DNA from: Bacteroidales bacterium
GTDB taxonomy: Bacteria > Bacteroidota > Bacteroidia > Bacteroidales > M50B96
Direction of reading: 5' to 3'
Length of the DNA: 64,000 bases
Assembly (NCBI GenBank): GCA_018401015.1
Contig: JAGYLP010000003.1
Location: 62,001 to 126,000, forward strand
The notes below the pieces were generated by a model. The model ran no database searches. It worked only from the letters and a program-made list of their open reading frames with translations, and had not been told where the DNA came from. Below are positions 1-64,000 of the stretch, in pieces. Numbering within the stretch: the first letter of the stretch is position 1; the number at the start of each line of letters is the position of its first letter. A program made the position numbers and the translations under genes.

Positions 1-118
1 ACCAACTTTGCAAAGCCTCTAGGGTTTTAATGATCATTCATCGTTAGCTTCCGATTTTGGTTCAACACCAAGACCATACTTTTCACCTCTTTTTCGAGGA
101 ATTTGCTTCGATTTTTAA

Positions 119-154
119 AAAAAAAGCTGCCCGTTTAAGGCAGCTTTTTTTTTT
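119..154 (-). terminator. Rho-independent terminator, bidirectional in form
   Basis: An 11-bp perfect stem (121-131 with 139-149, 7-nt loop) is flanked by A and T runs on both sides, so it can stop transcription in either direction. It lies directly at the 3' end of the minus-strand AlbA_2 gene, whose stop codon touches the T run. Confidence 0.85.
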
Positions 155-809
155 AATCCTTTGGCTGAAAAGCGCGGCTTTCTTTATTCAAGGTAAAATC
201 CAGCGCTGTTTCGCTGATTTGTAGCCGAATGATATCGAGCATTAGAAAATCGAGCAACATCTCCTCGGCCAAGCGATTGGGCAGATGCACCAAGCGGGTT
301 AATTGATCCAATCGAATCGATTCATGATCGTTTAGGTAATCGAATAGTTTTTTTTCTTTTTGAGTGTAAGCGAGTTTCACCTCTTTTGGCGATTGCTGGC
401 GCAACCAATATCGAATTAAAAATCGGGGAGCTAAAATATTCTGATCGTGCACCCGTACATACGCTTCCTGTTTCCCGTTGGCCAACTTAACCCGGAACGG
501 ACGTCGATTGCTTTGCGGTGAAACAATGATTTCGAGCACATCTTTCCCACTAACAGGCCAGGTCTTATACTCGAATGGAACCGGAGGATCGCAATACATG
601 GAAGCTGCCGCTTCAATCATGTAAAATTCCTCATCGGACCGAATGCCAGCAATTTTCCCGTTATCTTTTACCCCGATTAACAGCCTTCCACCGTCGGTAT
701 TCGCAAAAGCAACCAAGCTCTTGGCAATTTTTCGCGAATCGGATATTTCAAATTTGAAATCCAATTGCTGATGTTCCCCCTGACGAATCAATTCGAATAA
801 AAAACTCAC
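153..809 (-). CDS. AlbA_2 / Schlafen-like putative DNA-binding protein
   Basis: This 218-aa protein carries the AlbA_2 (divergent AAA-4, Schlafen-type) fold in its N-terminal 135 residues. The family signature FANTDGGRLLIGV lies near residues 36-48, preceded by the 'E..Q.DFK' strand typical of the domain. The C-terminal 80 residues look like a winged-helix segment (YTQKEKKLFDYL and onwards). Family members are usually called ATP-binding or transcriptional regulators, but no ATP-site residue is evident here and the biochemical role is unknown. It is a single gene between two terminators and converges on nothing. The start is the only well-placed ATG before the domain. Confidence 0.8.
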   Translation of the reverse strand: MSFLFELIRQGEHQQLDFKFEISDSRKIAKSLVAFANTDGGRLLIGVKDNGKIAGIRSDEEFYMIEAAASMYCDPPVPFEYKTWPVSGKDVLEIIVSPQSNRRPFRVKLANGKQEAYVRVHDQNILAPRFLIRYWLRQQSPKEVKLAYTQKEKKLFDYLNDHESIRLDQLTRLVHLPNRLAEEMLLDFLMLDIIRLQISETALDFTLNKESRAFQPKD

Positions 810-830
810 AGCAAAATGTTTAATTACACA

Positions 831-858
831 AAGAGAGGCTTCCGGTGAAGCCTCTCTT
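831..858 (-). terminator. Terminator of ndk
   Basis: A perfect 12-bp stem (831-842 with 847-858) with a CGGT tetraloop lies about 60 bp downstream of the ndk stop. On the minus strand it is followed by a T-rich stretch. Confidence 0.8.
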
Positions 859-917
859 TAAACTCAGTTTACTCGTTAATAGTATGCCTGTAAAACCAAA
901 GCATGAAAGCGTTTTGC

Positions 918-1361
918 TTAGTAGCAGCTCTCTCCTTCAGCTGTAAAACGCTCTAAACGAGGAAAGAAAAAATCCGACTCAATTTTAGCGTTGTCGTCGC
1001 TATCGGAACCATGAACCGCGTTGGCAGCAATCGAAGTTGCAAACTTTTTACGAATGGTTCCTTCGGCTGCCTTTGTTGGATCGGTTGCTCCAATTAATTC
1101 ACGATAAGCTTCTACCGCATTATCTTTTTCCAAAATGGCAGCGACAATGGGGCCGGAAGTCATGTACTCGACCAATTCACCATAGAAAGGACGTTCTTGA
1201 TGAATTTCATAAAATACCTCTGCCTGACGTTTCGTCAATTTAGTCAACTTCATAGCAACAATGCGAAAGCCACCTTCGTTAATCATGTTTAGAATACCAC
1301 CAATATTTCCGGCCTGAACAGCATCGGGTTTAATCATGGTAAAAGTGTAAGATCCTGACAT
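918..1361 (-). CDS. ndk: Nucleoside diphosphate kinase
   Basis: This protein transfers the gamma-phosphate of ATP to NDPs through a phospho-histidine. The start is placed at the ATG at 1361 (147 aa), which begins just before the first strand [10 protein letters not shown]; a longer reading from 1418 adds 19 residues with no family match. The active-site motif NAVHGSDS puts the catalytic His at about residue 117. The length and the C-terminal DFFFPRLE region fit the family, with a short extra tail ending in ESCY. A TAnnTTTG-type -7 element (TATTTTTG on the minus strand, 1458-1451) lies about 90 bp upstream. The gene is divergent from nrnA. Confidence 0.96.
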
Positions 1362-1559
1362 AGTTTGTTTGTTTATTAAAAGATTAAGAAATGCCTTACA
1401 AGACGTGAATTTCCCCAAGCGTTTTTCCTATTTTTACCGCTTGAGGGCGACAAAAATAAAGATTTAATCTTACGCTGAGTTTATTTTTTCCCTAGCATTT
1501 TAAACGAACAATTGTTCATTTATGAGCTTTTAGTTAAGTTCAAAACGACCTATTTTTTT

Positions 1560-2636
1560 ATGACACCTTTTTTTAAGCAGGCGGCCGAATTACTCAAGGC
1601 TGCTTCGAACATAGCAATCATTTCGCACTACAATCCGGATGGCGACGCAATGGGTTCCGGCTTAGCGCTGCTCAATTATTTCAAGTCGCAACATCGGGTA
1701 GCCAACTTCATTGTTCCGAGCGAATTTCCCGATTTCTTGTCGTGGTTGCCTTTGGCAAGTGAAACACAAGTGTTTTCGAAGCATCCGAAAACAGTAAGCC
1801 AAACCATCGACCGAGCCGACTTAATTATTTTAGTCGATTTCAATACGATGGCTCGAATCGAGGACCTCGCGCCCATCGTAAACGCTTCCGGGAAGCGCCT
1901 CATGCTAATCGACCATCATCCTCAGCCCGACGTGCCAGCCGATTGGATTCTTTCAGATACTTCGGCAAGCTCGACCGCTGAACTTATTTACCGCTTCCTC
2001 GACGGGATTGGAAAAGCAGGTGAAATTAATCTCCCCACAGCGCGTTGCATCTACACCGGAATCATGACCGATACCGGAAATTTCAGCCATAACAGCTCTC
2101 GTCCGGAAACCTTCGAAATCGTAGCACACCTCTTACGCATTGGAGTTGACAAAGATGCCATTCATGCAGCTGTGTTTCACAATTTCTCAGCAAATCGAAT
2201 GAAACTGCTGGGTCATGTTTTAAAAGATCGAATGAAAATCCTTCCCGAATATCACACTGCCTACCTCTATCTTACCCAAAAAGATTTATCCGATTACAAC
2301 CACATAACCGGCGATACTGAAGGCTTTGTGAATATCCCTTTTTCCATTAAAGGAATCCTCTTCAGCGTTCTCTTTATCGAAAAAGAGGAGCATATTAAAT
2401 TGTCGCTTCGTTCAAAAGGCGATTTCTCCGTCAACGACTTCACGCGTTTGCATTTTTCCGGTGGAGGACATAGGCATGCTGCCGGTGGAAAATCCTTTAC
2501 TAGCCTGGAAAACAGTTTACAGCAGTTTGAGTCCTTGCTACCCAGCTACTCCGAAGCACTTCGAGCAGCTTACCAATCGCTTGTAGAAGCCCCTGCTGTA
2601 CCCTTTGAACTGCAACCTAAACCATCCGATTCTTAA
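1560..2636 (+). CDS. nrnA: DHH-family phosphoesterase, NrnA-like
   Basis: Homologues degrade nanoRNA and dephosphorylate pAp, or hydrolyse cyclic dinucleotide products. All DHH motifs are visible: HYNPDGDA near residues 23-30 (motif I), LVDFN near 91-95 (II), LIDHHPQPD with the DHH triad at 118-120 (III), and GIMTDTGNF (IV). The DHHA1 glycine motif GGGHRHAAGG is near the C-terminus. The protein is 358 aa from the ATG at 1560; an upstream TTG at 1512 adds residues with no similarity. The GldI-like lipoprotein follows after 11 bp, suggesting an operon. Which activity dominates (nanoRNase, pAp phosphatase or cyclic dinucleotide) cannot be told from sequence. Confidence 0.92.
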   Translation: MTPFFKQAAELLKAASNIAIISHYNPDGDAMGSGLALLNYFKSQHRVANFIVPSEFPDFLSWLPLASETQVFSKHPKTVSQTIDRADLIILVDFNTMARIEDLAPIVNASGKRLMLIDHHPQPDVPADWILSDTSASSTAELIYRFLDGIGKAGEINLPTARCIYTGIMTDTGNFSHNSSRPETFEIVAHLLRIGVDKDAIHAAVFHNFSANRMKLLGHVLKDRMKILPEYHTAYLYLTQKDLSDYNHITGDTEGFVNIPFSIKGILFSVLFIEKEEHIKLSLRSKGDFSVNDFTRLHFSGGGHRHAAGGKSFTSLENSLQQFESLLPSYSEALRAAYQSLVEAPAVPFELQPKPSDS

Positions 2637-2647
2637 TAATCCAAACC

Positions 2648-3181
2648 ATGAAACAACTCCTTACCTATCTGGCGTTGATTAGTTTGTTACTGCTGCAGAT
2701 GGCTTGCTCGAACTCAGGTAAGAACCGCAAACCGGTCTTTAGCGACCAGGAAATGAAAAATTTGCAAGAACCTTTGGTTCGGGTAAATCAAAACCTAACG
2801 GAACAGGATGAGATTCGCATGAGAAAATATGCCGAGCGAATGGGCTGGGATATGCTCCAAACAAAATCGGGTTTGCGCTACATGATTTTAGAAGCCGGAC
2901 AAGGTGACTCTATTCAGGATAAAAGCCCGGTAGAACTCAAATACCATATTTCGGTACTCAACCACGGTCCTGTTTACTCAAGCGACAGTTTAGGCAACAA
3001 AAATTTTTACGTGAATCACAGCGATATAGAGGAAGGATTGAACGAAGCGGTGCAATTAATGACCTATGGCACCAAAGCGCGTTTACTTGTTCCGCCTCAC
3101 CTCGGCTTTGGTTTACGTGGCGACGACTGGTTAATCCCAGCCAGAGCTATTTTAATCTACGAAATTGAAATCTTACCATAA
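2648..3181 (+). CDS. FKBP-type peptidyl-prolyl isomerase lipoprotein, GldI-like
   Basis: This 177-aa protein has an N-terminal hydrophobic signal ending at Cys20 (MAC|SNS), so it is probably a lipoprotein. From about residue 75 it has a short FKBP domain (KSGLRYMILEAG, then VELKYHISV, GLNEAVQLM, PPHLGFGLRG, ILIYEIEIL). Length and architecture resemble GldI, the FKBP-like lipoprotein needed for gliding and T9SS function in Flavobacterium. From memory, gldI in that group also sits beside a DHH phosphoesterase gene, which would fit the nrnA neighbour here. The FKBP catalytic aromatic residues are only partly conserved, so chaperone activity without isomerase activity is possible. The alternative is a generic periplasmic FKBP. 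Confidence 0.75.
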   Translation: MKQLLTYLALISLLLLQMACSNSGKNRKPVFSDQEMKNLQEPLVRVNQNLTEQDEIRMRKYAERMGWDMLQTKSGLRYMILEAGQGDSIQDKSPVELKYHISVLNHGPVYSSDSLGNKNFYVNHSDIEEGLNEAVQLMTYGTKARLLVPPHLGFGLRGDDWLIPARAILIYEIEILP

Positions 3182-3191
3182 ACCGATATCT

Positions 3192-4808
3192 ATGAAAAGT
3201 ACCATTCAACTCGTAATTTTCACCCTATTCCTATTCCATCAATCCTTTGCACAGGTTGATAAATCCGACTGGCAAGGATCGTTTCCGGAGGGTTGTACTT
3301 CGATTACCGTAGGGAAAAAAGCTTCTTTCGATGGCTCGGTAATGACCTCGCATACCGACGATTCGCATCGTACCCGTTCATCGATGAACATCGTCCCTGC
3401 ACGCAAACATCCAAAAGGTTCAAAAGTGACCATGTACAAACGAAGCTCAACCGACACGACCATCATGCCAAAATACGTCCATGTGCCCATTGGCGAAATC
3501 CCTCAAGTGCCGGAAACTTATCAATATTTGAATACTGCTTATCCGTCGATGAACGAAAAACAATTGGCTATTGGAGAATCCACCTTTGGCGGAAGACCCG
3601 AATTGCAATCGGACGAAGGTTTGATTGATTGTCAGCGATTATGCCAACTCATGCTGGAACGCACCACTACTGCGCGCGAAGCGATCCAAATGGCCGATCA
3701 GCTAACGGCCGAATACGGCTGGAACGATGCTGGCGAATGCCTTACCATTGCTGATAAAGAAGAAGTTTGGCATTTCGAAATTGTAGGACCCGGCAAAGGA
3801 AAAACCGGAGCCATTTGGGTAGCACAACGAGTTCCCGATAATCATATCTCGGTGAATGCGAATGCAAGTACGATTAAAGAAATCGATTTGAGCAACAGCG
3901 ATTATTTCATGGCCTCCTCCAATGTTTACGATGTGGCAAAAGCCAATGGCTGGTGGAAAGAAGGAGAAGAAACCTTTCGTTGGTGTTATGCTTACGCACC
4001 CGAATCGAGAACCAGTGTAGCCTCTCGTCGCCGCGAATGGCGAATATTCGATCTAGTTGCTCCTGGACTAAAGCTCGACCCTAATGCGGAAAATTATCCC
4101 TTTTCGGTTGAACCGGAACAAAAAATCACCCTGGAAAAAATGGTAGCACTCTTTTCCGATTATTATCAGGGAACACCCTACGACATGCGCCGGAACATTA
4201 CCACCACCGACTCCGAAGGGAAAACGATTATTTCTCCCTTAGCGAATCCATTCATGCCCTACGACCAGTTGGGGTTGCACCCGGTAAGCGGAGGCTGGTA
4301 TCACACTGATTCAAAGGGAAACATCGATTTTCTGGGCGAACGCACCATTGCACGTTGGTACACCATGTACGCCACCATTACCCAATCGCGCAGCTGGATG
4401 CCCGATCATGTGGGCGGAGTGGTCTGGTTAGCTCAGGACAATGTGGCCAGCTCGATTTATATTCCCATCTATTGTTCGGTAGCCTACTTACCTGAATCCT
4501 ATACCATCGACGGACGCGAAACCGGCTTAACCCGAGAATCGGCATGGTGGGCCTTCAACTATATGGGAACGATAGCAGCTCAACGTTGGGGCGATATGAT
4601 TGTGGACGTGCGCGCCGTGTGGGATCCGATGCAAGAGGAATTATTTCAGAATCAGGCCACTATTGAGCAAGAGATCTACCGGATAAAAAGCACCAAAGGT
4701 CAAATCGAAATCCTGACCAAGTACACCAACGATTGGGGGAACAAAGTGGTGAATGAGGCCTGGAAACTAGGCGATTATCTGTTTACCAAATACGACGAAA
4801 AATTTTAG
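3192..4808 (+). CDS. C69-family dipeptidase (PepD-like), exported
   Basis: This 538-aa protein begins with a clear signal peptide (MKSTIQLVIFTLFLFHQSFA, cleaved near AQ). The start is at 3192; the reading frame extends upstream to 3165, but that would overlap gldI and spoil the signal peptide. The mature N-terminal region has EGCTSITVGKKASFDGSVM, the N-terminal-nucleophile Cys motif (Cys35) of peptidase family C69 dipeptidases, followed by the typical TRSSM, GEIPQVPETYQY and ESTFGGRPEL segments. It probably hydrolyses dipeptides in the periplasm. It is 10 bp after gldI and 5 bp before yaaA, so all probably share a transcript. Confidence 0.9.
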   Translation: MKSTIQLVIFTLFLFHQSFAQVDKSDWQGSFPEGCTSITVGKKASFDGSVMTSHTDDSHRTRSSMNIVPARKHPKGSKVTMYKRSSTDTTIMPKYVHVPIGEIPQVPETYQYLNTAYPSMNEKQLAIGESTFGGRPELQSDEGLIDCQRLCQLMLERTTTAREAIQMADQLTAEYGWNDAGECLTIADKEEVWHFEIVGPGKGKTGAIWVAQRVPDNHISVNANASTIKEIDLSNSDYFMASSNVYDVAKANGWWKEGEETFRWCYAYAPESRTSVASRRREWRIFDLVAPGLKLDPNAENYPFSVEPEQKITLEKMVALFSDYYQGTPYDMRRNITTTDSEGKTIISPLANPFMPYDQLGLHPVSGGWYHTDSKGNIDFLGERTIARWYTMYATITQSRSWMPDHVGGVVWLAQDNVASSIYIPIYCSVAYLPESYTIDGRETGLTRESAWWAFNYMGTIAAQRWGDMIVDVRAVWDPMQEELFQNQATIEQEIYRIKSTKGQIEILTKYTNDWGNKVVNEAWKLGDYLFTKYDEKF

Positions 4809-4813
4809 TCCTT

Positions 4814-5581
4814 ATGTTAATTATCATTTCTCCTGCAAAAACCCTCGATTGGGAATCATCCTTCCCGGATTTTGAATTGAAAAGCCCTCGCTTTTTGAAT
4901 CGATCGACTCAATTAGTAGAAGAATTGCATCATTACAGTTCGGCCGACTTGAAAAAGCTGATGGGTATTAGCGATGCTTTATCCCAACTAAATTTTGAAC
5001 GATTTCAAACCTGGCAGCCTTCCCATCATCCGGAAAATGCTCGCCCGGCCATCTTCACCTACAAGGGCGATGTCTTTCAAGGCATTGACATGGAGCAATT
5101 CAGCCGAAAGGATTTACAGCGAGCTCAAAAACACCTTCGCATCTTATCTGGTCTTTATGGAGTATTGCGTCCCATGGATTTGATTCAACCCCATCGACTT
5201 GAAATGGGGACCAAATTAAAGGTTGGGGACCATAAGAATCTCTATGAGTTTTGGGGGCATACGATTCACGAATCACTAGCCGAAGATGTGGAAGCGAATG
5301 CCTCTAACTGGATTCTAAATTTAGCCTCGCAAGAATACTCACAAAGCGCTAAGCTAAAGAGTTTTAACAAGAGGATCATCAGTCCGCGCTTCCTCGACTT
5401 TCATCGGGATAAATACAAAATGATTAGCTTTTTTGCTAAAAAAGCACGTGGACTCATGACCCGATATGCGATCCAGCAAAACATTTCAACTCCCGAAGAA
5501 CTCGAGGGATTTAACCTGGAAGGATACTATTTTCATCCTGATTTTTCGAAAGAAGACGAACCTTGTTTTGTAAGAGATTAG
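4814..5581 (+). CDS. yaaA: Peroxide-stress protein YaaA (DUF328)
   Basis: This 255-aa protein starts with the hallmark MLIIISPAKTLD and contains LSGLYGVLRPMDLIQPHRLEMG and the C-terminal FLDFHRDKYKMISFFAKKARG block, all diagnostic of the YaaA/DUF328 family. In Escherichia coli YaaA lowers free iron and protects DNA under H2O2 stress and is under OxyR control. No OxyR-like site is visible here, as the gene follows the dipeptidase after 5 bp. It is cytoplasmic. It ends 5 bp before the convergent DUF2179 gene. Confidence 0.94.
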   Translation: MLIIISPAKTLDWESSFPDFELKSPRFLNRSTQLVEELHHYSSADLKKLMGISDALSQLNFERFQTWQPSHHPENARPAIFTYKGDVFQGIDMEQFSRKDLQRAQKHLRILSGLYGVLRPMDLIQPHRLEMGTKLKVGDHKNLYEFWGHTIHESLAEDVEANASNWILNLASQEYSQSAKLKSFNKRIISPRFLDFHRDKYKMISFFAKKARGLMTRYAIQQNISTPEELEGFNLEGYYFHPDFSKEDEPCFVRD

Positions 5582-5586
5582 AAGCC

Positions 5587-6186
5587 CTACTTAATTTTCT
5601 TGGGTCCCATTCCAGCCTTCCACATTTTTTTTGGGCCGGTTATAGGGAAAACGCCTTCTTTGACACTTCGGACATCTTCGATGGTATAGAAAGCATTGGG
5701 GTTGAAGTGATTAATTAGGCCGACCAAATCGAATAAATCTTTTCGATTTATGATACTGATAATCACATTAACCGGACCTTGACTGCCGGTTGCTTCCATC
5801 AAGGTGAGGCCATATCGTTTTTCCTTCATGGCATCGACCAACAGGCTGGTATCTTTTTTAGGGACTATGCGTACGAGAACTTTACCGATAGAAATCTTCT
5901 CTTCAAGCAGCATTCCTACATAATTGCCGGTGGCAAATCCACCTCCGTATGCAATGTAGCAGGCAAAGTTATCGAGATGCTGGATTATTTGACTAACAGC
6001 CAATAACCAGATGATTGACTCAAAGAAACCGACAAAGGGAGCCAGATACTTGAACCCTTTCGAAATGAAAATAAGCCGCAAGGTTCCAATACTTTGATCC
6101 AGGATGCGGGCAATGAAAATGAGTAGTGGGAGGATTACCCAAACAAACCACCATGAGTCGGGACTAAACAAAGTTTCGAGTTGCAT
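5587..6186 (-). CDS. DUF2179 (UPF0316-type) membrane protein
   Basis: This 199-aa protein has an N-terminal membrane part with about three hydrophobic segments (WWFVWVILPLLIFIARILD, then the YLAPFVGFFESIIWLLAVSQII block) and a soluble C-terminal DUF2179-like domain (KRYGLTLMEATGSQGPVNVIISIINRKDL). This matches the UPF0316 family (DUF5698 plus DUF2179). The function is unknown. The C-terminal fold is like the YitT tail and may bind a ligand. The C-terminus is lysine-rich (GPKKMWKAGMGPKKIK). It is a stand-alone gene convergent with yaaA. Confidence 0.85.
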   Translation of the reverse strand: MQLETLFSPDSWWFVWVILPLLIFIARILDQSIGTLRLIFISKGFKYLAPFVGFFESIIWLLAVSQIIQHLDNFACYIAYGGGFATGNYVGMLLEEKISIGKVLVRIVPKKDTSLLVDAMKEKRYGLTLMEATGSQGPVNVIISIINRKDLFDLVGLINHFNPNAFYTIEDVRSVKEGVFPITGPKKMWKAGMGPKKIK

Positions 6187-6267
6187 ATTGTCAGCATTAA
6201 GAAGGGACGAAATTACGTCTATTAAATTAATGTTTATCTTTGGCCTTCACTAAAAAAAAATGGTTTT

Positions 6268-7005
6268 ATGGCATTAATCGAAGAGTTCGAAAGCTCAGGG
6301 AATTGGTTGTTTAAATACCGAACCTGGTTGCCTATTTTTCTATTCCCTGTTTTCGCTTTATTTTTCTTCTTCGACACTCCCCATCCGGAACTTCTTCAAT
6401 CCACTCCAGTCCTTTTGCTGGCTTTTTCAACTAGTTTTTTAGGCTTGGCTATTCGTTGGATTACCATTGGAACGGTACCTCGTGGCACTTCTGGCAAGAA
6501 TACCAGTCAACAAGTGGCCGATTCACTGAATACCAGCGGAATATACAGCACGCTTCGCCACCCTTTATATCTCGGCAACTTTCTTATCTGGTTTGGAATA
6601 GCGCTCTACACCGCGCACCTTTACCTGGTTCTGTTCACACTCTTGTTCTTCTGGTTGTACTATGAACGCATTATGTTTGCAGAAGAAAGTTTTCTGCGCA
6701 AAAAATATGGTCAAGCCTATCTCGATTGGTCTCTTCGCACCCCTGCATTTATTCCCAGTTTCAAAAACTATCGAAAATCCGAATTGAATTTTTCCACTAA
6801 AAACGTCGTTAAGCGCGAATCGCATGCACTGGTCAACGCCATTTTTAGCTTTGCCTTCATCGATTTAATCCAGTCGTATATCCTCCACGAAAGCTGGGTG
6901 AATGCATGGGTGTGGTATTACGTTTTGGGTGCGAGTGTATTATTCTTCTTCCTTTTGAGAATCATCATAAAAAAAACAAGTTGGCTGAATGTCGCAGGAA
7001 GGTAA
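6268..7005 (+). CDS. Isoprenylcysteine / phospholipid methyltransferase-like membrane protein
   Basis: This 245-aa protein has about five to six membrane segments. Its core (TSGIYSTLRHPLYLGNFLIW, then YYERIMFAEESFLRKKYGQAYLDW) is the signature of the ICMT/PEMT-type methyltransferase superfamily. The RHPLY and E.FL..KYG.AY motifs form the SAM and substrate site in that fold. The methyl acceptor is unknown in bacteria. A TATCTTTG element at 6235-6242 fits a Bacteroidota -7 promoter box. The TMTC-like gene follows 50 bp downstream on the same strand, so the three genes up to 9829 may be co-transcribed. Confidence 0.82.
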   Translation: MALIEEFESSGNWLFKYRTWLPIFLFPVFALFFFFDTPHPELLQSTPVLLLAFSTSFLGLAIRWITIGTVPRGTSGKNTSQQVADSLNTSGIYSTLRHPLYLGNFLIWFGIALYTAHLYLVLFTLLFFWLYYERIMFAEESFLRKKYGQAYLDWSLRTPAFIPSFKNYRKSELNFSTKNVVKRESHALVNAIFSFAFIDLIQSYILHESWVNAWVWYYVLGASVLFFFLLRIIIKKTSWLNVAGR

Positions 7006-7055
7006 AACCGAACCTGAATCTCGAATCCATTCTTACCTCTGAATAGATAAAAAAC

Positions 7056-9065
7056 ATGGGAAAAACGAGTAAAAACAACACTAAACCAAAAGACCAGCAT
7101 TCAAACCGATTGGTTTATGGAATCATCTTTCTTTTCTCATTCCTTCTCTACGGACAAACCATTTCGTACGACTATACCCTCGACGATTCCATTGTTATAA
7201 AGTCGAATAATTTCACGAGAGAAGGAATTCAGGGAATTCCCGATCTTCTTCAATACGACACTTTTACCGGTTTTTTTGGAATACAGAAAAAGCTGGTAGC
7301 CGGCGGGCGCTACCGGCCTCTTTCCCTCATCACCTTCGCCATCGAATATGAACTTTTCGGGCTGAATCCTGGAATTAGTCACTTCATCAACATCCTCCTT
7401 TACGGGCTCACTGGGGCACTCCTGTATCGAATCCTACTCATGCTGTTGATTCGATTTCAAAGCAAACGCTGGTATTACTCCATACCTTTTATAACGACTA
7501 TGCTTTTCCTGGCGCATCCGCTTCATACCGAAGTTGTAGCCAACATTAAAGGACGCGATGAAATCATGACCTTCCTCGGATCCTTATGGGCCTTATTTTT
7601 AAGTTTGAAATACCTCCAAAATCCTCGAATAAAATACCTGATTTACAGCTTCATTGCCTTCTTCCTGGGTCTCCTCTCAAAAGAAAACACCATCACCTTC
7701 CTGGCCGTAATTCCTTTCGCCGTTTACTTTTTTTCGGAAACCAAATTCCGACAAATCGCCATTATAACTATCCCTTTACTGCTGGCAAGCGTAATTTTCC
7801 TCCTTATTCGACAATCGATTTTAGGCGATTTCTCAGCTCCCGTAGCACGTGAACTCATGAACAACCCATTTTTGGATGCGAGTATCTCGGAGAAATTTGC
7901 CACCATTTTCTATACTCTCGGTCTCTACCTCAAACTCATTTTCTTTCCACATCCACTTACCTACGATTATTATCCAAAACACATCCCTATCCTTTCGTGG
8001 GGCGATTTCGGAGCATGGTTCTCCCTGCTCCTTTATGTAGCCATGGGCGTCTTCGCATTGTGGGGACTGAAGAAAAAGTCCTTGCCAGCATTCGCTATCT
8101 GGTTCTATCTTGCTACCCTTTCGGTTGTGTCGAATTTAGTCTTTCCGGTTGGAACCTTTATGAATGAGCGCTTTGTGTACATCAGCTCACTGGCTTTCAG
8201 TCTGGTATTAGGCTGGGCATTGGTCGAAAAACTTCCCCAATGGATCCCCAATCAAAGTCGATATGTAAAAACCTTACCGATTATTTTAGGCGTCCTGCTA
8301 CTCAGTTATTCCCTTAAAACATGGACACGTAATCCTGCTTGGGAGAATGACTTTACACTCTTTACCACCGATGTAGAAACATCGGTCAATTCGGCCAAAG
8401 GGAACGCGGCTGTTGCTTCAAAATATCGCGAAGCAGCAGAAGTCCCGGGAATCTTACCAGCCGAGCGCGATAAAAATTACCGCAAAGCCATCGAACATTG
8501 GGACAAAGCCCTGACTATCCATCCAAAGTATTACGACGTTGCACTCGATTTAGGCCTTACTCAGTTTAAATACGATCAGAATATCGAGAAAACACTTACT
8601 TATCTGAAAAAAGCCTATCAAATTAACCCCGATAATACTAAAGGATACCAATTCTACAGTGCCATTTTGAAAGACATAGAAAATCCGCAGGTAAAACTTA
8701 ATTTTTACCTGGAATACAATCAAGCCTTCCCGAAACGCTATTATGTCTTGTACGAAATAGGGTCGACTTACGGACGCGACTTGAACGATCTCGATCAGGC
8801 AATCCGATTCCTGTTAGAGGCTACTCAGGTAAATCCGAAAGGTTCCGAAGCATGGAAAGATTTGGGCGTGGCGTATGGATTCAAAGGCGATTACGAAACA
8901 GCCATAGCTCATAGTAAAAAAGCACTGGAGCTCAAACCCGACGACGCCCAAACATGGGTTAACATTGCCCTCACCTACAAAAATCTGGGGAATGAAACCG
9001 AAGCGGCTAAGTATTTTAAGCGAGCAGCTGAAATTGATCCAAAATATAAAGATTTACAACCTTAA
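7056..9065 (+). CDS. TMTC-like GT-C glycosyltransferase with C-terminal TPR repeats
   Basis: This 669-aa protein has an N-terminal membrane half with about ten segments and a TPR half from about residue 430. The first external loop has YDYTLDD (D43-D44), the position of the catalytic acidic pair in GT-C enzymes. The segment NLVFPVGTFMNERFVYISS resembles the DUF1736 motif of TMTC O-mannosyltransferases. At least four TPR units follow (for example around AWKDLGVAYGFKGDYETAIAH and TWVNIALTYKNLGNETEAAKYF). GT-C enzymes use a polyprenyl-phosphate sugar on the outer face of the inner membrane. The donor is suggested by the DPM1-like GT2 gene 11 bp downstream. Acceptor and sugar are unknown. Confidence 0.82.
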   Translation: MGKTSKNNTKPKDQHSNRLVYGIIFLFSFLLYGQTISYDYTLDDSIVIKSNNFTREGIQGIPDLLQYDTFTGFFGIQKKLVAGGRYRPLSLITFAIEYELFGLNPGISHFINILLYGLTGALLYRILLMLLIRFQSKRWYYSIPFITTMLFLAHPLHTEVVANIKGRDEIMTFLGSLWALFLSLKYLQNPRIKYLIYSFIAFFLGLLSKENTITFLAVIPFAVYFFSETKFRQIAIITIPLLLASVIFLLIRQSILGDFSAPVARELMNNPFLDASISEKFATIFYTLGLYLKLIFFPHPLTYDYYPKHIPILSWGDFGAWFSLLLYVAMGVFALWGLKKKSLPAFAIWFYLATLSVVSNLVFPVGTFMNERFVYISSLAFSLVLGWALVEKLPQWIPNQSRYVKTLPIILGVLLLSYSLKTWTRNPAWENDFTLFTTDVETSVNSAKGNAAVASKYREAAEVPGILPAERDKNYRKAIEHWDKALTIHPKYYDVALDLGLTQFKYDQNIEKTLTYLKKAYQINPDNTKGYQFYSAILKDIENPQVKLNFYLEYNQAFPKRYYVLYEIGSTYGRDLNDLDQAIRFLLEATQVNPKGSEAWKDLGVAYGFKGDYETAIAHSKKALELKPDDAQTWVNIALTYKNLGNETEAAKYFKRAAEIDPKYKDLQP

Positions 9066-9076
9066 ATTATCCCATA

Positions 9077-9829
9077 GTGATAGAGAATAAAAAAGTGGTG
9101 GTCGTAATGCCAGCCTACAACGCCGAGAGTACCGTAGAAAGAACCTTTAAAGAAATTCCGTTCGATATCGTAGATGAAGTGATCCTGGTCGATGACCTGA
9201 GCCGGGATAATACTTATTCAAAAGCCAAGGAATTAGGCATTCACCATGTAATCCGTCACGAAACCAATTTAGGATATGGAGGAAATCAGAAAACTTGCTA
9301 CAACAAAGCATTGGAGGTAGATGCTGATATTGTGATCATGCTTCACCCCGATTATCAGTACACCCCAAAGCTGATTCATTCCATGTGCTACCTCATTGCC
9401 AACGATGTATATAAGGTTGTTCTAGGGTCCAGAATACTCGGACGAGGAGCACTTAAAGGCGGGATGCCTTTATACAAGTATTTCTTCAATCGGATGCTTA
9501 CTTCGTTTCAAAACATCCTGATGAACCAAAAATTATCGGAATACCATACCGGTTATCGTGCTTTTTCGCGAGAAGTATTGGAAAACGTTCATTACAACAT
9601 CAACTCCGACGATTTTGTATTCGATAACCAAATGCTGGCTCAGATTTTCTATGCCGGATATGAAATTGCAGAAATCACTTGCCCTACCAAGTATTTCGAA
9701 GAAGCTTCATCGATTAACTTTAAACGATCGAGTATCTACGGACTAGGAGTTTTGTGGACCAGTATCAGTTATTTTCTGCAAAAAATTGGTATCGGTAAGT
9801 TCAAGATTTTTTCGAAACCCACCCCTTAA
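9077..9829 (+). CDS. GT2 glycosyltransferase, DPM1-like (polyprenyl-phosphate sugar synthase candidate)
   Basis: This 250-aa protein starts at GTG (9077), since the first beta-strand KKVVVVMPAYN needs this start; the next ATG would remove it. Motifs are PAYNAESTV, VDDLSRDNT, NLGYGGNQ, and a variant of the DxD region, IVIMLHPDYQY, where the first Asp is replaced by His. HTGYRAFSREVL follows. This is the layout of dolichyl/polyprenyl-phosphate mannose synthase relatives. No strong C-terminal membrane pair is present, only a weakly hydrophobic stretch (YGLGVLWTSISYFLQKIGIG). It is adjacent to the TMTC-like protein, which suggests it makes the lipid-linked sugar donor. That link is inference. Confidence 0.8.
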   Translation: MIENKKVVVVMPAYNAESTVERTFKEIPFDIVDEVILVDDLSRDNTYSKAKELGIHHVIRHETNLGYGGNQKTCYNKALEVDADIVIMLHPDYQYTPKLIHSMCYLIANDVYKVVLGSRILGRGALKGGMPLYKYFFNRMLTSFQNILMNQKLSEYHTGYRAFSREVLENVHYNINSDDFVFDNQMLAQIFYAGYEIAEITCPTKYFEEASSINFKRSSIYGLGVLWTSISYFLQKIGIGKFKIFSKPTP

Positions 9830-9858
9830 TTCTGGTAGGATTTACTGGAAAAGACAAA

Positions 9859-10830
9859 CTAATCCTTCCCTTTTTCGAGGCTAATTTCACCCATCAACCC
9901 GCGACCAGTTTTTCGAATTTTCTTTTCGCTTTGCAAGTGGCTAACGATTTTGTCCAGGACGCCGTTGATGAAGATGGAACTTTTGTCGGTGCTGTAGAAT
10001 TTGGCAAGTTCGATGTATTCGTTCATGCTAACCTTGACAGGAATACCCGGAAAATAGAGGATCTCGGTGAGGGCTAAACTAATGATTAGTACGTCCATGT
10101 AAGCAATTCGCTCGAATTCCCAATTGGTTGTAAACTGATGGATTAGCTCATGGATTTCTTTGCGGTTAATGAGCATTTTTCGGTACAAGTCCCTTGCAAA
10201 AAGGCGATCTTCTTCATCTTTGAACAGGGTCATTAATTTTCCTCCTTCTGCCCTATCCTTTTTAAATCGCTCCAGGGTTTTAATTACCATGCTGATAACA
10301 AATTCCACATCGTCGTTCCAATAAACGCTCTTTTCTTCGAGGATAGCGAAAAAGTCGTCGCTTTCGGCAAGAGTTTCGGCTAAGAAACGAATAAAAACCT
10401 CTAGCTCATCGCGATAGCCAGGGTCGCCCATTTGCATGAATTTCAGGTAATAATCCGATTCGATTAACTCTCCATGCAACTTTTTGATCAGTTCAGGTTC
10501 CTTAACCCAACTCAGCTTCTGACGATCGAGGTAGGATTGTAAGGATTGGTTTTCGCTCAATTGAGCAAGCACTCTACTTTGAATAAAACGCAAATTGGGG
10601 TTCAGATCTTCTTGGCTGGGGAACCGTTTGTTTCGGCCCAAATCGATGCGATCTTCGGCGTAACGTCCGAGGTCGATTAGCAGGAGGAAGATTAGATGAT
10701 ACAGGTCGTAATCTTTATCAATACTGAAGAACAATTCCTTTTCACTTGCAGTAAGTGAGTCATCATCTTTTTTGCTAAAAGCGTAAACAATTTGTAACAC
10801 TTTTATCCTTAGCAATCGTCTGCTTATCAT
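9859..10830 (-). CDS. nusB: Transcription antitermination factor NusB, long Bacteroidota form
   Basis: This 323-aa protein starts at 10830 with MISRRLLRIKVLQIVYAF, the typical NusB N-terminus; the frame continues upstream to 10935 without family similarity. Bacteroidota NusB proteins carry an extended middle region before the conserved C-terminal NusB half, seen here as TNWEFERIAYMDVLIISLALTEIL, FPGIPVKVSMNEYIELAKFYS and FINGVLDKIV. With NusE (S10) it binds boxA of rRNA leader transcripts. The C-terminus is basic. It is convergent with the GT2 gene (29-bp gap). Confidence 0.94.
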   Translation of the reverse strand: MISRRLLRIKVLQIVYAFSKKDDDSLTASEKELFFSIDKDYDLYHLIFLLLIDLGRYAEDRIDLGRNKRFPSQEDLNPNLRFIQSRVLAQLSENQSLQSYLDRQKLSWVKEPELIKKLHGELIESDYYLKFMQMGDPGYRDELEVFIRFLAETLAESDDFFAILEEKSVYWNDDVEFVISMVIKTLERFKKDRAEGGKLMTLFKDEEDRLFARDLYRKMLINRKEIHELIHQFTTNWEFERIAYMDVLIISLALTEILYFPGIPVKVSMNEYIELAKFYSTDKSSIFINGVLDKIVSHLQSEKKIRKTGRGLMGEISLEKGKD

Positions 10831-11005
10831 CGAAAGAACCTTAACATTAGCGGGCGCAAAGAAAATAGAAATCATCGAATATGAAAAACTGTCGGCAACA
10901 ATGGCGAAAAGATTTTGCACATCATGAAGCACCAATCAATCCCCAACCGAACTAGCAAATTGAATATAAGGCAAATAATATCGAAAAGCTTTCCAATTTT
11001 GAAAA

Positions 11006-11035
11006 TTTGGTGTTTTGAATTATTTTCTATTTTTG
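11006..11035 (+). promoter_or_regulatory. Bacteroidota-type promoter (TTTG-N18-TATTTTTG)
   Basis: The -33 box TTTG is at 11006-11009 and the -7 box TATTTTTG at 11028-11035, with an 18-bp spacer. This matches the consensus of the Bacteroidota primary sigma factor. It predicts a start near 11041 and a leader of about 40 nt before the PUR-family gene. Confidence 0.65.
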
Positions 11036-11081
11036 GTGAGTTTTCAAAAAATATAAAAGTCTAAATCTGATTCAGGTCAAC

Positions 11082-11435
11082 ATGGAAGATTATCCAAGAA
11101 GAGACGAAATGAATACTTACGATGATTCATATTCCCAGGAAGGAAGAGAAGAGTTGTTTTCGAAAATCGTAAGAGCCGGAAAGCGCACTTACTTTTTCGA
11201 TGTAAAATCGACCCGTCGGGGCGATTATTACCTCACCCTTACTGAAAGCAAGAAGCGTTTGGGGAGAGATGGCAAATTTCACTACGAAAAACATAAAATC
11301 TTTTTATACCGCGAAGATTTCGAAAAGTTCTACGAAGGCTTAAACGAAACAGTCGAATACATCAGGGCCAATCAACCGGATTTTACCGATTACTCGAAAC
11401 CGACCGACATCGACTCCAACGAATCGGATTATTAA
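11082..11435 (+). CDS. DUF3276 PUR-family nucleic-acid-binding protein
   Basis: This 117-aa protein has a single PUR repeat: ELFSKIVRAGKRTYFFDVKSTRRGDYYLTLTESKK and later HKIFLYREDFEKFYEGL. Bacteroidota and spirochaete homologues form dimers that bind DNA or RNA, as in Borrelia BpuR. The C-terminus is acidic and disordered (TDIDSNESDY). It is probably a small, abundant regulator. It is transcribed alone from the promoter at 11006-11035. Confidence 0.9.
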   Translation: MEDYPRRDEMNTYDDSYSQEGREELFSKIVRAGKRTYFFDVKSTRRGDYYLTLTESKKRLGRDGKFHYEKHKIFLYREDFEKFYEGLNETVEYIRANQPDFTDYSKPTDIDSNESDY

Positions 11436-11512
11436 TTCGGGCCTGAATCTGGAAAGCTTTCCTTGCAGATAAGTTTCTTCATTAGGGTCCATTCCCCCCT
11501 AGGAGGCCGGAG

Positions 11513-12280
11513 CTAAGGTTCTTGTTCCTCATCGTGTTGGGGATTGTTTCGTCCAAAAAAGAACGATTCCATTTCCCCTCGGTTCAATTCCTTTACGTTG
11601 GTAATCAAATAATCGAAATGCAAGGGAACACCCAGATCGACCGAAGCATTAATCATCGATTGAAACAAATCGTCCAGGTTACAAGTCATTGGAATAAGAA
11701 CTTTGGTAACATAAAATTCTCCATCGAACTTACCCGCTTCCAATTCAGCATCGGACTGGTTGAAAGCAAAAAGGCTTTCGCTCTGAATAATCTCTTGTTG
11801 GCGTTCGGAAAAAACTTCACCCTTCGAATGAGCTAAAACAGCATAATATCGAATTTTGTTATTGCGTCCTCCTAAACCGGTCGATACAAATACCTGATAT
11901 TCATCGAGCAAGACACTCTGCAAAAGCATGCGGCTATGTTGCATTCCCAGCACAGCCCAACTTTTCATATCCCCCTCTAATTCATTAACGAGTTTTTCCA
12001 ACGCTCGATACACCGCAACTTCATCGACATGCGAAGCTTCCAGTATAATCCCCTCTTGCTCCTCGATCGATAATAATCCAAGCGACTCCTTATTTAACAG
12101 AGATAACCATTCGTCTGTAGTGCGGTCGGAAGGCTCCTTCTGTTGCTGGTTAAACTGAGAGAGAAATCGTGTCTGAATCTCGACATCGACACCCTCTTCG
12201 AAAAAGGAAAACCGGAACGACTGGTTGTTCATTAAGGAACGAATCTCCTCCATGAGACGATTTCTTCGTTGCATACTCAA
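11513..12280 (-). CDS. Conserved hypothetical protein, 255 aa
   Basis: I do not recognise the family. The protein is soluble and acidic (C-terminus HDEEQEP), with no signal peptide or membrane segment. It has a helical N-terminal part (RRNRLMEEIRSLMNNQ) and a mixed alpha/beta C-terminal part with YYAVLAHSKGEVFSERQQEI and KVLIPMTCNLDDLFQSMI. Two starts are possible, M1 and M3. It lies between the PUR gene and SRAP and converges on the former with a 77-bp gap. Codon use looks like that of its neighbours, so it is probably a real gene. Confidence 0.75.
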   Translation of the reverse strand: MSMQRRNRLMEEIRSLMNNQSFRFSFFEEGVDVEIQTRFLSQFNQQQKEPSDRTTDEWLSLLNKESLGLLSIEEQEGIILEASHVDEVAVYRALEKLVNELEGDMKSWAVLGMQHSRMLLQSVLLDEYQVFVSTGLGGRNNKIRYYAVLAHSKGEVFSERQQEIIQSESLFAFNQSDAELEAGKFDGEFYVTKVLIPMTCNLDDLFQSMINASVDLGVPLHFDYLITNVKELNRGEMESFFFGRNNPQHDEEQEP

Positions 12281-12417
12281 TTGTTATTTAGCAGATTAAG
12301 TGCTACTTCAACAGGACTAATAAACCGCTGCTATCGGCTGGGGCGCAAACACCGATTCGATAAAAGTAAGCTTTTATATACAAAAGCTTGTGTTTAAATT
12401 TGTGAAAATTTATAGGC

Positions 12418-13236
12418 ATGTGCGGTCGCTACATATTGGTTCAAAAAGTTGACATACTTGAAAAACGATTTCAGGTTGAAGCAGGTCCAAGTTTTACCTG
12501 GGAACCACATTTCAATATTTCGCCCGGTCAACTTGCTCCGGTCATAACCAGCGAACATCCCGACAAGCTTCAATTATTCCGTTTTGGAATGGTTCCCTTT
12601 TGGGCGAAAAAAGACATGTTTCTGATTAACGCCCGCAGCGAAGGAGATCATAATCAAGACAATAACCCATCCTATACGGGGGCACGCGGTATCATTAATA
12701 AATCGGCCTTTCGAAAACCAATTCGATCGCAGCGTTGCCTTATACCGGCCGATGCCTTTATCGAAGGAAGCACCGAAGAAAAACTCAACAAACCCTATTT
12801 GGTTTATTTGAGGAATAAAATGAGGCCATTTGCTTTTGCAGGAATCTTCGATCGTTGGGAGCATCCGGTTACGGGCGAATGGATTCATTCCTTTGCCATC
12901 ATCACTACCACCGCCAATTCTCTGCTGCAAAAAATCCCTCATCATCGGTCGCCGGTTATCCTCTTGCCTAATCAGGAAAAGAAATGGCTCCGCAGCGACT
13001 TAAGCCTAAGCGATGTAACCGCTATGCTCCAACCATTACCCGGCCAAATGATGAACGCTTATCCCATCGCACCGGCCATTAAACAACCCGGATTTCAATC
13101 GCCCGATTTAATTCATCCTATTGGGGAACGCCTCGAACCCGAAACAGAGATGGTTCATCATACCGAACTACAGCTCAGCGGAATGGGCAGTAATAAACGT
13201 TTTCGTTTCGACCCCAAAAAGCCCCAAGGAATATGA
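12418..13236 (+). CDS. SRAP-domain protein (HMCES/YedK family)
   Basis: This 272-aa protein begins MCGRY; after Met removal Cys2 is the nucleophile that forms a thiazolidine cross-link with abasic sites in single-stranded DNA. Other active-site elements are visible: INARSEG, RCLIPADAFIEG and the His in IPHHRSPVIL. The family shields abasic sites during replication and can reverse the cross-link. A TAAATTTG -7 box (12395-12402) with a TTTA -33-like box 18 bp upstream lies just before the gene. Its stop overlaps the next start (ATGA at 13233). The C-terminal 40 residues are basic and lie beyond the domain. Confidence 0.95.
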   Translation: MCGRYILVQKVDILEKRFQVEAGPSFTWEPHFNISPGQLAPVITSEHPDKLQLFRFGMVPFWAKKDMFLINARSEGDHNQDNNPSYTGARGIINKSAFRKPIRSQRCLIPADAFIEGSTEEKLNKPYLVYLRNKMRPFAFAGIFDRWEHPVTGEWIHSFAIITTTANSLLQKIPHHRSPVILLPNQEKKWLRSDLSLSDVTAMLQPLPGQMMNAYPIAPAIKQPGFQSPDLIHPIGERLEPETEMVHHTELQLSGMGSNKRFRFDPKKPQGI

Positions 13237-13820
13237 ATCAAAACGCTACCAATCCTCAAAACTACTACTCCTACTTAGTGGAGCAATTGAATACCAACTC
13301 GTATGCGCACACACTCAACCATCTAGCCGAATTAATCCAGGACGACCCGGCGGGATTTGCTTTTCTCTGGGAATTAGCACGAGGCGAAAACGAAACGATT
13401 GCCATGCGAGCATCCGCAGTAATGGAACGAATTGCCCGAAAATACCCCGAAACATTCGAATCGCGCCAAGATGAAATCATTCAGGCTTTTCAACGGGAGC
13501 TTTCAGCCGGTCTGGCGCGCAATCTACTCAAAGGATTACGATACATTTCCTACCAAGAAAAAAACAGTGGTTTCCTGTTGAATTATTGTCTCGATATAAT
13601 CCAAAGCAACCAACCGGCACCGGCCATAAAAGTGTATGCAATGGATATTGTTTGGAAAATCATTCAAGATTATCCGGAACTAATCGTCGAGTTTCAAATC
13701 ATTATGGAACAGCAAGTTCATAGTGAAATTCCTTCCATTGCCGCACACACCCGCAACATGATAAAACAAATGAACACCTTTCGGAAAAAACAACTCCAAA
13801 AACCATCGAAGCATGACTGA
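13233..13820 (+). CDS. HEAT/ARM-like helical repeat protein, 195 aa
   Basis: The sequence is made of paired helices of about 35 residues (TLNHLAELIQDDPAGFAFLWELARG; AMRASAVMERIARKYPETFESRQDEIIQAF; KVYAMDIVWKIIQDYPELIVEFQIIM), which is the pattern of HEAT-type repeats. No catalytic motif is seen. It overlaps the SRAP gene by 4 bp and ccoI by 8 bp, so the three are translationally coupled. Its job is not known. A scaffold for either neighbour is conceivable. Confidence 0.7.
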   Translation: MNQNATNPQNYYSYLVEQLNTNSYAHTLNHLAELIQDDPAGFAFLWELARGENETIAMRASAVMERIARKYPETFESRQDEIIQAFQRELSAGLARNLLKGLRYISYQEKNSGFLLNYCLDIIQSNQPAPAIKVYAMDIVWKIIQDYPELIVEFQIIMEQQVHSEIPSIAAHTRNMIKQMNTFRKKQLQKPSKHD

Positions 13821-16236
13821 ATCGGATAAAATTGCCTGCGTCCATTGTGGCGAGGATTGTGGAAAACATCCGATAATGTGGGACGACAAAGCCTTTTGTT
13901 GTAATGGATGCAAAACAGTTTATCAAATCCTGAATCAAAAAGAATTAGGGCAGTATTATAAGATTGAAACCATGCCCGGCATTAAGTTGGAAAGTGAAAT
14001 CCGATCGGAAAAATACAATTACCTCGATTTGCCTGAAATTCGCGAAAAGCTGCTCGAATTTTCCGATGGGACCATTAGTAAAGTAAGCTTTTTTATCCCT
14101 GCCATCCATTGCGCCTCCTGCTTGTGGCTCCTGGAAAACCTGCATTCTCTCCACGAAGGAGTGATCCAATCGCAGGTAAATTTCCCTCAAAAAAGAGTCA
14201 CGCTCCGGTTTAATGAACAACTAATCAGTTTACGGCAACTCGTTGAATTGCTCGCATCTATTCATTATGTTCCGGATATTTCGTTAAAAGATATCGACCG
14301 AAAAAAGCATGGATCGGGAAACCACAAACTCCTTCTGAAATTGGGCATAGCCGGTTTCAGCTTCATGAACACCATGATGTATAGTTTTCCGGAGTACTTA
14401 CCCGGAGGGGAACAATTGGAACAGGAGTTTAAAACCCTCTTTGCTTATCTGAGTTTTATCCTGGCGCTACCAGTGGTATTTTACTGCGCTTCCGACTATT
14501 TCCTTTCTGCCTTTAAAGCGCTGAAGCACAAAATGGTGAATATCGACTTGCCCATTGCGCTCGGAATTATCACCTTATTTTTGCAAAGCAGTTACGAGGT
14601 CTTTTCGGGCAATGGAATTGGGTATCTCGATTCCCTTGCCGGTTTGCTTTTCTTCCTTCTTTTAGGGAAATGGTATCAAAGCAAAACCTATCAGGCATTG
14701 TCCTTCGATCGGGATTACAAATCGTATTTCCCGGTGGCGGTGAATCGGATCGATGAATCGGGGAACGAAAGTAGCCTTGCCCTTTCCGATTTACAAATCG
14801 GCGATCGCATTATCATCCGCAATCAAGAGCTCATTCCGGCCGATGCGATTCTTCTGAAAGGTGATGCCAATATCGATTACAGCTTCGTAAGTGGAGAATC
14901 GTTACCGGTTAGCCGGAATGCAGGCGATTTCATCTATGCCGGTGGAAAGCAGATGGGCAGCAGCATAGAATTACGCATCGAAAAAGAAGTTGAACAAAGC
15001 TACCTCACTCAACTCTGGAATCAGGATCAGAGTAAAAATCAAAATCCTTCGGTCCTCGATAACCTAATCAACAAGATTAGTGAGTACTTCACTTTCATCA
15101 TTTTAAGTATTGCGGCTACCTCGGCCATTTATTGGGCTTTCTATGATTACCCGACCGCCATTTATGCTTTTACCTCGGTGCTCATCATCGCCTGTCCTTG
15201 CGCCTTAGCAATGTCCTTGCCCTTTACCTTCGGAACCAGTTTGCGTCAATTTGGGAAACGGGATTTTTATCTCAAAAACATTCACATTATTGAGAGTTTG
15301 CATAAAGTAAATACCATCGTTTTCGACAAAACCGGAACCTTAACCGCCGGGAACGAAATGGAAGTTGCCTGGGTGGGGAATCCCCTATCTAAGGAAGAAG
15401 AAAGCCTCGTTAAATCAGTGGCTTGGCATTCAACCCACCCCTTGAGTAAAGCCTTAGTTGATTTTCTGGAAATCATTCCGACCGCAGAGTGCGAGCAATT
15501 TAAAGAAATACCCGGTTTAGGATTAAGTGGTCGAGTGGGTGAATCCTTAGTACTTATCGGATCCTCTCGCTTCATTAGTGGAAAAGAATTAAGCGAAGAG
15601 AGTTTACTCACTCGCGTTTACGTTAGCATTGCCGGCAAAATCAAAGGGCATTACACCATTCGGAATCATTATCGCGAAGGCCTTCAGTCTCTGGTAAATG
15701 ACTTGAGAAAGAACTATGAATTACACTTGATAAGTGGCGATAATGAAGCAGAAAAAGAACGGCTCGAGACGATTTTTGGTTCCGGAACCCAGCTCTATTT
15801 CAATCAGAGTCCGGAGGACAAACTCCATTACATTCGATCGTTGAAAGAAGCAGGCAAAGAAGTGCTGATGATTGGCGATGGTTTAAACGATGCAGGTGCA
15901 TTGCATGAAAGTCAGGTAGGTATTACCATAGCCGATAATGTGTATCAATTTTCGCCGGCATGCGAGGGAATTCTGGGAGCCAGACAGTTTAAAAACCTCT
16001 ACTCCTTCCTTCAATTCACCCGAAAAAGTATTGCCGTGTTGAAAATTAGCTTTGTTCTTTCCTTTCTGTATAATGTGATCGGCTTATCCTTTGCCGTTCA
16101 AGGAAGCCTGTCCCCTATCGTGGCAGCCATTATCATGCCGCTCAGCTCAATTAGCGTGGTTGCTTTTGCTACGGTGTCCATCAATTTACTAGCAAGAAAA
16201 TTCCTGCCAAGCGCTCCCTCGGAAGGAAAAAGATAA
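13813..16236 (+). CDS. ccoI: Copper-exporting P1B-type ATPase for cbb3 oxidase assembly (CcoI/FixI)
   Basis: This 807-aa protein moves Cu across the inner membrane for CuB insertion in cbb3 oxidase. From the N-terminus: a Cys-rich Zn-ribbon-like segment (CVHCGEDC at 9-15 and FCCNGC at 28-33) typical of the CcoI class; a metal-binding domain with HCASC (Cys100, Cys103); eight membrane segments; the TGES-type loop (SGES); the CPC metal site at 461-463; the DKTGT phosphorylation site (Asp505); and GDGLND. All catalytic motifs are intact. It is coupled to the HEAT-like gene upstream. Unusually, about 3.2 kb of unrelated sequence separates it from ccoS. Confidence 0.95.
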   Translation: MTESDKIACVHCGEDCGKHPIMWDDKAFCCNGCKTVYQILNQKELGQYYKIETMPGIKLESEIRSEKYNYLDLPEIREKLLEFSDGTISKVSFFIPAIHCASCLWLLENLHSLHEGVIQSQVNFPQKRVTLRFNEQLISLRQLVELLASIHYVPDISLKDIDRKKHGSGNHKLLLKLGIAGFSFMNTMMYSFPEYLPGGEQLEQEFKTLFAYLSFILALPVVFYCASDYFLSAFKALKHKMVNIDLPIALGIITLFLQSSYEVFSGNGIGYLDSLAGLLFFLLLGKWYQSKTYQALSFDRDYKSYFPVAVNRIDESGNESSLALSDLQIGDRIIIRNQELIPADAILLKGDANIDYSFVSGESLPVSRNAGDFIYAGGKQMGSSIELRIEKEVEQSYLTQLWNQDQSKNQNPSVLDNLINKISEYFTFIILSIAATSAIYWAFYDYPTAIYAFTSVLIIACPCALAMSLPFTFGTSLRQFGKRDFYLKNIHIIESLHKVNTIVFDKTGTLTAGNEMEVAWVGNPLSKEEESLVKSVAWHSTHPLSKALVDFLEIIPTAECEQFKEIPGLGLSGRVGESLVLIGSSRFISGKELSEESLLTRVYVSIAGKIKGHYTIRNHYREGLQSLVNDLRKNYELHLISGDNEAEKERLETIFGSGTQLYFNQSPEDKLHYIRSLKEAGKEVLMIGDGLNDAGALHESQVGITIADNVYQFSPACEGILGARQFKNLYSFLQFTRKSIAVLKISFVLSFLYNVIGLSFAVQGSLSPIVAAIIMPLSSISVVAFATVSINLLARKFLPSAPSEGKR

Positions 16237-16437
16237 CAGCAGAACAGTCAACTACAACAATTTCGTTGGAGGATGGATTTTATCGAGTATTTAAAGAACT
16301 TTTTAGGAAAATAAATTATTTTTACGAGCTTTGGTAGTTGCTTTAAGTAAGCTGATTCCGGCACTTTGAAACACGAGGAGTCAGCCTTAAAAAAACTGAA
16401 ACGGACTATCGAATCAAAACACATAAACTAATTTAAA

Positions 16438-17190
16438 ATGAAACGTAAGGAAACCTTCTTTTCCATCCTGATGCTCGGCCTGATTTTTTCAGCCATTTCT
16501 TTTCAATCTTGCCAAGATAGCGATCAAGTAGCTCCGGTCATCGTTCTCGAGGGACCCGAAACATTGCTGCTTAAGCTTAACGAACGCTACACCGAATTTG
16601 GCATCTCGGTTTACGACAATCGGGACGTAAACGAAGACCTAACCATCGAGATCATCAACAACATCGATACGCTTGAAGAAGATTATTTCAATGCCTACGG
16701 CGAACTTATTTACATGGGTGTTGGAGCAACCATCGAAGTGGGTGAATTCACGGTTGAATATATTGTTACCGATAAATCTGGTAATGAAGCCACAGCAACT
16801 CGTCTGGTTATTGTAGAAAACGAAATGTCGAAGTTTAACCGACTCTTCGATGTTACCAAACTCAATCTCACGAATCCGAACGTTACCTATGCCGACTATC
16901 AGCTCGAAATCGAAGTAGATGAGAATGTTAACAATCGTATTTGGTTCCCACGTTTTTCCAACCTGCAATTTTTCAACATTCGCGTGTATGCCGACATTGT
17001 CGATAACGATGTAATCATTCCAACGCAAGTATTTCCCGACCAAAATAATTATGTAGTCGAAGGCTCCGAATCGGCCGATGGGCTGGCTGGCACCATTAGT
17101 CGCTCCGATTATCGCATCGAAATAAAGTACCTCGCAGCGAATAACACCGACGGTACGCAGTACTTTCAAGAGAATTTTGTTAAGTTCTAA
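16438..17190 (+). CDS. Lipoprotein with DUF5011-type Ig-like domain
   Basis: This 250-aa protein has a signal peptide ending in the lipobox FQSC (Cys25). Residues about 32-125 form a bacterial Ig-like DUF5011/HYR domain (APVIVLEGPETLLLKLNERY ... VEYIVTDKSGNEATATRLVIV). The remaining C-terminal half (LFDVTKLNLTNPNVTYADYQ and onwards) is beta-rich and unrecognised. It is probably a surface or periplasmic lipoprotein. It has its own terminator and sits, with the next gene, between ccoI and ccoS. Confidence 0.8.
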   Translation: MKRKETFFSILMLGLIFSAISFQSCQDSDQVAPVIVLEGPETLLLKLNERYTEFGISVYDNRDVNEDLTIEIINNIDTLEEDYFNAYGELIYMGVGATIEVGEFTVEYIVTDKSGNEATATRLVIVENEMSKFNRLFDVTKLNLTNPNVTYADYQLEIEVDENVNNRIWFPRFSNLQFFNIRVYADIVDNDVIIPTQVFPDQNNYVVEGSESADGLAGTISRSDYRIEIKYLAANNTDGTQYFQENFVKF

Positions 17191-17203
17191 TCCACGATTT
17201 TTT

Positions 17204-17234
17204 AAAGAGGCTCTTTCCATGAGCCTCTTTTTTG
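17204..17234 (+). terminator. Rho-independent terminator
   Basis: A 10-bp perfect stem (17204-17213 with 17221-17230, 7-nt loop) is followed by a T run. It lies 13 bp after the DUF5011 lipoprotein. Confidence 0.85.
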
Positions 17235-17255
17235 TACAACCAATATCATTTCTAA

Positions 17256-19109
17256 ATGACCAAAAAACTTACTTTCCTGCTCTGGAGTGTGATGCTCCTC
17301 CTGGGAAGTGCTCAGGCTCAAACTGTGCTCTTCTCCGAAAATTTCGACACCCTTACGGCCGGCTCCGGAATTGTTGCCCAGTCGGGATTCCCGTGGGGAA
17401 CCTGGAGTGGTGCAATTGGCTCCGAAGACGGTTTAGTGAGCAGCACTTTCGCATCAAGTGGAACCCAATCCTTACACATTCAAGGCGGAAAAGATATCGT
17501 GCTCATGTTCAGCAACCTGACTACCGGTCGCTATAAACTGGAATTCGATCTGTACGTAACAGCCAATAACCTGGCCTATTTCAATCTTCTGAGCGATTTC
17601 AATGGTTTAAACTCCGAATGGGCAACCCAATCCTATTTCCTACCCGACCAAACCGGCGTAATCGATGGCGACGGAGGTGCAGCAGCCTCGTTCAATTACC
17701 TGGCCGATAGCTGGGTGCCTATTTATTATATCATCGACTTAGACGACGATTTTGCCAGCTTCTTCGTGAATAACACCGAAGTATGGAGCTGGAAATACAG
17801 CCGAAGCACCTTCGGAACCGAAGGATTATTAGCTTTAGACGCTCTCAATTTTTATGGATGGTCGGAAGGAACTTATGTTTCCGATTTCTACATCGATAAC
17901 ATCGCCTTCAGCGAAATGACAGCTCCCGAAGCGACGGCGAACTTTTCGGCAAATTTCATTAGTCCTGACCTTGAACTTAGCTGGGATGCCCCAACCGGAA
18001 GCACTCCCGACTCTTACCTTCTAACCCGAAACGAGCGATGGTATTTGAATAACATCCTCAATACACAGTTCATCGAAAACAATCCTTACCCAAACACCTA
18101 TTCTTTTCAGGTACGTGCCCACTATCCGGGCGAAGGATATTCACACGCCTCTGCAGCAGCTTCGGTGACTGTTCCAGGTGGAATTGAGCGCGATTTAGTG
18201 TTGATGGAAATTCACACCGGAACCTGGTGTGTGTATTGTCCGGGAGCAGCTATGGGAGCCGACGAAGTAAAAGAGAATAATCTCGACATGGCCATTATTA
18301 AATACCACAACGGCGATGAATATGTCAACACCGATGCAAGTATCCGCGAAACTTATTACAACGTGGGAGCTTTCCCAACCAGTCGGGTAGATGGAGTGCA
18401 TTTGTACGAAGGCGGAAGCAGCACCGAGTCCTTATATCCTGCCTACGAAGAATTTTACCTCGGACGAATTGATTATCCTGCGGTAGTAAGCATGGATATA
18501 ATTGCGAGCCATGTAGAAGGAAGCTTATTTACGGTTGAGATTACCCTTCAGGAAGAAAACCCATGGTTTGGAGGCGATTTAATTCTTCACACAGCCCTTA
18601 CCGAATCCCACATTCCCGAAAACTGGTTCAACCAAACCGAAGTCAATTCCGTTTGCCGTAAAATGTATCCCGACGGAAATGGTAGCACGATTACTTGGGA
18701 TAACGATCAATCCTTTACTTACAGCTTTACAGTGGATACCGAGGGTTATCAGCTCGAACACTGCGAACTGGTAGCATTCGTTCAGCACGATGGAAGTAAC
18801 GAGATTCTTCAAACGAATAAAATCATCCTATCGTCACTCGTATCCATTAAAGATCAAAACGAAACGTATCTCTCCGTGTATCCAAATCCGGCGGATACGA
18901 AACTGATTATCGATATTCAGAGTCCGCTGGCCGATGATTACCAAATTGAAATCATCGATTTACAAGGAAAATCTGTTCTCAAAAGCAGCGCTCCTGCCGC
19001 AAACTTAGTATCGAAACACCTCGACATTAGCAGCTTGCACGGTGGCCTCTATTTTATAAAAATCGCACAAGGAACTCAGGTAACCATGAAAAAGTTTCAG
19101 GTATTGTAA
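17256..19109 (+). CDS. Secreted protein: lectin-like N-terminus, Omp28-type thioredoxin-like domain, T9SS sorting domain
   Basis: This 617-aa protein has a signal peptide (MTKKLTFLLWSVMLLLGSAQA). Residues about 25-215 look like a jelly-roll/lectin-like domain (LFSENFDTL ... VSDFYIDNIAFSEM). A fibronectin-like linker (SPDLELSWDAPTGS) follows. The Omp28-related domain starts near residue 310 and contains GTWCVYCPG with a CxxC pair (Cys325, Cys328). The C-terminal 75 residues (LSVYPNPADTKLIIDI ... GGLYFIKIAQG ... MKKFQVL) are a T9SS type A sorting signal, so the protein is exported through T9SS to the surface or medium. The CxxC may be redox active, but this is unproven. Confidence 0.88.
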   Translation: MTKKLTFLLWSVMLLLGSAQAQTVLFSENFDTLTAGSGIVAQSGFPWGTWSGAIGSEDGLVSSTFASSGTQSLHIQGGKDIVLMFSNLTTGRYKLEFDLYVTANNLAYFNLLSDFNGLNSEWATQSYFLPDQTGVIDGDGGAAASFNYLADSWVPIYYIIDLDDDFASFFVNNTEVWSWKYSRSTFGTEGLLALDALNFYGWSEGTYVSDFYIDNIAFSEMTAPEATANFSANFISPDLELSWDAPTGSTPDSYLLTRNERWYLNNILNTQFIENNPYPNTYSFQVRAHYPGEGYSHASAAASVTVPGGIERDLVLMEIHTGTWCVYCPGAAMGADEVKENNLDMAIIKYHNGDEYVNTDASIRETYYNVGAFPTSRVDGVHLYEGGSSTESLYPAYEEFYLGRIDYPAVVSMDIIASHVEGSLFTVEITLQEENPWFGGDLILHTALTESHIPENWFNQTEVNSVCRKMYPDGNGSTITWDNDQSFTYSFTVDTEGYQLEHCELVAFVQHDGSNEILQTNKIILSSLVSIKDQNETYLSVYPNPADTKLIIDIQSPLADDYQIEIIDLQGKSVLKSSAPAANLVSKHLDISSLHGGLYFIKIAQGTQVTMKKFQVL

Positions 19110-19444
19110 ACTGAATCTCCCCAGCGTTTAAAGGCAGAAAAGTATGCAGTTACTTTTCTGCCTTTTTTTTTGCAAACCATCGCCAGCAGGTGAATCGATT
19201 TTGCCCCCACTGTTTTCCGACCTACGGATGTTACCTAAACTCCTTAATGCGTCGCTAACCGCCCTCACCCCACATTCCTAAAAGGGTAGCAAACAGACAA
19301 TTAAGCCATTTGTTTATCTAAATTGATTCTAAATTAAAATAAGCTTTATCGAGCTTAAAAAAGCGGACAAAACAATATCTTGCAGAGATTTTTGTAAAAA
19401 TAGAAACCTATTTCTGCAATCAACTACCTAATTATGTTGAGTCC
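19110..19444 (+). other. Intergenic region upstream of the ccoS-ccoP genes
   Basis: These 335 bp hold the terminator at 19130-19170 and presumably the promoter of the oxidase genes. I see no TAnnTTTG -7 box; TATCTTG at 19375-19381 is the nearest. An imperfect inverted repeat, TTGCAGA (19380-19386) with TCTGCAA (19413-19419), lies 26-65 bp before ccoS and could be an operator. No FNR-like TTGAT-N4-ATCAA box was seen. Confidence 0.4.
19130..19170 (+). terminator. Strong Rho-independent terminator
   Basis: A perfect 15-bp stem (19130-19144 with 19151-19165, 6-nt loop) is followed by a T run. It ends the transcript of the T9SS/Omp28-like gene and insulates it from the oxidase genes. Confidence 0.92.
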
Positions 19445-19678
19445 ATGTCGATCATTCTTTTATTGATTATTGTGAGCATTGTGGTGGCTGGCGGATTTCT
19501 ATTTGCTTTTATATGGGCAGTTAGAAATGGGCAGTACGACGACGATTACTCACCATCGATGCGAATTTTATTCGACGACCTAAAAAAAGGCACTGATAAA
19601 GCTGCTGGCGAACAAGAAAACACTGAATCAGAAACAGAAACAACAACTAAAACAAAGAATACGGACAAACTTCATTAA
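19445..19678 (+). CDS. ccoS: cbb3 oxidase assembly protein CcoS
   Basis: This 77-aa protein has one membrane segment (LLLIIVSIVVAGGFLFAFIWAV) followed by RNGQYDDDYSPSMRILFDD, the conserved CcoS/FixS motif (GQYDD..P..RIL.DD). CcoS is needed for cofactor insertion into cbb3 oxidase. The C-terminal 25 residues are a Glu/Thr-rich low-complexity tail. It is 14 bp before ccoNO and is the first gene of the oxidase transcript. Confidence 0.94.
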   Translation: MSIILLLIIVSIVVAGGFLFAFIWAVRNGQYDDDYSPSMRILFDDLKKGTDKAAGEQENTESETETTTKTKNTDKLH

Positions 19679-19692
19679 CTAAACTAAGTACT

Positions 19693-21816
19693 ATGGGATT
19701 AGAAAAATTTACTTATGACAATCGACTAGCGAAGCATTTTGCTACAGCGACCATACTATGGGGCGTGGTGGGCATGCTCGTTGGGTTACTGGCAGCATTG
19801 CAGTTATTTCTGCCGGAGTTAAACTTTAACTTTTCCATGACCTCTTTTGGTCGGTTACGGCCACTACACACCAATGCAGTGGTTTTTGCTTTTGTGGGCA
19901 ACGGTATTTTCACGGCCATTTATTATTCGGTTCCCCGACTGTTAAAAACTCCCATGTACAGTCCATTGCTGGGGAAACTACATTTTTGGGGCTGGCAAAC
20001 CATCATTCTCTTGGCTGCCGTTACCTTGCTCTTAGGAATTACCAGCAGTAAAGAATATGCCGAATTAGAATGGCCAATCGATATTCTGATAACCATTGTT
20101 TGGGTAATTTTCGGATGGAACCTCATCGGAACTCTTATTAAGCGTCGGACTTCGCATATTTATGTGGCCATTTGGTTTTATATAGCCACCTTGGTTACCG
20201 TAGCCGTTCTACACATTATCAACTCGTTAGCTATTCCGGTTAGTTTAACCAAAGCCTATCCGATTTATGCCGGGGTGCAGGATGCCTTTGTGCAGTGGTG
20301 GTATGGACACAATGCAGTTGCTTTCTTCCTAACTACTTCCTATTTAGGGTTGATGTATTATTTTGTCCCTAAAGCCGCCAACCGACCGGTATATTCCTAC
20401 AAACTGTCGATTATTCACTTCTGGTCGCTCATTTTCCTTTATATCTGGGCTGGGCCACACCATTTACTTTATTCGTCAACCCCCGATTGGGCTCAGGCCT
20501 TGGGTGTTGTATTCTCGGTTATGCTTATTGCACCCTCGTGGGGTGGTATGATCAATGGTTTATTGACCATGCGTGGAGCCTGGGATCGTGTTCGCCAGGA
20601 TCCGGTTTTAAAAATGTTTGTAGTCGGAATTACCGCTTATGGTATGTCCACTTTCGAAGGACCAATGCTTTCGCTTAAAAGTGTTAATGCCATTTCGCAC
20701 TACACCGACTGGACCATCGCACACGTTCACATTGGAGCCATGGGATGGAACGGAATGTTAACCTTTGGTATGTTGTATTGGTTGTTCCCTCGTTTATTCA
20801 ACACCAAACTCTTCTCTACCCCACTCGCTAATGCCCATTTTTGGTTATCGACCCTGGGAATATTATTCTATGCTATCCCGCTTTATTTCGCAGGCTTTAC
20901 ACAAAGTTTGATGTGGAAAGAATTCACGGCCGATGGATTCCTCGCTTACCCGAACTTCCTCGATACCGTAACCCAAATTTTACCCATGTACTATATCCGC
21001 GCTTTCGGAGGAACCATGTACTTTGTAGGGGTTATCTTAATGGTTTACAACCTCGTTAAAACAGCTAAGTCGGGTAAATTTGTCGCTACCGAAGAAGACG
21101 AAGCTCCGGCGAGAGAGGTACACCACAAGAAAGAAGGATTCCATCGTCGAATCGAAGGGAAGCCAATCACCTTTACGATTTTGTCGCTTATAGCTATCCT
21201 GATTGGAACCCTCATCGAATTTGTTCCTCTTTTTGTAGTCAAATCGAACATCCCAACCATTTCCAGTGTAAAACCTTACACTCCTCTTGAGCTAGAAGGT
21301 CGTGATATTTACGTTCGCGAAGGATGCTATACCTGTCACTCGCAAATGATACGTCCTTTCCGTTCGGAAACAGAGCGTTATGGCGAATACACCAAAGCCG
21401 GTGAACACGTGTACGATTATCCATTCCAATGGGGCTCGAAACGAACCGGTCCGGATTTAGCCCGCGAAGGAGTTAAAACCACCCGCAATTATAAGCCCGA
21501 CGCATGGCATTACAACCACATGCTCGATCCGCAAAAGATGAACGAACAATCCATCATGCCTCCTTATCCATGGCTAATCCACGACGATTTGGATATTTCG
21601 CTCACCGCCAAAAAAATCATCGCAATGCAAAAGCTGGGGGTTCCTTATCCCGAAGGATATGCCGACCAAGCCGTGGCGGATTTGCAAAAGCAAGCTCATG
21701 AAATTGCCGAAGGCCTGAGAGCTTCGGGTATCCAAGTAGAAGATACGAAAGAGATTATTGCCATGATTGCCTATCTGCAACGACTTGGCACCGATATTTA
21801 CACGGAAAAAGAATAA
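19693..21816 (+). CDS. ccoNO: Fused cbb3 cytochrome c oxidase subunits I and II (CcoN-CcoO)
   Basis: This 707-aa protein joins two subunits. Residues about 1-465 are the heme-copper subunit CcoN with twelve membrane segments and His ligands in PLHTNAVVFAF, WWYGHNAVAFFLT, AGPHHLLY and TIAHVHIGAMGWN. After a charged linker (EEDEAPAREVHHKKEG) comes one more membrane segment, then the CcoO part with one c-type heme site, CYTCH (545-549), followed by QMIRPFRSETERYGEYTKAGE, the CcoO signature. It reduces O2 with high affinity and conserves the energy as a proton gradient. The fusion is common in Bacteroidota. No frameshift is present. Confidence 0.96.
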   Translation: MGLEKFTYDNRLAKHFATATILWGVVGMLVGLLAALQLFLPELNFNFSMTSFGRLRPLHTNAVVFAFVGNGIFTAIYYSVPRLLKTPMYSPLLGKLHFWGWQTIILLAAVTLLLGITSSKEYAELEWPIDILITIVWVIFGWNLIGTLIKRRTSHIYVAIWFYIATLVTVAVLHIINSLAIPVSLTKAYPIYAGVQDAFVQWWYGHNAVAFFLTTSYLGLMYYFVPKAANRPVYSYKLSIIHFWSLIFLYIWAGPHHLLYSSTPDWAQALGVVFSVMLIAPSWGGMINGLLTMRGAWDRVRQDPVLKMFVVGITAYGMSTFEGPMLSLKSVNAISHYTDWTIAHVHIGAMGWNGMLTFGMLYWLFPRLFNTKLFSTPLANAHFWLSTLGILFYAIPLYFAGFTQSLMWKEFTADGFLAYPNFLDTVTQILPMYYIRAFGGTMYFVGVILMVYNLVKTAKSGKFVATEEDEAPAREVHHKKEGFHRRIEGKPITFTILSLIAILIGTLIEFVPLFVVKSNIPTISSVKPYTPLELEGRDIYVREGCYTCHSQMIRPFRSETERYGEYTKAGEHVYDYPFQWGSKRTGPDLAREGVKTTRNYKPDAWHYNHMLDPQKMNEQSIMPPYPWLIHDDLDISLTAKKIIAMQKLGVPYPEGYADQAVADLQKQAHEIAEGLRASGIQVEDTKEIIAMIAYLQRLGTDIYTEKE

Positions 21817-21838
21817 TCGAATTCAAACTCATCCGCTT

Positions 21839-22030
21839 ATGAAATTCTTTTCGCAAATATTCGGGGATATGAATGGAACCAGCATCTTCTCTGCAGTGAT
21901 GCTGGTCATCTTCCTCGTCATCTTTATCCTGGTCGTGATTCACGTTATTCGCTTACCCCGCGAGGATGTGAACTATTACGAAAACATGCCTTTGGACAAA
22001 GACACCGACGCTTCGAATGATTTGACTTAA
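21839..22030 (+). CDS. CcoQ-like small membrane subunit
   Basis: This 63-aa protein starts at the ATG at 21839; the frame runs open further upstream inside ccoNO, but that part is not similar to the family. It has one membrane segment (IFSAVMLVIFLVIFILVVIHVI) followed by RLPREDVNYYENMPLDKD, which resembles the short tail of CcoQ-type subunits. Its place between ccoNO and ccoP supports this. It probably stabilises the complex. Confidence 0.8.
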   Translation: MKFFSQIFGDMNGTSIFSAVMLVIFLVIFILVVIHVIRLPREDVNYYENMPLDKDTDASNDLT

Positions 22031-22049
22031 ATTTTAAACTCAACTAGCC

Positions 22050-22655
22050 ATGACAGAAGAAAAAAATATCTATAAAAACAATGAACCCGATTACGAGCTG
22101 GATACCCTCACCAATGAAAAACTAATCAAAGACCATGTGTACGACGGAATTCGGGAGCTCGACAACGACCTGCCCCCCTGGTGGAAATGGTTATTCTACA
22201 TCACCATTATTATTTCCGTTATCTATCTGAATCGACTCTTCATTTTTGAAGCCGACGACTTGGTTCAGTTAAAAGAATACGAAAATGAAATGGCCAAGGC
22301 TGCTGCCAATGCACCCGTCGAAGAAGCATTTGAACTGGTTTTACTGGAAGATTCCAAATCGCTCGAAGCCGGTAAAGAAATCTGGGATAAAAACTGCTCA
22401 GCATGTCATCTGGTTTCAGGAGCCGGTATTGTAGGCCCCAATATTACCGACGATTACTGGATTCATGGAAACACCCTCGAAGAAATGTTTCACATTGTAG
22501 AGGTTGGTGTTATTGAAAAAGGAATGATCGCCTACAAAGATCAATTTACTGCCAAACAGCGCCTGGAAGTAATCAGTTACATGATTTCGCTTCATGGTAC
22601 GAATCCGGCAAATCCCAAAGCACCCGAAGGAGAAGAACTTCCCTGGCCTTACTAA
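22050..22655 (+). CDS. ccoP: cbb3 oxidase subunit III (CcoP), monoheme
   Basis: This 201-aa protein has the CcoP N-terminal domain (ELDNDLPPWWKWLFYITIIISVIYL) with one membrane segment and a single cytochrome c domain with CSACH (116-120) and the axial Met in KGMIAYKDQ. Proteobacterial CcoP has two heme c domains and about 300 residues; only one CxxCH is found here. The C-terminus is short (PKAPEGEELPWPY). It delivers electrons to the CcoO part. A terminator hairpin follows at once, so distal genes may be expressed at lower level or from their own promoter. Confidence 0.94.
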   Translation: MTEEKNIYKNNEPDYELDTLTNEKLIKDHVYDGIRELDNDLPPWWKWLFYITIIISVIYLNRLFIFEADDLVQLKEYENEMAKAAANAPVEEAFELVLLEDSKSLEAGKEIWDKNCSACHLVSGAGIVGPNITDDYWIHGNTLEEMFHIVEVGVIEKGMIAYKDQFTAKQRLEVISYMISLHGTNPANPKAPEGEELPWPY

Positions 22656-22672
22656 TCAAGCTTAACCCTTAA

Positions 22673-22710
22673 ACCGGGAGATTTCTTTAACTGAATCTCC
22701 CGGTCTTTTT
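22673..22710 (+). terminator. Terminator or attenuator between ccoP and ccoG
   Basis: A perfect 11-bp stem (22673-22683 with 22694-22704, 10-nt loop) is followed by a T run ending 12 bp before the ccoG start codon. It separates the structural genes ccoSNOQP from the assembly genes ccoG-ccoH. Confidence 0.88.
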
Positions 22711-22721
22711 TATTCCTAACT

Positions 22722-24185
22722 ATGGCACCATCAACTAGCACTACTAAAGAAAAAGATAAACCCGGATTCCGCGATCGCATTAGCACCGTCGATTCCGAAG
22801 GCAAACGCGTGTGGGTATATCCGAAAAAGCCGAAAGGCAAATTGACGACCTATCGCCATGCAGTGGCCATCTTCATTTACTCCTTGTTCTTCTTACTCCT
22901 AATTTTAAAGTAAATGGCGAACCACTTTTCTTACTGAATATTTTCTGAGCGCAAATCTATCTTGTTCGGAGTAATCTTCTGGCCTAAGATTTGTATTTGT
23001 TTGTCCTCAGCCTCATAATATCTATCATCGTTTTTATCGTTTTGTTTACTGTTATTTACGGACGACTTTCTGCGGCCGGGCTTGCCCACAGACCGTTTTC
23101 GCGGAATTTATTTATCGCCGAATTGAGCATTTAATCGAAGGAGATGCCCCTGCTCAAAAGCGACTCAACAAACAAGCCTTCAGAACGGCCTCCAAAATCT
23201 TTAAAAAGACACTCAAACACTTTCTTTCATCCTGGTTTCTCTGGCCATTGGAACAACGGCTTCCAATATATTGTGGTGGTGCAGAGCGAATGCTCGACAT
23301 TTACCAATCCGGATTCGCCTACGACACCAAGCTACTGGTAGCCAGTATCTTGATTTGAAGTGGATTATTCATTTTGCATTTGCCTTCTTCGCGAACAACA
23401 GGTGTGTATTATCGTTTGCTCCCTATGGTCGATTAGCAAGGAGTGCTGCCTTCCGACAAGCAATCCATTGTTGTGGCTTACGATTATTTACGTGGAGAAC
23501 TGGCGGGGGCCGCTAAATCTGGCGAAGACTGAAAATTAAGCTGAAAAGGGAGAACTGTGTCGATTGGTCAGTGCCCAGGTGCAAGCTTGTCCGGACTAAC
23601 ATCGATATCCGCAATGGAACCCAGCTCGAATGCATCAATTGTACTGCTTGTATCGACGCTTGCGACACCGTGATGGAAAACATCAACTACCAAAAGGACT
23701 TATTCGTTACGACTCTGAGAGTGGAAATCTTAGCTCGGGTATTCGTAAGATTATGAACTCCCAGAAACCATTGCTTATAATGCTGTTCTAGGAATACTCA
23801 TGGTTATTGTTAGCTCCATGTTCCTATTTCGCGCTGAAGCTTGGAAACGGGACGATTTTACGTCAGTCGCGGAACCTTGTATCAGGAATATGGAGAATCA
23901 GCTTACAGTAATGTGTACGAAATTGATGTAGTGAACCGATTCAACGAAGATATTCAACTGAATTTAAAGCTGGAGGAACCTGCAGGTGAGATCCAGCTAA
24001 TTGCAACCGACTTACTCATTCCGGGAGGCGAAAGGCTAAAAGGACGTTTCTTCGTCATTATCGATAAAGCAAACTTAACGCAATCGAAGAATCGTATCAA
24101 AGTCGGCATTTATAATCAGGATAAGTTGATTCGCAAATATCCGGTAACCTTTGTTGGTCCGAATAAACTTGATGAAAAGAATTAA
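22722..24185 (+). pseudogene. ccoG: ccoG (rdxA/fixG) with multiple frameshifts
   Basis: CcoG is a membrane ferredoxin-type cupric reductase for cbb3 assembly. The N-terminus (DRISTVDSEGKRVWVYPKKPKGK, 22722-22905) and the C-terminal Ig-like domain (23871-24185, ending TFVGPNKLDEKN) each read in one frame. Between them the reading frame changes at least 14 times. The expected peptides survive in pieces: ERKSILFGVIFWP (22947), LFTVIYGRL (to 23068), ACPQTVFAEFIYRRIEHL (23080 on), GAERMLDIYQSGFAYDTKLL (23278), DKQSIVVAYDYLRGE (to 23500), NGTQLECINCTACIDAC (23610 on) and AVLGILMVIVSSMFLFRAE (to 23838). Stops occur, for example TGA at 23356. The first Cys cluster is scrambled. This is either a pseudogene or a local consensus error. 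Confidence 0.88.
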
Positions 24186-24272
24186 GCGTTTTGGCGAATA
24201 GGATTAATCGTTTGTCCTATCCTTGAATACAATTGATAATCGTCGTAAGAGACAATATAACAAAAAAAGTAG

Positions 24273-24722
24273 ATGAACATTAAATGGAATTGGGGAACAG
24301 GTCTGGTGGTAGGTATCGTTCTTTTCATGAGTTTTATTCTCATCATGGTTTACAATATGGTTCAAGTCGATTTCGATTTAGTAGAAGACGACTACTACCC
24401 ACAAGCCATTGTTTATCAAAACAAGATTGAAAAACGACAGGCGGCAGAAGCCCTTTCCAAACCCGTTCTTATCCAGCAAACTAAGGATTCAGTTCGCGTT
24501 GCGTTTCAAGATTTTTTCAATCCGATGGAGCTCAAAGCGAACATCTGGTTTTATCGTCCTTCGTTGGAAGACAAAGACATCCAACTAACCGTGGAGCCCT
24601 CGAACAGCCGGATTGTTCGATTACCCAAAAGCAATTTCATTCCCGGGCACTACACCGTTAAAATTGATTACCAACACCTTGGGGTCAGTTATTATCAGGA
24701 AACAAAAGTGTATATCAAATGA
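24273..24722 (+). CDS. ccoH: FixH/CcoH-family cbb3 assembly protein
   Basis: This 149-aa protein has one N-terminal membrane segment (GLVVGIVLFMSFILIMVYNMV) followed by QVDFDLVEDDYYPQAIVYQNKIEK, the FixH hallmark (DLV...YY...), and a periplasmic beta-domain ending in GHYTVKIDYQHLGVSYYQE. CcoH associates with CcoNOP and is needed for stable assembly. It overlaps the TauE-like gene by 4 bp (ATGA), so the two are coupled. The gap to ccoG is 87 bp. Confidence 0.92.
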   Translation: MNIKWNWGTGLVVGIVLFMSFILIMVYNMVQVDFDLVEDDYYPQAIVYQNKIEKRQAAEALSKPVLIQQTKDSVRVAFQDFFNPMELKANIWFYRPSLEDKDIQLTVEPSNSRIVRLPKSNFIPGHYTVKIDYQHLGVSYYQETKVYIK

Positions 24723-25456
24723 CAGAAATGTACTTAGCAGCTCTCATGACAGGGCTAATTGGGAGTTTGCATTGTTTAGGCATGTGTGGCCCCATTGTCG
24801 TGGCTTTGCCTTTATCGCAAGATTCCTGGTGGAAAAAGATTAGCGGAAGTATTTTGTATAATCTGGGAAGAACCCTTACCTACGGAATCATGGGAGCCAT
24901 TTTTGGGCTGCTCGGAAAAGGGCTTGAGCTGGCAGGCTTACAATTATGGGCCTCTATTTTCATTGGAGTGGCCATGATTAGCTCGGTAGTACTGCCCGGT
25001 TTTTTCAAAAATGGAATCAACTTCGATAATTTATTTTCAGGACCCGTAGCCAAACTGATTGGCTCCTTCCGAAAACTTTTTGAGAAAAGCTCTTTGCATG
25101 GACTGTTCACCATTGGTTTGCTAAATGGATTATTACCCTGTGGTTTGGTGTACGTAGCGCTGGCCGGTGCAATCAACACCAACAGCGTAGCCGGTGGAAG
25201 TATTTACATGATTATTTTCGGTTTGGCAACCGGACCGGCTCTTTTTGCTCTTTCCATTTTAGGAAACCTTGTTCAGGGTTCGTTAAGAAAGAAACTCAGC
25301 AAACTTGTGCCTGCATTCATCGTTGTTTTAGGCATTCTCTTTATACTCCGTGGACTGAGTCTCGGAATTCCCTTTGTTAGCCCCAAACAGGAAAAATTAG
25401 AAATACGCGAAAAAACCGAGATGCACGCTCCCATGAACGATAAATGCTGCGGATAA
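24719..25456 (+). CDS. TauE/SafE- or DsbD_2-type membrane transporter in the cco locus
   Basis: This 245-aa protein has six to seven membrane segments. The N-terminal GSLHCLGMCGP and central NGLLPCGLVYVALAGA motifs, each with Cys residues, are typical of the 'sulfite exporter TauE/SafE' (DsbD_2) proteins found at the end of Bacteroidota cco operons. The C-terminus is Cys-containing (MHAPMNDKCCG), perhaps a metal-binding tail. Copper transport or thiol-electron transfer for oxidase maturation is likely from context, while sulfite export is unlikely. Confidence 0.85.
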   Translation: MTEMYLAALMTGLIGSLHCLGMCGPIVVALPLSQDSWWKKISGSILYNLGRTLTYGIMGAIFGLLGKGLELAGLQLWASIFIGVAMISSVVLPGFFKNGINFDNLFSGPVAKLIGSFRKLFEKSSLHGLFTIGLLNGLLPCGLVYVALAGAINTNSVAGGSIYMIIFGLATGPALFALSILGNLVQGSLRKKLSKLVPAFIVVLGILFILRGLSLGIPFVSPKQEKLEIREKTEMHAPMNDKCCG

Positions 25457-25483
25457 GCTAACTCCCTTGCTTATCGCGACTAC

Positions 25484-25711
25484 TTATTGGGAATTGGCAT
25501 GAAATTCTCCCCGGCAAGTGGTATACCAGCAAGCTACAAAAGCGACAAGCGCAACCCCGGCTATAATGGCTGCGGTATAGTCGAAGCATCGGCAACTTAA
25601 GCCAATCCAAGACATAACAAAGGCGACAGCGGCAAAAAGCAAGTAGCCAATAAAATTAAACAAGGCAAAAATCAATAAGCCTTTATACAACACGCGACGA
25701 TTGGTTTGCAT
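25484..25711 (-). CDS. Small membrane protein, 75 aa
   Basis: Two hydrophobic segments (LLIFALFNFIGYLLFAAVAFVMSW and AAIIAGVALVAFVACWY) are joined by a short loop with CRCFDY, with a third Cys near the end (TTCRGEF). I do not recognise a family. A strong Shine-Dalgarno sequence, GGAGGT, ends 4 nt before the ATG (minus strand, 25721-25716). This is rare in Bacteroidota and supports real translation. The gene is convergent with the TauE-like gene (27-bp gap). Confidence 0.65.
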   Translation of the reverse strand: MQTNRRVLYKGLLIFALFNFIGYLLFAAVAFVMSWIGLSCRCFDYTAAIIAGVALVAFVACWYTTCRGEFHANSQ

Positions 25712-25886
25712 AATAACCTCCTTTTTTTAGTTCCCTTAAGTTACGCGAATTAAGCTACGGATTCAAGTTTTTTTCTTACGAAATACTTCCGGTTCAGCAA
25801 AAAATGAAGGAACCTTTGGCTTATTACAGCATGTCTTTCTTAACTTTAAGCCACAGAAAACGAAACATCATCGAAATGTAAAGCCC

Positions 25887-26927
25887 ATGCTGAGAAGCAA
25901 ATTTTATCGCACTTTTCTGATCGTTCTACTAACACTGGTCGTTGGGCTACCCGCTTGTTCAGAAAATTCTTCCAAACGGACCATATACTTCTGGCAATCG
26001 GAATTTAACTTAGACAGTGCAGACTATGCCTCGTTTCATCAACTTCGAATTGAAAGGGTTTACATTCGGTACTTCGACATCGATTGGTCCTACCCCACCC
26101 GACAAGCTATTCCGGTCGCACCCGTTCAATTCAAAGAGATTCCTTCTTCCGGTTTTGATTGGATTCCATGTGTTTTTATTACCCAGCGAACCTTCATAAA
26201 CCTTCCGCCCGACGAACTTAATAACCTGGCAAATAAAACCTTACTTCTAATCGATAAGCTATCGCTCGAAGCCGGTATTCAACCTAAAGAGATTCAAATG
26301 GACTGCGACTGGAACGAATCAACCCGTCCATCCTATTTCCTATTTCTCGACACTATCCGCAGTGCATTAAAAGAAAAAGACATCCAACTATCGGCCACCA
26401 TCCGACTCCATCAGGTAAAATATCCCGAAATTACCGGCATACCACCGGTCGACCGCGGAATGCTCATGGCCTATAACCTCGATCCAGTGGGTAAACTGGA
26501 AACACAAAACGCAATTTTTAGTCATCAAACTCTCCGTCAATACCTTCATCCAGAAACAAGCTATCCGCTCCCGCTCGATCTAGTCCTACCTGTTTTTAGC
26601 TGGGGAGTTCTTTTTCGCGATGGTGAACTCATCCAGTTAATTCCATCTTTAGACGAGGAACAACCGGAGCTCAGAAAGCAAGCAAAGCAACTGGAAAACT
26701 TCTTATGGCAACTTCAGCAAGATGGATTCATCGCAGGCATTCCAGTTTATAAGTATGATTTAATCCGCCTCGAATCAGTTATCCCTGATACCCTTGTTCA
26801 TGCGGCAAAAACAATCAACAACACAAACCTTACTTTCCGAACTATTGGAGTTTACCATTATCACCAAAACCTATTTAACCATTTTAGCATCGATGAACTG
26901 GAAACTGTATATCAGGCTTTTCCTTAG
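25887..26927 (+). CDS. Lipoprotein of unknown function, possibly DUF3142-like
   Basis: This 346-aa protein has a signal peptide with lipobox LPAC (Cys24). The body alternates strands and helices in a TIM-barrel-like way: FHQLRIERVYIRYFDIDW, WIPCVFITQRTFINLP, EIQMDCDWNESTRPSYFLFLDTIRSAL, LSATIRLHQVKYP, GMLMAYNLDPVG, LDLVLPVFSWGVLF. The 'Q.D.DW..S.R..Y...L..IR' segment resembles DUF3142 proteins, which look like glycosidase-type barrels, but I am not certain. No catalytic pair can be assigned. It overlaps the next gene by 35 bp. Confidence 0.7.
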   Translation: MLRSKFYRTFLIVLLTLVVGLPACSENSSKRTIYFWQSEFNLDSADYASFHQLRIERVYIRYFDIDWSYPTRQAIPVAPVQFKEIPSSGFDWIPCVFITQRTFINLPPDELNNLANKTLLLIDKLSLEAGIQPKEIQMDCDWNESTRPSYFLFLDTIRSALKEKDIQLSATIRLHQVKYPEITGIPPVDRGMLMAYNLDPVGKLETQNAIFSHQTLRQYLHPETSYPLPLDLVLPVFSWGVLFRDGELIQLIPSLDEEQPELRKQAKQLENFLWQLQQDGFIAGIPVYKYDLIRLESVIPDTLVHAAKTINNTNLTFRTIGVYHYHQNLFNHFSIDELETVYQAFP

Positions 26928-29292
26928 CCTTTCACTAATCGCAAAGCCGGTAAGCATGAGCTTGGGTTGTGCCGGCTACGAAGATCCCAACCGCGAAGAG
27001 TTCTTCTATTCCTTGCTCGATCCGGCTAAACTGGATATACTGGACAAAATCCCTTCTCCTTTCGATCATACTTTTGATGCACAGGAAATTAATATCCAAT
27101 CCTGGATCGACTATTTCGGCGGGATTCCGTCGATGGATGAAATTCGGACGCTGATTTTTAATTCGGACTACGAGCATCTACAACAACAATTAATTCATTC
27201 TCAGGGTAAAGAAACTGAAAACAAGCTCATTAGCCTTTTGCAAAAGAGGAAGGAAAAAGAAACGCGAGATTATCTACTTTTTGCAAAACGAACCGAACCT
27301 CATGCTACCTGGTATCCCTATTATTGGGATGCAGAACGCGATACTGTTGAATTAGGTAAATTCATCGAGGAGGCCAAAGCAAACTATAGTAATACCAAAT
27401 CGTCTTTCATAAAAAAGCGATACGCCTATCAAATTATTCGACTCAATCATTACCGAAAACGTTACGAGGAAGTCATAACAGCATTCGACACTTATCTGCA
27501 ACCATATTGGGAAGAGGATTTTATTGATTACTGGGCCTTATCGAATAAAGCCGGAGCTCTTCAGCACTTAGGGAAGCATCCACAATCCATTCATCATTTT
27601 GCTCAAGTCTATTTAAACTGTCCCAGCCGCAGAAACGAAGTTCTGTTGAGCATTCGGTGGCAAGATGAAAATGCTTTTCGGGAGGCGCTTCAGCTTTGCC
27701 AATCCGACGAAGAAGAAATCGCTATTTGGTTCATGCTCGCCTCACTTCCCAATAGTCATGGACTTGAGGCGATGCGAGCAATTGCAGCCATCGATTCCCA
27801 ATCGCCAGCTCTGGAAACCTTGTTAAGTTATGAGCTCGAGTTGGCCGAAGACCTACTACTTCCTCCTCGATTTAGTTGGATAAACTCATACGAAAGTGTG
27901 GAGAAAGAAGATTGGGGTCTGCGGGAACAACTCGTTTCTGGCTCCAAAGAAAGTTACGTCAAGGATTTGAGTGAATTGGTGTCTATTCTGGCCGACGATG
28001 AATCGCATTTTACCGATAAGAAAAAAACGCTTAATCCGCCCAAGTGGGAACTTGCTGCTGCTTACCTGAACTTCCTCATTGGTGACACCGAAGGGATGAC
28101 TTACTTTTTGAAAAGAGTTAAACGAAGGACGGAGCATTTGCCTCTGCTGAAAGAACAAGTATTGGCCATTGAAATGGCTCATCAGTACAATACCTTAAGC
28201 GGTCCTGTCGAAACAGAGCTGGAGACAAACTTCCTGGCAGATTTGGCCAGCTGCGATTCGCTTGAATCGAATCGTATTCGGGAAAATTTAAGGGAGTTCA
28301 TCATCCTAAAAATGGGATTGCTATTTTATCGATCCGGCGAAACCCGAAACGCAGAACTATGCCAGTGGGCGCTTTCTCCACCATGGTTCAGTATTGAAAC
28401 TGAAGCAATAAACCAGTTAGACCTTTATAGAGAGTATCATTGGCTAAACGAAGTTCCCAAAACGCCCTTTCAGGAACGATTTCTCCAATACTATCCGATG
28501 ACTCTTGGCGATTTTCATGAAGTTTTTGGCACGCTCTCTTTGAACGAGTTTCAGTTTTTGGACGCGAGAGAATCGTTCCAACAAGTTGAAAATTCGAATC
28601 TAAAAATGTTTGCATACACCTACGGAGCAGAAGCCAACCCCTTTGAGTCGCGTATCAGCGATTGTAACGATTGCGATTTGAGCGACCCTGACTTCCCTTA
28701 TCTATCGAAGTTAGACATTGTTAATCAGGCGATTGCACACGATTCCATTCTTCACGGAGAGTTTTCGCCAGAGGCAAAAGCACAAGCAGCTTTAGCGCTG
28801 GGAAATTTCTTTTATCATTTGAGTCATGTAGGAAATGCTCACACCTTAACAGGCAGTTACAAGAACATTTACCAATACGATTCATTTTACCCTTGGCAAA
28901 GCGAAGGAGTTTTTGAATACAAACATTCCGATACTCACGAAGAACCCAAATTAGATGCATATTCCTTACCCGATTCTTTTAAAGCCTTAGCTATGCGAAG
29001 CGAGCAATCCGAAGCATTTGAACCTCCATCGGCCATCGAGCTGGCAAAGCTGTATTATGTGGAAGCCTATCGCAACGCTTCCGCTACTGAATTAAAAGCT
29101 CGCTGTTTGTTTCTGGCGGCCAAATGCGAGCAAGTAGAGTATTTCGAAGAAGCCGGCACGCACAACCCCGATTTGCTTATCGAATACCGAAAATTTTTCA
29201 CCTTGCTTCATCGCCGATACAACGACACCGAATTTTACCGGGAGGCTATCGAAGAATGCAAGTATTTTCGGTGGTTTTCGGAGACAGAATAG
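26893..29292 (+). CDS. Exported helical-repeat protein of unknown function, 799 aa
   Basis: The start is placed at 26893, giving MNWKLYIRLFLSLSLIAKPV with a possible lipobox SLGC (Cys26). The frame is open further upstream but would run through most of the preceding gene's 3' end. The protein is rich in helices with TPR-like units (ALSNKAGALQHLGKHPQSIHHFAQVY; KAQAALALGNFFYHLSHVGNAH; ELKARCLFLAAKCEQVEYFEEAG). The first mature residues AGYEDPNREEFFYSLLDP recall Bacteroidota exported proteins beginning with a Cys-Ala-Gly motif. It overlaps the preceding lipoprotein by 35 bp, so the two are probably coexpressed. Function unknown. Confidence 0.78.
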   Translation: MNWKLYIRLFLSLSLIAKPVSMSLGCAGYEDPNREEFFYSLLDPAKLDILDKIPSPFDHTFDAQEINIQSWIDYFGGIPSMDEIRTLIFNSDYEHLQQQLIHSQGKETENKLISLLQKRKEKETRDYLLFAKRTEPHATWYPYYWDAERDTVELGKFIEEAKANYSNTKSSFIKKRYAYQIIRLNHYRKRYEEVITAFDTYLQPYWEEDFIDYWALSNKAGALQHLGKHPQSIHHFAQVYLNCPSRRNEVLLSIRWQDENAFREALQLCQSDEEEIAIWFMLASLPNSHGLEAMRAIAAIDSQSPALETLLSYELELAEDLLLPPRFSWINSYESVEKEDWGLREQLVSGSKESYVKDLSELVSILADDESHFTDKKKTLNPPKWELAAAYLNFLIGDTEGMTYFLKRVKRRTEHLPLLKEQVLAIEMAHQYNTLSGPVETELETNFLADLASCDSLESNRIRENLREFIILKMGLLFYRSGETRNAELCQWALSPPWFSIETEAINQLDLYREYHWLNEVPKTPFQERFLQYYPMTLGDFHEVFGTLSLNEFQFLDARESFQQVENSNLKMFAYTYGAEANPFESRISDCNDCDLSDPDFPYLSKLDIVNQAIAHDSILHGEFSPEAKAQAALALGNFFYHLSHVGNAHTLTGSYKNIYQYDSFYPWQSEGVFEYKHSDTHEEPKLDAYSLPDSFKALAMRSEQSEAFEPPSAIELAKLYYVEAYRNASATELKARCLFLAAKCEQVEYFEEAGTHNPDLLIEYRKFFTLLHRRYNDTEFYREAIEECKYFRWFSETE

Positions 29293-29308
29293 GACAGGAT
29301 AAGGCATA

Positions 29309-29335
29309 AAAAAAGGTCTTAGAAACCTAAGACCT
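29309..29335 (-). terminator. Terminator of the tRNA operon
   Basis: A 9-bp perfect stem (29314-29322 with 29327-29335, loop AAAC in plus orientation) is followed on the minus strand by seven T. It lies 12 bp past the tRNA-Gly 3' end. Confidence 0.88.
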
Positions 29336-29346
29336 CTTGCAATGTG

Positions 29347-29419
29347 AGCGGGAAACGAGACTCGAACCCGCGACCCTCAGCTTGGAAGGCTGATGCTCTA
29401 CCGACTGAGCTATTCCCGC
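29347..29419 (-). tRNA. tRNA-Gly (anticodon TCC)
   Basis: The 73-nt cloverleaf reads GCGGGAAT at the 5' end and TTCCCGCT at the 3' end. The D arm is AGCTCAGTCGGTAGAGC. The anticodon loop CTTCCAA gives TCC, which reads GGA and other glycine codons. The T arm is GCGGGTTCGAGTCTCGT. The discriminator is U73 and CCA is not encoded. Confidence 0.95.
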
Positions 29420-29442
29420 TTACTTGGTAATTCTAAAAAAGG

Positions 29443-29524
29443 TGGGGAAAGAAGGATTCGAACCTCCGAAGGCTTAGCCAACAGATTTACAGTCTGCCCC
29501 ATTTGACCGCTCTGGAATTTCCCC
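29443..29524 (-). tRNA. tRNA-Tyr (anticodon GTA)
   Basis: An 82-nt class II tRNA with acceptor GGGGAAA/TTTCCCC, anticodon loop CTGTAAA (GTA) and a long variable arm (GGCTAAGCCTTC). The T arm holds GGTTCGAATCC. The discriminator is A and CCA is not encoded. It is the first gene of a two-tRNA operon with tRNA-Gly (23-nt gap). Confidence 0.95.
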
Positions 29525-29549
29525 TTTTTTAAAGAACTTAAATGCGGCG

Positions 29550-29581
29550 CAAAAATAGCGTGTGTTTTCGAATTATCCAAA
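29550..29581 (-). promoter_or_regulatory. Promoter of the tRNA-Tyr/tRNA-Gly operon
   Basis: On the minus strand TTTG (29581-29578) and TATTTTTG (29557-29550) are spaced by 20 bp, a Bacteroidota-type promoter. The -7 box is about 25 bp upstream of the tRNA-Tyr 5' end. Confidence 0.65.
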
Positions 29582-29793
29582 TAAACGCGCTTTCAAATTG
29601 TGTCAAATTATAAATCAAAATTTAAGTAGCTCCTAATTAAGCTTTTGTTAATGGAACAAACATCCACTCTGCGTGAAACCGCCAAGAAATCGAGGAAGCA
29701 AGAAGGATGAAAACAGGGGCAGAAGCTCGAAAAACACGACGAAGAATGCTTAAAAAGTATATTTTTAGAAATTGTATTCAAAGCCATACTGCC

Positions 29794-30531
29794 ATGAAAA
29801 AATTTGCTCTTATCTTAAGCCTACTTAGCTTATTTTCAATTCATTATACGCAGGCTCAACGCTTTTATTTCGGACCTAAAGCCGGACTAAACATGTCGAG
29901 CATCACGCAGGCAATCTATCAATACAACGACGATCATCTTACGAACAGCCAATTTTTGGGCTTTGCAGGAGGAGCTGTTGGTGTTTTGGAATTCAATAAT
30001 GGATTTGCCATTCAAACCGAGGTGCTATTCTCGAGAAAAGGGAGCAGGCTCGATTTGAATTTCGATACCATCGATTACCGGCAAAAAGGCCATCGCTCCA
30101 TCGCATTAAACTATGTGGAAATACCGGTTCTCCTGAAACAACATTTTGGTGGAGGCGGTGTAAGAATGTATGTGAACGCCGGACCTTATTTTTCCTATTG
30201 GCTGGGAGGTTCCGAAAATTTCAAACTCACCCAATACTACCCCAATGAAGAAGTACAAACCGAGCTCTCAACAGACCTCAATTTCGACGACTATTGGTTG
30301 CCAAACGCCGATCAAAACCTGGCTGAGGCAAACCGTTGGGACTTGGGAGTAGGATTTGGAGGAGGATTTGCCTACGATTCCGGCCCCGGTTTACTGCTTA
30401 TCGATTTGCGCTACAACATGGGCTTGCGCGACCTTAACCGATGGTTGGAAGGAGTCGAAGTCCCGGAAGATTACCGAACCCTCGAAAACCGAGTATTCAA
30501 TCTATCCTTCACGTATCTTATTTCATTCTAA
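29794..30531 (+). CDS. Outer-membrane beta-barrel protein (PorT-like family)
   Basis: This 245-aa protein starts at 29794 with signal peptide MKKFALILSLLSLFSIHYTQA. The frame reaches back to 29707, but that stretch has no signal features. The mature part opens with QRFYFGPKAGLNMSSI, the typical start of the OMP_b-brl_2 family, followed by alternating amphipathic strands (GFAIQTEVLFSRKGSRLDL, LNYVEIPVLLKQHFG, RMYVNAGPYFSYWLGG, LLLIDLRYNMGLRDLN) and an aromatic C-terminus (FNLSFTYLISF). It is an eight- to ten-strand barrel with unknown cargo or partner. Confidence 0.88.
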   Translation: MKKFALILSLLSLFSIHYTQAQRFYFGPKAGLNMSSITQAIYQYNDDHLTNSQFLGFAGGAVGVLEFNNGFAIQTEVLFSRKGSRLDLNFDTIDYRQKGHRSIALNYVEIPVLLKQHFGGGGVRMYVNAGPYFSYWLGGSENFKLTQYYPNEEVQTELSTDLNFDDYWLPNADQNLAEANRWDLGVGFGGGFAYDSGPGLLLIDLRYNMGLRDLNRWLEGVEVPEDYRTLENRVFNLSFTYLISF

Positions 30532-30569
30532 AAAATAAAAAAGCAGGGCGATTCGTTGAATCACCCTGC
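30532..30569 (-). terminator. Terminator of the 134-aa secreted protein gene
   Basis: A 12-bp stem (30543-30554 with 30558-30569) contains one pair that is U-G on the minus-strand RNA, and a minus-strand T run follows. It also lies just past the outer-membrane barrel gene on the plus strand. Confidence 0.8.
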
Positions 30570-30594
30570 GTTGCATTTCATTAAAAGTAACTGC

Positions 30595-30999
30595 TTAATA
30601 TTTTTTATATTCCCCTTTTGAACAGGCAGTGATAGCATCCTCGTCCCAAATGAAAGCAGTGGCCGAAACAGCTCCCTCGGTACAAACATGAAGGCTTGCT
30701 TCTTGCGGCAAATAGAGTTTATTTTTCTCTTCCATCAGTTCAAAAGCGAGGATATGTCCTGTTTCACTTCCTTGACACAATAAAAAGTACGAATCCTTTT
30801 GTTGAATCACCTGCATTTGTTCAAACTTTTCCGCAGTGTTCTCGCGAAATATAAAACGGTTATAAGCATACAGGCTGCCCGGTGCTATTAATAATTCTTC
30901 GGGCTTATCGAGATCGGCAACGATTCGATTCCCATCTTGAGCTGAAGCTGCGAGGGATAAACTGATAACAGCTATTAATCCTAACACTATTTTTTTCAT
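30595..30999 (-). CDS. Small secreted protein of unknown function, 134 aa
   Basis: It has a clear signal peptide (MKKIVLGLIAVISLSLAASA|QDG). The mature part is about 113 residues and beta-rich (LLIAPGSLYAYNRFIF, SYFLLCQGSETGHILAFELM), with three Cys residues (LLCQ, HVCT, ITACS). I do not recognise a family. It is a single gene with its own terminator, convergent with the barrel gene. Confidence 0.7.
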   Translation of the reverse strand: MKKIVLGLIAVISLSLAASAQDGNRIVADLDKPEELLIAPGSLYAYNRFIFRENTAEKFEQMQVIQQKDSYFLLCQGSETGHILAFELMEEKNKLYLPQEASLHVCTEGAVSATAFIWDEDAITACSKGEYKKY

Positions 31000-31108
31000 G
31001 GATTCGATGTTGATTTTTCAATGAGAACAAAAACTACCTTCGGAAGAAATACCCAGTCCTATCAAAAAAAAGGTCGTTTGACAAAGCAGGTATTCATCCA
31101 GCAAGTTC

Positions 31109-32203
31109 TTAATCGCCAAAACTAATACCCAAACCACGAGCGGTTTTCATGAGCGCTGTATCGAGGGTTACAAGGTTTGGCTCCGCAATAGCTTCCTCCA
31201 GACTTACATCGATAATTCGCGGATGACGATAGGAAACCATCCGGCCGAATTTCTGTTCCAGAACCATTTCAAAAGCCTTCACCCCAAATTGGGAGGCCAG
31301 CACCCGATCGTAAGCAATGGGAACTCCACCGCGCTGTATGTGACCTAAGACGGTTTCACGAATTCCGTAACGGCAACCGGCATCTTTCAAATCTTGCGAT
31401 AGTTTTCCGGCAACTCCACCCAATCGCACATGCGCTGAGCCAACTTCTATCTCGGAAATGGTATGCTGATTTCCATCGATCGGACGAGCGCCTTCGGCGA
31501 CTACGATGATGGCAAAGCCACGGTCTTTATGGAAACGAGCTTCAATGGCACTTAAAACCTTATTGATATCGTATGGAATTTCGGGAATCAGGCAAATTTC
31601 TGCACCACCTGCCACAGCTGCATTGAGTGCAATCCAACCGGCATCGCGGCCCATCACCTCAAGGATAAACACCCGATTATGACTCGCTGCGGTTGTTACC
31701 AACTTATCGACCGATTCGGTAGCAATTTGAATGGCCGTTTGAAACCCGAATGTGCTATCGGTTGCCGACAAATCATTATCGATGGTTTTCGGCACTCCAA
31801 TAATATTCAATCCTTTTTTGTACAAAGCATGCGAAATACGCTGACTTCCATCTCCTCCAAGATTGATGACGGCATCGATGTTCAGGTATTTCAATCGATT
31901 AATCAAATCGTCGGAGCGATCGACCGATCCCCAGGTTCCATCATTATTTTTAACAGGCCAGTTAAATGGACCTCCTTTATTGGTTGTTTCCAAAATAGTA
32001 CCGCCACGATAATGGATTCCGGCGACCGCCTTTTCATCTAATTCAACGATTTCCATGGGCTCGCGCAAGATCCCATTAAAAGCCTGAATACTACCCAAAA
32101 CCTGCCAATTCTTGGCAAGCTGGGCTCTTTTCACAATAGCACGAATTACTGCATTCAATCCGGGGGCATCTCCCCCGCCGTTCATTACTAATACTCTATT
32201 CAT
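31109..32203 (-). CDS. pfkA: 6-phosphofructokinase, mixed ATP/PPi-type active site
   Basis: This 364-aa glycolytic enzyme phosphorylates fructose 6-phosphate. Motifs: MNGGGDAPGLNAVIRAIVK at the N-terminus, LGGDGSQR (116-122), PKTIDNDL (138-145) and EVMGRDAGWIAL. The residue after GGD is Gly119, as in ATP-dependent enzymes, while PKT has Lys139, as in PPi-dependent ones. The phosphate donor is therefore open; this combination defines the mixed clade. The length exceeds E. coli PfkA (320 aa). A TAAGTTTG -7 box lies at 32237-32230 on the minus strand. Confidence 0.93.
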   Translation of the reverse strand: MNRVLVMNGGGDAPGLNAVIRAIVKRAQLAKNWQVLGSIQAFNGILREPMEIVELDEKAVAGIHYRGGTILETTNKGGPFNWPVKNNDGTWGSVDRSDDLINRLKYLNIDAVINLGGDGSQRISHALYKKGLNIIGVPKTIDNDLSATDSTFGFQTAIQIATESVDKLVTTAASHNRVFILEVMGRDAGWIALNAAVAGGAEICLIPEIPYDINKVLSAIEARFHKDRGFAIIVVAEGARPIDGNQHTISEIEVGSAHVRLGGVAGKLSQDLKDAGCRYGIRETVLGHIQRGGVPIAYDRVLASQFGVKAFEMVLEQKFGRMVSYRHPRIIDVSLEEAIAEPNLVTLDTALMKTARGLGISFGD

Positions 32204-32333
32204 TGTTTAACGTTTCAATTTTCGGAGTCCAAACTTAGTAGAAAGAATTTATTTCTGCCGATAAGTTTAGATTAATATTTTCGACCAAAAGTATGATGGA
32301 AAAGCCCTATTTTAGAGCGTTTATTTAAGGCTT

Positions 32334-33263
32334 ATGTTATTAAAGGAAGGTGAATCGTATCGTTTTTTATTCTACAAACAAGTGGACCTGGAAGGAGAAA
32401 TCTATTGGGTTGTGTTGGCTCCAAACGATAAGAAACACCTCATCGAAGCCCGTTACTATGAGCCTTATCTCTTGCAAGAAGGAAATTATTATTCCTGTAA
32501 AGTTGAGAAAATTAGCTGCACGGGGAAGGTTAAGCTGGAACCGCATCATCCGCATTATCGCGAAGGAGCTATTTATCCCTTTAAAATAGTTGAACACCGC
32601 AAGATTGTCAATTCTTGGGGCGAAACAGAAACATTCATTCGAGTGAAAGATATTTTTGGAAGAGAAGCTCAAGCAATCCTACCCAAGCACCTTAAAAACA
32701 GCTTACTAGAAGAAATCGACCTAAAGATAGAACGCATTCGCAACGGACAATTAGTCCTTTCTGTTCCGATTTTTACCGGTTCATACGACCATTTGCAAAA
32801 AGGAGAATTTTATCAGTTTCGCATCACCGGATTGACCAGTATTGGCGAAAATCGCGAGTTCTTCGTACTAAAAGACGAACAAAATGCTCTGCATTATTTG
32901 CGTAAAAAATTTTACGAGGATTATCAATTCCATAAAGGCGACCGAATTCGCGCACTCATTATCCAGGAGCCGGTGCGTGGCAAATATTACCTCGAACCAG
33001 CCTATCCGGATTATGAAATTGGAAAAGAGTATGAATTTACCTTCTTACGCGAAGCGGAGTTTCAGCGGGAAGATAAAACCACCCGACAAATATTCATTGT
33101 CGCCGATAAGCATGGCAAAGAATGCTACTTGTTTTACCATACCGATGTACCACCTCCTGTAATCGATGGAAAAATCAAGGCCAAAGTAAATTATTATCGT
33201 AGAGGCAAGCTCTTCCTCGACTATTCCGGAGAAAACAGCCTCTCCTTCAACCCCTCATTTTAA
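32334..33263 (+). CDS. Four-module OB/S1-like repeat protein, unknown function
   Basis: This 309-aa cytoplasmic protein is built from four units of about 75 residues, starting near residues 6 (GESYRF), 78 (GAIYPF), 157 (GEFYQF) and 230 (GKEYEF). Units 1 and 3 end with a near-copied block: GKVKLEPHHPHY and GKYYLEPAYPDY. The pattern 'G..Y.F......(F/I)...D..G' followed by 'Y.L..G..I...V' is like OB-fold/S1 nucleic-acid-binding modules. I know no named family. The stop is 7 bp before the RelA-like gene, so the two are co-transcribed. Confidence 0.72.
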   Translation: MLLKEGESYRFLFYKQVDLEGEIYWVVLAPNDKKHLIEARYYEPYLLQEGNYYSCKVEKISCTGKVKLEPHHPHYREGAIYPFKIVEHRKIVNSWGETETFIRVKDIFGREAQAILPKHLKNSLLEEIDLKIERIRNGQLVLSVPIFTGSYDHLQKGEFYQFRITGLTSIGENREFFVLKDEQNALHYLRKKFYEDYQFHKGDRIRALIIQEPVRGKYYLEPAYPDYEIGKEYEFTFLREAEFQREDKTTRQIFIVADKHGKECYLFYHTDVPPPVIDGKIKAKVNYYRRGKLFLDYSGENSLSFNPSF

Positions 33264-33270
33264 TACGAAC

Positions 33271-35451
33271 ATGAACAACCGCCTCGACACTACAACAGAA
33301 CGAAAAGATATACTGGCTCGATACAAAAACCTCTTGCAATTATGCAAGCCCTTTTTAACGGCCGACGACCTGAAGATAATCCGGAATGCAACCGACCTAA
33401 TTTTAGAAATCTACAAAGACGAACGCGACAACCAAGGACAACCTTACGTTTTCTTCCCCTTAGGAGTTGCGAGCATCGTGGTAGAGGAAATTGGATTAGC
33501 AACCACCTCGATTGTTTGCACGCTGCTTTATAAACCCGTTCAGCAGGGAAAATTATCTTTAGCAAGTGTGGAAGAAAAGTTCGGGAAACAAACCGCTACT
33601 ATCATTGGCGATTTAAATCGTATAACCGAAACTTCGCGGAATTACCACAGTTTGCAAAGCGATAACCTCCGTAAATTCCTCTTGAGTTTGGCTTCGGATG
33701 TAAGGGTTTTGCTAATTCAAATTGCCATCCGCCTATACAAGCTCCGAAACATAGAACTTTTTCCGGTCAATTCACGCGAGCGAATGGCCCTCGAAGCAAC
33801 TTATCTTTTTTCGCCCTTGGCACACCGACTAGGACTCTACAACATGAAAGGAGAGCTCGACGATTTGGCGATGAAAATTACCCAGCCTACCACGTATCTG
33901 AGCATTCATAAAAAGTTAGAAGACACCCAGCATTTGCGAAGCGAGTTCGTCAATAATTTCATCAAGCCTATTGAACAATCGCTTCACGATGCCAAGTTGA
34001 AGTTCGAAACAAAATGGAGAACCAAACGCGTCCATTCCATTTACCGAAAAATGAAAGCTCAACAAGTCGAGTTTGAAGAGGTAATGGACACCTTTGCCAT
34101 CCGAATCATTTTGGAAAGTAAACCTAAGAACGAAAAATCGGATTGTTGGCGAGCCTACTCGCTCATAACCGATGTGTACCCTCCCAATCCGAAACGATTA
34201 CGCGATTGGATTTCGATTCCCAAATCATCGGGTTACGAATCGCTCCATACAACCGTAATGAGTCCCATTGGACGTTGGGTAGAAATTCAGATTCGTACCC
34301 GGCGGATGGACGACATTGCAGAGAAAGGATTTGCAGCCCATTGGAAATACAAAGGTGAATCGAGCGAGGAGCAACTCGACAAGCTCCTCACCAGTTTTCG
34401 TGAAGTACTAGAAGACAACAACACCAGCGCAATCGATGTGCTGGATACCTTCAAAATGAACGCCTATTCCGAGGATGTTTTTGTCTTCACTCCAAAAGGA
34501 GATTTGGTCAAATTACCCAAAGGAGCAACCGTACTCGATTTTGCTTTCGAAATTCACAGCGAGGTAGGTGCGAAATGTGTGGGAGCGAAAGTGAATAAGC
34601 GCGTGGTGCCCTTGAGGCAAGAGCTCAAAAATGGCGATCAAATTGAACTCAACCTATCGAAGAATCAAAAACCCAAACAAGATTGGTTATCGTTTGTGGT
34701 TACCGCCAAAGCGAAAGCCAGAATTAAAAAAGAGCTGAATGAAATTCGCTTAAAACAAGCCGAAGAGGGTAAAGCGACGGTTAAAAGAAAGTTTCGGAAT
34801 TGGAAAATTCACTACAACGATACACTTATTAACCAGATCATTAAGCACTTCAAATACAAAACTGCTATCGATTTTTATCATGATGTAGCGCACGAGCACA
34901 TCGACTTGCTTACCATTAAGCAGTTTATTCAGCAACCTCTAAAATCAAACGAAGAAGAAAAAGTACTCCAGCAACCAGAAAGGCAACAAGCACAACAAAA
35001 AAGTGATTTAATTCTGTTCGAGAACAAAGACTTCGAAGGACTCAACTACCGGATGGCTCGTTGTTGCACTCCGGCCGAAGGCGATACCATTGTTGGTTTC
35101 GTAACTTTATCGGGCGAAGTATCCATTCATCGGAAAAACTGCAATAATGCCATTCGTATGTCGGAACGCTACGGATACCGCGAAATTCAGGTTCGCTGGC
35201 ACTCATCGGTTGAAAGTTTTCAGGAAGAAATCAGAATTCAAGGTTCCGACCGAGTTGGCATCATGAGCGATATCTCCTCCGAGTTTCACAAGGATTTAAA
35301 AATCAGCTTGCGATCGATTAACCTTGAAGCTAAAGGGAAAAACTTCGAAGGAATCTTGAAAGTATTAATCGAAGATCCGGAACATTTAGACGTACTATTG
35401 AGTCGCATTAATAAAATCCCAGGTGTATCGAAAGCAGGAGTAAGTCGTTGA
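33271..35451 (+). CDS. RelA/SpoT homologue with degenerate hydrolase domain
   Basis: This 726-aa protein has the full long-RSH layout: HD-like domain (1-190), ppGpp synthetase (about 250-365: RTKRVHSIYRKM, GYESLHTTV, VEIQIRTRRM, FAAHWKYKGE), TGS (DVFVFTPKGDLVKLPKGATVLDFA), a Cys-containing domain (ARCCTPAEGD) and ACT. The hydrolase metal ligands are lost: HP is FP at 62-63, the HD motif is YK at 87-88 (TLLYKPV), and the later DR pair is replaced in IRLYKLRNIEL. The synthetase residues appear intact. It is thus probably a synthetase-only RelA-like enzyme, with a separate bifunctional Rel expected elsewhere in the genome. Confidence 0.93.
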   Translation: MNNRLDTTTERKDILARYKNLLQLCKPFLTADDLKIIRNATDLILEIYKDERDNQGQPYVFFPLGVASIVVEEIGLATTSIVCTLLYKPVQQGKLSLASVEEKFGKQTATIIGDLNRITETSRNYHSLQSDNLRKFLLSLASDVRVLLIQIAIRLYKLRNIELFPVNSRERMALEATYLFSPLAHRLGLYNMKGELDDLAMKITQPTTYLSIHKKLEDTQHLRSEFVNNFIKPIEQSLHDAKLKFETKWRTKRVHSIYRKMKAQQVEFEEVMDTFAIRIILESKPKNEKSDCWRAYSLITDVYPPNPKRLRDWISIPKSSGYESLHTTVMSPIGRWVEIQIRTRRMDDIAEKGFAAHWKYKGESSEEQLDKLLTSFREVLEDNNTSAIDVLDTFKMNAYSEDVFVFTPKGDLVKLPKGATVLDFAFEIHSEVGAKCVGAKVNKRVVPLRQELKNGDQIELNLSKNQKPKQDWLSFVVTAKAKARIKKELNEIRLKQAEEGKATVKRKFRNWKIHYNDTLINQIIKHFKYKTAIDFYHDVAHEHIDLLTIKQFIQQPLKSNEEEKVLQQPERQQAQQKSDLILFENKDFEGLNYRMARCCTPAEGDTIVGFVTLSGEVSIHRKNCNNAIRMSERYGYREIQVRWHSSVESFQEEIRIQGSDRVGIMSDISSEFHKDLKISLRSINLEAKGKNFEGILKVLIEDPEHLDVLLSRINKIPGVSKAGVSR

Positions 35452-35574
35452 CAATAAACGATTATCAAATAAGATAAAAATAACAATCAGGCATAGTTGA
35501 GTCTGTTTTATTTCAGACTTAATCCTTACATTTGAGCTACTCAATCAGTAGCATCCTTTTAAAATTCGACCCAA

Positions 35575-36042
35575 ATGGAATTAAAACTATCCAATTTAAA
35601 GGTTGAGGTTTATAGTTCGTACCAGCCGATTACTTCCAAAAGAAAAGCAGAGCTGACGCAGTTTATGTTGCTGCACTACGAACCTACACCTCAACTGAAA
35701 CAGCATATCCATCAGGCAATGACCTATGCCCTAAAAGATGCTTCTCTCCTAAGAGGTTCCTATAGTCATGGAGGAATCGTTTTAATTGCTTTTGCCGATG
35801 AACAACTAGTAGGTGGTTTAATTGCCAATCGAACGGGTCTCATGGATTTTCTTCCGCAAACCTTGGTTAGCTTTATCGCAACTGAAACGGACTATCGGCA
35901 AAAAGGGATTGCCGGGCAATTAATCGAACATTGTAAAAAATTCCTACCAGGGACGATGGCCATCGTTCCCGATCAAGATCAGATTTACAGCGAGTATTTG
36001 AAGAGGAGATCAAATCTCTCGCAAAATTTATTCTTCATTTAA
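35575..36042 (+). CDS. GNAT-family N-acetyltransferase
   Basis: This 155-aa protein has the GNAT core: a strand GGIVLIAFADEQLVGGLIANR, then motif A with the acetyl-CoA loop (FIATETDYRQKGIAGQLIEHC, Q-K-G-I-A). The C-terminal part (TMAIVPDQDQIYSEYLKRR) is shorter than in many members. The substrate is unknown. A TACATTTG -7 box at 35527-35534 lies 40 bp upstream of the start. Confidence 0.82.
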   Translation: MELKLSNLKVEVYSSYQPITSKRKAELTQFMLLHYEPTPQLKQHIHQAMTYALKDASLLRGSYSHGGIVLIAFADEQLVGGLIANRTGLMDFLPQTLVSFIATETDYRQKGIAGQLIEHCKKFLPGTMAIVPDQDQIYSEYLKRRSNLSQNLFFI

Positions 36043-36080
36043 CCCCCAAACTTATATAGCCAGCCCAATTGGTAAAGTTG

Positions 36081-36815
36081 TTAGTCGCCGCTTACCGACT
36101 TAATATCCAAAATTTTAATTTCATAAATCAAGGTAGAACCTGGCGGAATGCCCGGCATTGGTGCGGTTCGACCGTAGGCCATCTCCTGAGGAATGGCTAC
36201 CTTATATTTATCGCCCTCGTGCATCAACGGAATAATTTCTTCCCAACCCTTAATCAGTTCGCTGGCTCCAAAAGCAAAATCGTAAGGTTTCATGCGCTCT
36301 ACGGAACTGTCCACCAAGGTCCCATCAACCGTCCAGGTTTGGTAATGCACCACTACCCGATCACCCACTTGAACCTGTTTTTCAGACCAACCTTCGCTCA
36401 ATACCTCATAGTACATTCCGGAGGGCAAAGCGGTTACGCCGTCCTGTTGAGCATAATCGGCTATCCATAGCTTTCCGATTGAATCGTTGAACTGCACAGC
36501 CCGATCGACGATTACCTCGCCATAAGCACGAATCATTGCTTTCACCTCCTCGATGGGCATGGGTAAGGTATCGGATGCGAAGGCATCGGCAAATCCCTTT
36601 TTCATGAGATCCAAATCGATCGAATCGTAGTGATAGCCTTTCAGGAAATCGGCAAAATTGACTCCCCAGGCATAACTGATCGAATCATATTGATTCACCA
36701 GCTTAGGAGATTCTCCGGAAGGAGAATTGGAGCGAAGAGCCGTATCGGTCGATTTGCACTGAAAAAACAAAATCGGAATAAGAAGCAAAAGGCTTACTTT
36801 TTGGAGAGTATTCAT
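36081..36815 (-). CDS. FKBP-type peptidyl-prolyl isomerase, FklB/Mip-like, exported
   Basis: This 244-aa protein has an N-terminal hydrophobic signal with Cys20 in FFQCKS; Gln at -1 is atypical for a lipobox, so lipidation is uncertain. Residues about 40-115 form a helical dimerisation region (ISYAWGVNFADFLKG, PIEEVKAMIRAYG), then comes an FKBP domain (VQVGDRVVVHYQTWTVDGTLVDSS, FAFGASELIKGWEEIIPLM, IPQEMAYG, GIPPGSTLIYEIKIL). It folds proteins in the periplasm or outer membrane. It is a paralogue of the next gene and probably a single transcript. Confidence 0.9.
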   Translation of the reverse strand: MNTLQKVSLLLLIPILFFQCKSTDTALRSNSPSGESPKLVNQYDSISYAWGVNFADFLKGYHYDSIDLDLMKKGFADAFASDTLPMPIEEVKAMIRAYGEVIVDRAVQFNDSIGKLWIADYAQQDGVTALPSGMYYEVLSEGWSEKQVQVGDRVVVHYQTWTVDGTLVDSSVERMKPYDFAFGASELIKGWEEIIPLMHEGDKYKVAIPQEMAYGRTAPMPGIPPGSTLIYEIKILDIKSVSGD

Positions 36816-36870
36816 GCTTGATGGATTAAAATTAGATTCTACTTATTCAAAGATCGAAAGATAACAGACG

Positions 36871-36910
36871 AAAAAAAATCCTTTCGGTAACCAACGAAAG
36901 GATTTTTTTT
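36871..36910 (-). terminator. Terminator downstream of the second FKBP gene
   Basis: A 10-bp perfect stem (36877-36886 with 36895-36904, 8-nt loop) is flanked by A and T runs of eight, usable in both directions. On the minus strand it ends the cyclophilin-DUF3127-FKBP operon. Confidence 0.9.
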
Positions 36911-36991
36911 GAAAAATAGTTCAATTCTGCTGATCTAAAACACTTAAACAATTGCAAATCAAGCAAAGATCAAACCTATAAATACGTTAAT

Positions 36992-37717
36992 TTACTTGGT
37001 AACCGGTTTAATATCGAGTAATTCAACCTCGAAAATCAAGGCCATTCCGGGCTCAATTAAGCCTCCTGGACGAGGATTATCGCCATAGGCTAAATCGGGA
37101 GAAAGGTAAATGATCCACTTCGAGCCTTTGGGCATGAGCGAAAATGCTTCGTCCCAACCGCGAATCACGCGACCTTGACCTAATGGAAATTCAAAAGGAG
37201 TACCCCGATCGACCGAGCTATCGAAAACTTGTCCATCGATGAGCGTACCATGGTAATGAGCTACAACCGTTTCGCCCGGTTGTGCGAGAGGACCATTTCC
37301 TTCGGTAACCACTTTGTATTGAAGCCCGGAGGCAGTAGTGATAACTCCCTCTTTGGCAGCATTTTCGGCCAAAAAAGTCTCCGATTCCACTCGATTCGAC
37401 TCACCAGCCATCGCCACCGATGCCATTTGATAGTTTTGAATAATCTCGTTGGTTTGCTCCAAATCAATAATGGTGGGAGTTGCAGCATATACTTGGTGCA
37501 AAGCAGCCGACATGATTTCAGGATTAATTTTCTCAAAACCATTATCCAAAAGTGAATGAGCCAGGTTTACACCCAGTGCATAACTAGCACTATCGGTAAT
37601 GTTAGTTAGTTCCACCGTTTTGGGTGTACTGGCGGATTCGCCGGAGTTGGTTTCGCAAGATGTCAAGAGCAAAGCTCCTGCAAAAATGGCTAAAGCCATT
37701 GTTTTCAATTTGTTCAT
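36992..37717 (-). CDS. FKBP-type peptidyl-prolyl isomerase lipoprotein
   Basis: This 241-aa protein has a canonical lipobox LLTSC (Cys21). An N-terminal helical domain (ITDSASYALGVNLAHSLLDNG) and an FKBP domain (GETVVAHYHGTLIDGQVFDSSVD, FPLGQGRVIRGWDEAFSLM, LSPDLAYG, GLIEPGMALIFEVELL) follow the FklB plan. It is closely similar to the FKBP at 36081-36815, indicating gene duplication. It is the last gene of a three-gene minus-strand operon, 18 bp after DUF3127. Confidence 0.92.
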   Translation of the reverse strand: MNKLKTMALAIFAGALLLTSCETNSGESASTPKTVELTNITDSASYALGVNLAHSLLDNGFEKINPEIMSAALHQVYAATPTIIDLEQTNEIIQNYQMASVAMAGESNRVESETFLAENAAKEGVITTASGLQYKVVTEGNGPLAQPGETVVAHYHGTLIDGQVFDSSVDRGTPFEFPLGQGRVIRGWDEAFSLMPKGSKWIIYLSPDLAYGDNPRPGGLIEPGMALIFEVELLDIKPVTK

Positions 37718-37735
37718 AGTTTATTAATTAAGGAT

Positions 37736-38128
37736 TTAGAATGGCAATAAATCGTCGTTGTTATCGTCGGGTGGAGCGAGGCCAGGATTATATTCGGGTG
37801 CCGGTGGTTCGGTTCCGGGTTGATTGGTTCCGTTACCTTTTCCTTCTATTTTCCAAGCATCCAGGTTGGTGAAATAATTCACCTTATCGTTGCTTACCCA
37901 TTTGTTTCCACGAATGTTAAAACTTACCTCCACTTCGTCGCCCACCTTGAAATTACTCATCAGGTTAGTTCGATTTTGGGTAAGTTGGAACTTGATATAA
38001 TCGGTTGAAGGGAAATTTCCTACCTGTTCCATTTTTTCGAGGATGAATTCCTGTTTTTTAAACTTATCATTTACCTGAACGAGGGGTAGAATCTCGTAAA
38101 TCTTTCCATTTAACTGGTAACTACTCAT
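37736..38128 (-). CDS. DUF3127 protein with SSB-like acidic C-terminal tip
   Basis: This 130-aa protein starts at 38128 (MSSYQLNGKIYEIL); a longer frame from 38167 runs into the cyclophilin gene. The core (VNDKFKKQEFILE, YIKFQLTQNRTNLM, VGDEVEVSFNIRGNKW, YFTNLDAWKIEG) is DUF3127, an OB-fold-like domain. A Pro/Asn-rich linker leads to a tip DDNNDDLLPF that closely resembles the partner-recruiting tail of single-stranded DNA-binding protein. A ssDNA or replication role is inferred. Its operon partners are two prolyl isomerases. Confidence 0.85.
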   Translation of the reverse strand: MSSYQLNGKIYEILPLVQVNDKFKKQEFILEKMEQVGNFPSTDYIKFQLTQNRTNLMSNFKVGDEVEVSFNIRGNKWVSNDKVNYFTNLDAWKIEGKGNGTNQPGTEPPAPEYNPGLAPPDDNNDDLLPF

Positions 38129-38138
38129 ATTGATATTC

Positions 38139-38597
38139 TTAAGCTTCGAGGATAATAATTTTTTCAATGCGGTCGCCGGCGCGAATTTCGTCTATCACGT
38201 CCAAGCCTTCGTACACCTTTGCAAAACATGTATGATTCCGATCGAGGTGGGCAGTATTTTTTCGGCTGTGGCAAATAAAAAACTGCGAGCCTCCGGTATT
38301 TCTTCCGGCATGAGCCATGGATAGAACGCCCCGATCGTGATGCTGATTATCGCCGTCGAGTTCGCAATCGATAGCATAACCGGGTCCACCTGTTCCAACG
38401 CGAGGATCCGACATATCGATGGAATATGGGCAACCGCCCTGAATCACAAAATCGGGGATAACGCGATGGAAGGCAAGGCCATCGTAGTAGTTCATGTTGG
38501 CGAGTTTTACGAAGTTTGCAACGGTTTGAGGTGCATCTTCTTCGTAAAAGTTAACTTTCATAATTCCTTTAGAGGTGTGAATTTCTGCTTTGTACAT
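38139..38597 (-). CDS. Cyclophilin-type peptidyl-prolyl cis-trans isomerase, cytoplasmic
   Basis: This 152-aa protein has no signal peptide. Cyclophilin motifs are [31 protein letters not shown] (with the catalytic Arg in FHRV), [19 protein letters not shown] and [20 protein letters not shown]. It catalyses cis-trans isomerisation of Xaa-Pro bonds. It is the first gene of the minus-strand operon with DUF3127 (10-bp gap). A TACTTTTG -7 box lies at 38627-38620, 23 bp upstream. Confidence 0.94.
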
Positions 38598-38870
38598 AAC
38601 ACTTTAATTTAAAATCGACCAAAAGTAAGAATAAATGAACCTGTTCCGCATGAAAATGAGCAAATATTCAAACAACTTAAGGCGAATTAACGTAAGTTTC
38701 AAGAACGCCTTCCCTGAATGCTTAGGACCTTTTTGAGTTGCAAAGCCCCGTTAAAAGAAGAATTTAGGATTAAAAAAGGTTATCGATGTAAAAATTTCAT
38801 CAACAATAGATTTCATATAAACAAAATCGTTACATTTGCCTCACTGCATCCCTCATTCTAGCAGTATTTT

Positions 38871-38913
38871 CGTAATAATACCTAATAATGACATACGTAG
38901 TAATACTTAATAA
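38871..38913 (+). repeat. Two 18-bp direct repeats, 25-bp period
   Basis: CGTAATAATACCTAATAA (38871-38888) and CGTAGTAATACTTAATAA (38896-38913) differ at two positions. An inverted GTAATAAT half follows at 38920-38927. The set ends just before the -33 box of the downstream promoter and could be an operator. Confidence 0.55.
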
Positions 38914-38933
38914 GCTTAAATTATTACTTCACC

Positions 38934-38964
38934 TTTTGATTATAGAAAATATACCATACATTTG
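38934..38964 (+). promoter_or_regulatory. Bacteroidota-type promoter (TTTTG-N18-TACATTTG)
   Basis: The -33 box TTTTG (38934-38938) and -7 box TACATTTG (38957-38964) have an 18-bp spacer. The predicted leader is about 35 nt before the first acylphosphatase-like gene. Confidence 0.7.
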
Positions 38965-39005
38965 ACACACTAAACAACTTAATTAAACCATCAAATTAAA
39001 CCCCT

Positions 39006-39290
39006 ATGTTTAAAGTTAGTATTCTGGTACGCAGTAACCAAGCGGCTGGTTTTGCCGATTTTGCCTCCTCAGTAGCAAACAGACTGCTATTGCATGGTTA
39101 TGTATCCAAAAGTAAAAGAGAAGGCGTTTACATTGTAGAAGCTGAAGGTCGATCCAACCAAATAAACGACTTGATTGAAGCATGTAACGAAAACGACTAT
39201 GGTTGGTCGGTGATTCAGTACAATTTGCAAAGCATTGAACGCATTGCCTACCCCGCTTTCACGGTACACAATTATGAAAAAGCATCTTAA
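39006..39290 (+). CDS. Acylphosphatase-fold-like protein A, catalytic residues lost
   Basis: This 94-aa protein aligns by eye to acylphosphatase: KVSILVRSNQAAGFADFASSVANRLLLHGYVSKSKREGVYIVEAEG matches the layout of 'v.G.VQGVGFR.f....A..LgL.GwV.N..dG.VeveaeG' (segments at residues 3-22 and 23-48). The catalytic Arg of GFR is Ala (AAGFA) and the catalytic Asn is replaced near KSK. It therefore probably lacks acylphosphatase activity. It may bind ligand or partner. It overlaps the next gene by 17 bp. Confidence 0.6.
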   Translation: MFKVSILVRSNQAAGFADFASSVANRLLLHGYVSKSKREGVYIVEAEGRSNQINDLIEACNENDYGWSVIQYNLQSIERIAYPAFTVHNYEKAS

Positions 39291-39549
39291 GCTTACGCTG
39301 CATGGAGATGTAAGACACACCGGAGTTCGATTTTCGATTATGCAAAAAGCATATCAGTTAGCCATTACCGGTAATGCAACCTATTCCGATAATGGTAAAA
39401 AACTGATTATCCATGCAGAGGGAAACGACCTCCCGCTTAAAACCTTTATCGAATATTGCAGTCGAGGACTTTTCGAGCTGAACATTGAAAAACAGGATGT
39501 CGAAGAACTCCCCCCGGAGAACTTCCCTTCTTTCGATCTAATAGGCTGA
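39274..39549 (+). CDS. Acylphosphatase-fold-like protein B
   Basis: This 91-aa protein starts at 39274 (MKKHLKLTLHGDV). It follows the same fold plan: HGDVRHTGVRFSIMQKAYQL, then AITGNATYSD, LIIHAEGNDLPLKTFIEYC. The Arg of the phosphate-binding loop (GVRF) is retained, but the catalytic Asn position is Tyr (NATY). It overlaps protein A in another frame, so the pair is translationally coupled. The C-terminal tail is acidic (VEELPPENFPSFD). Activity is doubtful. Confidence 0.62.
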   Translation: MKKHLKLTLHGDVRHTGVRFSIMQKAYQLAITGNATYSDNGKKLIIHAEGNDLPLKTFIEYCSRGLFELNIEKQDVEELPPENFPSFDLIG

Positions 39550-39660
39550 TAAACAAGTAAAAAAACAAAGTCAAGAAACCCTGGCGAAAACTTCGGCTGA
39601 CCGGTATTTTTACGAATAGACTTTTATCTTTGTTCGAATTAATTCAATTCGAAAAAGTCT

Positions 39661-40464
39661 ATGTATTCAAGTCTTGCAGCCATCGTATGGGATGTCGATC
39701 CGGAAATTTTCAGTTTAGGACCGCTATCTGTCCGATGGTATGGTTTATCCTGGGTTCTTGCCTTTGTTAGTTCCATTTATTTGGTCAAATCCTTCTTCAA
39801 AAAAGATGGAGTCAACCCCGAACTGGTCGATTCCGCCTTCATGTATGTCTTTATCGGTACCGTTCTGGGGGCTCGCCTCGGACATGTTTTCTTTTACGGC
39901 TGGGAATATTATTCAAAACATCCGGGAGAAATACTGGCCATTTGGCAGGGTGGTCTTGCCTCTCATGGTGCGGCAGTAGGGATAATCCTTTCGGTATGGT
40001 TGTTCAGTAAATACGTCCTCAAAAAGCACATGTTCTGGATGCTCGATCGAGTAGTAATTGCTGTTGCCATTGCCGGAACCTTCATTCGCCTTGGCAATCT
40101 GATGAACAGCGAAATTGTAGGAAGTCCTACCGACTTACCCTGGGGATTCATTTTTGTTGCCTTAAACGATGGCATTGCTCGCCATCCGAGTCAAATATAC
40201 GAAGCACTTTTCTCAACCCTCCTTTTTGGCGCCCTGCTAATTCTCTATCATAAAACCGAAATCAAATATTATCGAGGAAGACTTTTCGGACTCTTTATGG
40301 CACTTCTGTTTACTTTTCGCTTTCTAGTTGAATTCCTCAAAGAGAATCAAGAAGCTTTCGAAGATCAATTGGTCTTGAATATGGGCCAAATTCTCAGCAT
40401 TCCTTTAGTCATTGCCGGACTTGTTCTCGTGTATTTAGCCCAAGACGAACGAATCAAAAAATAA
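39661..40464 (+). CDS. lgt: Prolipoprotein diacylglyceryl transferase
   Basis: This 267-aa inner-membrane enzyme transfers diacylglyceryl from phosphatidylglycerol to lipobox Cys. Seven membrane segments are visible, with LSVRWYGLSWVLAF, GARLGHVFFYGWEYY, GGLASHGAAVGIILSVW (essential His region), IRLGNLMNSEIVG (Lgt signature) and RHPSQIYEALF. The length is normal. A TATCTTTG -7 box lies at 39625-39632. It serves the many lipoproteins of this window. Confidence 0.96.
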   Translation: MYSSLAAIVWDVDPEIFSLGPLSVRWYGLSWVLAFVSSIYLVKSFFKKDGVNPELVDSAFMYVFIGTVLGARLGHVFFYGWEYYSKHPGEILAIWQGGLASHGAAVGIILSVWLFSKYVLKKHMFWMLDRVVIAVAIAGTFIRLGNLMNSEIVGSPTDLPWGFIFVALNDGIARHPSQIYEALFSTLLFGALLILYHKTEIKYYRGRLFGLFMALLFTFRFLVEFLKENQEAFEDQLVLNMGQILSIPLVIAGLVLVYLAQDERIKK

Positions 40465-40700
40465 TGCTCACTGTTCGAACTTTTCCAGCCTCATTTGTCT
40501 TTATTGAAAAGTTTTAATCCGTTTTTAAATGACTGATATACACCATGATTCTTTTTTCTTACAATGATTTACTTCGGTCAATTTAGTTAATCCATGAACC
40601 TCATGAAACCATCTTCGAAAATATCCTTACGAAGCTTATCCATAGTGGAGTCGTTGGAGCGATATGGTTCCTTTGCCTAAGGTTCTTAATAAATTAAGCA

Positions 40701-43700
40701 ATGAAAAAATCCACCATCTTACTGAGTATTTTACTTCTTTTCCTTGCAGGATTTAATTCCTATGCTCAAGAATTTCGAGGAAATGCTGCCCGGGAAATCG
40801 TAGCAGAGGCAAATCATTTACATTTTCAGAATGGACACAAAATCCCCGACTTCCTTGCCTTTGATGAAGAAAGCACCATGTTACCGAATGATTTTTTCCG
40901 CTATCTAAGTAAAACCTTTCCACTACCCAAGGGTATCGAATTCGATCTCCTAAATGCTTTCACCGATGAATCGGGCGATACGCATCTTCGCTATCAAGTT
41001 ATTTTCCAGAATACTCCCCTACACGATGCAGTGATTGTGGTTCACCAATCGCAGGGGAAAGTCATCTCCTTCAATGGGCATCTCCCCTCCAGTATCGATG
41101 CTTCGAACACCATTCTCCTTAACAAACCGGATGCTCTGGCACGTGCATTGGAATTAGCACCTGCCGAAGTATATAAATGGGAAATCCCTGACGAAGAAGC
41201 TCACTTGAAATGGGAAACCCAGGATAGCACCGCCAGCTACTACCCCGAAGCCAAACTTCTTTTATTTCCAGGCTCATACCCAAAATCGGACAATACCTAT
41301 CGCTACGTTTACGAACTTACTGTATACGCCCATTCGCCCCTTTTTCGCAAACGGATTGTCCTCGATGCTGCTTCCGGCGAACTCATTCTTGCAATGGATC
41401 TGATTCAAACCATCGATGTTCCCGGAACAGCTCAAACAAAATATTCAGGACTTCAGGAGATTACCTCTGATTCCTTTACCGGTGGATTCCGGTTAAGAGA
41501 AAGTGGAAGAGGAAACGGAATCAATACCTATAATCTGCAAAACTCCACCAACTATTCTGCAGCAGTCGATTTTACCGACAGCGATAATTTCTGGAATAAT
41601 TTCAATGTTCAACTCGACGAAGTGGCTACCGATGCGCATTGGGGTTCTGAAATGACTTACGACTACTATTTCAACACCCACAACCGAAATAGCATCGACA
41701 ACAATGGCTTTGCTCTAAACAGTTACGTACATTACGATGTAAATTATGTTAATGCATTTTGGGATGGTCAACGAATGACCTATGGCGATGGCGATGGAAG
41801 CACCGTGGATCCTCTAACCGCTCTCGATGTCGTTGCACATGAAATCACACATGGCTTAACTACCTACACTGCCGATCTCGATTATGCTTACGAATCGGGC
41901 GCAATTAACGAAAGCTTCTCCGATATTTTTGGAGCAGCGGTCGAATTTTATGCCAAGCCCAACGATGCCAACTGGACTATTGGCGAAGACATGAACATGA
42001 TTATTCGCGACATGGCGAACCCGAATGCGTACGGATCGCCCGATACCTACCAGGGTAATTTCTGGAATTTTTCCAGTAGCGATAATGGTGGTGTGCATAC
42101 CAACAGTGGCATCATGAATTACTGGTATCATTTAATAGTCGACGGAGGATCGGGAACTAACGACTTAGGGAATGCTTATAGCGTTAGCTCGATTGGAAGA
42201 AGCAAAGCCGATAAAATTGCTTACCGAACCTTGGTCGTTTACCTAACCAATACCTCACAGTATGCCGATGCACGCTTCTTAAGCATCATGGCAGCCATCG
42301 ATTTGTATGGTGCCTGCTCTCCTGAGGTTGAAGCAGTTACACGTGCCTGGCATGCTGTTGGAGTTGGCCCGAACTATGTGAACGATGTTGTTGCCGACTT
42401 TGCAGTTGATTTCAACATTTTTTGTACTCCAGGAAGTCCCATTCAGTTCACGAATAACTCCATCAACGGACTCGACTTTTTATGGGATTTTGGCGATGGA
42501 ACTACCAGCACCTTGCTCAATCCGGTTCACACCTACAACACCTTTGGGAACTACACCGTCAGTCTCATTGCCGAGGGAGGTACCTGCGGAACCGATACAA
42601 CCATTCAAACTTCCTTCATCAGCATCGACCCGACCTATCCCTGCGTCGCCAACATGGGAATCAGCGGTTCCCTGATTTTTACTAGTTGTCAAGGAACCTT
42701 GTTCGATAGCGGAGGAAGCCAAAATTACCAAGACAATACCAATGGGACAGCCACCATTGCTCCAAACGGAGCAATGGCTGTGGTACTCAACTTCTCGGAG
42801 TTTTCCTTCGAGAGTGGATACGATTTCTTGTACATTTACGATGGACCAACCACTCAAAGCCCATTGATCGGTTCCTATTCCGGAAATCTGTTACCCGAAG
42901 GAGGTCAGATTATCTCGTCGGGAGGAGCTATTACCCTTCGGCAAAGCAGCGATGGATATTTGACGGAAAGTGGATTTGAACTCACCTGGAACTGTGTTAT
43001 GCCCAATACCCCGCCAATTGCCAATTTCAATGCATTTCCACTGGTTAGTTGCGACGGATCTGTTTCTTTTCAAGATATCAGCGCCAACCTACCCAACGGC
43101 TGGCATTGGGATTTTGGCGATGGAAACACTAGCCAGCTGGCTGCTCCTACGCATGTTTATCAAAGCGATGGAGCATATACCATTCAATTAATTGTGGAAA
43201 ATCCTTACGGAACCGACACAATTGTACTGCCCAATTTCATTACAGTTAACATGAACATTGAACCGGAAATAAGTTCCATCGATACTTGTGCAAACTCCAG
43301 TTTCTACCTCAGCAGCGAAAATAGTCAACCCCTGCTCTGGTATGAGGATTCACTCGGAACTGAACTAATCGATATCCAATCGGAATACTACATCGACAAT
43401 CTTAGCACCGATCGTTCCTTCTGGGTGCAAGCAATGGGGCAAGACGACTTATACTCCGCAGGTAAGCCCGACAACAGTGGGTCCGGCAGTAATTTTACCA
43501 GTGCTTTTAATCATCATTTAGTTTTCGATGTCTATCGACCTATTAAACTCGTTTCAGTAAAAGTGTATTCCGGAGCTGCGGCTAATCGTGCCATTACGAT
43601 TTACGATAATCAAGACAACATTGTTTTCTACGATATCATTTTTATACCCGAGGGAGAACAGCGAGTTTATTTGAATGCCGATTTACCTGTGGGGACAGAT

Positions 43701-44411
43701 TATCGGATTCAAGGGCCCACCAGCCCGAATCTTTTTCGGAACAATGAAGGAACTCAATATCCTTATGTTCTGAATCAGCTTTTAAGCGTAAAATACTCCA
43801 GTGCAGGCAATGGATCCGGCGATCCCGATAGCTACAACTACTACTATTATTTCTACGATTGGGAAGTGATTGATGCTGGTTGTTTATCGGAACTTGTTCC
43901 TATAACCGTTGGAGTTATTCCGGAAGTATCCGCCGATTTTACCAGCAATGTCGATGGTGGCAGCGTTCAATTTAATTCCCTGACATCCAACGCCGATAAT
44001 TATGCCTGGGATTTTGGCGATGGCAACTCCTCATTCGAAGCGAATCCTTTGCATGTATATCAGGCAATTGGCGACTACACCGTCAGTTTGACGGCTTCGA
44101 ATGCTTGTTTTAATCAAACGGCAACGGAAACTATCAGTATTTCGGAGCTTGAATCGGACGAAATGGCCTGGATGAAAGAAGTCAACATTTATCCGAACCC
44201 GACACAGTCGGAAATTCAAATTGAACTAAATAATAATCCGGGACTAATGGTTGCTAGACTGTATAATGCTCTTGGCCAGGAGGTATTGAGCCGGTCATTT
44301 GCAGGCAAGCAAGCAAGAATTTCCCTGGCTGGTTTACCTGCCGGGGTTTATCAAATTAGCCTGAACAACGGACAAAGCACTTATAAAAGCAATCTGGTAT
44401 TAATCAACTAG
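40701..44411 (+). CDS. Large M4 (thermolysin-family) metalloprotease with PKD and CUB-like domains and T9SS tail
   Basis: This 1236-aa secreted protease has a signal peptide (MKKSTILLSILLLFLAGFNSYA), an FTP/PepSY propeptide (about 25-250), and an M4 catalytic domain with HEITH (H380, E381, H384), the third zinc ligand in NESFSDIFG, and GGVHTNSGIMNYWYHL. Three PKD domains share WDFGDG (near 594, 810 and 1103). A CUB-like region (YDFLYIYDGPTTQSP) lies between the first two. The T9SS type A sorting domain (IYPNPTQSEIQIEL ... GVYQISLNNG) ends it. It degrades extracellular protein. The ClC gene follows after 13 bp. Confidence 0.95.
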   Translation: MKKSTILLSILLLFLAGFNSYAQEFRGNAAREIVAEANHLHFQNGHKIPDFLAFDEESTMLPNDFFRYLSKTFPLPKGIEFDLLNAFTDESGDTHLRYQVIFQNTPLHDAVIVVHQSQGKVISFNGHLPSSIDASNTILLNKPDALARALELAPAEVYKWEIPDEEAHLKWETQDSTASYYPEAKLLLFPGSYPKSDNTYRYVYELTVYAHSPLFRKRIVLDAASGELILAMDLIQTIDVPGTAQTKYSGLQEITSDSFTGGFRLRESGRGNGINTYNLQNSTNYSAAVDFTDSDNFWNNFNVQLDEVATDAHWGSEMTYDYYFNTHNRNSIDNNGFALNSYVHYDVNYVNAFWDGQRMTYGDGDGSTVDPLTALDVVAHEITHGLTTYTADLDYAYESGAINESFSDIFGAAVEFYAKPNDANWTIGEDMNMIIRDMANPNAYGSPDTYQGNFWNFSSSDNGGVHTNSGIMNYWYHLIVDGGSGTNDLGNAYSVSSIGRSKADKIAYRTLVVYLTNTSQYADARFLSIMAAIDLYGACSPEVEAVTRAWHAVGVGPNYVNDVVADFAVDFNIFCTPGSPIQFTNNSINGLDFLWDFGDGTTSTLLNPVHTYNTFGNYTVSLIAEGGTCGTDTTIQTSFISIDPTYPCVANMGISGSLIFTSCQGTLFDSGGSQNYQDNTNGTATIAPNGAMAVVLNFSEFSFESGYDFLYIYDGPTTQSPLIGSYSGNLLPEGGQIISSGGAITLRQSSDGYLTESGFELTWNCVMPNTPPIANFNAFPLVSCDGSVSFQDISANLPNGWHWDFGDGNTSQLAAPTHVYQSDGAYTIQLIVENPYGTDTIVLPNFITVNMNIEPEISSIDTCANSSFYLSSENSQPLLWYEDSLGTELIDIQSEYYIDNLSTDRSFWVQAMGQDDLYSAGKPDNSGSGSNFTSAFNHHLVFDVYRPIKLVSVKVYSGAAANRAITIYDNQDNIVFYDIIFIPEGEQRVYLNADLPVGTDYRIQGPTSPNLFRNNEGTQYPYVLNQLLSVKYSSAGNGSGDPDSYNYYYYFYDWEVIDAGCLSELVPITVGVIPEVSADFTSNVDGGSVQFNSLTSNADNYAWDFGDGNSSFEANPLHVYQAIGDYTVSLTASNACFNQTATETISISELESDEMAWMKEVNIYPNPTQSEIQIELNNNPGLMVARLYNALGQEVLSRSFAGKQARISLAGLPAGVYQISLNNGQSTYKSNLVLIN

Positions 44412-44424
44412 CGAAACAATCTTC

Positions 44425-46209
44425 ATGAAGCTTTCGTGGCAACCCAAACGATGGATGCGAATCTTTCTCCGTTGGAGAATGAAGCACATTACTCATACCC
44501 AGTTCATTTACATACTGAGTGTTCTGGTTGGGTTAGCTGTTGGCCTAAGTGTCGTCATTCTAAAAAATACCGTCCATCTCATTCAACACCTACTGACCTT
44601 TGGTTTTTCGAAAGAATACTTTCACTATCCTTATGTGATTTACCCAACAATTGGCATACTGATTACGGTTCTGTTTGTTAAGTATGTGATTAAAAAGCCG
44701 GTTCGATCTGGCGTTCCTTTAGTGCTTAATTCTTTATCCAAGCAAAAAGGAAAAATTGAGAGCCACAACATGTACTCATCCATTGTTGCCAGTGCATTAA
44801 CGGTTGGGTTTGGTGGCTCGGTGGGGCTGGAGGGTCCATCGGTTGCAACCGGTTCGGCCATCGGATCGAACATTGGGCGATTATTTCATTTGCATTACAA
44901 GGACATTATACTCTTGCTGGGTTGTGCTGCCGCCGGAGCAATGGCAGCCATCTTCAAAGCTCCCATTGCAGGAATTGTTTTTGCACTCGAAGTAATCATG
45001 CTCGATTTGACCATGACTCGCATCATTCCACTGTTGCTTTCCACGGTTACCGGAACCATGACTTCCTACCTCATTTACGGACAAGAAGTGCTTTACAAAG
45101 TAGAGCTAACCGAAAGCTTTCACATCGACCAACTTCCTTTCTTCATTTTGCTTGGGGTGATTGCTGGGTTTGTTTCCATCTATTTTACCCATACCTTTCT
45201 TTACATTAACAAACGTTTTTCGAAAGTAAATTCTTGGTACAAGCGGTTATTGTTCGGTTCAATCCTGTTGGGAGTGCTCATCTTTTTCTTCCCATCACTT
45301 TATGGGGAAGGGTACGAAGACCTTAATCTTGCGCTTAACGATAACCTATATTACCTCTACGAAGAAAGTATCTTCTACGATTATCAGCATGAAATCCTGC
45401 TTACGGCAGGTTTACTTATTTTCCTGGTCTTATTTAAAGTGGTGGCGACTGCCATCACCATTGCGGCCGGTGGTGTGGGTGGAATTTTCGCTCCCAGCCT
45501 ATTCATTGGAGCGAACACGGGACTAGCATTCAGCACTATAGCTAACCTCTTCAATGCGGGTCTTTCGAATAGTACATTTGCCCTCGTTGGCATGGCCGGT
45601 CTCATGGCCGGGGTAATTCATGCACCACTCACGGCCATCTTCATGATTGCCGAAATTACGGGTGGGTATGAACTTTTCATTCCCTTGATGATCGTCTCAA
45701 CCATTGCATACGCCACGACTAAAATATTCGTCAACAATTCCGTTTATACCACCCAATTAGCAAAAGCCGGCGAGTTAATGACTCACCATAAGGATAAGGC
45801 CATTTTAAGGATGATGAATATTGAAAAACTCATTGAAAAAAATTTCGAACCTGTTCCTGTCGATGGCACTCTCCAAGATTTAATCGACGCAATAGCCCGT
45901 TCCACCCGGAATGTTTTTCCGGTTGTTGATCCGGAAAATCGCTTAGTTGGTCTGGTTACCCTCGACAGCGTGCGGGATAAAATTTTCAAACCGGAGCTCT
46001 ATCAGGAAATCTTAATCAAAGAATTGTTGTACGTTCCCACCCAGCTGGTTAATCGCCGCGATTCGATGGAGGAAGTTGCTCAAAAATTTAACACCAGCGG
46101 CAAATATGTTTTAGCTGTTGTAGATGAAGATAAGTACCTTGGCTTTGTTTCCCGCTCGAATGTTTTTTCCAAGTACCGACGGTTGATTAAACATTTCAGC
46201 GAAGATTAA
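44425..46209 (+). CDS. ClC-family chloride channel/transporter with tandem CBS domains
   Basis: This 594-aa protein has an 18-helix ClC core and two C-terminal CBS domains (about 465-590). Selectivity motifs: RSGVP (94-98), GLEGPSV with the gating Glu136, and GGIFAPSLFIG. The internal proton-relay position reads Glu189-Val190 (FALEV); the second residue is Glu203 in E. coli ClC-ec1 but Val in many ClC channels. This may mean channel-like or uncoupled transport. The CBS pair suggests nucleotide control. It follows the M4 protease after 13 bp, a surprising operon partner. Confidence 0.93.
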   Translation: MKLSWQPKRWMRIFLRWRMKHITHTQFIYILSVLVGLAVGLSVVILKNTVHLIQHLLTFGFSKEYFHYPYVIYPTIGILITVLFVKYVIKKPVRSGVPLVLNSLSKQKGKIESHNMYSSIVASALTVGFGGSVGLEGPSVATGSAIGSNIGRLFHLHYKDIILLLGCAAAGAMAAIFKAPIAGIVFALEVIMLDLTMTRIIPLLLSTVTGTMTSYLIYGQEVLYKVELTESFHIDQLPFFILLGVIAGFVSIYFTHTFLYINKRFSKVNSWYKRLLFGSILLGVLIFFFPSLYGEGYEDLNLALNDNLYYLYEESIFYDYQHEILLTAGLLIFLVLFKVVATAITIAAGGVGGIFAPSLFIGANTGLAFSTIANLFNAGLSNSTFALVGMAGLMAGVIHAPLTAIFMIAEITGGYELFIPLMIVSTIAYATTKIFVNNSVYTTQLAKAGELMTHHKDKAILRMMNIEKLIEKNFEPVPVDGTLQDLIDAIARSTRNVFPVVDPENRLVGLVTLDSVRDKIFKPELYQEILIKELLYVPTQLVNRRDSMEEVAQKFNTSGKYVLAVVDEDKYLGFVSRSNVFSKYRRLIKHFSED

Positions 46210-46224
46210 TTCAGTGAAGATTAA
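46195..46224 (+). repeat. 15-bp tandem duplication over the ClC stop codon
   Basis: TTCAGCGAAGATTAA and TTCAGTGAAGATTAA are adjacent with one mismatch. The unit encodes the last residues and the stop of the ClC protein; the second copy lies just after the stop and repeats it in frame. Confidence 0.85.
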
Positions 46225-46336
46225 TTGGAAAATCAGCTTTCCTTTTCGAACTTAGCACAGGAAAGTTTAGGATAAGGTTCTTATCTGATTATTCAACCTT
46301 TCCAAAACACGCTAGCTATTTTATATCTGTAATTCT

Positions 46337-46996
46337 ATGAAAAAGAAAAAAATTGCCGTTATCCTAAGCGGATCAGGAGTGTACGACGGTTCGGAGATAC
46401 ACGAGGCAACCCTGTCGATGTACGAAATAATGAAACAAGGTGCTGAATATGAAATATTTGCACCCAACATTGATCAAGCTCATGTAATCAATCATCTTAC
46501 AGGCGAGGTGATGAACGAAACACGCAATGTATTGATTGAATCGGCTCGTATTGCACGAGGAGCAATCAAACCCTTGGTTGAATTTAGAGCGAATCAATTC
46601 GACGGTTTGCTTCTTCCGGGTGGATTTGGTGCAGCCAAGAACTTATCGAGTTTTGCTTTCGATGGGGAGAACATGACCGTAAACGAGGCATTGAAACAAG
46701 CGGTACTTGATGCGGTCGAGAATGACTTATGCCTCGGAGCACTCTGCATTGCACCGGTTATCTTAGCCAAGATTCTCGATGAGCCAACCTTGACGATTGG
46801 ATCCGATCCGGGAACCATCAAGGCTATTGAGTCGATGGGAGGAGAACATGAAGTAACCGACCACGGCGAAGTAATTATCGATGAGAAATATAAGCTCGTT
46901 ACCACTCCTTGTTACATGCTCGATGCAACCATTGTTCAAATCGGAGAAGGGGCAGCAGCTGTTGTAAAAGAAATGCTCGCTTTAATGAATGAGTAA
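46337..46996 (+). CDS. elbB: ElbB, DJ-1/PfpI-superfamily glyoxalase-like protein
   Basis: This 219-aa protein shows the ElbB pattern: AVILSGSGVYDGSEIHEATLSM, IFAPNIDQAHVINHLTGE, NVLIESARIARG, the DJ-1 nucleophile elbow LCLGALCIAPVIL with its Cys, and VVTTPCYML-type end (LVTTPCYMLDATIVQIG). E. coli ElbB has glyoxalase activity in vitro. Its physiological role is uncertain. Its last 15 bp overlap the convergent DUF4294 gene. Confidence 0.95.
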   Translation: MKKKKIAVILSGSGVYDGSEIHEATLSMYEIMKQGAEYEIFAPNIDQAHVINHLTGEVMNETRNVLIESARIARGAIKPLVEFRANQFDGLLLPGGFGAAKNLSSFAFDGENMTVNEALKQAVLDAVENDLCLGALCIAPVILAKILDEPTLTIGSDPGTIKAIESMGGEHEVTDHGEVIIDEKYKLVTTPCYMLDATIVQIGEGAAAVVKEMLALMNE

Positions 46997-47692
46997 ATCG
47001 GTTTCGTTTCGTTCAATCCGCATCACAATCTCTTCGATCATCTTATCTTCTAAATTTTGGTCGGCATCGTATTGCTCTTTCAAATCGTTACGGAAGAGCA
47101 ATGCGATAGACTGCCAAAAGAAAGCTTGAAAAGCTCCCCTCATTTCCCGAATAATCTCATACGAGGAATTACCCGTTTGCCGGTCGATTAATTTCACGAG
47201 GATTCGTCCTTCGCTGAGGGTCATTTTCCATATAACCTCTTCGAATTCAGCGAACAATTCCTTTTCCGTTTCTTTAATGAGCTTTTTACGTTCCCACTCC
47301 GATTCGGCCTGGTCTAATTCTTTTTCTAATTCGGCCAAACGTGCTTCCAGAATCTTTGAATAGGGATAAACTTTCTTAACCTTTTTAGCCAGGCGATTGT
47401 ACTTACGGATATGTCGCTTCTTGGTATAGGAGGGTTTTTTGTAGATTGCTATTTCTTCCAGGGCGTAAATTGGCATGGAATCTTCCGCCGACCAGGGCAA
47501 AACAAACCACTCTTCTTCGCTAATGACGCTTACTGCACTATCGGTTGGTTGCTCGTTTTGGCCCCAGGCATTAATTGAAAAAGCCACCAGGGAAAAGATG
47601 AAAAAGGAAGCAAATAGAAAGAAAAGAAGACCTCGACTTTGGGAGGATGGTATGGTATACTGAATCATGGATTGTAAATGCCTTTTCATCAT
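46982..47692 (-). CDS. DUF4294 exported protein
   Basis: This 236-aa protein has an N-terminal signal or anchor (LLFFLFASFFIFSLVAFSINAWG). The conserved region YNRLAKKVKKVYPYSKILEARLAELEKELDQ ... LSEGRILVKLIDRQTG is the DUF4294 signature, with a coiled-coil-like middle. Family function is unknown and it is mostly restricted to Bacteroidota. Another possible start is M9 (MIQYTIP). Its 3' end overlaps elbB by 15 bp. Confidence 0.88.
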   Translation of the reverse strand: MMKRHLQSMIQYTIPSSQSRGLLFFLFASFFIFSLVAFSINAWGQNEQPTDSAVSVISEEEWFVLPWSAEDSMPIYALEEIAIYKKPSYTKKRHIRKYNRLAKKVKKVYPYSKILEARLAELEKELDQAESEWERKKLIKETEKELFAEFEEVIWKMTLSEGRILVKLIDRQTGNSSYEIIREMRGAFQAFFWQSIALLFRNDLKEQYDADQNLEDKMIEEIVMRIERNETDLLIH

Positions 47693-47781
47693 AACTCGCT
47701 CCGGTTAGCAAATGGTATGCCGCGGTGAGCAAGATACAATTTTTATCAGGCTAAAAAGGAAAGGTTCTAATCGATAGAACC

Positions 47782-47812
47782 AAAAAAAAAGTGCTCAGAT
47801 TGCTGAACACTT
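47782..47812 (-). terminator. Terminator of the ferredoxin gene
   Basis: A 10-bp stem (47789-47798 with 47803-47812) has one U-G pair on the minus-strand RNA and is followed by nine T. It lies about 30 bp after the ferredoxin stop. Confidence 0.85.
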
Positions 47813-47840
47813 TTTTATTTTTTCTTGAATTGCTACTCGC

Positions 47841-48008
47841 TTATTCAGGATGAATAGCCTCTACAGGACAAACATCGGCACAAGCTCCACAATCGGTGCA
47901 AGCATCAGGGTCTATGGAGTAGATATCGCCTTCCGAGATTGCGTCAACCGGACATTCGTCGATGCAAGAACCGCATGCGGTGCAATCGTCATTAATTACG
48001 TAAGCCAT
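47841..48008 (-). CDS. 2[4Fe-4S] ferredoxin, 55 aa
   Basis: This short gene encodes MAYVINDDCTACGSCIDEC at the N-terminus and CTDCGACADVCPVEAIHPE at the C-terminus. Two full CxxCxxCxxxCP clusters bind two [4Fe-4S] centres, as in clostridial-type bacterial ferredoxins. It is a low-potential electron carrier in the cytoplasm. The length is exactly that of the family. It has its own promoter (48045-48074) and terminator, so it is a single-gene unit. Confidence 0.96.
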   Translation of the reverse strand: MAYVINDDCTACGSCIDECPVDAISEGDIYSIDPDACTDCGACADVCPVEAIHPE

Positions 48009-48044
48009 TTTGATAAGTTTTAAAGTGATTAAGAACTACTCCGG

Positions 48045-48074
48045 CAAAGTTAGGTTCATTTTCGAATAAGCAAA
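48045..48074 (-). promoter_or_regulatory. Promoter of the ferredoxin gene
   Basis: On the minus strand TTTG (48074-48071) and TAACTTTG (48052-48045) are separated by 18 bp, fitting the Bacteroidota consensus. The -7 box is 36 bp upstream of the ATG. Confidence 0.72.
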
Positions 48075-48284
48075 AAAGCCGGACTATTTTTTTACCTAAG
48101 TGTAGGTATATTGTTCAGCAGGATTTTTACCCATAATTAGACTGAATCCAAAGAGCTTCAATCGGGTTTTATACGACCCACTATTCTCCCTCTAATCTGA
48201 ATTATATTCGAACATACGAATCCCTTTACGAATTGCGTTTTATGTTTAATTTGCAACCCGATTATTACCGGTTAAACCTTCGCT

Positions 48285-49742
48285 ATGAAATTCCTTTCGT
48301 CTGCCCGATGGCTGTCTGTTTCCCTCCTCGTACTTGTAGCTTACAGTCAACTTTTCACCTCCTGTAATTCGGATGATGTAGTTCTGAGCGGCTCGGCTGT
48401 CCAATTGGAATTTTCGCGCGATACGGTGCTCTTCGATACCGTTTTTACGTCGATAGGATCAACAACTCAATACATTACGGTTATTAACCCTTCCAAGACC
48501 GGAACCGTCCAAATTGATGAAATCCGCTTAGCTGGGGGCGATGAATCAAATTACCGTCTCAATGTAGATGGAAGGCAAAGTAATGAAGCCTCCCTGATTC
48601 AAATCCGACCACAGGATAGCTTATTTATTTTTGTTGAAGTAACCGTCGATCCGACTGGCAATAACCTTCCAGTATTAGTTACCGACAGCATTCTTTTCAT
48701 GCTTGGCAGCAAACAGGAAAAAGTTCAGTTAATGGCATTTGGGCAAGATTATCACTACATCGACAATTCCTGGATTCCAACGCAAACCTGGACCAACGAC
48801 AAACCGTATGTAATTTATAATTCCATGGGAGTAGATTACGACGAAGAACTCACCATCGAAGCAGGCTGCCAGCTATATTTCCATAAAAACTCCAGCTTAT
48901 TTGTGCGCGGAACATTGAAAGTACAGGGAACAAACAACGACCCGGTTGTATTTCAAGGCGACCGATTGGAAAGTCATTACGACGAAATTCCAGGGCAATG
49001 GGGTTACATTCATTTCTTACCAGGCAGTAAATACAACGAAATTGATTGGGCCATCATCAAAAACAGTGTCATTGGCATACAAGTCGATACCTTTGCAACC
49101 ATTGAACCTTGTTTACGCATCAGCAACACAGAAATCCGAAACATGACCGCTGTTGGGTTGCTGGCGCAAGGATCGAAAGTGAGCGTGGATAATACTCTTT
49201 TTACTAATTGTGGTCAATATGCAGTCGTTTTAAGCATTGGTGGAGAATACAACTTTAATCATTGTACGATTGGTAATTATTATCAATTTGGCAACCGTGT
49301 CACACCCTCCCTCGTCCTGAATAATTATTACGAAGACGTGAATGGGAATTTTCAGGTTCGAGCGCTTGAAAATGCCTATTTCATCAATTGCATCATTTAC
49401 GGAAGTAACGAGAATGAATTGGTCCTCGACAAATATCCCAATGCCTTTTCAATTTTCAATTATCATTTTGAAAACTGTTTAATACGTATCGAAGAAGATA
49501 AATTGGAGGATCCTGAGAGGATGATTAACTGTATCCTCAATCAAGAACCGGCCTTTTACAATAGTTTCGATCAGAATTTTTCCCTGACCGAAAGTTCACC
49601 TGCCCGCAGCAAGGCTTTGATTCAAGCCTCCTATCTTCTGCCCTTCGACCTGAGTGGTCGGAATCGACTTTCGGATGGAGCACCCGATATAGGTGCCTTT
49701 GAATGGTTCGTGGGCGATGGTGATGAGAATGAATCGGAATAA
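48285..49742 (+). CDS. Lipoprotein with beta-helix-like repeats
   Basis: This 485-aa protein has the lipobox LFTSC (Cys27). Residues about 40-150 form an Ig-like domain (LEFSRDTVLFDTVFTSIGSTTQYITVINPS). From about 180 on, short repeated strands suggest a right-handed parallel beta-helix (LTIEAGCQLYFHKNSSLFVRGTLKVQGT, ISNTEIRNMTAVGLLAQGSKVSVDNTLFTNCG, YFINCIIYGSNENEL). The end GRNRLSDGAPDIGAFEW is common in Bacteroidota surface beta-helix proteins. It is probably surface exposed. No catalytic residues can be assigned. purB follows after about 100 bp. Confidence 0.82.
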   Translation: MKFLSSARWLSVSLLVLVAYSQLFTSCNSDDVVLSGSAVQLEFSRDTVLFDTVFTSIGSTTQYITVINPSKTGTVQIDEIRLAGGDESNYRLNVDGRQSNEASLIQIRPQDSLFIFVEVTVDPTGNNLPVLVTDSILFMLGSKQEKVQLMAFGQDYHYIDNSWIPTQTWTNDKPYVIYNSMGVDYDEELTIEAGCQLYFHKNSSLFVRGTLKVQGTNNDPVVFQGDRLESHYDEIPGQWGYIHFLPGSKYNEIDWAIIKNSVIGIQVDTFATIEPCLRISNTEIRNMTAVGLLAQGSKVSVDNTLFTNCGQYAVVLSIGGEYNFNHCTIGNYYQFGNRVTPSLVLNNYYEDVNGNFQVRALENAYFINCIIYGSNENELVLDKYPNAFSIFNYHFENCLIRIEEDKLEDPERMINCILNQEPAFYNSFDQNFSLTESSPARSKALIQASYLLPFDLSGRNRLSDGAPDIGAFEWFVGDGDENESE

Positions 49743-49840
49743 TGAAGTGCGACTCCGTTTTTTTTCCTGCTTATTGTACCTTTGAGGCCAATTGAAAAAA
49801 TGTCTCATTGGCTTATACTACCTGCAATTAGAAGGAAATC

Positions 49841-51184
49841 ATGAATTTAAATCAACTCACTGCCCTATCACCGATCGACGGTCGATATCGAAAAAAAACT
49901 GAAAGCTTAGCTCCATTCTTCAGTGAATTTGGACTCATCAAATACCGCGTTCAAGTTGAAATAGAATACTTCATCACCCTTACCAAGCTTCCTATTCCAG
50001 GACTTAAAACGATTGATCCTGTAAGCTTCATCGACCTAAGAAAACTCTATCAGGAATTCAGTTTGGACGACGCGGAGTCGATCAAAGCGATAGAGCAAGT
50101 TACCAACCACGATGTGAAAGCGGTTGAGTATTTCATCAAGGAAAAAATGGATGGAATGGGCTTATCTGCTTATAAGGAATACGTTCATTTCGGACTTACC
50201 TCGCAGGATATTAACAATACCGCTACTCCGCTTTCCATGAAAGAAGCAATGGAAAAAGTAATCCTTCCGGCCATCGACCAATTACAATTGAAATTAAATG
50301 AGTTAAGCGAAAGTTGGAAAGAGGTCCCCATGCTAGCTCGTACTCACGGACAACCCGCCTCTCCTACCCGATTGGGAAAAGAGATACAAGTATTCGCAGA
50401 ACGACTTCACATTCAAGCCGCTTCCTTAAAACAAATACCCTTTGCAGCGAAATTTGGTGGAGCTACCGGTAATTTCAACGCTCACCACGTAGCTTTTCCC
50501 GCTATCGATTGGGTTCAATTTGGAAATACTTTCGTCAACAATATCCTGGGGCTGCACCGCTCACAAACAACCACCCAAATAGAACATTACGATAACATCG
50601 CCGCCTTTTTCGATAACATTAAGCGCCTTTCCAGTATCCTCATCGACTTAAACCGCGATGTATGGACCTACATCTCCATGGATTATTTTAAACAAACCAT
50701 CCGCAAAGGAGAGGTTGGTTCATCGGCTATGCCCCATAAAGTAAACCCCATCGATTTCGAAAATTCCGAAGGCAACTTAGGGATCTGTATTGCCTTTAGT
50801 GAGCATCTTGCTGCTAAGCTGCCTGTTTCCAGACTGCAACGCGACCTAACAGACTCAACCGTTCTGCGAAATATAGGAGTTCCCCTGTCGCACTTTCTCA
50901 TTGCTATCGAATCGACCTTAAAGGGGTTGAATAAATTATTGCTCAATCAGGATAAAATAAATCGCGATTTGGAAGAAAACCGGATTGTTATTGCCGAGGC
51001 AATTCAAACCGTGCTACGTCGCGAAGCTTATCCCGAACCATACGAAGCCTTAAAAGCGCTCACTCGCACCAATGAGAAAATCACTGAAAAAACCTTCCTC
51101 GATTTTATCGAACAATTAGCCGTTAGCGATACCATCAAGGAAGAACTGCGAAAAATCACACCTTACAATTATACCGGAATTTAA
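49841..51184 (+). CDS. purB: Adenylosuccinate lyase
   Basis: This 447-aa purine enzyme cleaves SAICAR and adenylosuccinate. It begins LTALSPIDGRYRKKTE, typical of PurB, and has the catalytic His region ARTHGQPASPT, the fumarase-superfamily signature GSSAMPHKVNPIDFENSEGN, and LQRDLTDSTVLRN. A TACCTTTG -7 box (49777-49784) lies about 57 bp upstream. The next gene starts 1 bp after the stop. Confidence 0.97.
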   Translation: MNLNQLTALSPIDGRYRKKTESLAPFFSEFGLIKYRVQVEIEYFITLTKLPIPGLKTIDPVSFIDLRKLYQEFSLDDAESIKAIEQVTNHDVKAVEYFIKEKMDGMGLSAYKEYVHFGLTSQDINNTATPLSMKEAMEKVILPAIDQLQLKLNELSESWKEVPMLARTHGQPASPTRLGKEIQVFAERLHIQAASLKQIPFAAKFGGATGNFNAHHVAFPAIDWVQFGNTFVNNILGLHRSQTTTQIEHYDNIAAFFDNIKRLSSILIDLNRDVWTYISMDYFKQTIRKGEVGSSAMPHKVNPIDFENSEGNLGICIAFSEHLAAKLPVSRLQRDLTDSTVLRNIGVPLSHFLIAIESTLKGLNKLLLNQDKINRDLEENRIVIAEAIQTVLRREAYPEPYEALKALTRTNEKITEKTFLDFIEQLAVSDTIKEELRKITPYNYTGI

Positions 51185-51185
51185 T

Positions 51186-52436
51186 ATGCATCGCTACTCA
51201 TTCTTAGCCTTCGTGCTCCTGCTTAACCCCCTCTTCCTTTTGGCACAATCAGCAACCAACTGGCCTGATAAACCAGAGCATACAGCCCTACTCGAAGGAA
51301 AGGTGAACATTTACTCAAATGCTCTTAATCAGGACTTTATACAAGCGCTCTACCTTGGCGATTACCTGAATGCCGACATCAAAGAGGGAGTCGATTTGCA
51401 ATCGAGAAACTACTTGTTCGCTGAGACTCGCATGGGATTGGGCATTGAAGTAAAAACCCGTCTGAAAGAAGGATCAAGGTTCCGGAACATTTTTGGTATG
51501 CGGATTTTTAATCAGCAGTTTATCCATGCCAATTTCAATGCCGACTCCTATCAACTGCTGTTTTTTGGAAACACCCTCTTTCAGAGCGAAGATGCATACC
51601 TTAATAAGCTGGAGTATAACGACATGCATTATTCCGGCTTACAATTATTTTACGGTAAAGAATGGATAAACGGTCAGCATCGGCACACGCTGCTGTCGCG
51701 ACCAAGTTTACTGATAGGTCATTCCTACCAACGATTGTTCTTCGACTCCGGCAAACTGTACACCGCCTTGTTCGGCGAGTTCCTGAACCTGGAAGCCAAT
51801 TACACCTACCAAGAAGTTAACCCCAACAATACCTTCTCCATTAACGGCTTAGGTGCTGGAATCGACTTAATCTATCAGTATAAAAACGACGAACAGGACT
51901 GGTCGATTTCGGCTGGTTTGGAAGATTTAGGAATGATTCGATGGATGAATCAAGCTGAATCGGTTAGTAAAGATACGAGCTTGTGGCTGCAGGGAGCGGT
52001 GAGCGATTTATTTCCGGAATTTAATTTTGAAAATGGAGATGATTTCATTTACTCCGAGCTTAGCCGCGATCTTTATTACGATGCCTTGCAAGACGACCAG
52101 TTTTATTCACTTACCCCTGCTCGTATTCATCTGCAGTTCCATAAGAAATGGTTCGATCAGGAGTTGGAAACCGGATTTCACTACACCCACCTGTTAATTG
52201 ATCCGACGGTTTTTATGATTCAGGCCAATGTTCGCTACCAGATCATGCCATTTTGGAAACTCGGGCTTGAACCAGGTCTTTTGGCAGGCAATCGGTTTTA
52301 TTTCCAGATTTCGTCCGATTTTAAAATCTGGAACGAGTTAGCTTTACGACTTCATTACGGCGATTTCAACACTTTCATACAACCCGCCAACTCCTATACA
52401 CAACAAGCCCGTGTGGCTTTACACTTTTCTTGGTAG
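51186..52436 (+). CDS. Outer-membrane beta-barrel protein of unknown function
   Basis: This 416-aa protein has a signal peptide (MHRYSFLAFVLLLNPLFLLA|QSA). Many alternating amphipathic strands with aromatic ends follow (LFAETRMGLGIEVKTRL, SLLIGHSYQRLFFDSGKLYTALFGEFLNLEANYTY, ELALRLHYGDFNTFIQ, QARVALHFSW with a terminal Trp). This is typical of Bacteroidota barrels. No named family was recognised. It lies between purB (1-bp gap) and kdsA (22-bp gap), so it may be part of a LPS/purine housekeeping transcript. Confidence 0.75.
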   Translation: MHRYSFLAFVLLLNPLFLLAQSATNWPDKPEHTALLEGKVNIYSNALNQDFIQALYLGDYLNADIKEGVDLQSRNYLFAETRMGLGIEVKTRLKEGSRFRNIFGMRIFNQQFIHANFNADSYQLLFFGNTLFQSEDAYLNKLEYNDMHYSGLQLFYGKEWINGQHRHTLLSRPSLLIGHSYQRLFFDSGKLYTALFGEFLNLEANYTYQEVNPNNTFSINGLGAGIDLIYQYKNDEQDWSISAGLEDLGMIRWMNQAESVSKDTSLWLQGAVSDLFPEFNFENGDDFIYSELSRDLYYDALQDDQFYSLTPARIHLQFHKKWFDQELETGFHYTHLLIDPTVFMIQANVRYQIMPFWKLGLEPGLLAGNRFYFQISSDFKIWNELALRLHYGDFNTFIQPANSYTQQARVALHFSW

Positions 52437-52458
52437 AAAGCTCTTAACAACACCTTTT

Positions 52459-53289
52459 ATGACTCATCCATTACAATCCATTTCAAACATACAACATCTA
52501 GCGGCTGGTAATTTTTTCCTTTTGGCCGGACCTTGCGTCGTTGAGGGGGAGACCATTACCTTAAAAATCGCCGAACAGATTCAACTGTTAAGCGATCAAT
52601 TGGAAATACCCTTGGTTTTCAAAGCATCCTATCGAAAAGCGAATCGATCGAAAGCCGATTCATTTACCGGGCTGGGTGATCAGGAGGCCCTTCGAATATT
52701 AGAGAAAGTAAAAACGACTTTTGGATTGCCGATTATCAGCGACATTCATACCGCCGAAGAAGCGAGCATTGCAGCTGAGGTGTGCGACATTCTTCAAATT
52801 CCCGCATTTTTATGCCGTCAGACCGATTTACTGGAAGCTGCAGCACAAACCGGCAGAATAGTCAATATCAAGAAAGGACAATTTTTATCTCCACTTTCCA
52901 TGCAATTTGCGGCCGGAAAAGTAAGTAATGCCGGAAATTCAAAAATCCTGCTCACCGAGCGCGGCACTCAATTCGGGTATCAAGATTTAATTGTTGATAT
53001 GCGATCCATTCCACAGATGAAATCGCTTGGTTACCCGGTTGTGATGGATGCGACGCATAGTTTGCAGCAACCGAATCAGGAAAAAGGAGTTACAGGCGGC
53101 AATCCGGCAATGATTGAAACCATTGCCCGTGCGGCCATTTCTGTGGGAGCAGACGGGCTGTTTCTGGAGACACATCCCGAACCTGCAAAAGCCCTGTCCG
53201 ACGGAGCGAACATGCTTCCCTTGGATCAACTCGAGGGGCTGCTCCAACGCTTAGTTCGTTTGCATCAAGTGGTGAGAACTCTGTCGTAG
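52459..53289 (+). CDS. kdsA: 3-deoxy-8-phosphooctulonate synthase (KDO-8-P synthase)
   Basis: This 276-aa enzyme condenses PEP and arabinose 5-phosphate for KDO in lipid A. The start is the ATG at 52459; an earlier start at 52411 lies inside the preceding gene. Motifs: FLLAGPCVVEG, FKASYRKANRSKADSFTG, SDIHTAEEA, PAFLCRQTDLL, KKGQFLSP and MDATHSLQQP. Cys26 in GPCV is the metal ligand of class II (metal-dependent) enzymes; E. coli has Asn there. The gene-free repeat block follows immediately. Confidence 0.96.
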   Translation: MTHPLQSISNIQHLAAGNFFLLAGPCVVEGETITLKIAEQIQLLSDQLEIPLVFKASYRKANRSKADSFTGLGDQEALRILEKVKTTFGLPIISDIHTAEEASIAAEVCDILQIPAFLCRQTDLLEAAAQTGRIVNIKKGQFLSPLSMQFAAGKVSNAGNSKILLTERGTQFGYQDLIVDMRSIPQMKSLGYPVVMDATHSLQQPNQEKGVTGGNPAMIETIARAAISVGADGLFLETHPEPAKALSDGANMLPLDQLEGLLQRLVRLHQVVRTLS

Positions 53290-53799
53290 CTGGCTGTTGG
53301 CTGTTGGCTGTTGGCTGGTTCGTGGTTTAACTAATTGCTACGAAGATTTGTGGGCTACGCCCCCATGACGCGTTGTTCAATGTCCACTGACTCGCTCCGA
53401 TTTTGGCTGTTGGCGGTTGGCGGTTGGCTTTTGGCTGGTTCGTGGTTGCTGCTTTCGCCTCTTCGCCATTTCGCCATTTCGCCTAGTCGCCAAGTCGCTC
53501 GTGCTCGTGCTGTTGTTGCTTTTGGTTCGAAAAAGCTCGCGGAGGTTTAAAAAGGATGCGAAGGTTCGCGCAAAGGGCGCAGAGGAGGCGCGAAGTCCGC
53601 AAAGTTTTTTGAGTTGAATTGGAATGCTTGCCACGCGCCAGGAGTCGCGCGGCAGTTCGTTGTTGCCACGCGCCGGGTGTCGCGCGGCAGTTCGTTGTAG
53701 CTGGCTGTTGGCTTTTGGCTTTTGGGAGGCTGATAGCTCTTGCTCTTGCAGTTTTTCGCCCCGTCGCCAAGTAGCCTAGTCGCTCGTGCTGTCATTGCT
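53290..53799. repeat. Gene-free block of tandem and direct repeats
   Basis: About 510 bp without a credible gene. It contains a heptamer array (TGGCTGT repeated, 53291-53318, partly again at 53403-53427 and 53701-53725); a 17-bp repeat TTGGCTGGTTCGTGGTT at about 53312 and 53431; two adjacent 35-bp units (53629-53663, 53664-53698, two mismatches) of the form TGCCACGCGCC...GCAGTTCGTTGT; degenerate CGCC-rich words (TCGCCATT, TCGCCAAGT, CCTAGTCGC) at 53463-53501 and 53757-53788; and a G/A-rich stretch GCGCAAAGGGCGCAGAGG. Composition is more GC-rich than the flanks. Long overlapping reading frames here arise from lack of stops. Confidence 0.8.
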
Positions 53800-55164
53800 T
53801 CAGAAGCGAATAATTCTCTCGACTTTTTTATGCTTTAAAAACGACCGAATAATCTGATAAGCATCCCGATTATCATCCCGTCGGGTTAGGAATTCAACCA
53901 CTTCATCCTTATGCTGAAAAGTGGCATTTTCATCGCAATAGCCATATCCCATGTATTTCCCTTTTTCGATCCACACAATTGATTTCTCCTCGATTGATCG
54001 TCCGCTGTCAATTAAAAAGCAATTCTCTTCGCCTAATTCGAATAAGCGTAAAAAGGCATAAACCCGACTGTTGTACTCTTCCGGTGCTTCTTCCTGAATG
54101 CAGGCTCCGTTGCACTGACCGATTCCGTGGTGAAAGCAAGCTGCCTGACTTTGGTAGAGGCCACAAAGTTTCTGACACAAACCAAACTCCTCTACAAAAG
54201 CCGACATACGCGACCGGGCATCGTCTTGCGAAGTAAATGTGGTGATTGGTATCTCCGAATTCCTGGCCGATGATAGGAATAAACGAATGTAACCCAATTG
54301 ATCGGTATAGCTGTATAAGCCCACTGGAAAGGAATTACGGCGCAACGCTTTGTTGTAAATAGGCCGATGTGTTTTGATTTCTTCCGATTCCAACAGGAGT
54401 GCAATTAACTCACTTCCTGTGAGTTGATAATCGATATCGGCCACCTCCGACTTCATTCTTAATGCCTTGGATGTTTTTTCGTTCGTAAAATGAGCCAGGA
54501 TTCTGGATTTTATTTGTTTACTTTTCCCTACATAGATCAATACGCCCTCATCGTTATAGAAATAGTACACACCCGGTTGATCGGGGAGTTTTTCAAAAAT
54601 AGCCGGGTTTAAGTTGGGGTTAATACCGGAGAGTCGGAGAGTTTTCGGGACAACAATGAATTTTTGATTTACATCCAGGGCTAGCAAACGTTGAAAAAGT
54701 TCAACCGTAGCGAGTGCATCGCCTGCGGCTCGGTGTCGGGCATGAATGGGAATACCCAAGTTTTGACACAAGTTACCCAAGCTGTAGGAGGGTTGTCCGG
54801 GAATAAGCTTACGCGAAAGCTTGACTGTGCAGAGCTGTTTACGAGAGAACTCGTAACCGAGCGAGCGAAACTCTTGTTTCATGAAGTTATAATCGAAGGT
54901 TGCATTATGCGCCACAAAAGTGCAATCGGCAGTAACTTCGACTATTTGTCGGGCAATTTCGAAGAAACGAGGTGCATCCATCAGCATTTCATTGCTGATT
55001 CCGGTGAGTTGTGTAATGTAGGCCGGAACAAGCCGTTCGGGATTGACCAAACTAACGAACTCATCGACTATTTTTGTTCCATCGAAGCGATAGATTGCTA
55101 CTTCGGTTATGCGTTCGTTCCGATAGCTTCCTCCGGTAGTTTCAATATCGACAATAGCAAACAT
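53800..55164 (-). CDS. DEDDh exonuclease (DnaQ-like) fused to a GIY-YIG/UvrC-like domain
   Basis: This 454-aa protein has an N-terminal DEDDh exonuclease (FAIVDIETTGG with D6/E8, FVAHNATFDYNFM, HRAAGDALATVELF) in residues 1-165. After a linker a GIY-YIG domain follows (DQPGVYYFYNDEGVLIYVGKSKQIKSRILAHF, about 195-270) and then a UvrC-like Cys-containing region (CQKLCGLYQSQAACFHHGIGQCNGACI). The same fusion occurs widely in Bacteroidota and Actinobacteria; repair or proofreading is supposed. A minus-strand TATTTTTG box (55176-55169) lies only 5 bp before the ATG, so the mRNA may be leaderless. Confidence 0.93.
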   Translation of the reverse strand: MFAIVDIETTGGSYRNERITEVAIYRFDGTKIVDEFVSLVNPERLVPAYITQLTGISNEMLMDAPRFFEIARQIVEVTADCTFVAHNATFDYNFMKQEFRSLGYEFSRKQLCTVKLSRKLIPGQPSYSLGNLCQNLGIPIHARHRAAGDALATVELFQRLLALDVNQKFIVVPKTLRLSGINPNLNPAIFEKLPDQPGVYYFYNDEGVLIYVGKSKQIKSRILAHFTNEKTSKALRMKSEVADIDYQLTGSELIALLLESEEIKTHRPIYNKALRRNSFPVGLYSYTDQLGYIRLFLSSARNSEIPITTFTSQDDARSRMSAFVEEFGLCQKLCGLYQSQAACFHHGIGQCNGACIQEEAPEEYNSRVYAFLRLFELGEENCFLIDSGRSIEEKSIVWIEKGKYMGYGYCDENATFQHKDEVVEFLTRRDDNRDAYQIIRSFLKHKKVERIIRF

Positions 55165-55319
55165 GTTGCAAAAATAGCCTTTGGATTGAGAGATTTACAG
55201 GCGTGGATTTTATTTTTGTCAACAGTCAATTTTGCTTCTTTGAAATACATGATTAGTTTAGTGGTTTCGGCCAAAAGTGGAGCAGTTAAGTTGTTCCCGA
55301 CACCTAAATAAACAGAACT

Positions 55320-56261
55320 ATGTACGAACCATTGCTAGCCCTCGACTCTGTACGACTAAACTTTAATCCTCAGGGACTTCATATCCTGAATCTCACCTTA
55401 GCCATTATTATGTTTGGCGTTGCCTTAGGCATTAAGATTGACCATTTTAAGCAACTGTGGGCTCAACCCAAGCCGGCTCTGGTAGGTATTTTCTCTCAAT
55501 TCCTGCTGCTACCATTCTTAACATTTTTATTGGTGTTAGTAATCAAACCTACCCCTACTGTCGCCTTGGGAATGATTTTAGTTGCCTCCTGTCCGGGCGG
55601 AAACATCAGCAATTTTATTTCTTCGCTGGGTAAAGGGAATGTAGCCCTCTCGGTAAGTCTGACGGCTTTTAGTTCCTTAGCTGCCATCTTTATGACTCCC
55701 CTTAATTTTGAAATTTGGGGAGGATTGTACCATGCTACCTCCGATGCTTTTCGCCCCATCGAAATTGAACCGGGCAGTATGTTTCAAACCGTCTTTATCA
55801 TTTTAGGTCTTCCCTTAGTAGCCGGCATGTGGGTTGCTCATCGTTTCCCAAATTTCACCGCTAAGATAATTAAACCCTTAAAGATTACTTCTATCTTCAT
55901 CTTTCTGGGGTATGTGGTAATAGCCCTGCTCAACAACTTCGATTATTTCATCCAGTTCATTCATCTGATCGTTCTCATTGTTTTGATCCATAATGCGCTT
56001 GCCCTACTTACCGGCTTCTCCTTAGCCAGCATTTTTCGTCTTGCTCCAAACGATCGTCGCACCATCAGCATTGAGACCGGTATTCAAAACTCCGGCTTAG
56101 CCTTAGTGCTCATCTTTAACCCTAAAATTTTTCCGGTTGAATTGGAAATCGGAGGGATGGCAATCATCGCAGCCTGGTGGGGTGTTTGGCACATTATCAG
56201 CGGATTGGGAATTGCATTCTTTTGGTCGAGGAAACCACTTCCAACCGGAGGTATTGAATAA
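55320..56261 (+). CDS. Bile acid:sodium symporter family (BASS) transporter
   Basis: This 313-aa protein has nine to ten membrane segments. The crossover motif SCPGGNISNFISSLGKGNVALSVSLTAFSSLAAI and the later ETGIQNSGLALVLIFNPK match the Na-binding helices of the NTCP/ASBT fold. It carries an organic anion with sodium; substrate unknown. It is divergent from the exonuclease gene. Confidence 0.93.
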   Translation: MYEPLLALDSVRLNFNPQGLHILNLTLAIIMFGVALGIKIDHFKQLWAQPKPALVGIFSQFLLLPFLTFLLVLVIKPTPTVALGMILVASCPGGNISNFISSLGKGNVALSVSLTAFSSLAAIFMTPLNFEIWGGLYHATSDAFRPIEIEPGSMFQTVFIILGLPLVAGMWVAHRFPNFTAKIIKPLKITSIFIFLGYVVIALLNNFDYFIQFIHLIVLIVLIHNALALLTGFSLASIFRLAPNDRRTISIETGIQNSGLALVLIFNPKIFPVELEIGGMAIIAAWWGVWHIISGLGIAFFWSRKPLPTGGIE

Positions 56262-56376
56262 CAGCTATAAACTTGGTGGAGGAAGCGTAAAAATAGCTCT
56301 CAAAAATGTAAATTCGCAGCATGATTAAAGAGAGCGCCATTTAGCGATCCAAACAACAAGAAATCAAACACTTACA

Positions 56377-57618
56377 ATGAAAATTAGCAAGTCAGCCGAC
56401 CCATCCTACACGCTCGATAGCATCGAAAGCGCTATCGAAGACATTAAACAAGGTAAAGTTGTTATAGTGGTGGACGATGAGAACCGGGAAAACGAAGGAG
56501 ATTTTATTGCTGCAGCCGAGCTGATTACTCCCGAAATTATCAACTTCATGGCTACCCATGGTCGGGGACTTATTTGCGCACCACTTCCTGAAAAAACCTG
56601 CGACCGCCTTGAACTGGAATTAATGGTTGGTAAAAATACCGCCTTGCACGAAACACCGTTTACCGTTTCGGTCGATTTGATTGGTCAGGGGTGCACCACC
56701 GGAATATCGGCACACGATCGCGCCAAAACCGTCCAAGCCCTTGTTAATCCGAATACCGGCCCACAAGAATTAGGACGCCCCGGACACATCTTTCCTCTTA
56801 AGGCAAAGGAGAGAGGTGTACTCCGTCGCGCCGGCCACACTGAGGCAGCAGTCGATTTAAGCCGATTAGCCGGACTAGAACCCGGTGGAGTGCTTGTCGA
56901 GATCATGAACGAAGATGGATCGATGGCTCGCTTGCCGGAGCTCATTCAAATAGCCAAAAAATTTGAGCTTAAAATTATTTCAATCGAAGACTTAATTAAA
57001 TACCGATTGCAATCGGAAAGCTTAATCGACCGCGGCGATACGATTCATCTGCCTACGGTTTATGGCGATTTTGAACTCACCACTTTCCGTCAACTATCGA
57101 ATGGAATCGAGCATGTTGCTCTAACAAAAGGAAGTTGGAACGAGAACGATGCAGTAATCGTGCGCGTTCACTCCTCGTGCGTTACCGGGGATATTTTTGG
57201 AAGCAAACGATGCGATTGTGGCGACCAACTTCACCGTTCCATGGAACTTATTCATAAGGAAGGGCGAGGCGTAATCGTTTACATGAACCAAGAAGGACGT
57301 GGTATTGGACTTTTCAATAAAATTGCAGCCTACAAACTGCAAGAAGAAGGGATGGATACCGTTGAGGCGAACCTTCATCTCGGGTTTCAAGCCGACGAAC
57401 GCGATTATGGAGTGGGAGCTCAAATTCTACGAGAAATGGGGGTCAAGAAAATGCGCCTCCTCACGAATAATCCTGTAAAAAGAGCCGGCTTAGAAGGCTA
57501 CGACATTGAAATTGTCGAGAATATTCCGCTGGTTATTGAACCTAACTCGCACAATGAGTTCTACTTGAAAACGAAACGAATCAAGATGGGACATTTCCTC
57601 CCATTCAAAGACAAATAG
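56377..57618 (+). CDS. ribBA: Bifunctional 3,4-dihydroxy-2-butanone-4-phosphate synthase / GTP cyclohydrolase II
   Basis: This 413-aa protein makes two precursors of riboflavin. RibB part (about 1-210): [37 protein letters not shown]-type ([11 protein letters not shown]), GHIFPLKA and [16 protein letters not shown]. RibA part (about 215-413): [24 protein letters not shown] with the zinc Cys triad, and [16 protein letters not shown]. Both active sites look intact. I see no FMN riboswitch in the 115 bp before it, so regulation is probably by promoter only. Confidence 0.97.
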
Positions 57619-57621
57619 CTT

Positions 57622-58113
57622 TCAGCCTTTCTTATCGAGCACCAGTTTTACCGCTGCGGCATTAAAAGCGAGGTCTTCCCAACTGTCGCCCAACCACTCG
57701 AAACAAACGAAAGTAGCTGTTCCCAGAAAGATATTCTGTTTATCGCGGGCTAGTGCGTTGCAAAAGTACTCTAGTCCCGGATTATGACCAATGAGCATTA
57801 ACCGCTGCACATCGGGCGAAACCCGTTGCACAAAATGCATATAATGATTGGAGGATGCGAGGTACAAATTCTCTTCAATTTCCAAAGGGACAGTCGTTCC
57901 TAAAGTCTTTTGAACTATCTGCGCCGTTTCGACCGTTCGAGCTGCTGCACTCAGAAGAATTAAATCGGGGGCTTTACCCAAGCGCTTCAAAGCCATTGCC
58001 TGGTTTTCGGCATCGATTCGGCCGCGCGAAGTAAGGGGCCGACTAAAATCGTCGCCATCCCAATTAATTCGAGCTGCCTTAGCGTGACGCATTACAATCA
58101 GTTCCTTTTTCAT
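57622..58113 (-). CDS. sixA: SixA-like phosphohistidine phosphatase
   Basis: This 163-aa histidine phosphatase has the catalytic RH motif in VMRHAKA (His10), the second arm LTSRGRIDAENQAMAL, SAAARTVETAQIV and LIGHNPGLEYF with the second catalytic His. E. coli SixA dephosphorylates phosphohistidine on PTS or phosphorelay proteins. The target is not known here. Its stop is 3 bp from the ribBA stop (convergent). Confidence 0.9.
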   Translation of the reverse strand: MKKELIVMRHAKAARINWDGDDFSRPLTSRGRIDAENQAMALKRLGKAPDLILLSAAARTVETAQIVQKTLGTTVPLEIEENLYLASSNHYMHFVQRVSPDVQRLMLIGHNPGLEYFCNALARDKQNIFLGTATFVCFEWLGDSWEDLAFNAAAVKLVLDKKG

Positions 58114-58166
58114 AAGCTATGGTATGGAATTCATTCAATCCGAAAAAGAATACGAGCAAGCCGAGA

Positions 58167-58853
58167 TTAACGTTCCCCTTCTACGCGCATCATCACCCCT
58201 GTTTTAAGACTTCGCAATACTGAAAAAGCTTTCTCAACACAATCGTTCTTCACGACAATGGAAAATTCATGGGTGGTGGAAATAACCTCGTACACATTGA
58301 TACCTTCCCAAATAATCCTGGAAAAAATAAAATGATATAAACCCGGAATTTCCTTATTCATGATGGGTAAACGTAAGGTAATCGATGCCAGGGAATCGGT
58401 TTGATTTATCAAACTTTCCTGTGGGAAAAACTTGAACATTCGCTCTTTAACAGTATCACTGATAATGATGGTGGTTTCAAAAACTCCTTGCGAAATGGTG
58501 TAAAAAATGGTTTTATTACTGGCAATGTCTTTAATAAATTTCGATTGGGCATCGGCCAAAGTGTGACTATTCTGATAGGTGAAAGATGCTAAGTTTGATC
58601 GGACCGTAATATCCTCACTCGCTTGTACGACCTCCAAGATTCGGTTCGATAAGAGGTTTTGCACTTTGGGTTCAAATCGTTTCAATGCCATTACCAAAGC
58701 TCCCATCTTCACTTCCCTTTTTAGGATTAACTCCACATCGGGTTGAATTTTTCGAGCCAATGACGATAAGTTGATAATTCCTTCCGATAATCCCTCCAAT
58801 AGAAGAGGTTTTTGACGAATAATGCGTTCAAGAGCCTGTGGGACCGATATCAT
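58167..58853 (-). CDS. ACT-domain-like protein of unknown function
   Basis: This 228-aa protein begins with a helical part (PQALERIIRQKPLLLEGLSEGIINLSSLARKIQPDVE), which resembles a winged-helix or adaptor, and ends with two ACT-like halves: TTIIISDTVKERMFKFFP and SLASITLRLPIMNKEIPGLYHFIFSRIIWEGINVYEVISTTHEFSIVV, the latter close to aspartokinase-type ACT repeats. It may sense an amino acid. It is conserved in Bacteroidota as far as I recall. A TATATTTG -7 box lies at 58912-58905 (minus). Confidence 0.75.
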   Translation of the reverse strand: MISVPQALERIIRQKPLLLEGLSEGIINLSSLARKIQPDVELILKREVKMGALVMALKRFEPKVQNLLSNRILEVVQASEDITVRSNLASFTYQNSHTLADAQSKFIKDIASNKTIFYTISQGVFETTIIISDTVKERMFKFFPQESLINQTDSLASITLRLPIMNKEIPGLYHFIFSRIIWEGINVYEVISTTHEFSIVVKNDCVEKAFSVLRSLKTGVMMRVEGER

Positions 58854-59005
58854 TTTTAAATATTTAAACTCAGAAGAGGATATTTAACAAATTCATTTTG
58901 GATGCAAATATATTCAACAAACACCAATTATTTCACCCTCCTTGAAGGAAAGCTATTGGAAAACATAAAAAAATCACAAAAATCGGCGAATCGAATCCTA
59001 AGTAA

Positions 59006-59539
59006 TCAGGCCTGAAAGAAACTAAAATGCACTTTACTGTAACGCCGCAATTCAGTGAACTGCGGGTGTTTTGAAAAGTCGTATTCCGAAGGATGTTCCA
59101 GAATAAATAAGCCTCCTTCCTTCAGGTGGTTCTGTTGAAAAACCGCATTCGGAAGAGCTTGAAGTTCTTTTAAGTCGTAAGGCGGATCGGCAAAAATGAC
59201 ATCGAAGCCTTCTTGTTTTTCTTTCAAGAAACGAAAAGCATCCATTCGGACAACTCGAATTCCATTTAGGCTAAAATCGGATGCTTGTTTTTCGATAAAC
59301 GCGGCATACCGGGAATTTTTCTCAACGCAAATTACTTCCCTGGCTCCGCGAGAAGCAAATTCAAAACTTATACTTCCGGTCCCTGCAAATAAATCGAGAA
59401 CCGTTATGCCATCAAGGTCAATGGAGTGGCTTAAAATATTAAACAAGGCCTCCTTCGCAAGATCGGTAGTAGGTCTGGCTTTAAAATAGCTGGGAGGCTT
59501 AATGAGTCTTCCTCCATGAGTTCCACTTATAATTCGCAT
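59006..59539 (-). CDS. rsmD: 16S rRNA (guanine(966)-N2)-methyltransferase RsmD
   Basis: This 177-aa SAM enzyme modifies G966 of 16S rRNA. It begins MRIISGTHGGRLIKPP, has RPTTDLAKEALFNIL, the SAM motif VLDLFAGTGSISFEFASRGA, and the catalytic FADPPYDL. Length is typical. It overlaps the upstream DUF3822 gene by 13 bp and is the last gene of the minus-strand operon. Confidence 0.96.
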   Translation of the reverse strand: MRIISGTHGGRLIKPPSYFKARPTTDLAKEALFNILSHSIDLDGITVLDLFAGTGSISFEFASRGAREVICVEKNSRYAAFIEKQASDFSLNGIRVVRMDAFRFLKEKQEGFDVIFADPPYDLKELQALPNAVFQQNHLKEGGLFILEHPSEYDFSKHPQFTELRRYSKVHFSFFQA

Positions 59540-60402
59540 GATTTCAGGCTCATTAACAGATTGTATCGCAGGGGATTTAGTTCCGTGAGAGTAGCTGACA
59601 GCGTTCCTGTTTCAGGGTTAGGCCACCAGCTTACCGTATCGAAATAGGAATTGGCCCAGCTGGTCCAATCCGAGTAAGAGAAACCATTGCCACTATAAAG
59701 AAGATGAAACTTCTTAGCATCATCGGCATATACCGAACGTAGGGAAGCTAATTGATAAAGGCACTCGTCGAAGGTTTTGAATAACTGCGATTGAGCCAGT
59801 AGAAATTCGTTTCCGTGCCAGATAGCCAAATGAAAGACTCCCGATTGAATATCGAGAAAGAAATGATAGGAATCAGATTTTTTCGGATAGCGATTGGCCA
59901 GGCTAATAAGAGGGAAAAGAGCATGATAGAGCTTAGCACCAGGGAATTGATTCTGAAGCATTCGGTACAGACAGTCGCTCAAGGCAAACACTAGTTTTGC
60001 ATCCATATTTTGGAGCAAATTTTCCTCGACAAATCCATCGTTTAAATTGGGAAACTGCAACATAAAGAGTAATTCATGACCAGTGGGATTGGCGAGCGCT
60101 TGAGGAACGAGCATCACTTCGGGCTGATGAAAGAGTATTCGGATAGCGCGAAAATTTGTGTCGAACGGGAAGGTTGCGAGCAAGGCATCGTACAGAAACT
60201 GGCAATAATATTCATTGCTCAGTTGATGAGGGATATCGACCTTTTCTGGTAAGAGAATATCGTTCGCATACACCCATTTAGCCGCAATTGCATCGTAGAT
60301 AAAAAAAGAAAATCCATTCAGCCTTGCCTGAATGGATAATTCATAATTTTTTATCCGACTACTATCGTAACTCGAATCGACCAGCGGGAAAGGAGTCATC
60401 AT
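59527..60402 (-). CDS. DUF3822 protein (ASKHA-fold-like)
   Basis: This 291-aa protein opens with YELSIQARLNGFSFFIYDAIAAKWVYAND, and includes FPFDTNFRAIRILFHQPEVMLVPQALA and FFLDIQSGVFHLAIWHGNEFLLAQSQLFKT, the two-lobed pattern of DUF3822, which resembles the actin/Hsp70 fold. The rsmD neighbour is a frequent context in Bacteroidota. Function unknown. An alternative start is M2. Confidence 0.88.
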   Translation of the reverse strand: MMTPFPLVDSSYDSSRIKNYELSIQARLNGFSFFIYDAIAAKWVYANDILLPEKVDIPHQLSNEYYCQFLYDALLATFPFDTNFRAIRILFHQPEVMLVPQALANPTGHELLFMLQFPNLNDGFVEENLLQNMDAKLVFALSDCLYRMLQNQFPGAKLYHALFPLISLANRYPKKSDSYHFFLDIQSGVFHLAIWHGNEFLLAQSQLFKTFDECLYQLASLRSVYADDAKKFHLLYSGNGFSYSDWTSWANSYFDTVSWWPNPETGTLSATLTELNPLRYNLLMSLKSCEL

Positions 60403-60407
60403 GGGGC

Positions 60408-61118
60408 TTATTCCCAGTTTCCTGCATTATTATTGGTTTCGGTAAGGCTTCCAACCTTAAGGCCTTCGTATTGGTCGTTCAAACGACGTTGCTCGTTTAA
60501 GTTGATAATTAGCTGTTCATTCAAACCTTTTAGCCACCAATCGAAAGGAGCACGAGCTTCGAACACTTGTACTTTCACTTTGGAAGCGGTTTCGATAACG
60601 CCCCGCTCTAGTTCAAATTCCATTCCACCGGAGAATGGAACATATTTGAGAGAATCGATAGGAAAATTTTTGGGGAAGGCAGAGGCAAGAATTGGCTCCA
60701 AGATAGTATCGCGGATAATGATTCCTTCCTGAGCGGCTCTTTTTTCGGTATAACCTTTTTCCAGCAGACTATCCGGCACTGAGCCGATTGCGCGAACATT
60801 CGGCAGGCTGTCATTTTTCACCGAGGCAATCAGTGAATCTAAATGATCGGCATACACACCGTAAATTTTGATATAAGCTTCCTGCGCTGTACGAATATCG
60901 ATTAAGTTTTGCTTAACAACTTCGTAGCGTTTAGCTTTTTCCTTTTCAAACTGAATTGGTTCGTCGATTCCTTTGTAAATGTAGTAGGTAAGAGCAACGA
61001 TGGCGATGGGAAGAACCACATAAAGAATGGGTTTCAATGCAGGCACTTTCACTAAAAGCCAATAAACAAAAATCCCTAAAGCAATTGCCAAAACGGCGAT
61101 TAGAATGTAGACAGTCAT
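60408..61118 (-). CDS. Membrane-anchored protein with pseudopilin-like N-terminal region
   Basis: This 236-aa protein has two hydrophobic segments (VYILIAVLAIALGIFVYWLLV and ILYVVLPIAIVALTYYIYKGI), then EKAKRYEVVKQNLIDIRTAQEAYIKIYGVYADHLDSLI, the helix-turn seen at the start of type II secretion-type pseudopilins. The C-terminal half is beta-rich. No named family recognised. It is the first gene of the operon with DUF3822 (5-bp gap) and rsmD. A TAATTTTG -7 box lies at 61151-61144 (minus). Confidence 0.75.
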   Translation of the reverse strand: MTVYILIAVLAIALGIFVYWLLVKVPALKPILYVVLPIAIVALTYYIYKGIDEPIQFEKEKAKRYEVVKQNLIDIRTAQEAYIKIYGVYADHLDSLIASVKNDSLPNVRAIGSVPDSLLEKGYTEKRAAQEGIIIRDTILEPILASAFPKNFPIDSLKYVPFSGGMEFELERGVIETASKVKVQVFEARAPFDWWLKGLNEQLIINLNEQRRLNDQYEGLKVGSLTETNNNAGNWE

Positions 61119-61198
61119 TATCTAATTTTTTAATGATATTGGGCAAAATTAAACTTTTTTTGCAAGACTTTTGGAGCTTAAAATAATTATATAGCATA

Positions 61199-62620
61199 AT
61201 GTTAACATCTCTTTTTTCCGAAACCATTACCGGTTTTTTAGGCTTTACTCCTACCCCTTCCCAGCGCTACGCGATTGATCAGTTTAGTCGGTTTATGGTT
61301 GATTACAATCAGCATCAGGTATTGATTATCAATGGATATGCTGGTACCGGAAAAACCTCTCTCATCCATGCCTTTGTAAAAGCGCTGGCAAGCTACGAGA
61401 CGAATTCCGTGCTTATGGCTCCGACAGGTAGAGCAGCCAAGGTTTTGAGCAATATTGCTCAAAAACAAGCTTTTACCATTCACAAACAAATTTATAGGCA
61501 AAAAAACGCAGTGGATCAATCCAGTGGATTTGGGTTGAGTCAGAACCTGCACAAAAGCACGATCTTCATTGTAGACGAAGCCTCGATGATTTCGAATCAG
61601 TCGATGGAAGGAGGAATTTTTGGTTCGGGTCGATTGCTCGACGATTTAATCGAGTACACGTTCTCTGGCGAAAACAGCAAACTGATATTAGTTGGCGATT
61701 TAGCACAGCTGCCACCAGTGGGTGTAAATCAGAGTCCGGCGCTCGAACAAGAAGCCATTGAAGCGTATGGATTGCAATGCCAATACCTTACACTCACCGA
61801 TGTGGTCCGGCAAGGCGAAGGTTCGGGCATCCTCACAAATGCCACTTCCCTGCGCAATCTCCTTCGGGAAGGGAAAGCCGGCAGACCAACTTTTAAGATT
61901 GATGGCTTTAGGGATTTCATTCCGCTTTCGGGCGAAGATTTAATCGAAAGTATTTCCAGTTCATACGACCGGGAAGGAATGGAAGAAACGATGGTGGTTT
62001 GTCGGTCGAATAAACGAGCGAATCTGTATAATCAAGGTATTCGGAATCAGATTTTGTGGCGAGATTCGGAGCTATCGCCCGGCGATTTACTGCTAGTAGT
62101 GAAGAACAACTATTTCTGGTTACCCGAAGAGTATGCCTCCACCGGATTTATTGCCAACGGCGATATTTTGGAAGTAAAGCGCATTCGAGCTTATCAAGAT
62201 TTGTATGGATTACGATTCGCCGATGTGCTGGTGAGTATGCGCGATTACAGCGATTTGGAATTTGAAGCAAAAATCATGTTGAGCACCTTAACGCACGATG
62301 GGCCTTCTCTAAGCGAAAAAGAGAATCAATCTTTCTACGAACAGGTGTTGGAAGATTACGCCGACTTAGGAAGTAAAGCTCAGATTTACAAAGCTTTAAA
62401 ATCGGATCCCTATTTCAATGCACTACAAGTTAAATTTGCTTATGCGGTTACCTGCCATAAAGCGCAAGGTGGACAATGGAAGCATGTGTATGTCGATCAA
62501 GGGTTTATCGACGAAAGCCAAATGGACCGTGAATACCTTCGTTGGTTATACACTGCTGTAACACGAGGCAGAGAAAAGGTTTACCTGGTTAATTTCCCTT
62601 CGGCATATTTCCAATCTTAA
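61199..62620 (+). CDS. RecD-like superfamily 1 helicase (AAA_30/UvrD_C_2)
   Basis: This 473-aa protein has a Walker A GYAGTGKT (46-53), motif APTGRAAKVL, Walker B FIVDEASMI, GDLAQLPPVG and the C-terminal motif VTCHKAQGGQWKHVYVD followed by RWLYTAVTRGREKVYLV. It lacks the N-terminal domain of RecD2 and is a short stand-alone ATP-dependent DNA helicase of the RecD/TraA-type branch. It divides from the rsmD operon, with 80 bp between them. Confidence 0.93.
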   Translation: MLTSLFSETITGFLGFTPTPSQRYAIDQFSRFMVDYNQHQVLIINGYAGTGKTSLIHAFVKALASYETNSVLMAPTGRAAKVLSNIAQKQAFTIHKQIYRQKNAVDQSSGFGLSQNLHKSTIFIVDEASMISNQSMEGGIFGSGRLLDDLIEYTFSGENSKLILVGDLAQLPPVGVNQSPALEQEAIEAYGLQCQYLTLTDVVRQGEGSGILTNATSLRNLLREGKAGRPTFKIDGFRDFIPLSGEDLIESISSSYDREGMEETMVVCRSNKRANLYNQGIRNQILWRDSELSPGDLLLVVKNNYFWLPEEYASTGFIANGDILEVKRIRAYQDLYGLRFADVLVSMRDYSDLEFEAKIMLSTLTHDGPSLSEKENQSFYEQVLEDYADLGSKAQIYKALKSDPYFNALQVKFAYAVTCHKAQGGQWKHVYVDQGFIDESQMDREYLRWLYTAVTRGREKVYLVNFPSAYFQS

Positions 62621-62736
62621 TTTCGTAACCGACAACCATTTTAGGGGATGATTGTCTGTAATAGCGGGCAAAGAAAAAAAACCAAACGCGAGTCTTGTAA
62701 TTAGCTGCATTATTGGTCTGAAATCAATTAATAAAA

Positions 62737-62744
62737 TATATTTG
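62737..62744 (+). promoter_or_regulatory. Putative -7 box TATATTTG
   Basis: This matches TAnnTTTG and lies 32 bp before the start of the last gene. A -33 TTTG at the usual distance is missing. Confidence 0.4.
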
Positions 62745-62775
62745 CGTTTAAATAAACAAACACTTTATTATCCGT

Positions 62776-64000
62776 ATGAAAATGAAAAATTTACTCAGAA
62801 TCTCATGGTTATTGCTTCTCTTCGGATTATTCATCGGGAATAACTCTATGCAGGCTCAAACCTATAATTCTTGCAACTGCGCTTGCGATATAGGTTATAC
62901 CAATACAGGAAATAATCATACTTTCCTCGTTCAAAGTACCTCTATCATCACCCTGGATGGGAGTACGCTCGTTGGCGATGGTGTTACCACCGACGTTTAC
63001 ATTGCAGCCTATTTCGATTCGGCTGGAGTTATTCGCCCTACGGGTTATTCGCTTTGGTACGGTTCCAACATTGGTATTACCGTATGGGGGAATGATGGTT
63101 CTGGAATTGACAATGGTTTTGGACCCGGAGAAACCGTTTTTTGGAAAGTCAGTGTAGTAGATTTAACGACCAACACCTGCATGACCTACGATGCCGATGT
63201 AACTTATGGAACCATTCTTCCGAACCAAGGTAGCTTCGTAACCAATGGTTTATCGGCAATTGAAACCCTTACGGCTGTTAGCACCGTGGGAGTGGAGGCC
63301 GTTGCCTGGTTAGCTCCGCTCGATGGTTGTGGCTTAACCGATCAGGAAATTGTAACGGTTTCGTTCCGAAACGATACCTTGGGTGTTATCACGGAAGATA
63401 TTTACATCAGTTATTCCATCAATGGAGGGTTACCGGTTACCGAGACCTACAGTGGTGGAATTGATCCCGGCGACACCATCGAATATACTTTCCTTACACC
63501 TGCCGATTTATCGCTCATTGGAACCACCTATAATGTTTCCTTCAGCATTGAATTAGCCGATTCGCAAGAACCAGATACTACCGATAACTCCGGATCAACA
63601 AACGTTTCGAACATTGTCCCTCCAACAGTAAGTTTTGCCCTTCAAAATTCGGCCACTTATCCAACTTACCCGAATTTGTGCTATTACCCAAACATGGCTC
63701 CTCTGGTTTTAACAGGAACACCTTCTGGCGGAACCTTTTCGGGTGTTGGAGTTCAAGGAAATTACTTTTTCCCAACCATCGCCAAAAACATCTGTTCATC
63801 CTGCACCGATTTTGAAGTAACTTACAATTATTTCGACCCGATAACCGAATGTATTGGCACCTACACTGAAACGATTCAATTGAATACTGTTCCTGTTGCC
63901 AGCATTACCAATACTGATTTAGATTTGTGCGTTTTCGAAACCATTACCATCACTGGAACTCCAACCGGTGGAACCTTTAGCGGTGCTTCAGCAACTTATT
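62776..64000 (+). CDS. Long secreted protein, 3' end outside the window
   Basis: At least 408 residues are encoded with no stop before the window edge. The start ATG (62776; a second is at 62782) gives the signal peptide MKMKNLLRISWLLLLFGLFI ending near AQT. The mature part starts with a Cys-rich stretch (NSCNCACDIG). Ig-like domains follow (VTVSFRNDTLGVITEDIYISYSINGG). From about residue 310 a repeated unit appears: GTPSGGTFSGVGV (about 314-326) and GTPTGGTFSGASA (about 394-406), a motif common in very long Bacteroidota T9SS adhesins. A C-terminal sorting domain is expected beyond the edge. Confidence 0.82.
   Translation, partial: MKMKNLLRISWLLLLFGLFIGNNSMQAQTYNSCNCACDIGYTNTGNNHTFLVQSTSIITLDGSTLVGDGVTTDVYIAAYFDSAGVIRPTGYSLWYGSNIGITVWGNDGSGIDNGFGPGETVFWKVSVVDLTTNTCMTYDADVTYGTILPNQGSFVTNGLSAIETLTAVSTVGVEAVAWLAPLDGCGLTDQEIVTVSFRNDTLGVITEDIYISYSINGGLPVTETYSGGIDPGDTIEYTFLTPADLSLIGTTYNVSFSIELADSQEPDTTDNSGSTNVSNIVPPTVSFALQNSATYPTYPNLCYYPNMAPLVLTGTPSGGTFSGVGVQGNYFFPTIAKNICSSCTDFEVTYNYFDPITECIGTYTETIQLNTVPVASITNTDLDLCVFETITITGTPTGGTFSGASATY

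Follow-up and report, generated by a model that had tools for sequence, protein, structure and literature searches.

Does the ccoG gene of this Bacteroidales genome, whose reading frame is interrupted many times in the assembled sequence, represent a gene that is decaying in the organism, or a gene that was damaged only in the deposited sequence? The window analysed is a 64-kb stretch of DNA (positions 62001-126000 of contig C23), taken from a genome of 2,876,689 bases in 84 contigs that is 99.05% complete and 0.14% contaminated. In the window, ccoG lies in a cbb3 oxidase locus, downstream of ccoP (22050-22655) and upstream of ccoH (24273-24722).

To determine the extent of the disruption, a frame-allowing protein-to-DNA alignment of window positions 22700-24200 was made, with the 468-residue intact CcoG of a same-genus relative (G001, 60% complete) as the reference. 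The alignment contained 284 identities over 463 residues (61%) and 18 frame switches, located at 22896, 22946, 22986, 23066, 23218, 23259, 23353, 23391, 23420, 23436, 23551, 23565, 23594, 23676, 23765, 23839, 23850, and 23867. Once frame changes were allowed, CcoG residues were recognisable in order over the full length. Alignment with two other members of the family revealed 19 switches each, at nearly identical sites. An earlier, sequence-only reading had counted at least 14 switches, most of them at positions recovered here, and had described both ends of the gene as clean, which they are. The 5' part (22722-22895, plus strand) reads in one frame, with no switch relative to intact CcoG, from the start codon to approximately residue 58; it is 52% identical to G001, and its level of change is not above that of G001 itself. 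The 3' part (23871-24185, plus strand) is a single open frame containing the last ca. 105 residues and the stop codon (TIGR02745, E=1.8e-4; 55% identity to G001). At least 18 switches fall in the patch between them (22896-23870, plus strand), where the identity to G001 between switches reaches 65%; the core of CcoG is more conserved, and identity here therefore exceeds that of the clean ends. A hexamer-based detector of frame-hopping, which made no use of homologs, returned the ccoG gap as the top match on the contig (scores 59-81, depending on settings), while the sequence between switches had genome-like hexamer usage. We conclude that the disruption of ccoG is real as an observation and far from chance.

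When the genome was searched with the CcoG/RdxA/FixG family profile (TIGR02745), the only matches were two pieces at ccoG, with stops inside, scoring 84.5 and 59.3 bits versus a cut-off of 316.7; no second CcoG was found with this profile, and Pfam Fer4_5 gave no match. The gene resembles the family in having ccoP upstream, ccoH downstream, and family residues in order along its full length, but differs from it in lacking a single open frame. The cysteine motif CINCTACIDAC is readable near 23630-23665, and the other ferredoxin-like motif falls among the switches at 23551-23594. Of 99 relatives, 14 have a single open frame that matches TIGR02745 in full; they include all three relatives from the same genus or family (G001 and both other family members), whose ccoG is intact.

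The genes around ccoG are intact, as had been stated in the sequence-only reading. These are, all on the plus strand, the fused cbb3 oxidase subunit I/II gene ccoNO (19693-21816; NF011053, 1230 bits, with TIGR00780 and TIGR00781; 84% identity to G001), the cytochrome c subunit gene ccoP (TIGR00782, E=5e-21, which is below the curated cut-off; 65% identity), the FixH-family gene ccoH (Pfam PF05751, E=3e-18; 45% identity), and a gene for a ccoI-like copper P-type ATPase (13813-16236; TIGR01525/TIGR01511; 66% identity). The ccoQ gene and the gene following ccoH are likewise intact. A ccoS gene of the FixS family is located at 19442-19639 on the same strand (Pfam PF03597, E=9e-22). Between ccoI and ccoS (16438-19109), there is a 250-codon gene without a family match and a 617-codon gene whose product contains a T9SS sorting domain and an Omp28-like part; in G001 (L032), just ca. 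340 bp separate ccoI from ccoNO.

The length of the patch and the placement of lesions within it were compared with those in intact genes. The ccoG patch spans 978 nt versus 918-954 nt in 13 intact homologs, and is therefore 24-60 nt longer, a net insertion; in a DNA alignment with G001, small gaps are scattered along it in both directions. The 18 switches span 971 of the 1464 bp of the gene (P = 0.006 under uniform placement), and the edges of the patch, at 22896 and 23867, are abrupt, lie inside the gene, and are unrelated to gene boundaries. The mean longest homopolymer run at the switches was 2.5, compared with 2.53, so there is no enrichment, and an error of the homopolymer type was rejected on these values. 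The base composition of the region is ordinary. No inverted repeats were found in the ccoG region, direct repeats there are short and at chance level only, and no repeats that could explain a failure were found at the patch edges.

The sequence-only reading had also proposed that point lesions are few and that indels exceed substitutions, and both proposals require qualification. A Trp-to-Arg change in the first cysteine motif is indeed present, at 23077. The TGA at 23356-23358 is present as well, but its origin from a Trp codon is doubtful, since it lies beside a switch and the corresponding residue of G001 is not Trp. Family residues are kept between switches, as claimed, but substitutions are not absent: ca. 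12% of patch residues are altered beyond the G001 level, part of this being mis-framing around the switches. Measured against 12 outgroups, the clean ends of the gene resemble them about as much as those of G001 do, but the middle is less similar to them (averaged value ca. 0.485, versus 0.549 for G001). At columns that are invariant in the 12 outgroups, 11 of 71 residues within the patch were changed versus 0 of 71 in G001; at least 15 nt away from any switch, 2 of 35 such columns were changed in the patch. Hidden compensating indels may lie behind some of the invariant-column changes. In mutation accumulation lines of Teredinibacter turnerae, 779 substitutions and 106 indels were recorded, with deletions 2.2 times as frequent as insertions (PMC5833318). 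Under neutral decay, 18 indels should be accompanied by ca. 130 substitutions and alter 29% of the residues, a level above that observed. On ccoG alone, however, a substitution-to-indel ratio of ca. 7:1 is rejected mildly (P = 0.013), and ratios of up to ca. 3:1 fit, so that the argument is weaker than had been claimed. By itself, the ratio is suggestive and does not decide between error and decay.

To monitor frame-hopping elsewhere in the assembly, a survey with a hexamer coding model was carried out over 1.44 Mb (50%) of the genome, sampled in stretches; a codon-only coding model, the first attempt, was too weak. Three further abrupt patches were confirmed against intact relatives, in yidC, in an ornithine aminotransferase gene, and in a metallo-hydrolase-fold gene, and, as in ccoG, their edges lie inside the genes and bear no relation to gene boundaries. 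In yidC (contig C2, L048, 16103-17910), 497 residues are clean, followed by four to six switches in 17594-17906 near the 3' end; this patch also has a stretch where a conserved motif looks mis-framed. This yidC is the sole copy in the genome, and the gene is intact in the seven relatives with a match (G001 gave no match). E. coli is not viable without YidC (PMC13261788). A CTP synthase-like gene adjoining yidC is intact. In the ornithine aminotransferase gene (contig C15, L053, 14934-16125, minus strand), residues 1-278 are clean, 246 of the 278 being identical to G001, and six to seven switches between 15285 and 14934 are confined to the last ca. 350 bp; the gene is intact in six of six sampled relatives. 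In the metallo-hydrolase-fold gene (contig C5), four to five switches fall between 3615 and 3837, i.e., in the first ca. 220 bp, and the ca. 220 remaining residues are clean. For the ornithine aminotransferase gene and yidC, the placement of switches gave P = 0.009 each, values that are illustrative, since the genes were chosen by detector flags.

Several other detector hits were rejected as patches. Those on C12 and C84 appear intergenic, C15:1-2000 and C5:1200-2400 appear to be mobile-element remnants, C7:3923 lies within a repeated-domain gene, and C8:41714 corresponds to a tandem repeat upstream of tRNA-Leu. On C5 (L051, ca. 2660-4498), frame-hopping runs through a small gene and a TPR-like gene into the 5' end of the metallo-hydrolase gene, after which the sequence is clean; integrase-like remnants near this patch may be true pseudogenes. 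On C8 (L144, ca. 1800-2360), a tandem repeat with a unit of ca. 69 nt lies directly upstream of a tRNA-Leu (cag) gene.

The interpretation of ccoG rests mainly on the patches in unrelated genes. Since such genes, including the very probably indispensable yidC, carry patches like that of ccoG, we conclude with high confidence that the shredded middle of ccoG is a local sequence error in the assembly rather than a biological feature, as the sequence-only reading had suspected. Given the sharp edges, the net insertion, the intact relatives, and the patches elsewhere, CcoG itself is probably intact in the organism. The patch would then consist of ca. 975 bases of error-prone consensus, with scattered small indels and some wrong bases, flanked by good sequence on either side, and several such patches would have struck genes of this draft genome irrespective of their function. 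We infer that these short consensus stretches rest on poor evidence, for example one or few error-prone or uncorrected reads bridging a gap. The cell would have an ordinary intact ccoG inside a complete cbb3 oxidase maturation locus. In raw PacBio reads, error rates are ca. 8% for insertions, 3% for deletions, and 1-2% for substitutions; in raw nanopore reads, each type is at ca. 4% (PMC7671305). The net insertion in ccoG would fit PacBio somewhat better, and the mixed pattern of the other patches nanopore; no platform is assigned. It is known from long-read assemblies that indel errors can make an intact gene look like a pseudogene (Kastor, PMC12007338). The patches described here resemble such draft-assembly errors in that frame shifts occur in genes of any function that are intact in relatives, but differ in being short and dense and in lacking homopolymer enrichment.

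A real pseudogene, in which a non-functional ccoG is decaying and the cbb3 oxidase receives reduced copper by another route, is an improbable alternative. CcoG is a cupric reductase that aids copper delivery to the oxidase, and its loss in Campylobacter jejuni is tolerated, with oxidase activity lowered by ca. 50%, halved but not abolished (PMC8267372). The loss of ccoG being tolerable, the implausibility of such a loss does not alone exclude a pseudogene; the genome has no other CcoG, and the excess of invariant-column changes within the patch is expected from decay too. Decay, however, should reach the whole gene, yet both ends of ccoG are clean, and the net insertion runs against the usual deletion bias of bacteria. 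Salmonella pseudogenes are similar to ccoG in being recognisable genes with frame shifts and stop codons, but a single inactivating mutation was found in 346 of 378 of them (PMC2916853), compared with which 18 or more lesions are extreme; in addition, the lesions of ccoG occupy only part of the gene, result in a net insertion, and follow a pattern common to an essential gene. It is this pattern, seen in the sole yidC and also in the ornithine aminotransferase gene, that makes the pseudogene interpretation unlikely. There is similarly little chance that the shifts are real, the CcoG of this cbb3 oxidase locus was recently lost, and some other cytoplasmic copper reductase has assumed its role.

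A local mutation burst, or recombination with a decayed copy, would also produce real sequence of this kind, and sharp edges within the gene would suit a conversion tract, with genome-like hexamer usage between switches being compatible with such an origin. The probability of such an event is very low. The genome contains no second copy or donor, the region lacks inverted repeats and has no direct repeats above chance level, and the event would have had to recur independently in yidC, where it should be lethal. Programmed frameshifting or another form of recoding could in principle account for the preservation of family residues between switches. We consider it extremely unlikely that ccoG is read through in this way: at least 18 switches in both directions would be involved, no common sequence context was seen among them, relatives encode the protein in one frame, and the flanking genes have no need of recoding.

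Probable sequence error in ccoG and the three other genes has a bearing on how the assembly should be used. That an assembly 99% complete and 0.14% contaminated nevertheless has several short patches that falsely break genes, the essential yidC among them, is a warning. Claims of gene loss based on this genome should be avoided for ccoG, rocD, and yidC, which automatic annotation is expected to label as pseudogenes or to overlook.

The contigs are apparently arranged in lexicographic order of their original size rank, so the position of C23, whose size is out of order, does not indicate a hand-joined scaffold. In the window, an apparent broken gene at 39006-39549 proved to be two tandem acylphosphatase genes, which are adjacent, overlap slightly in different frames, and both score above the Pfam cut-off. 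A GC-rich (0.56) intergenic stretch of short repeats was also observed at 53290-53799, with a TGGCTGT array and a 35-nt unit present twice; across the two strands of the sampled 1.44 Mb there are 29 copies of the core, CCACGCGCC.
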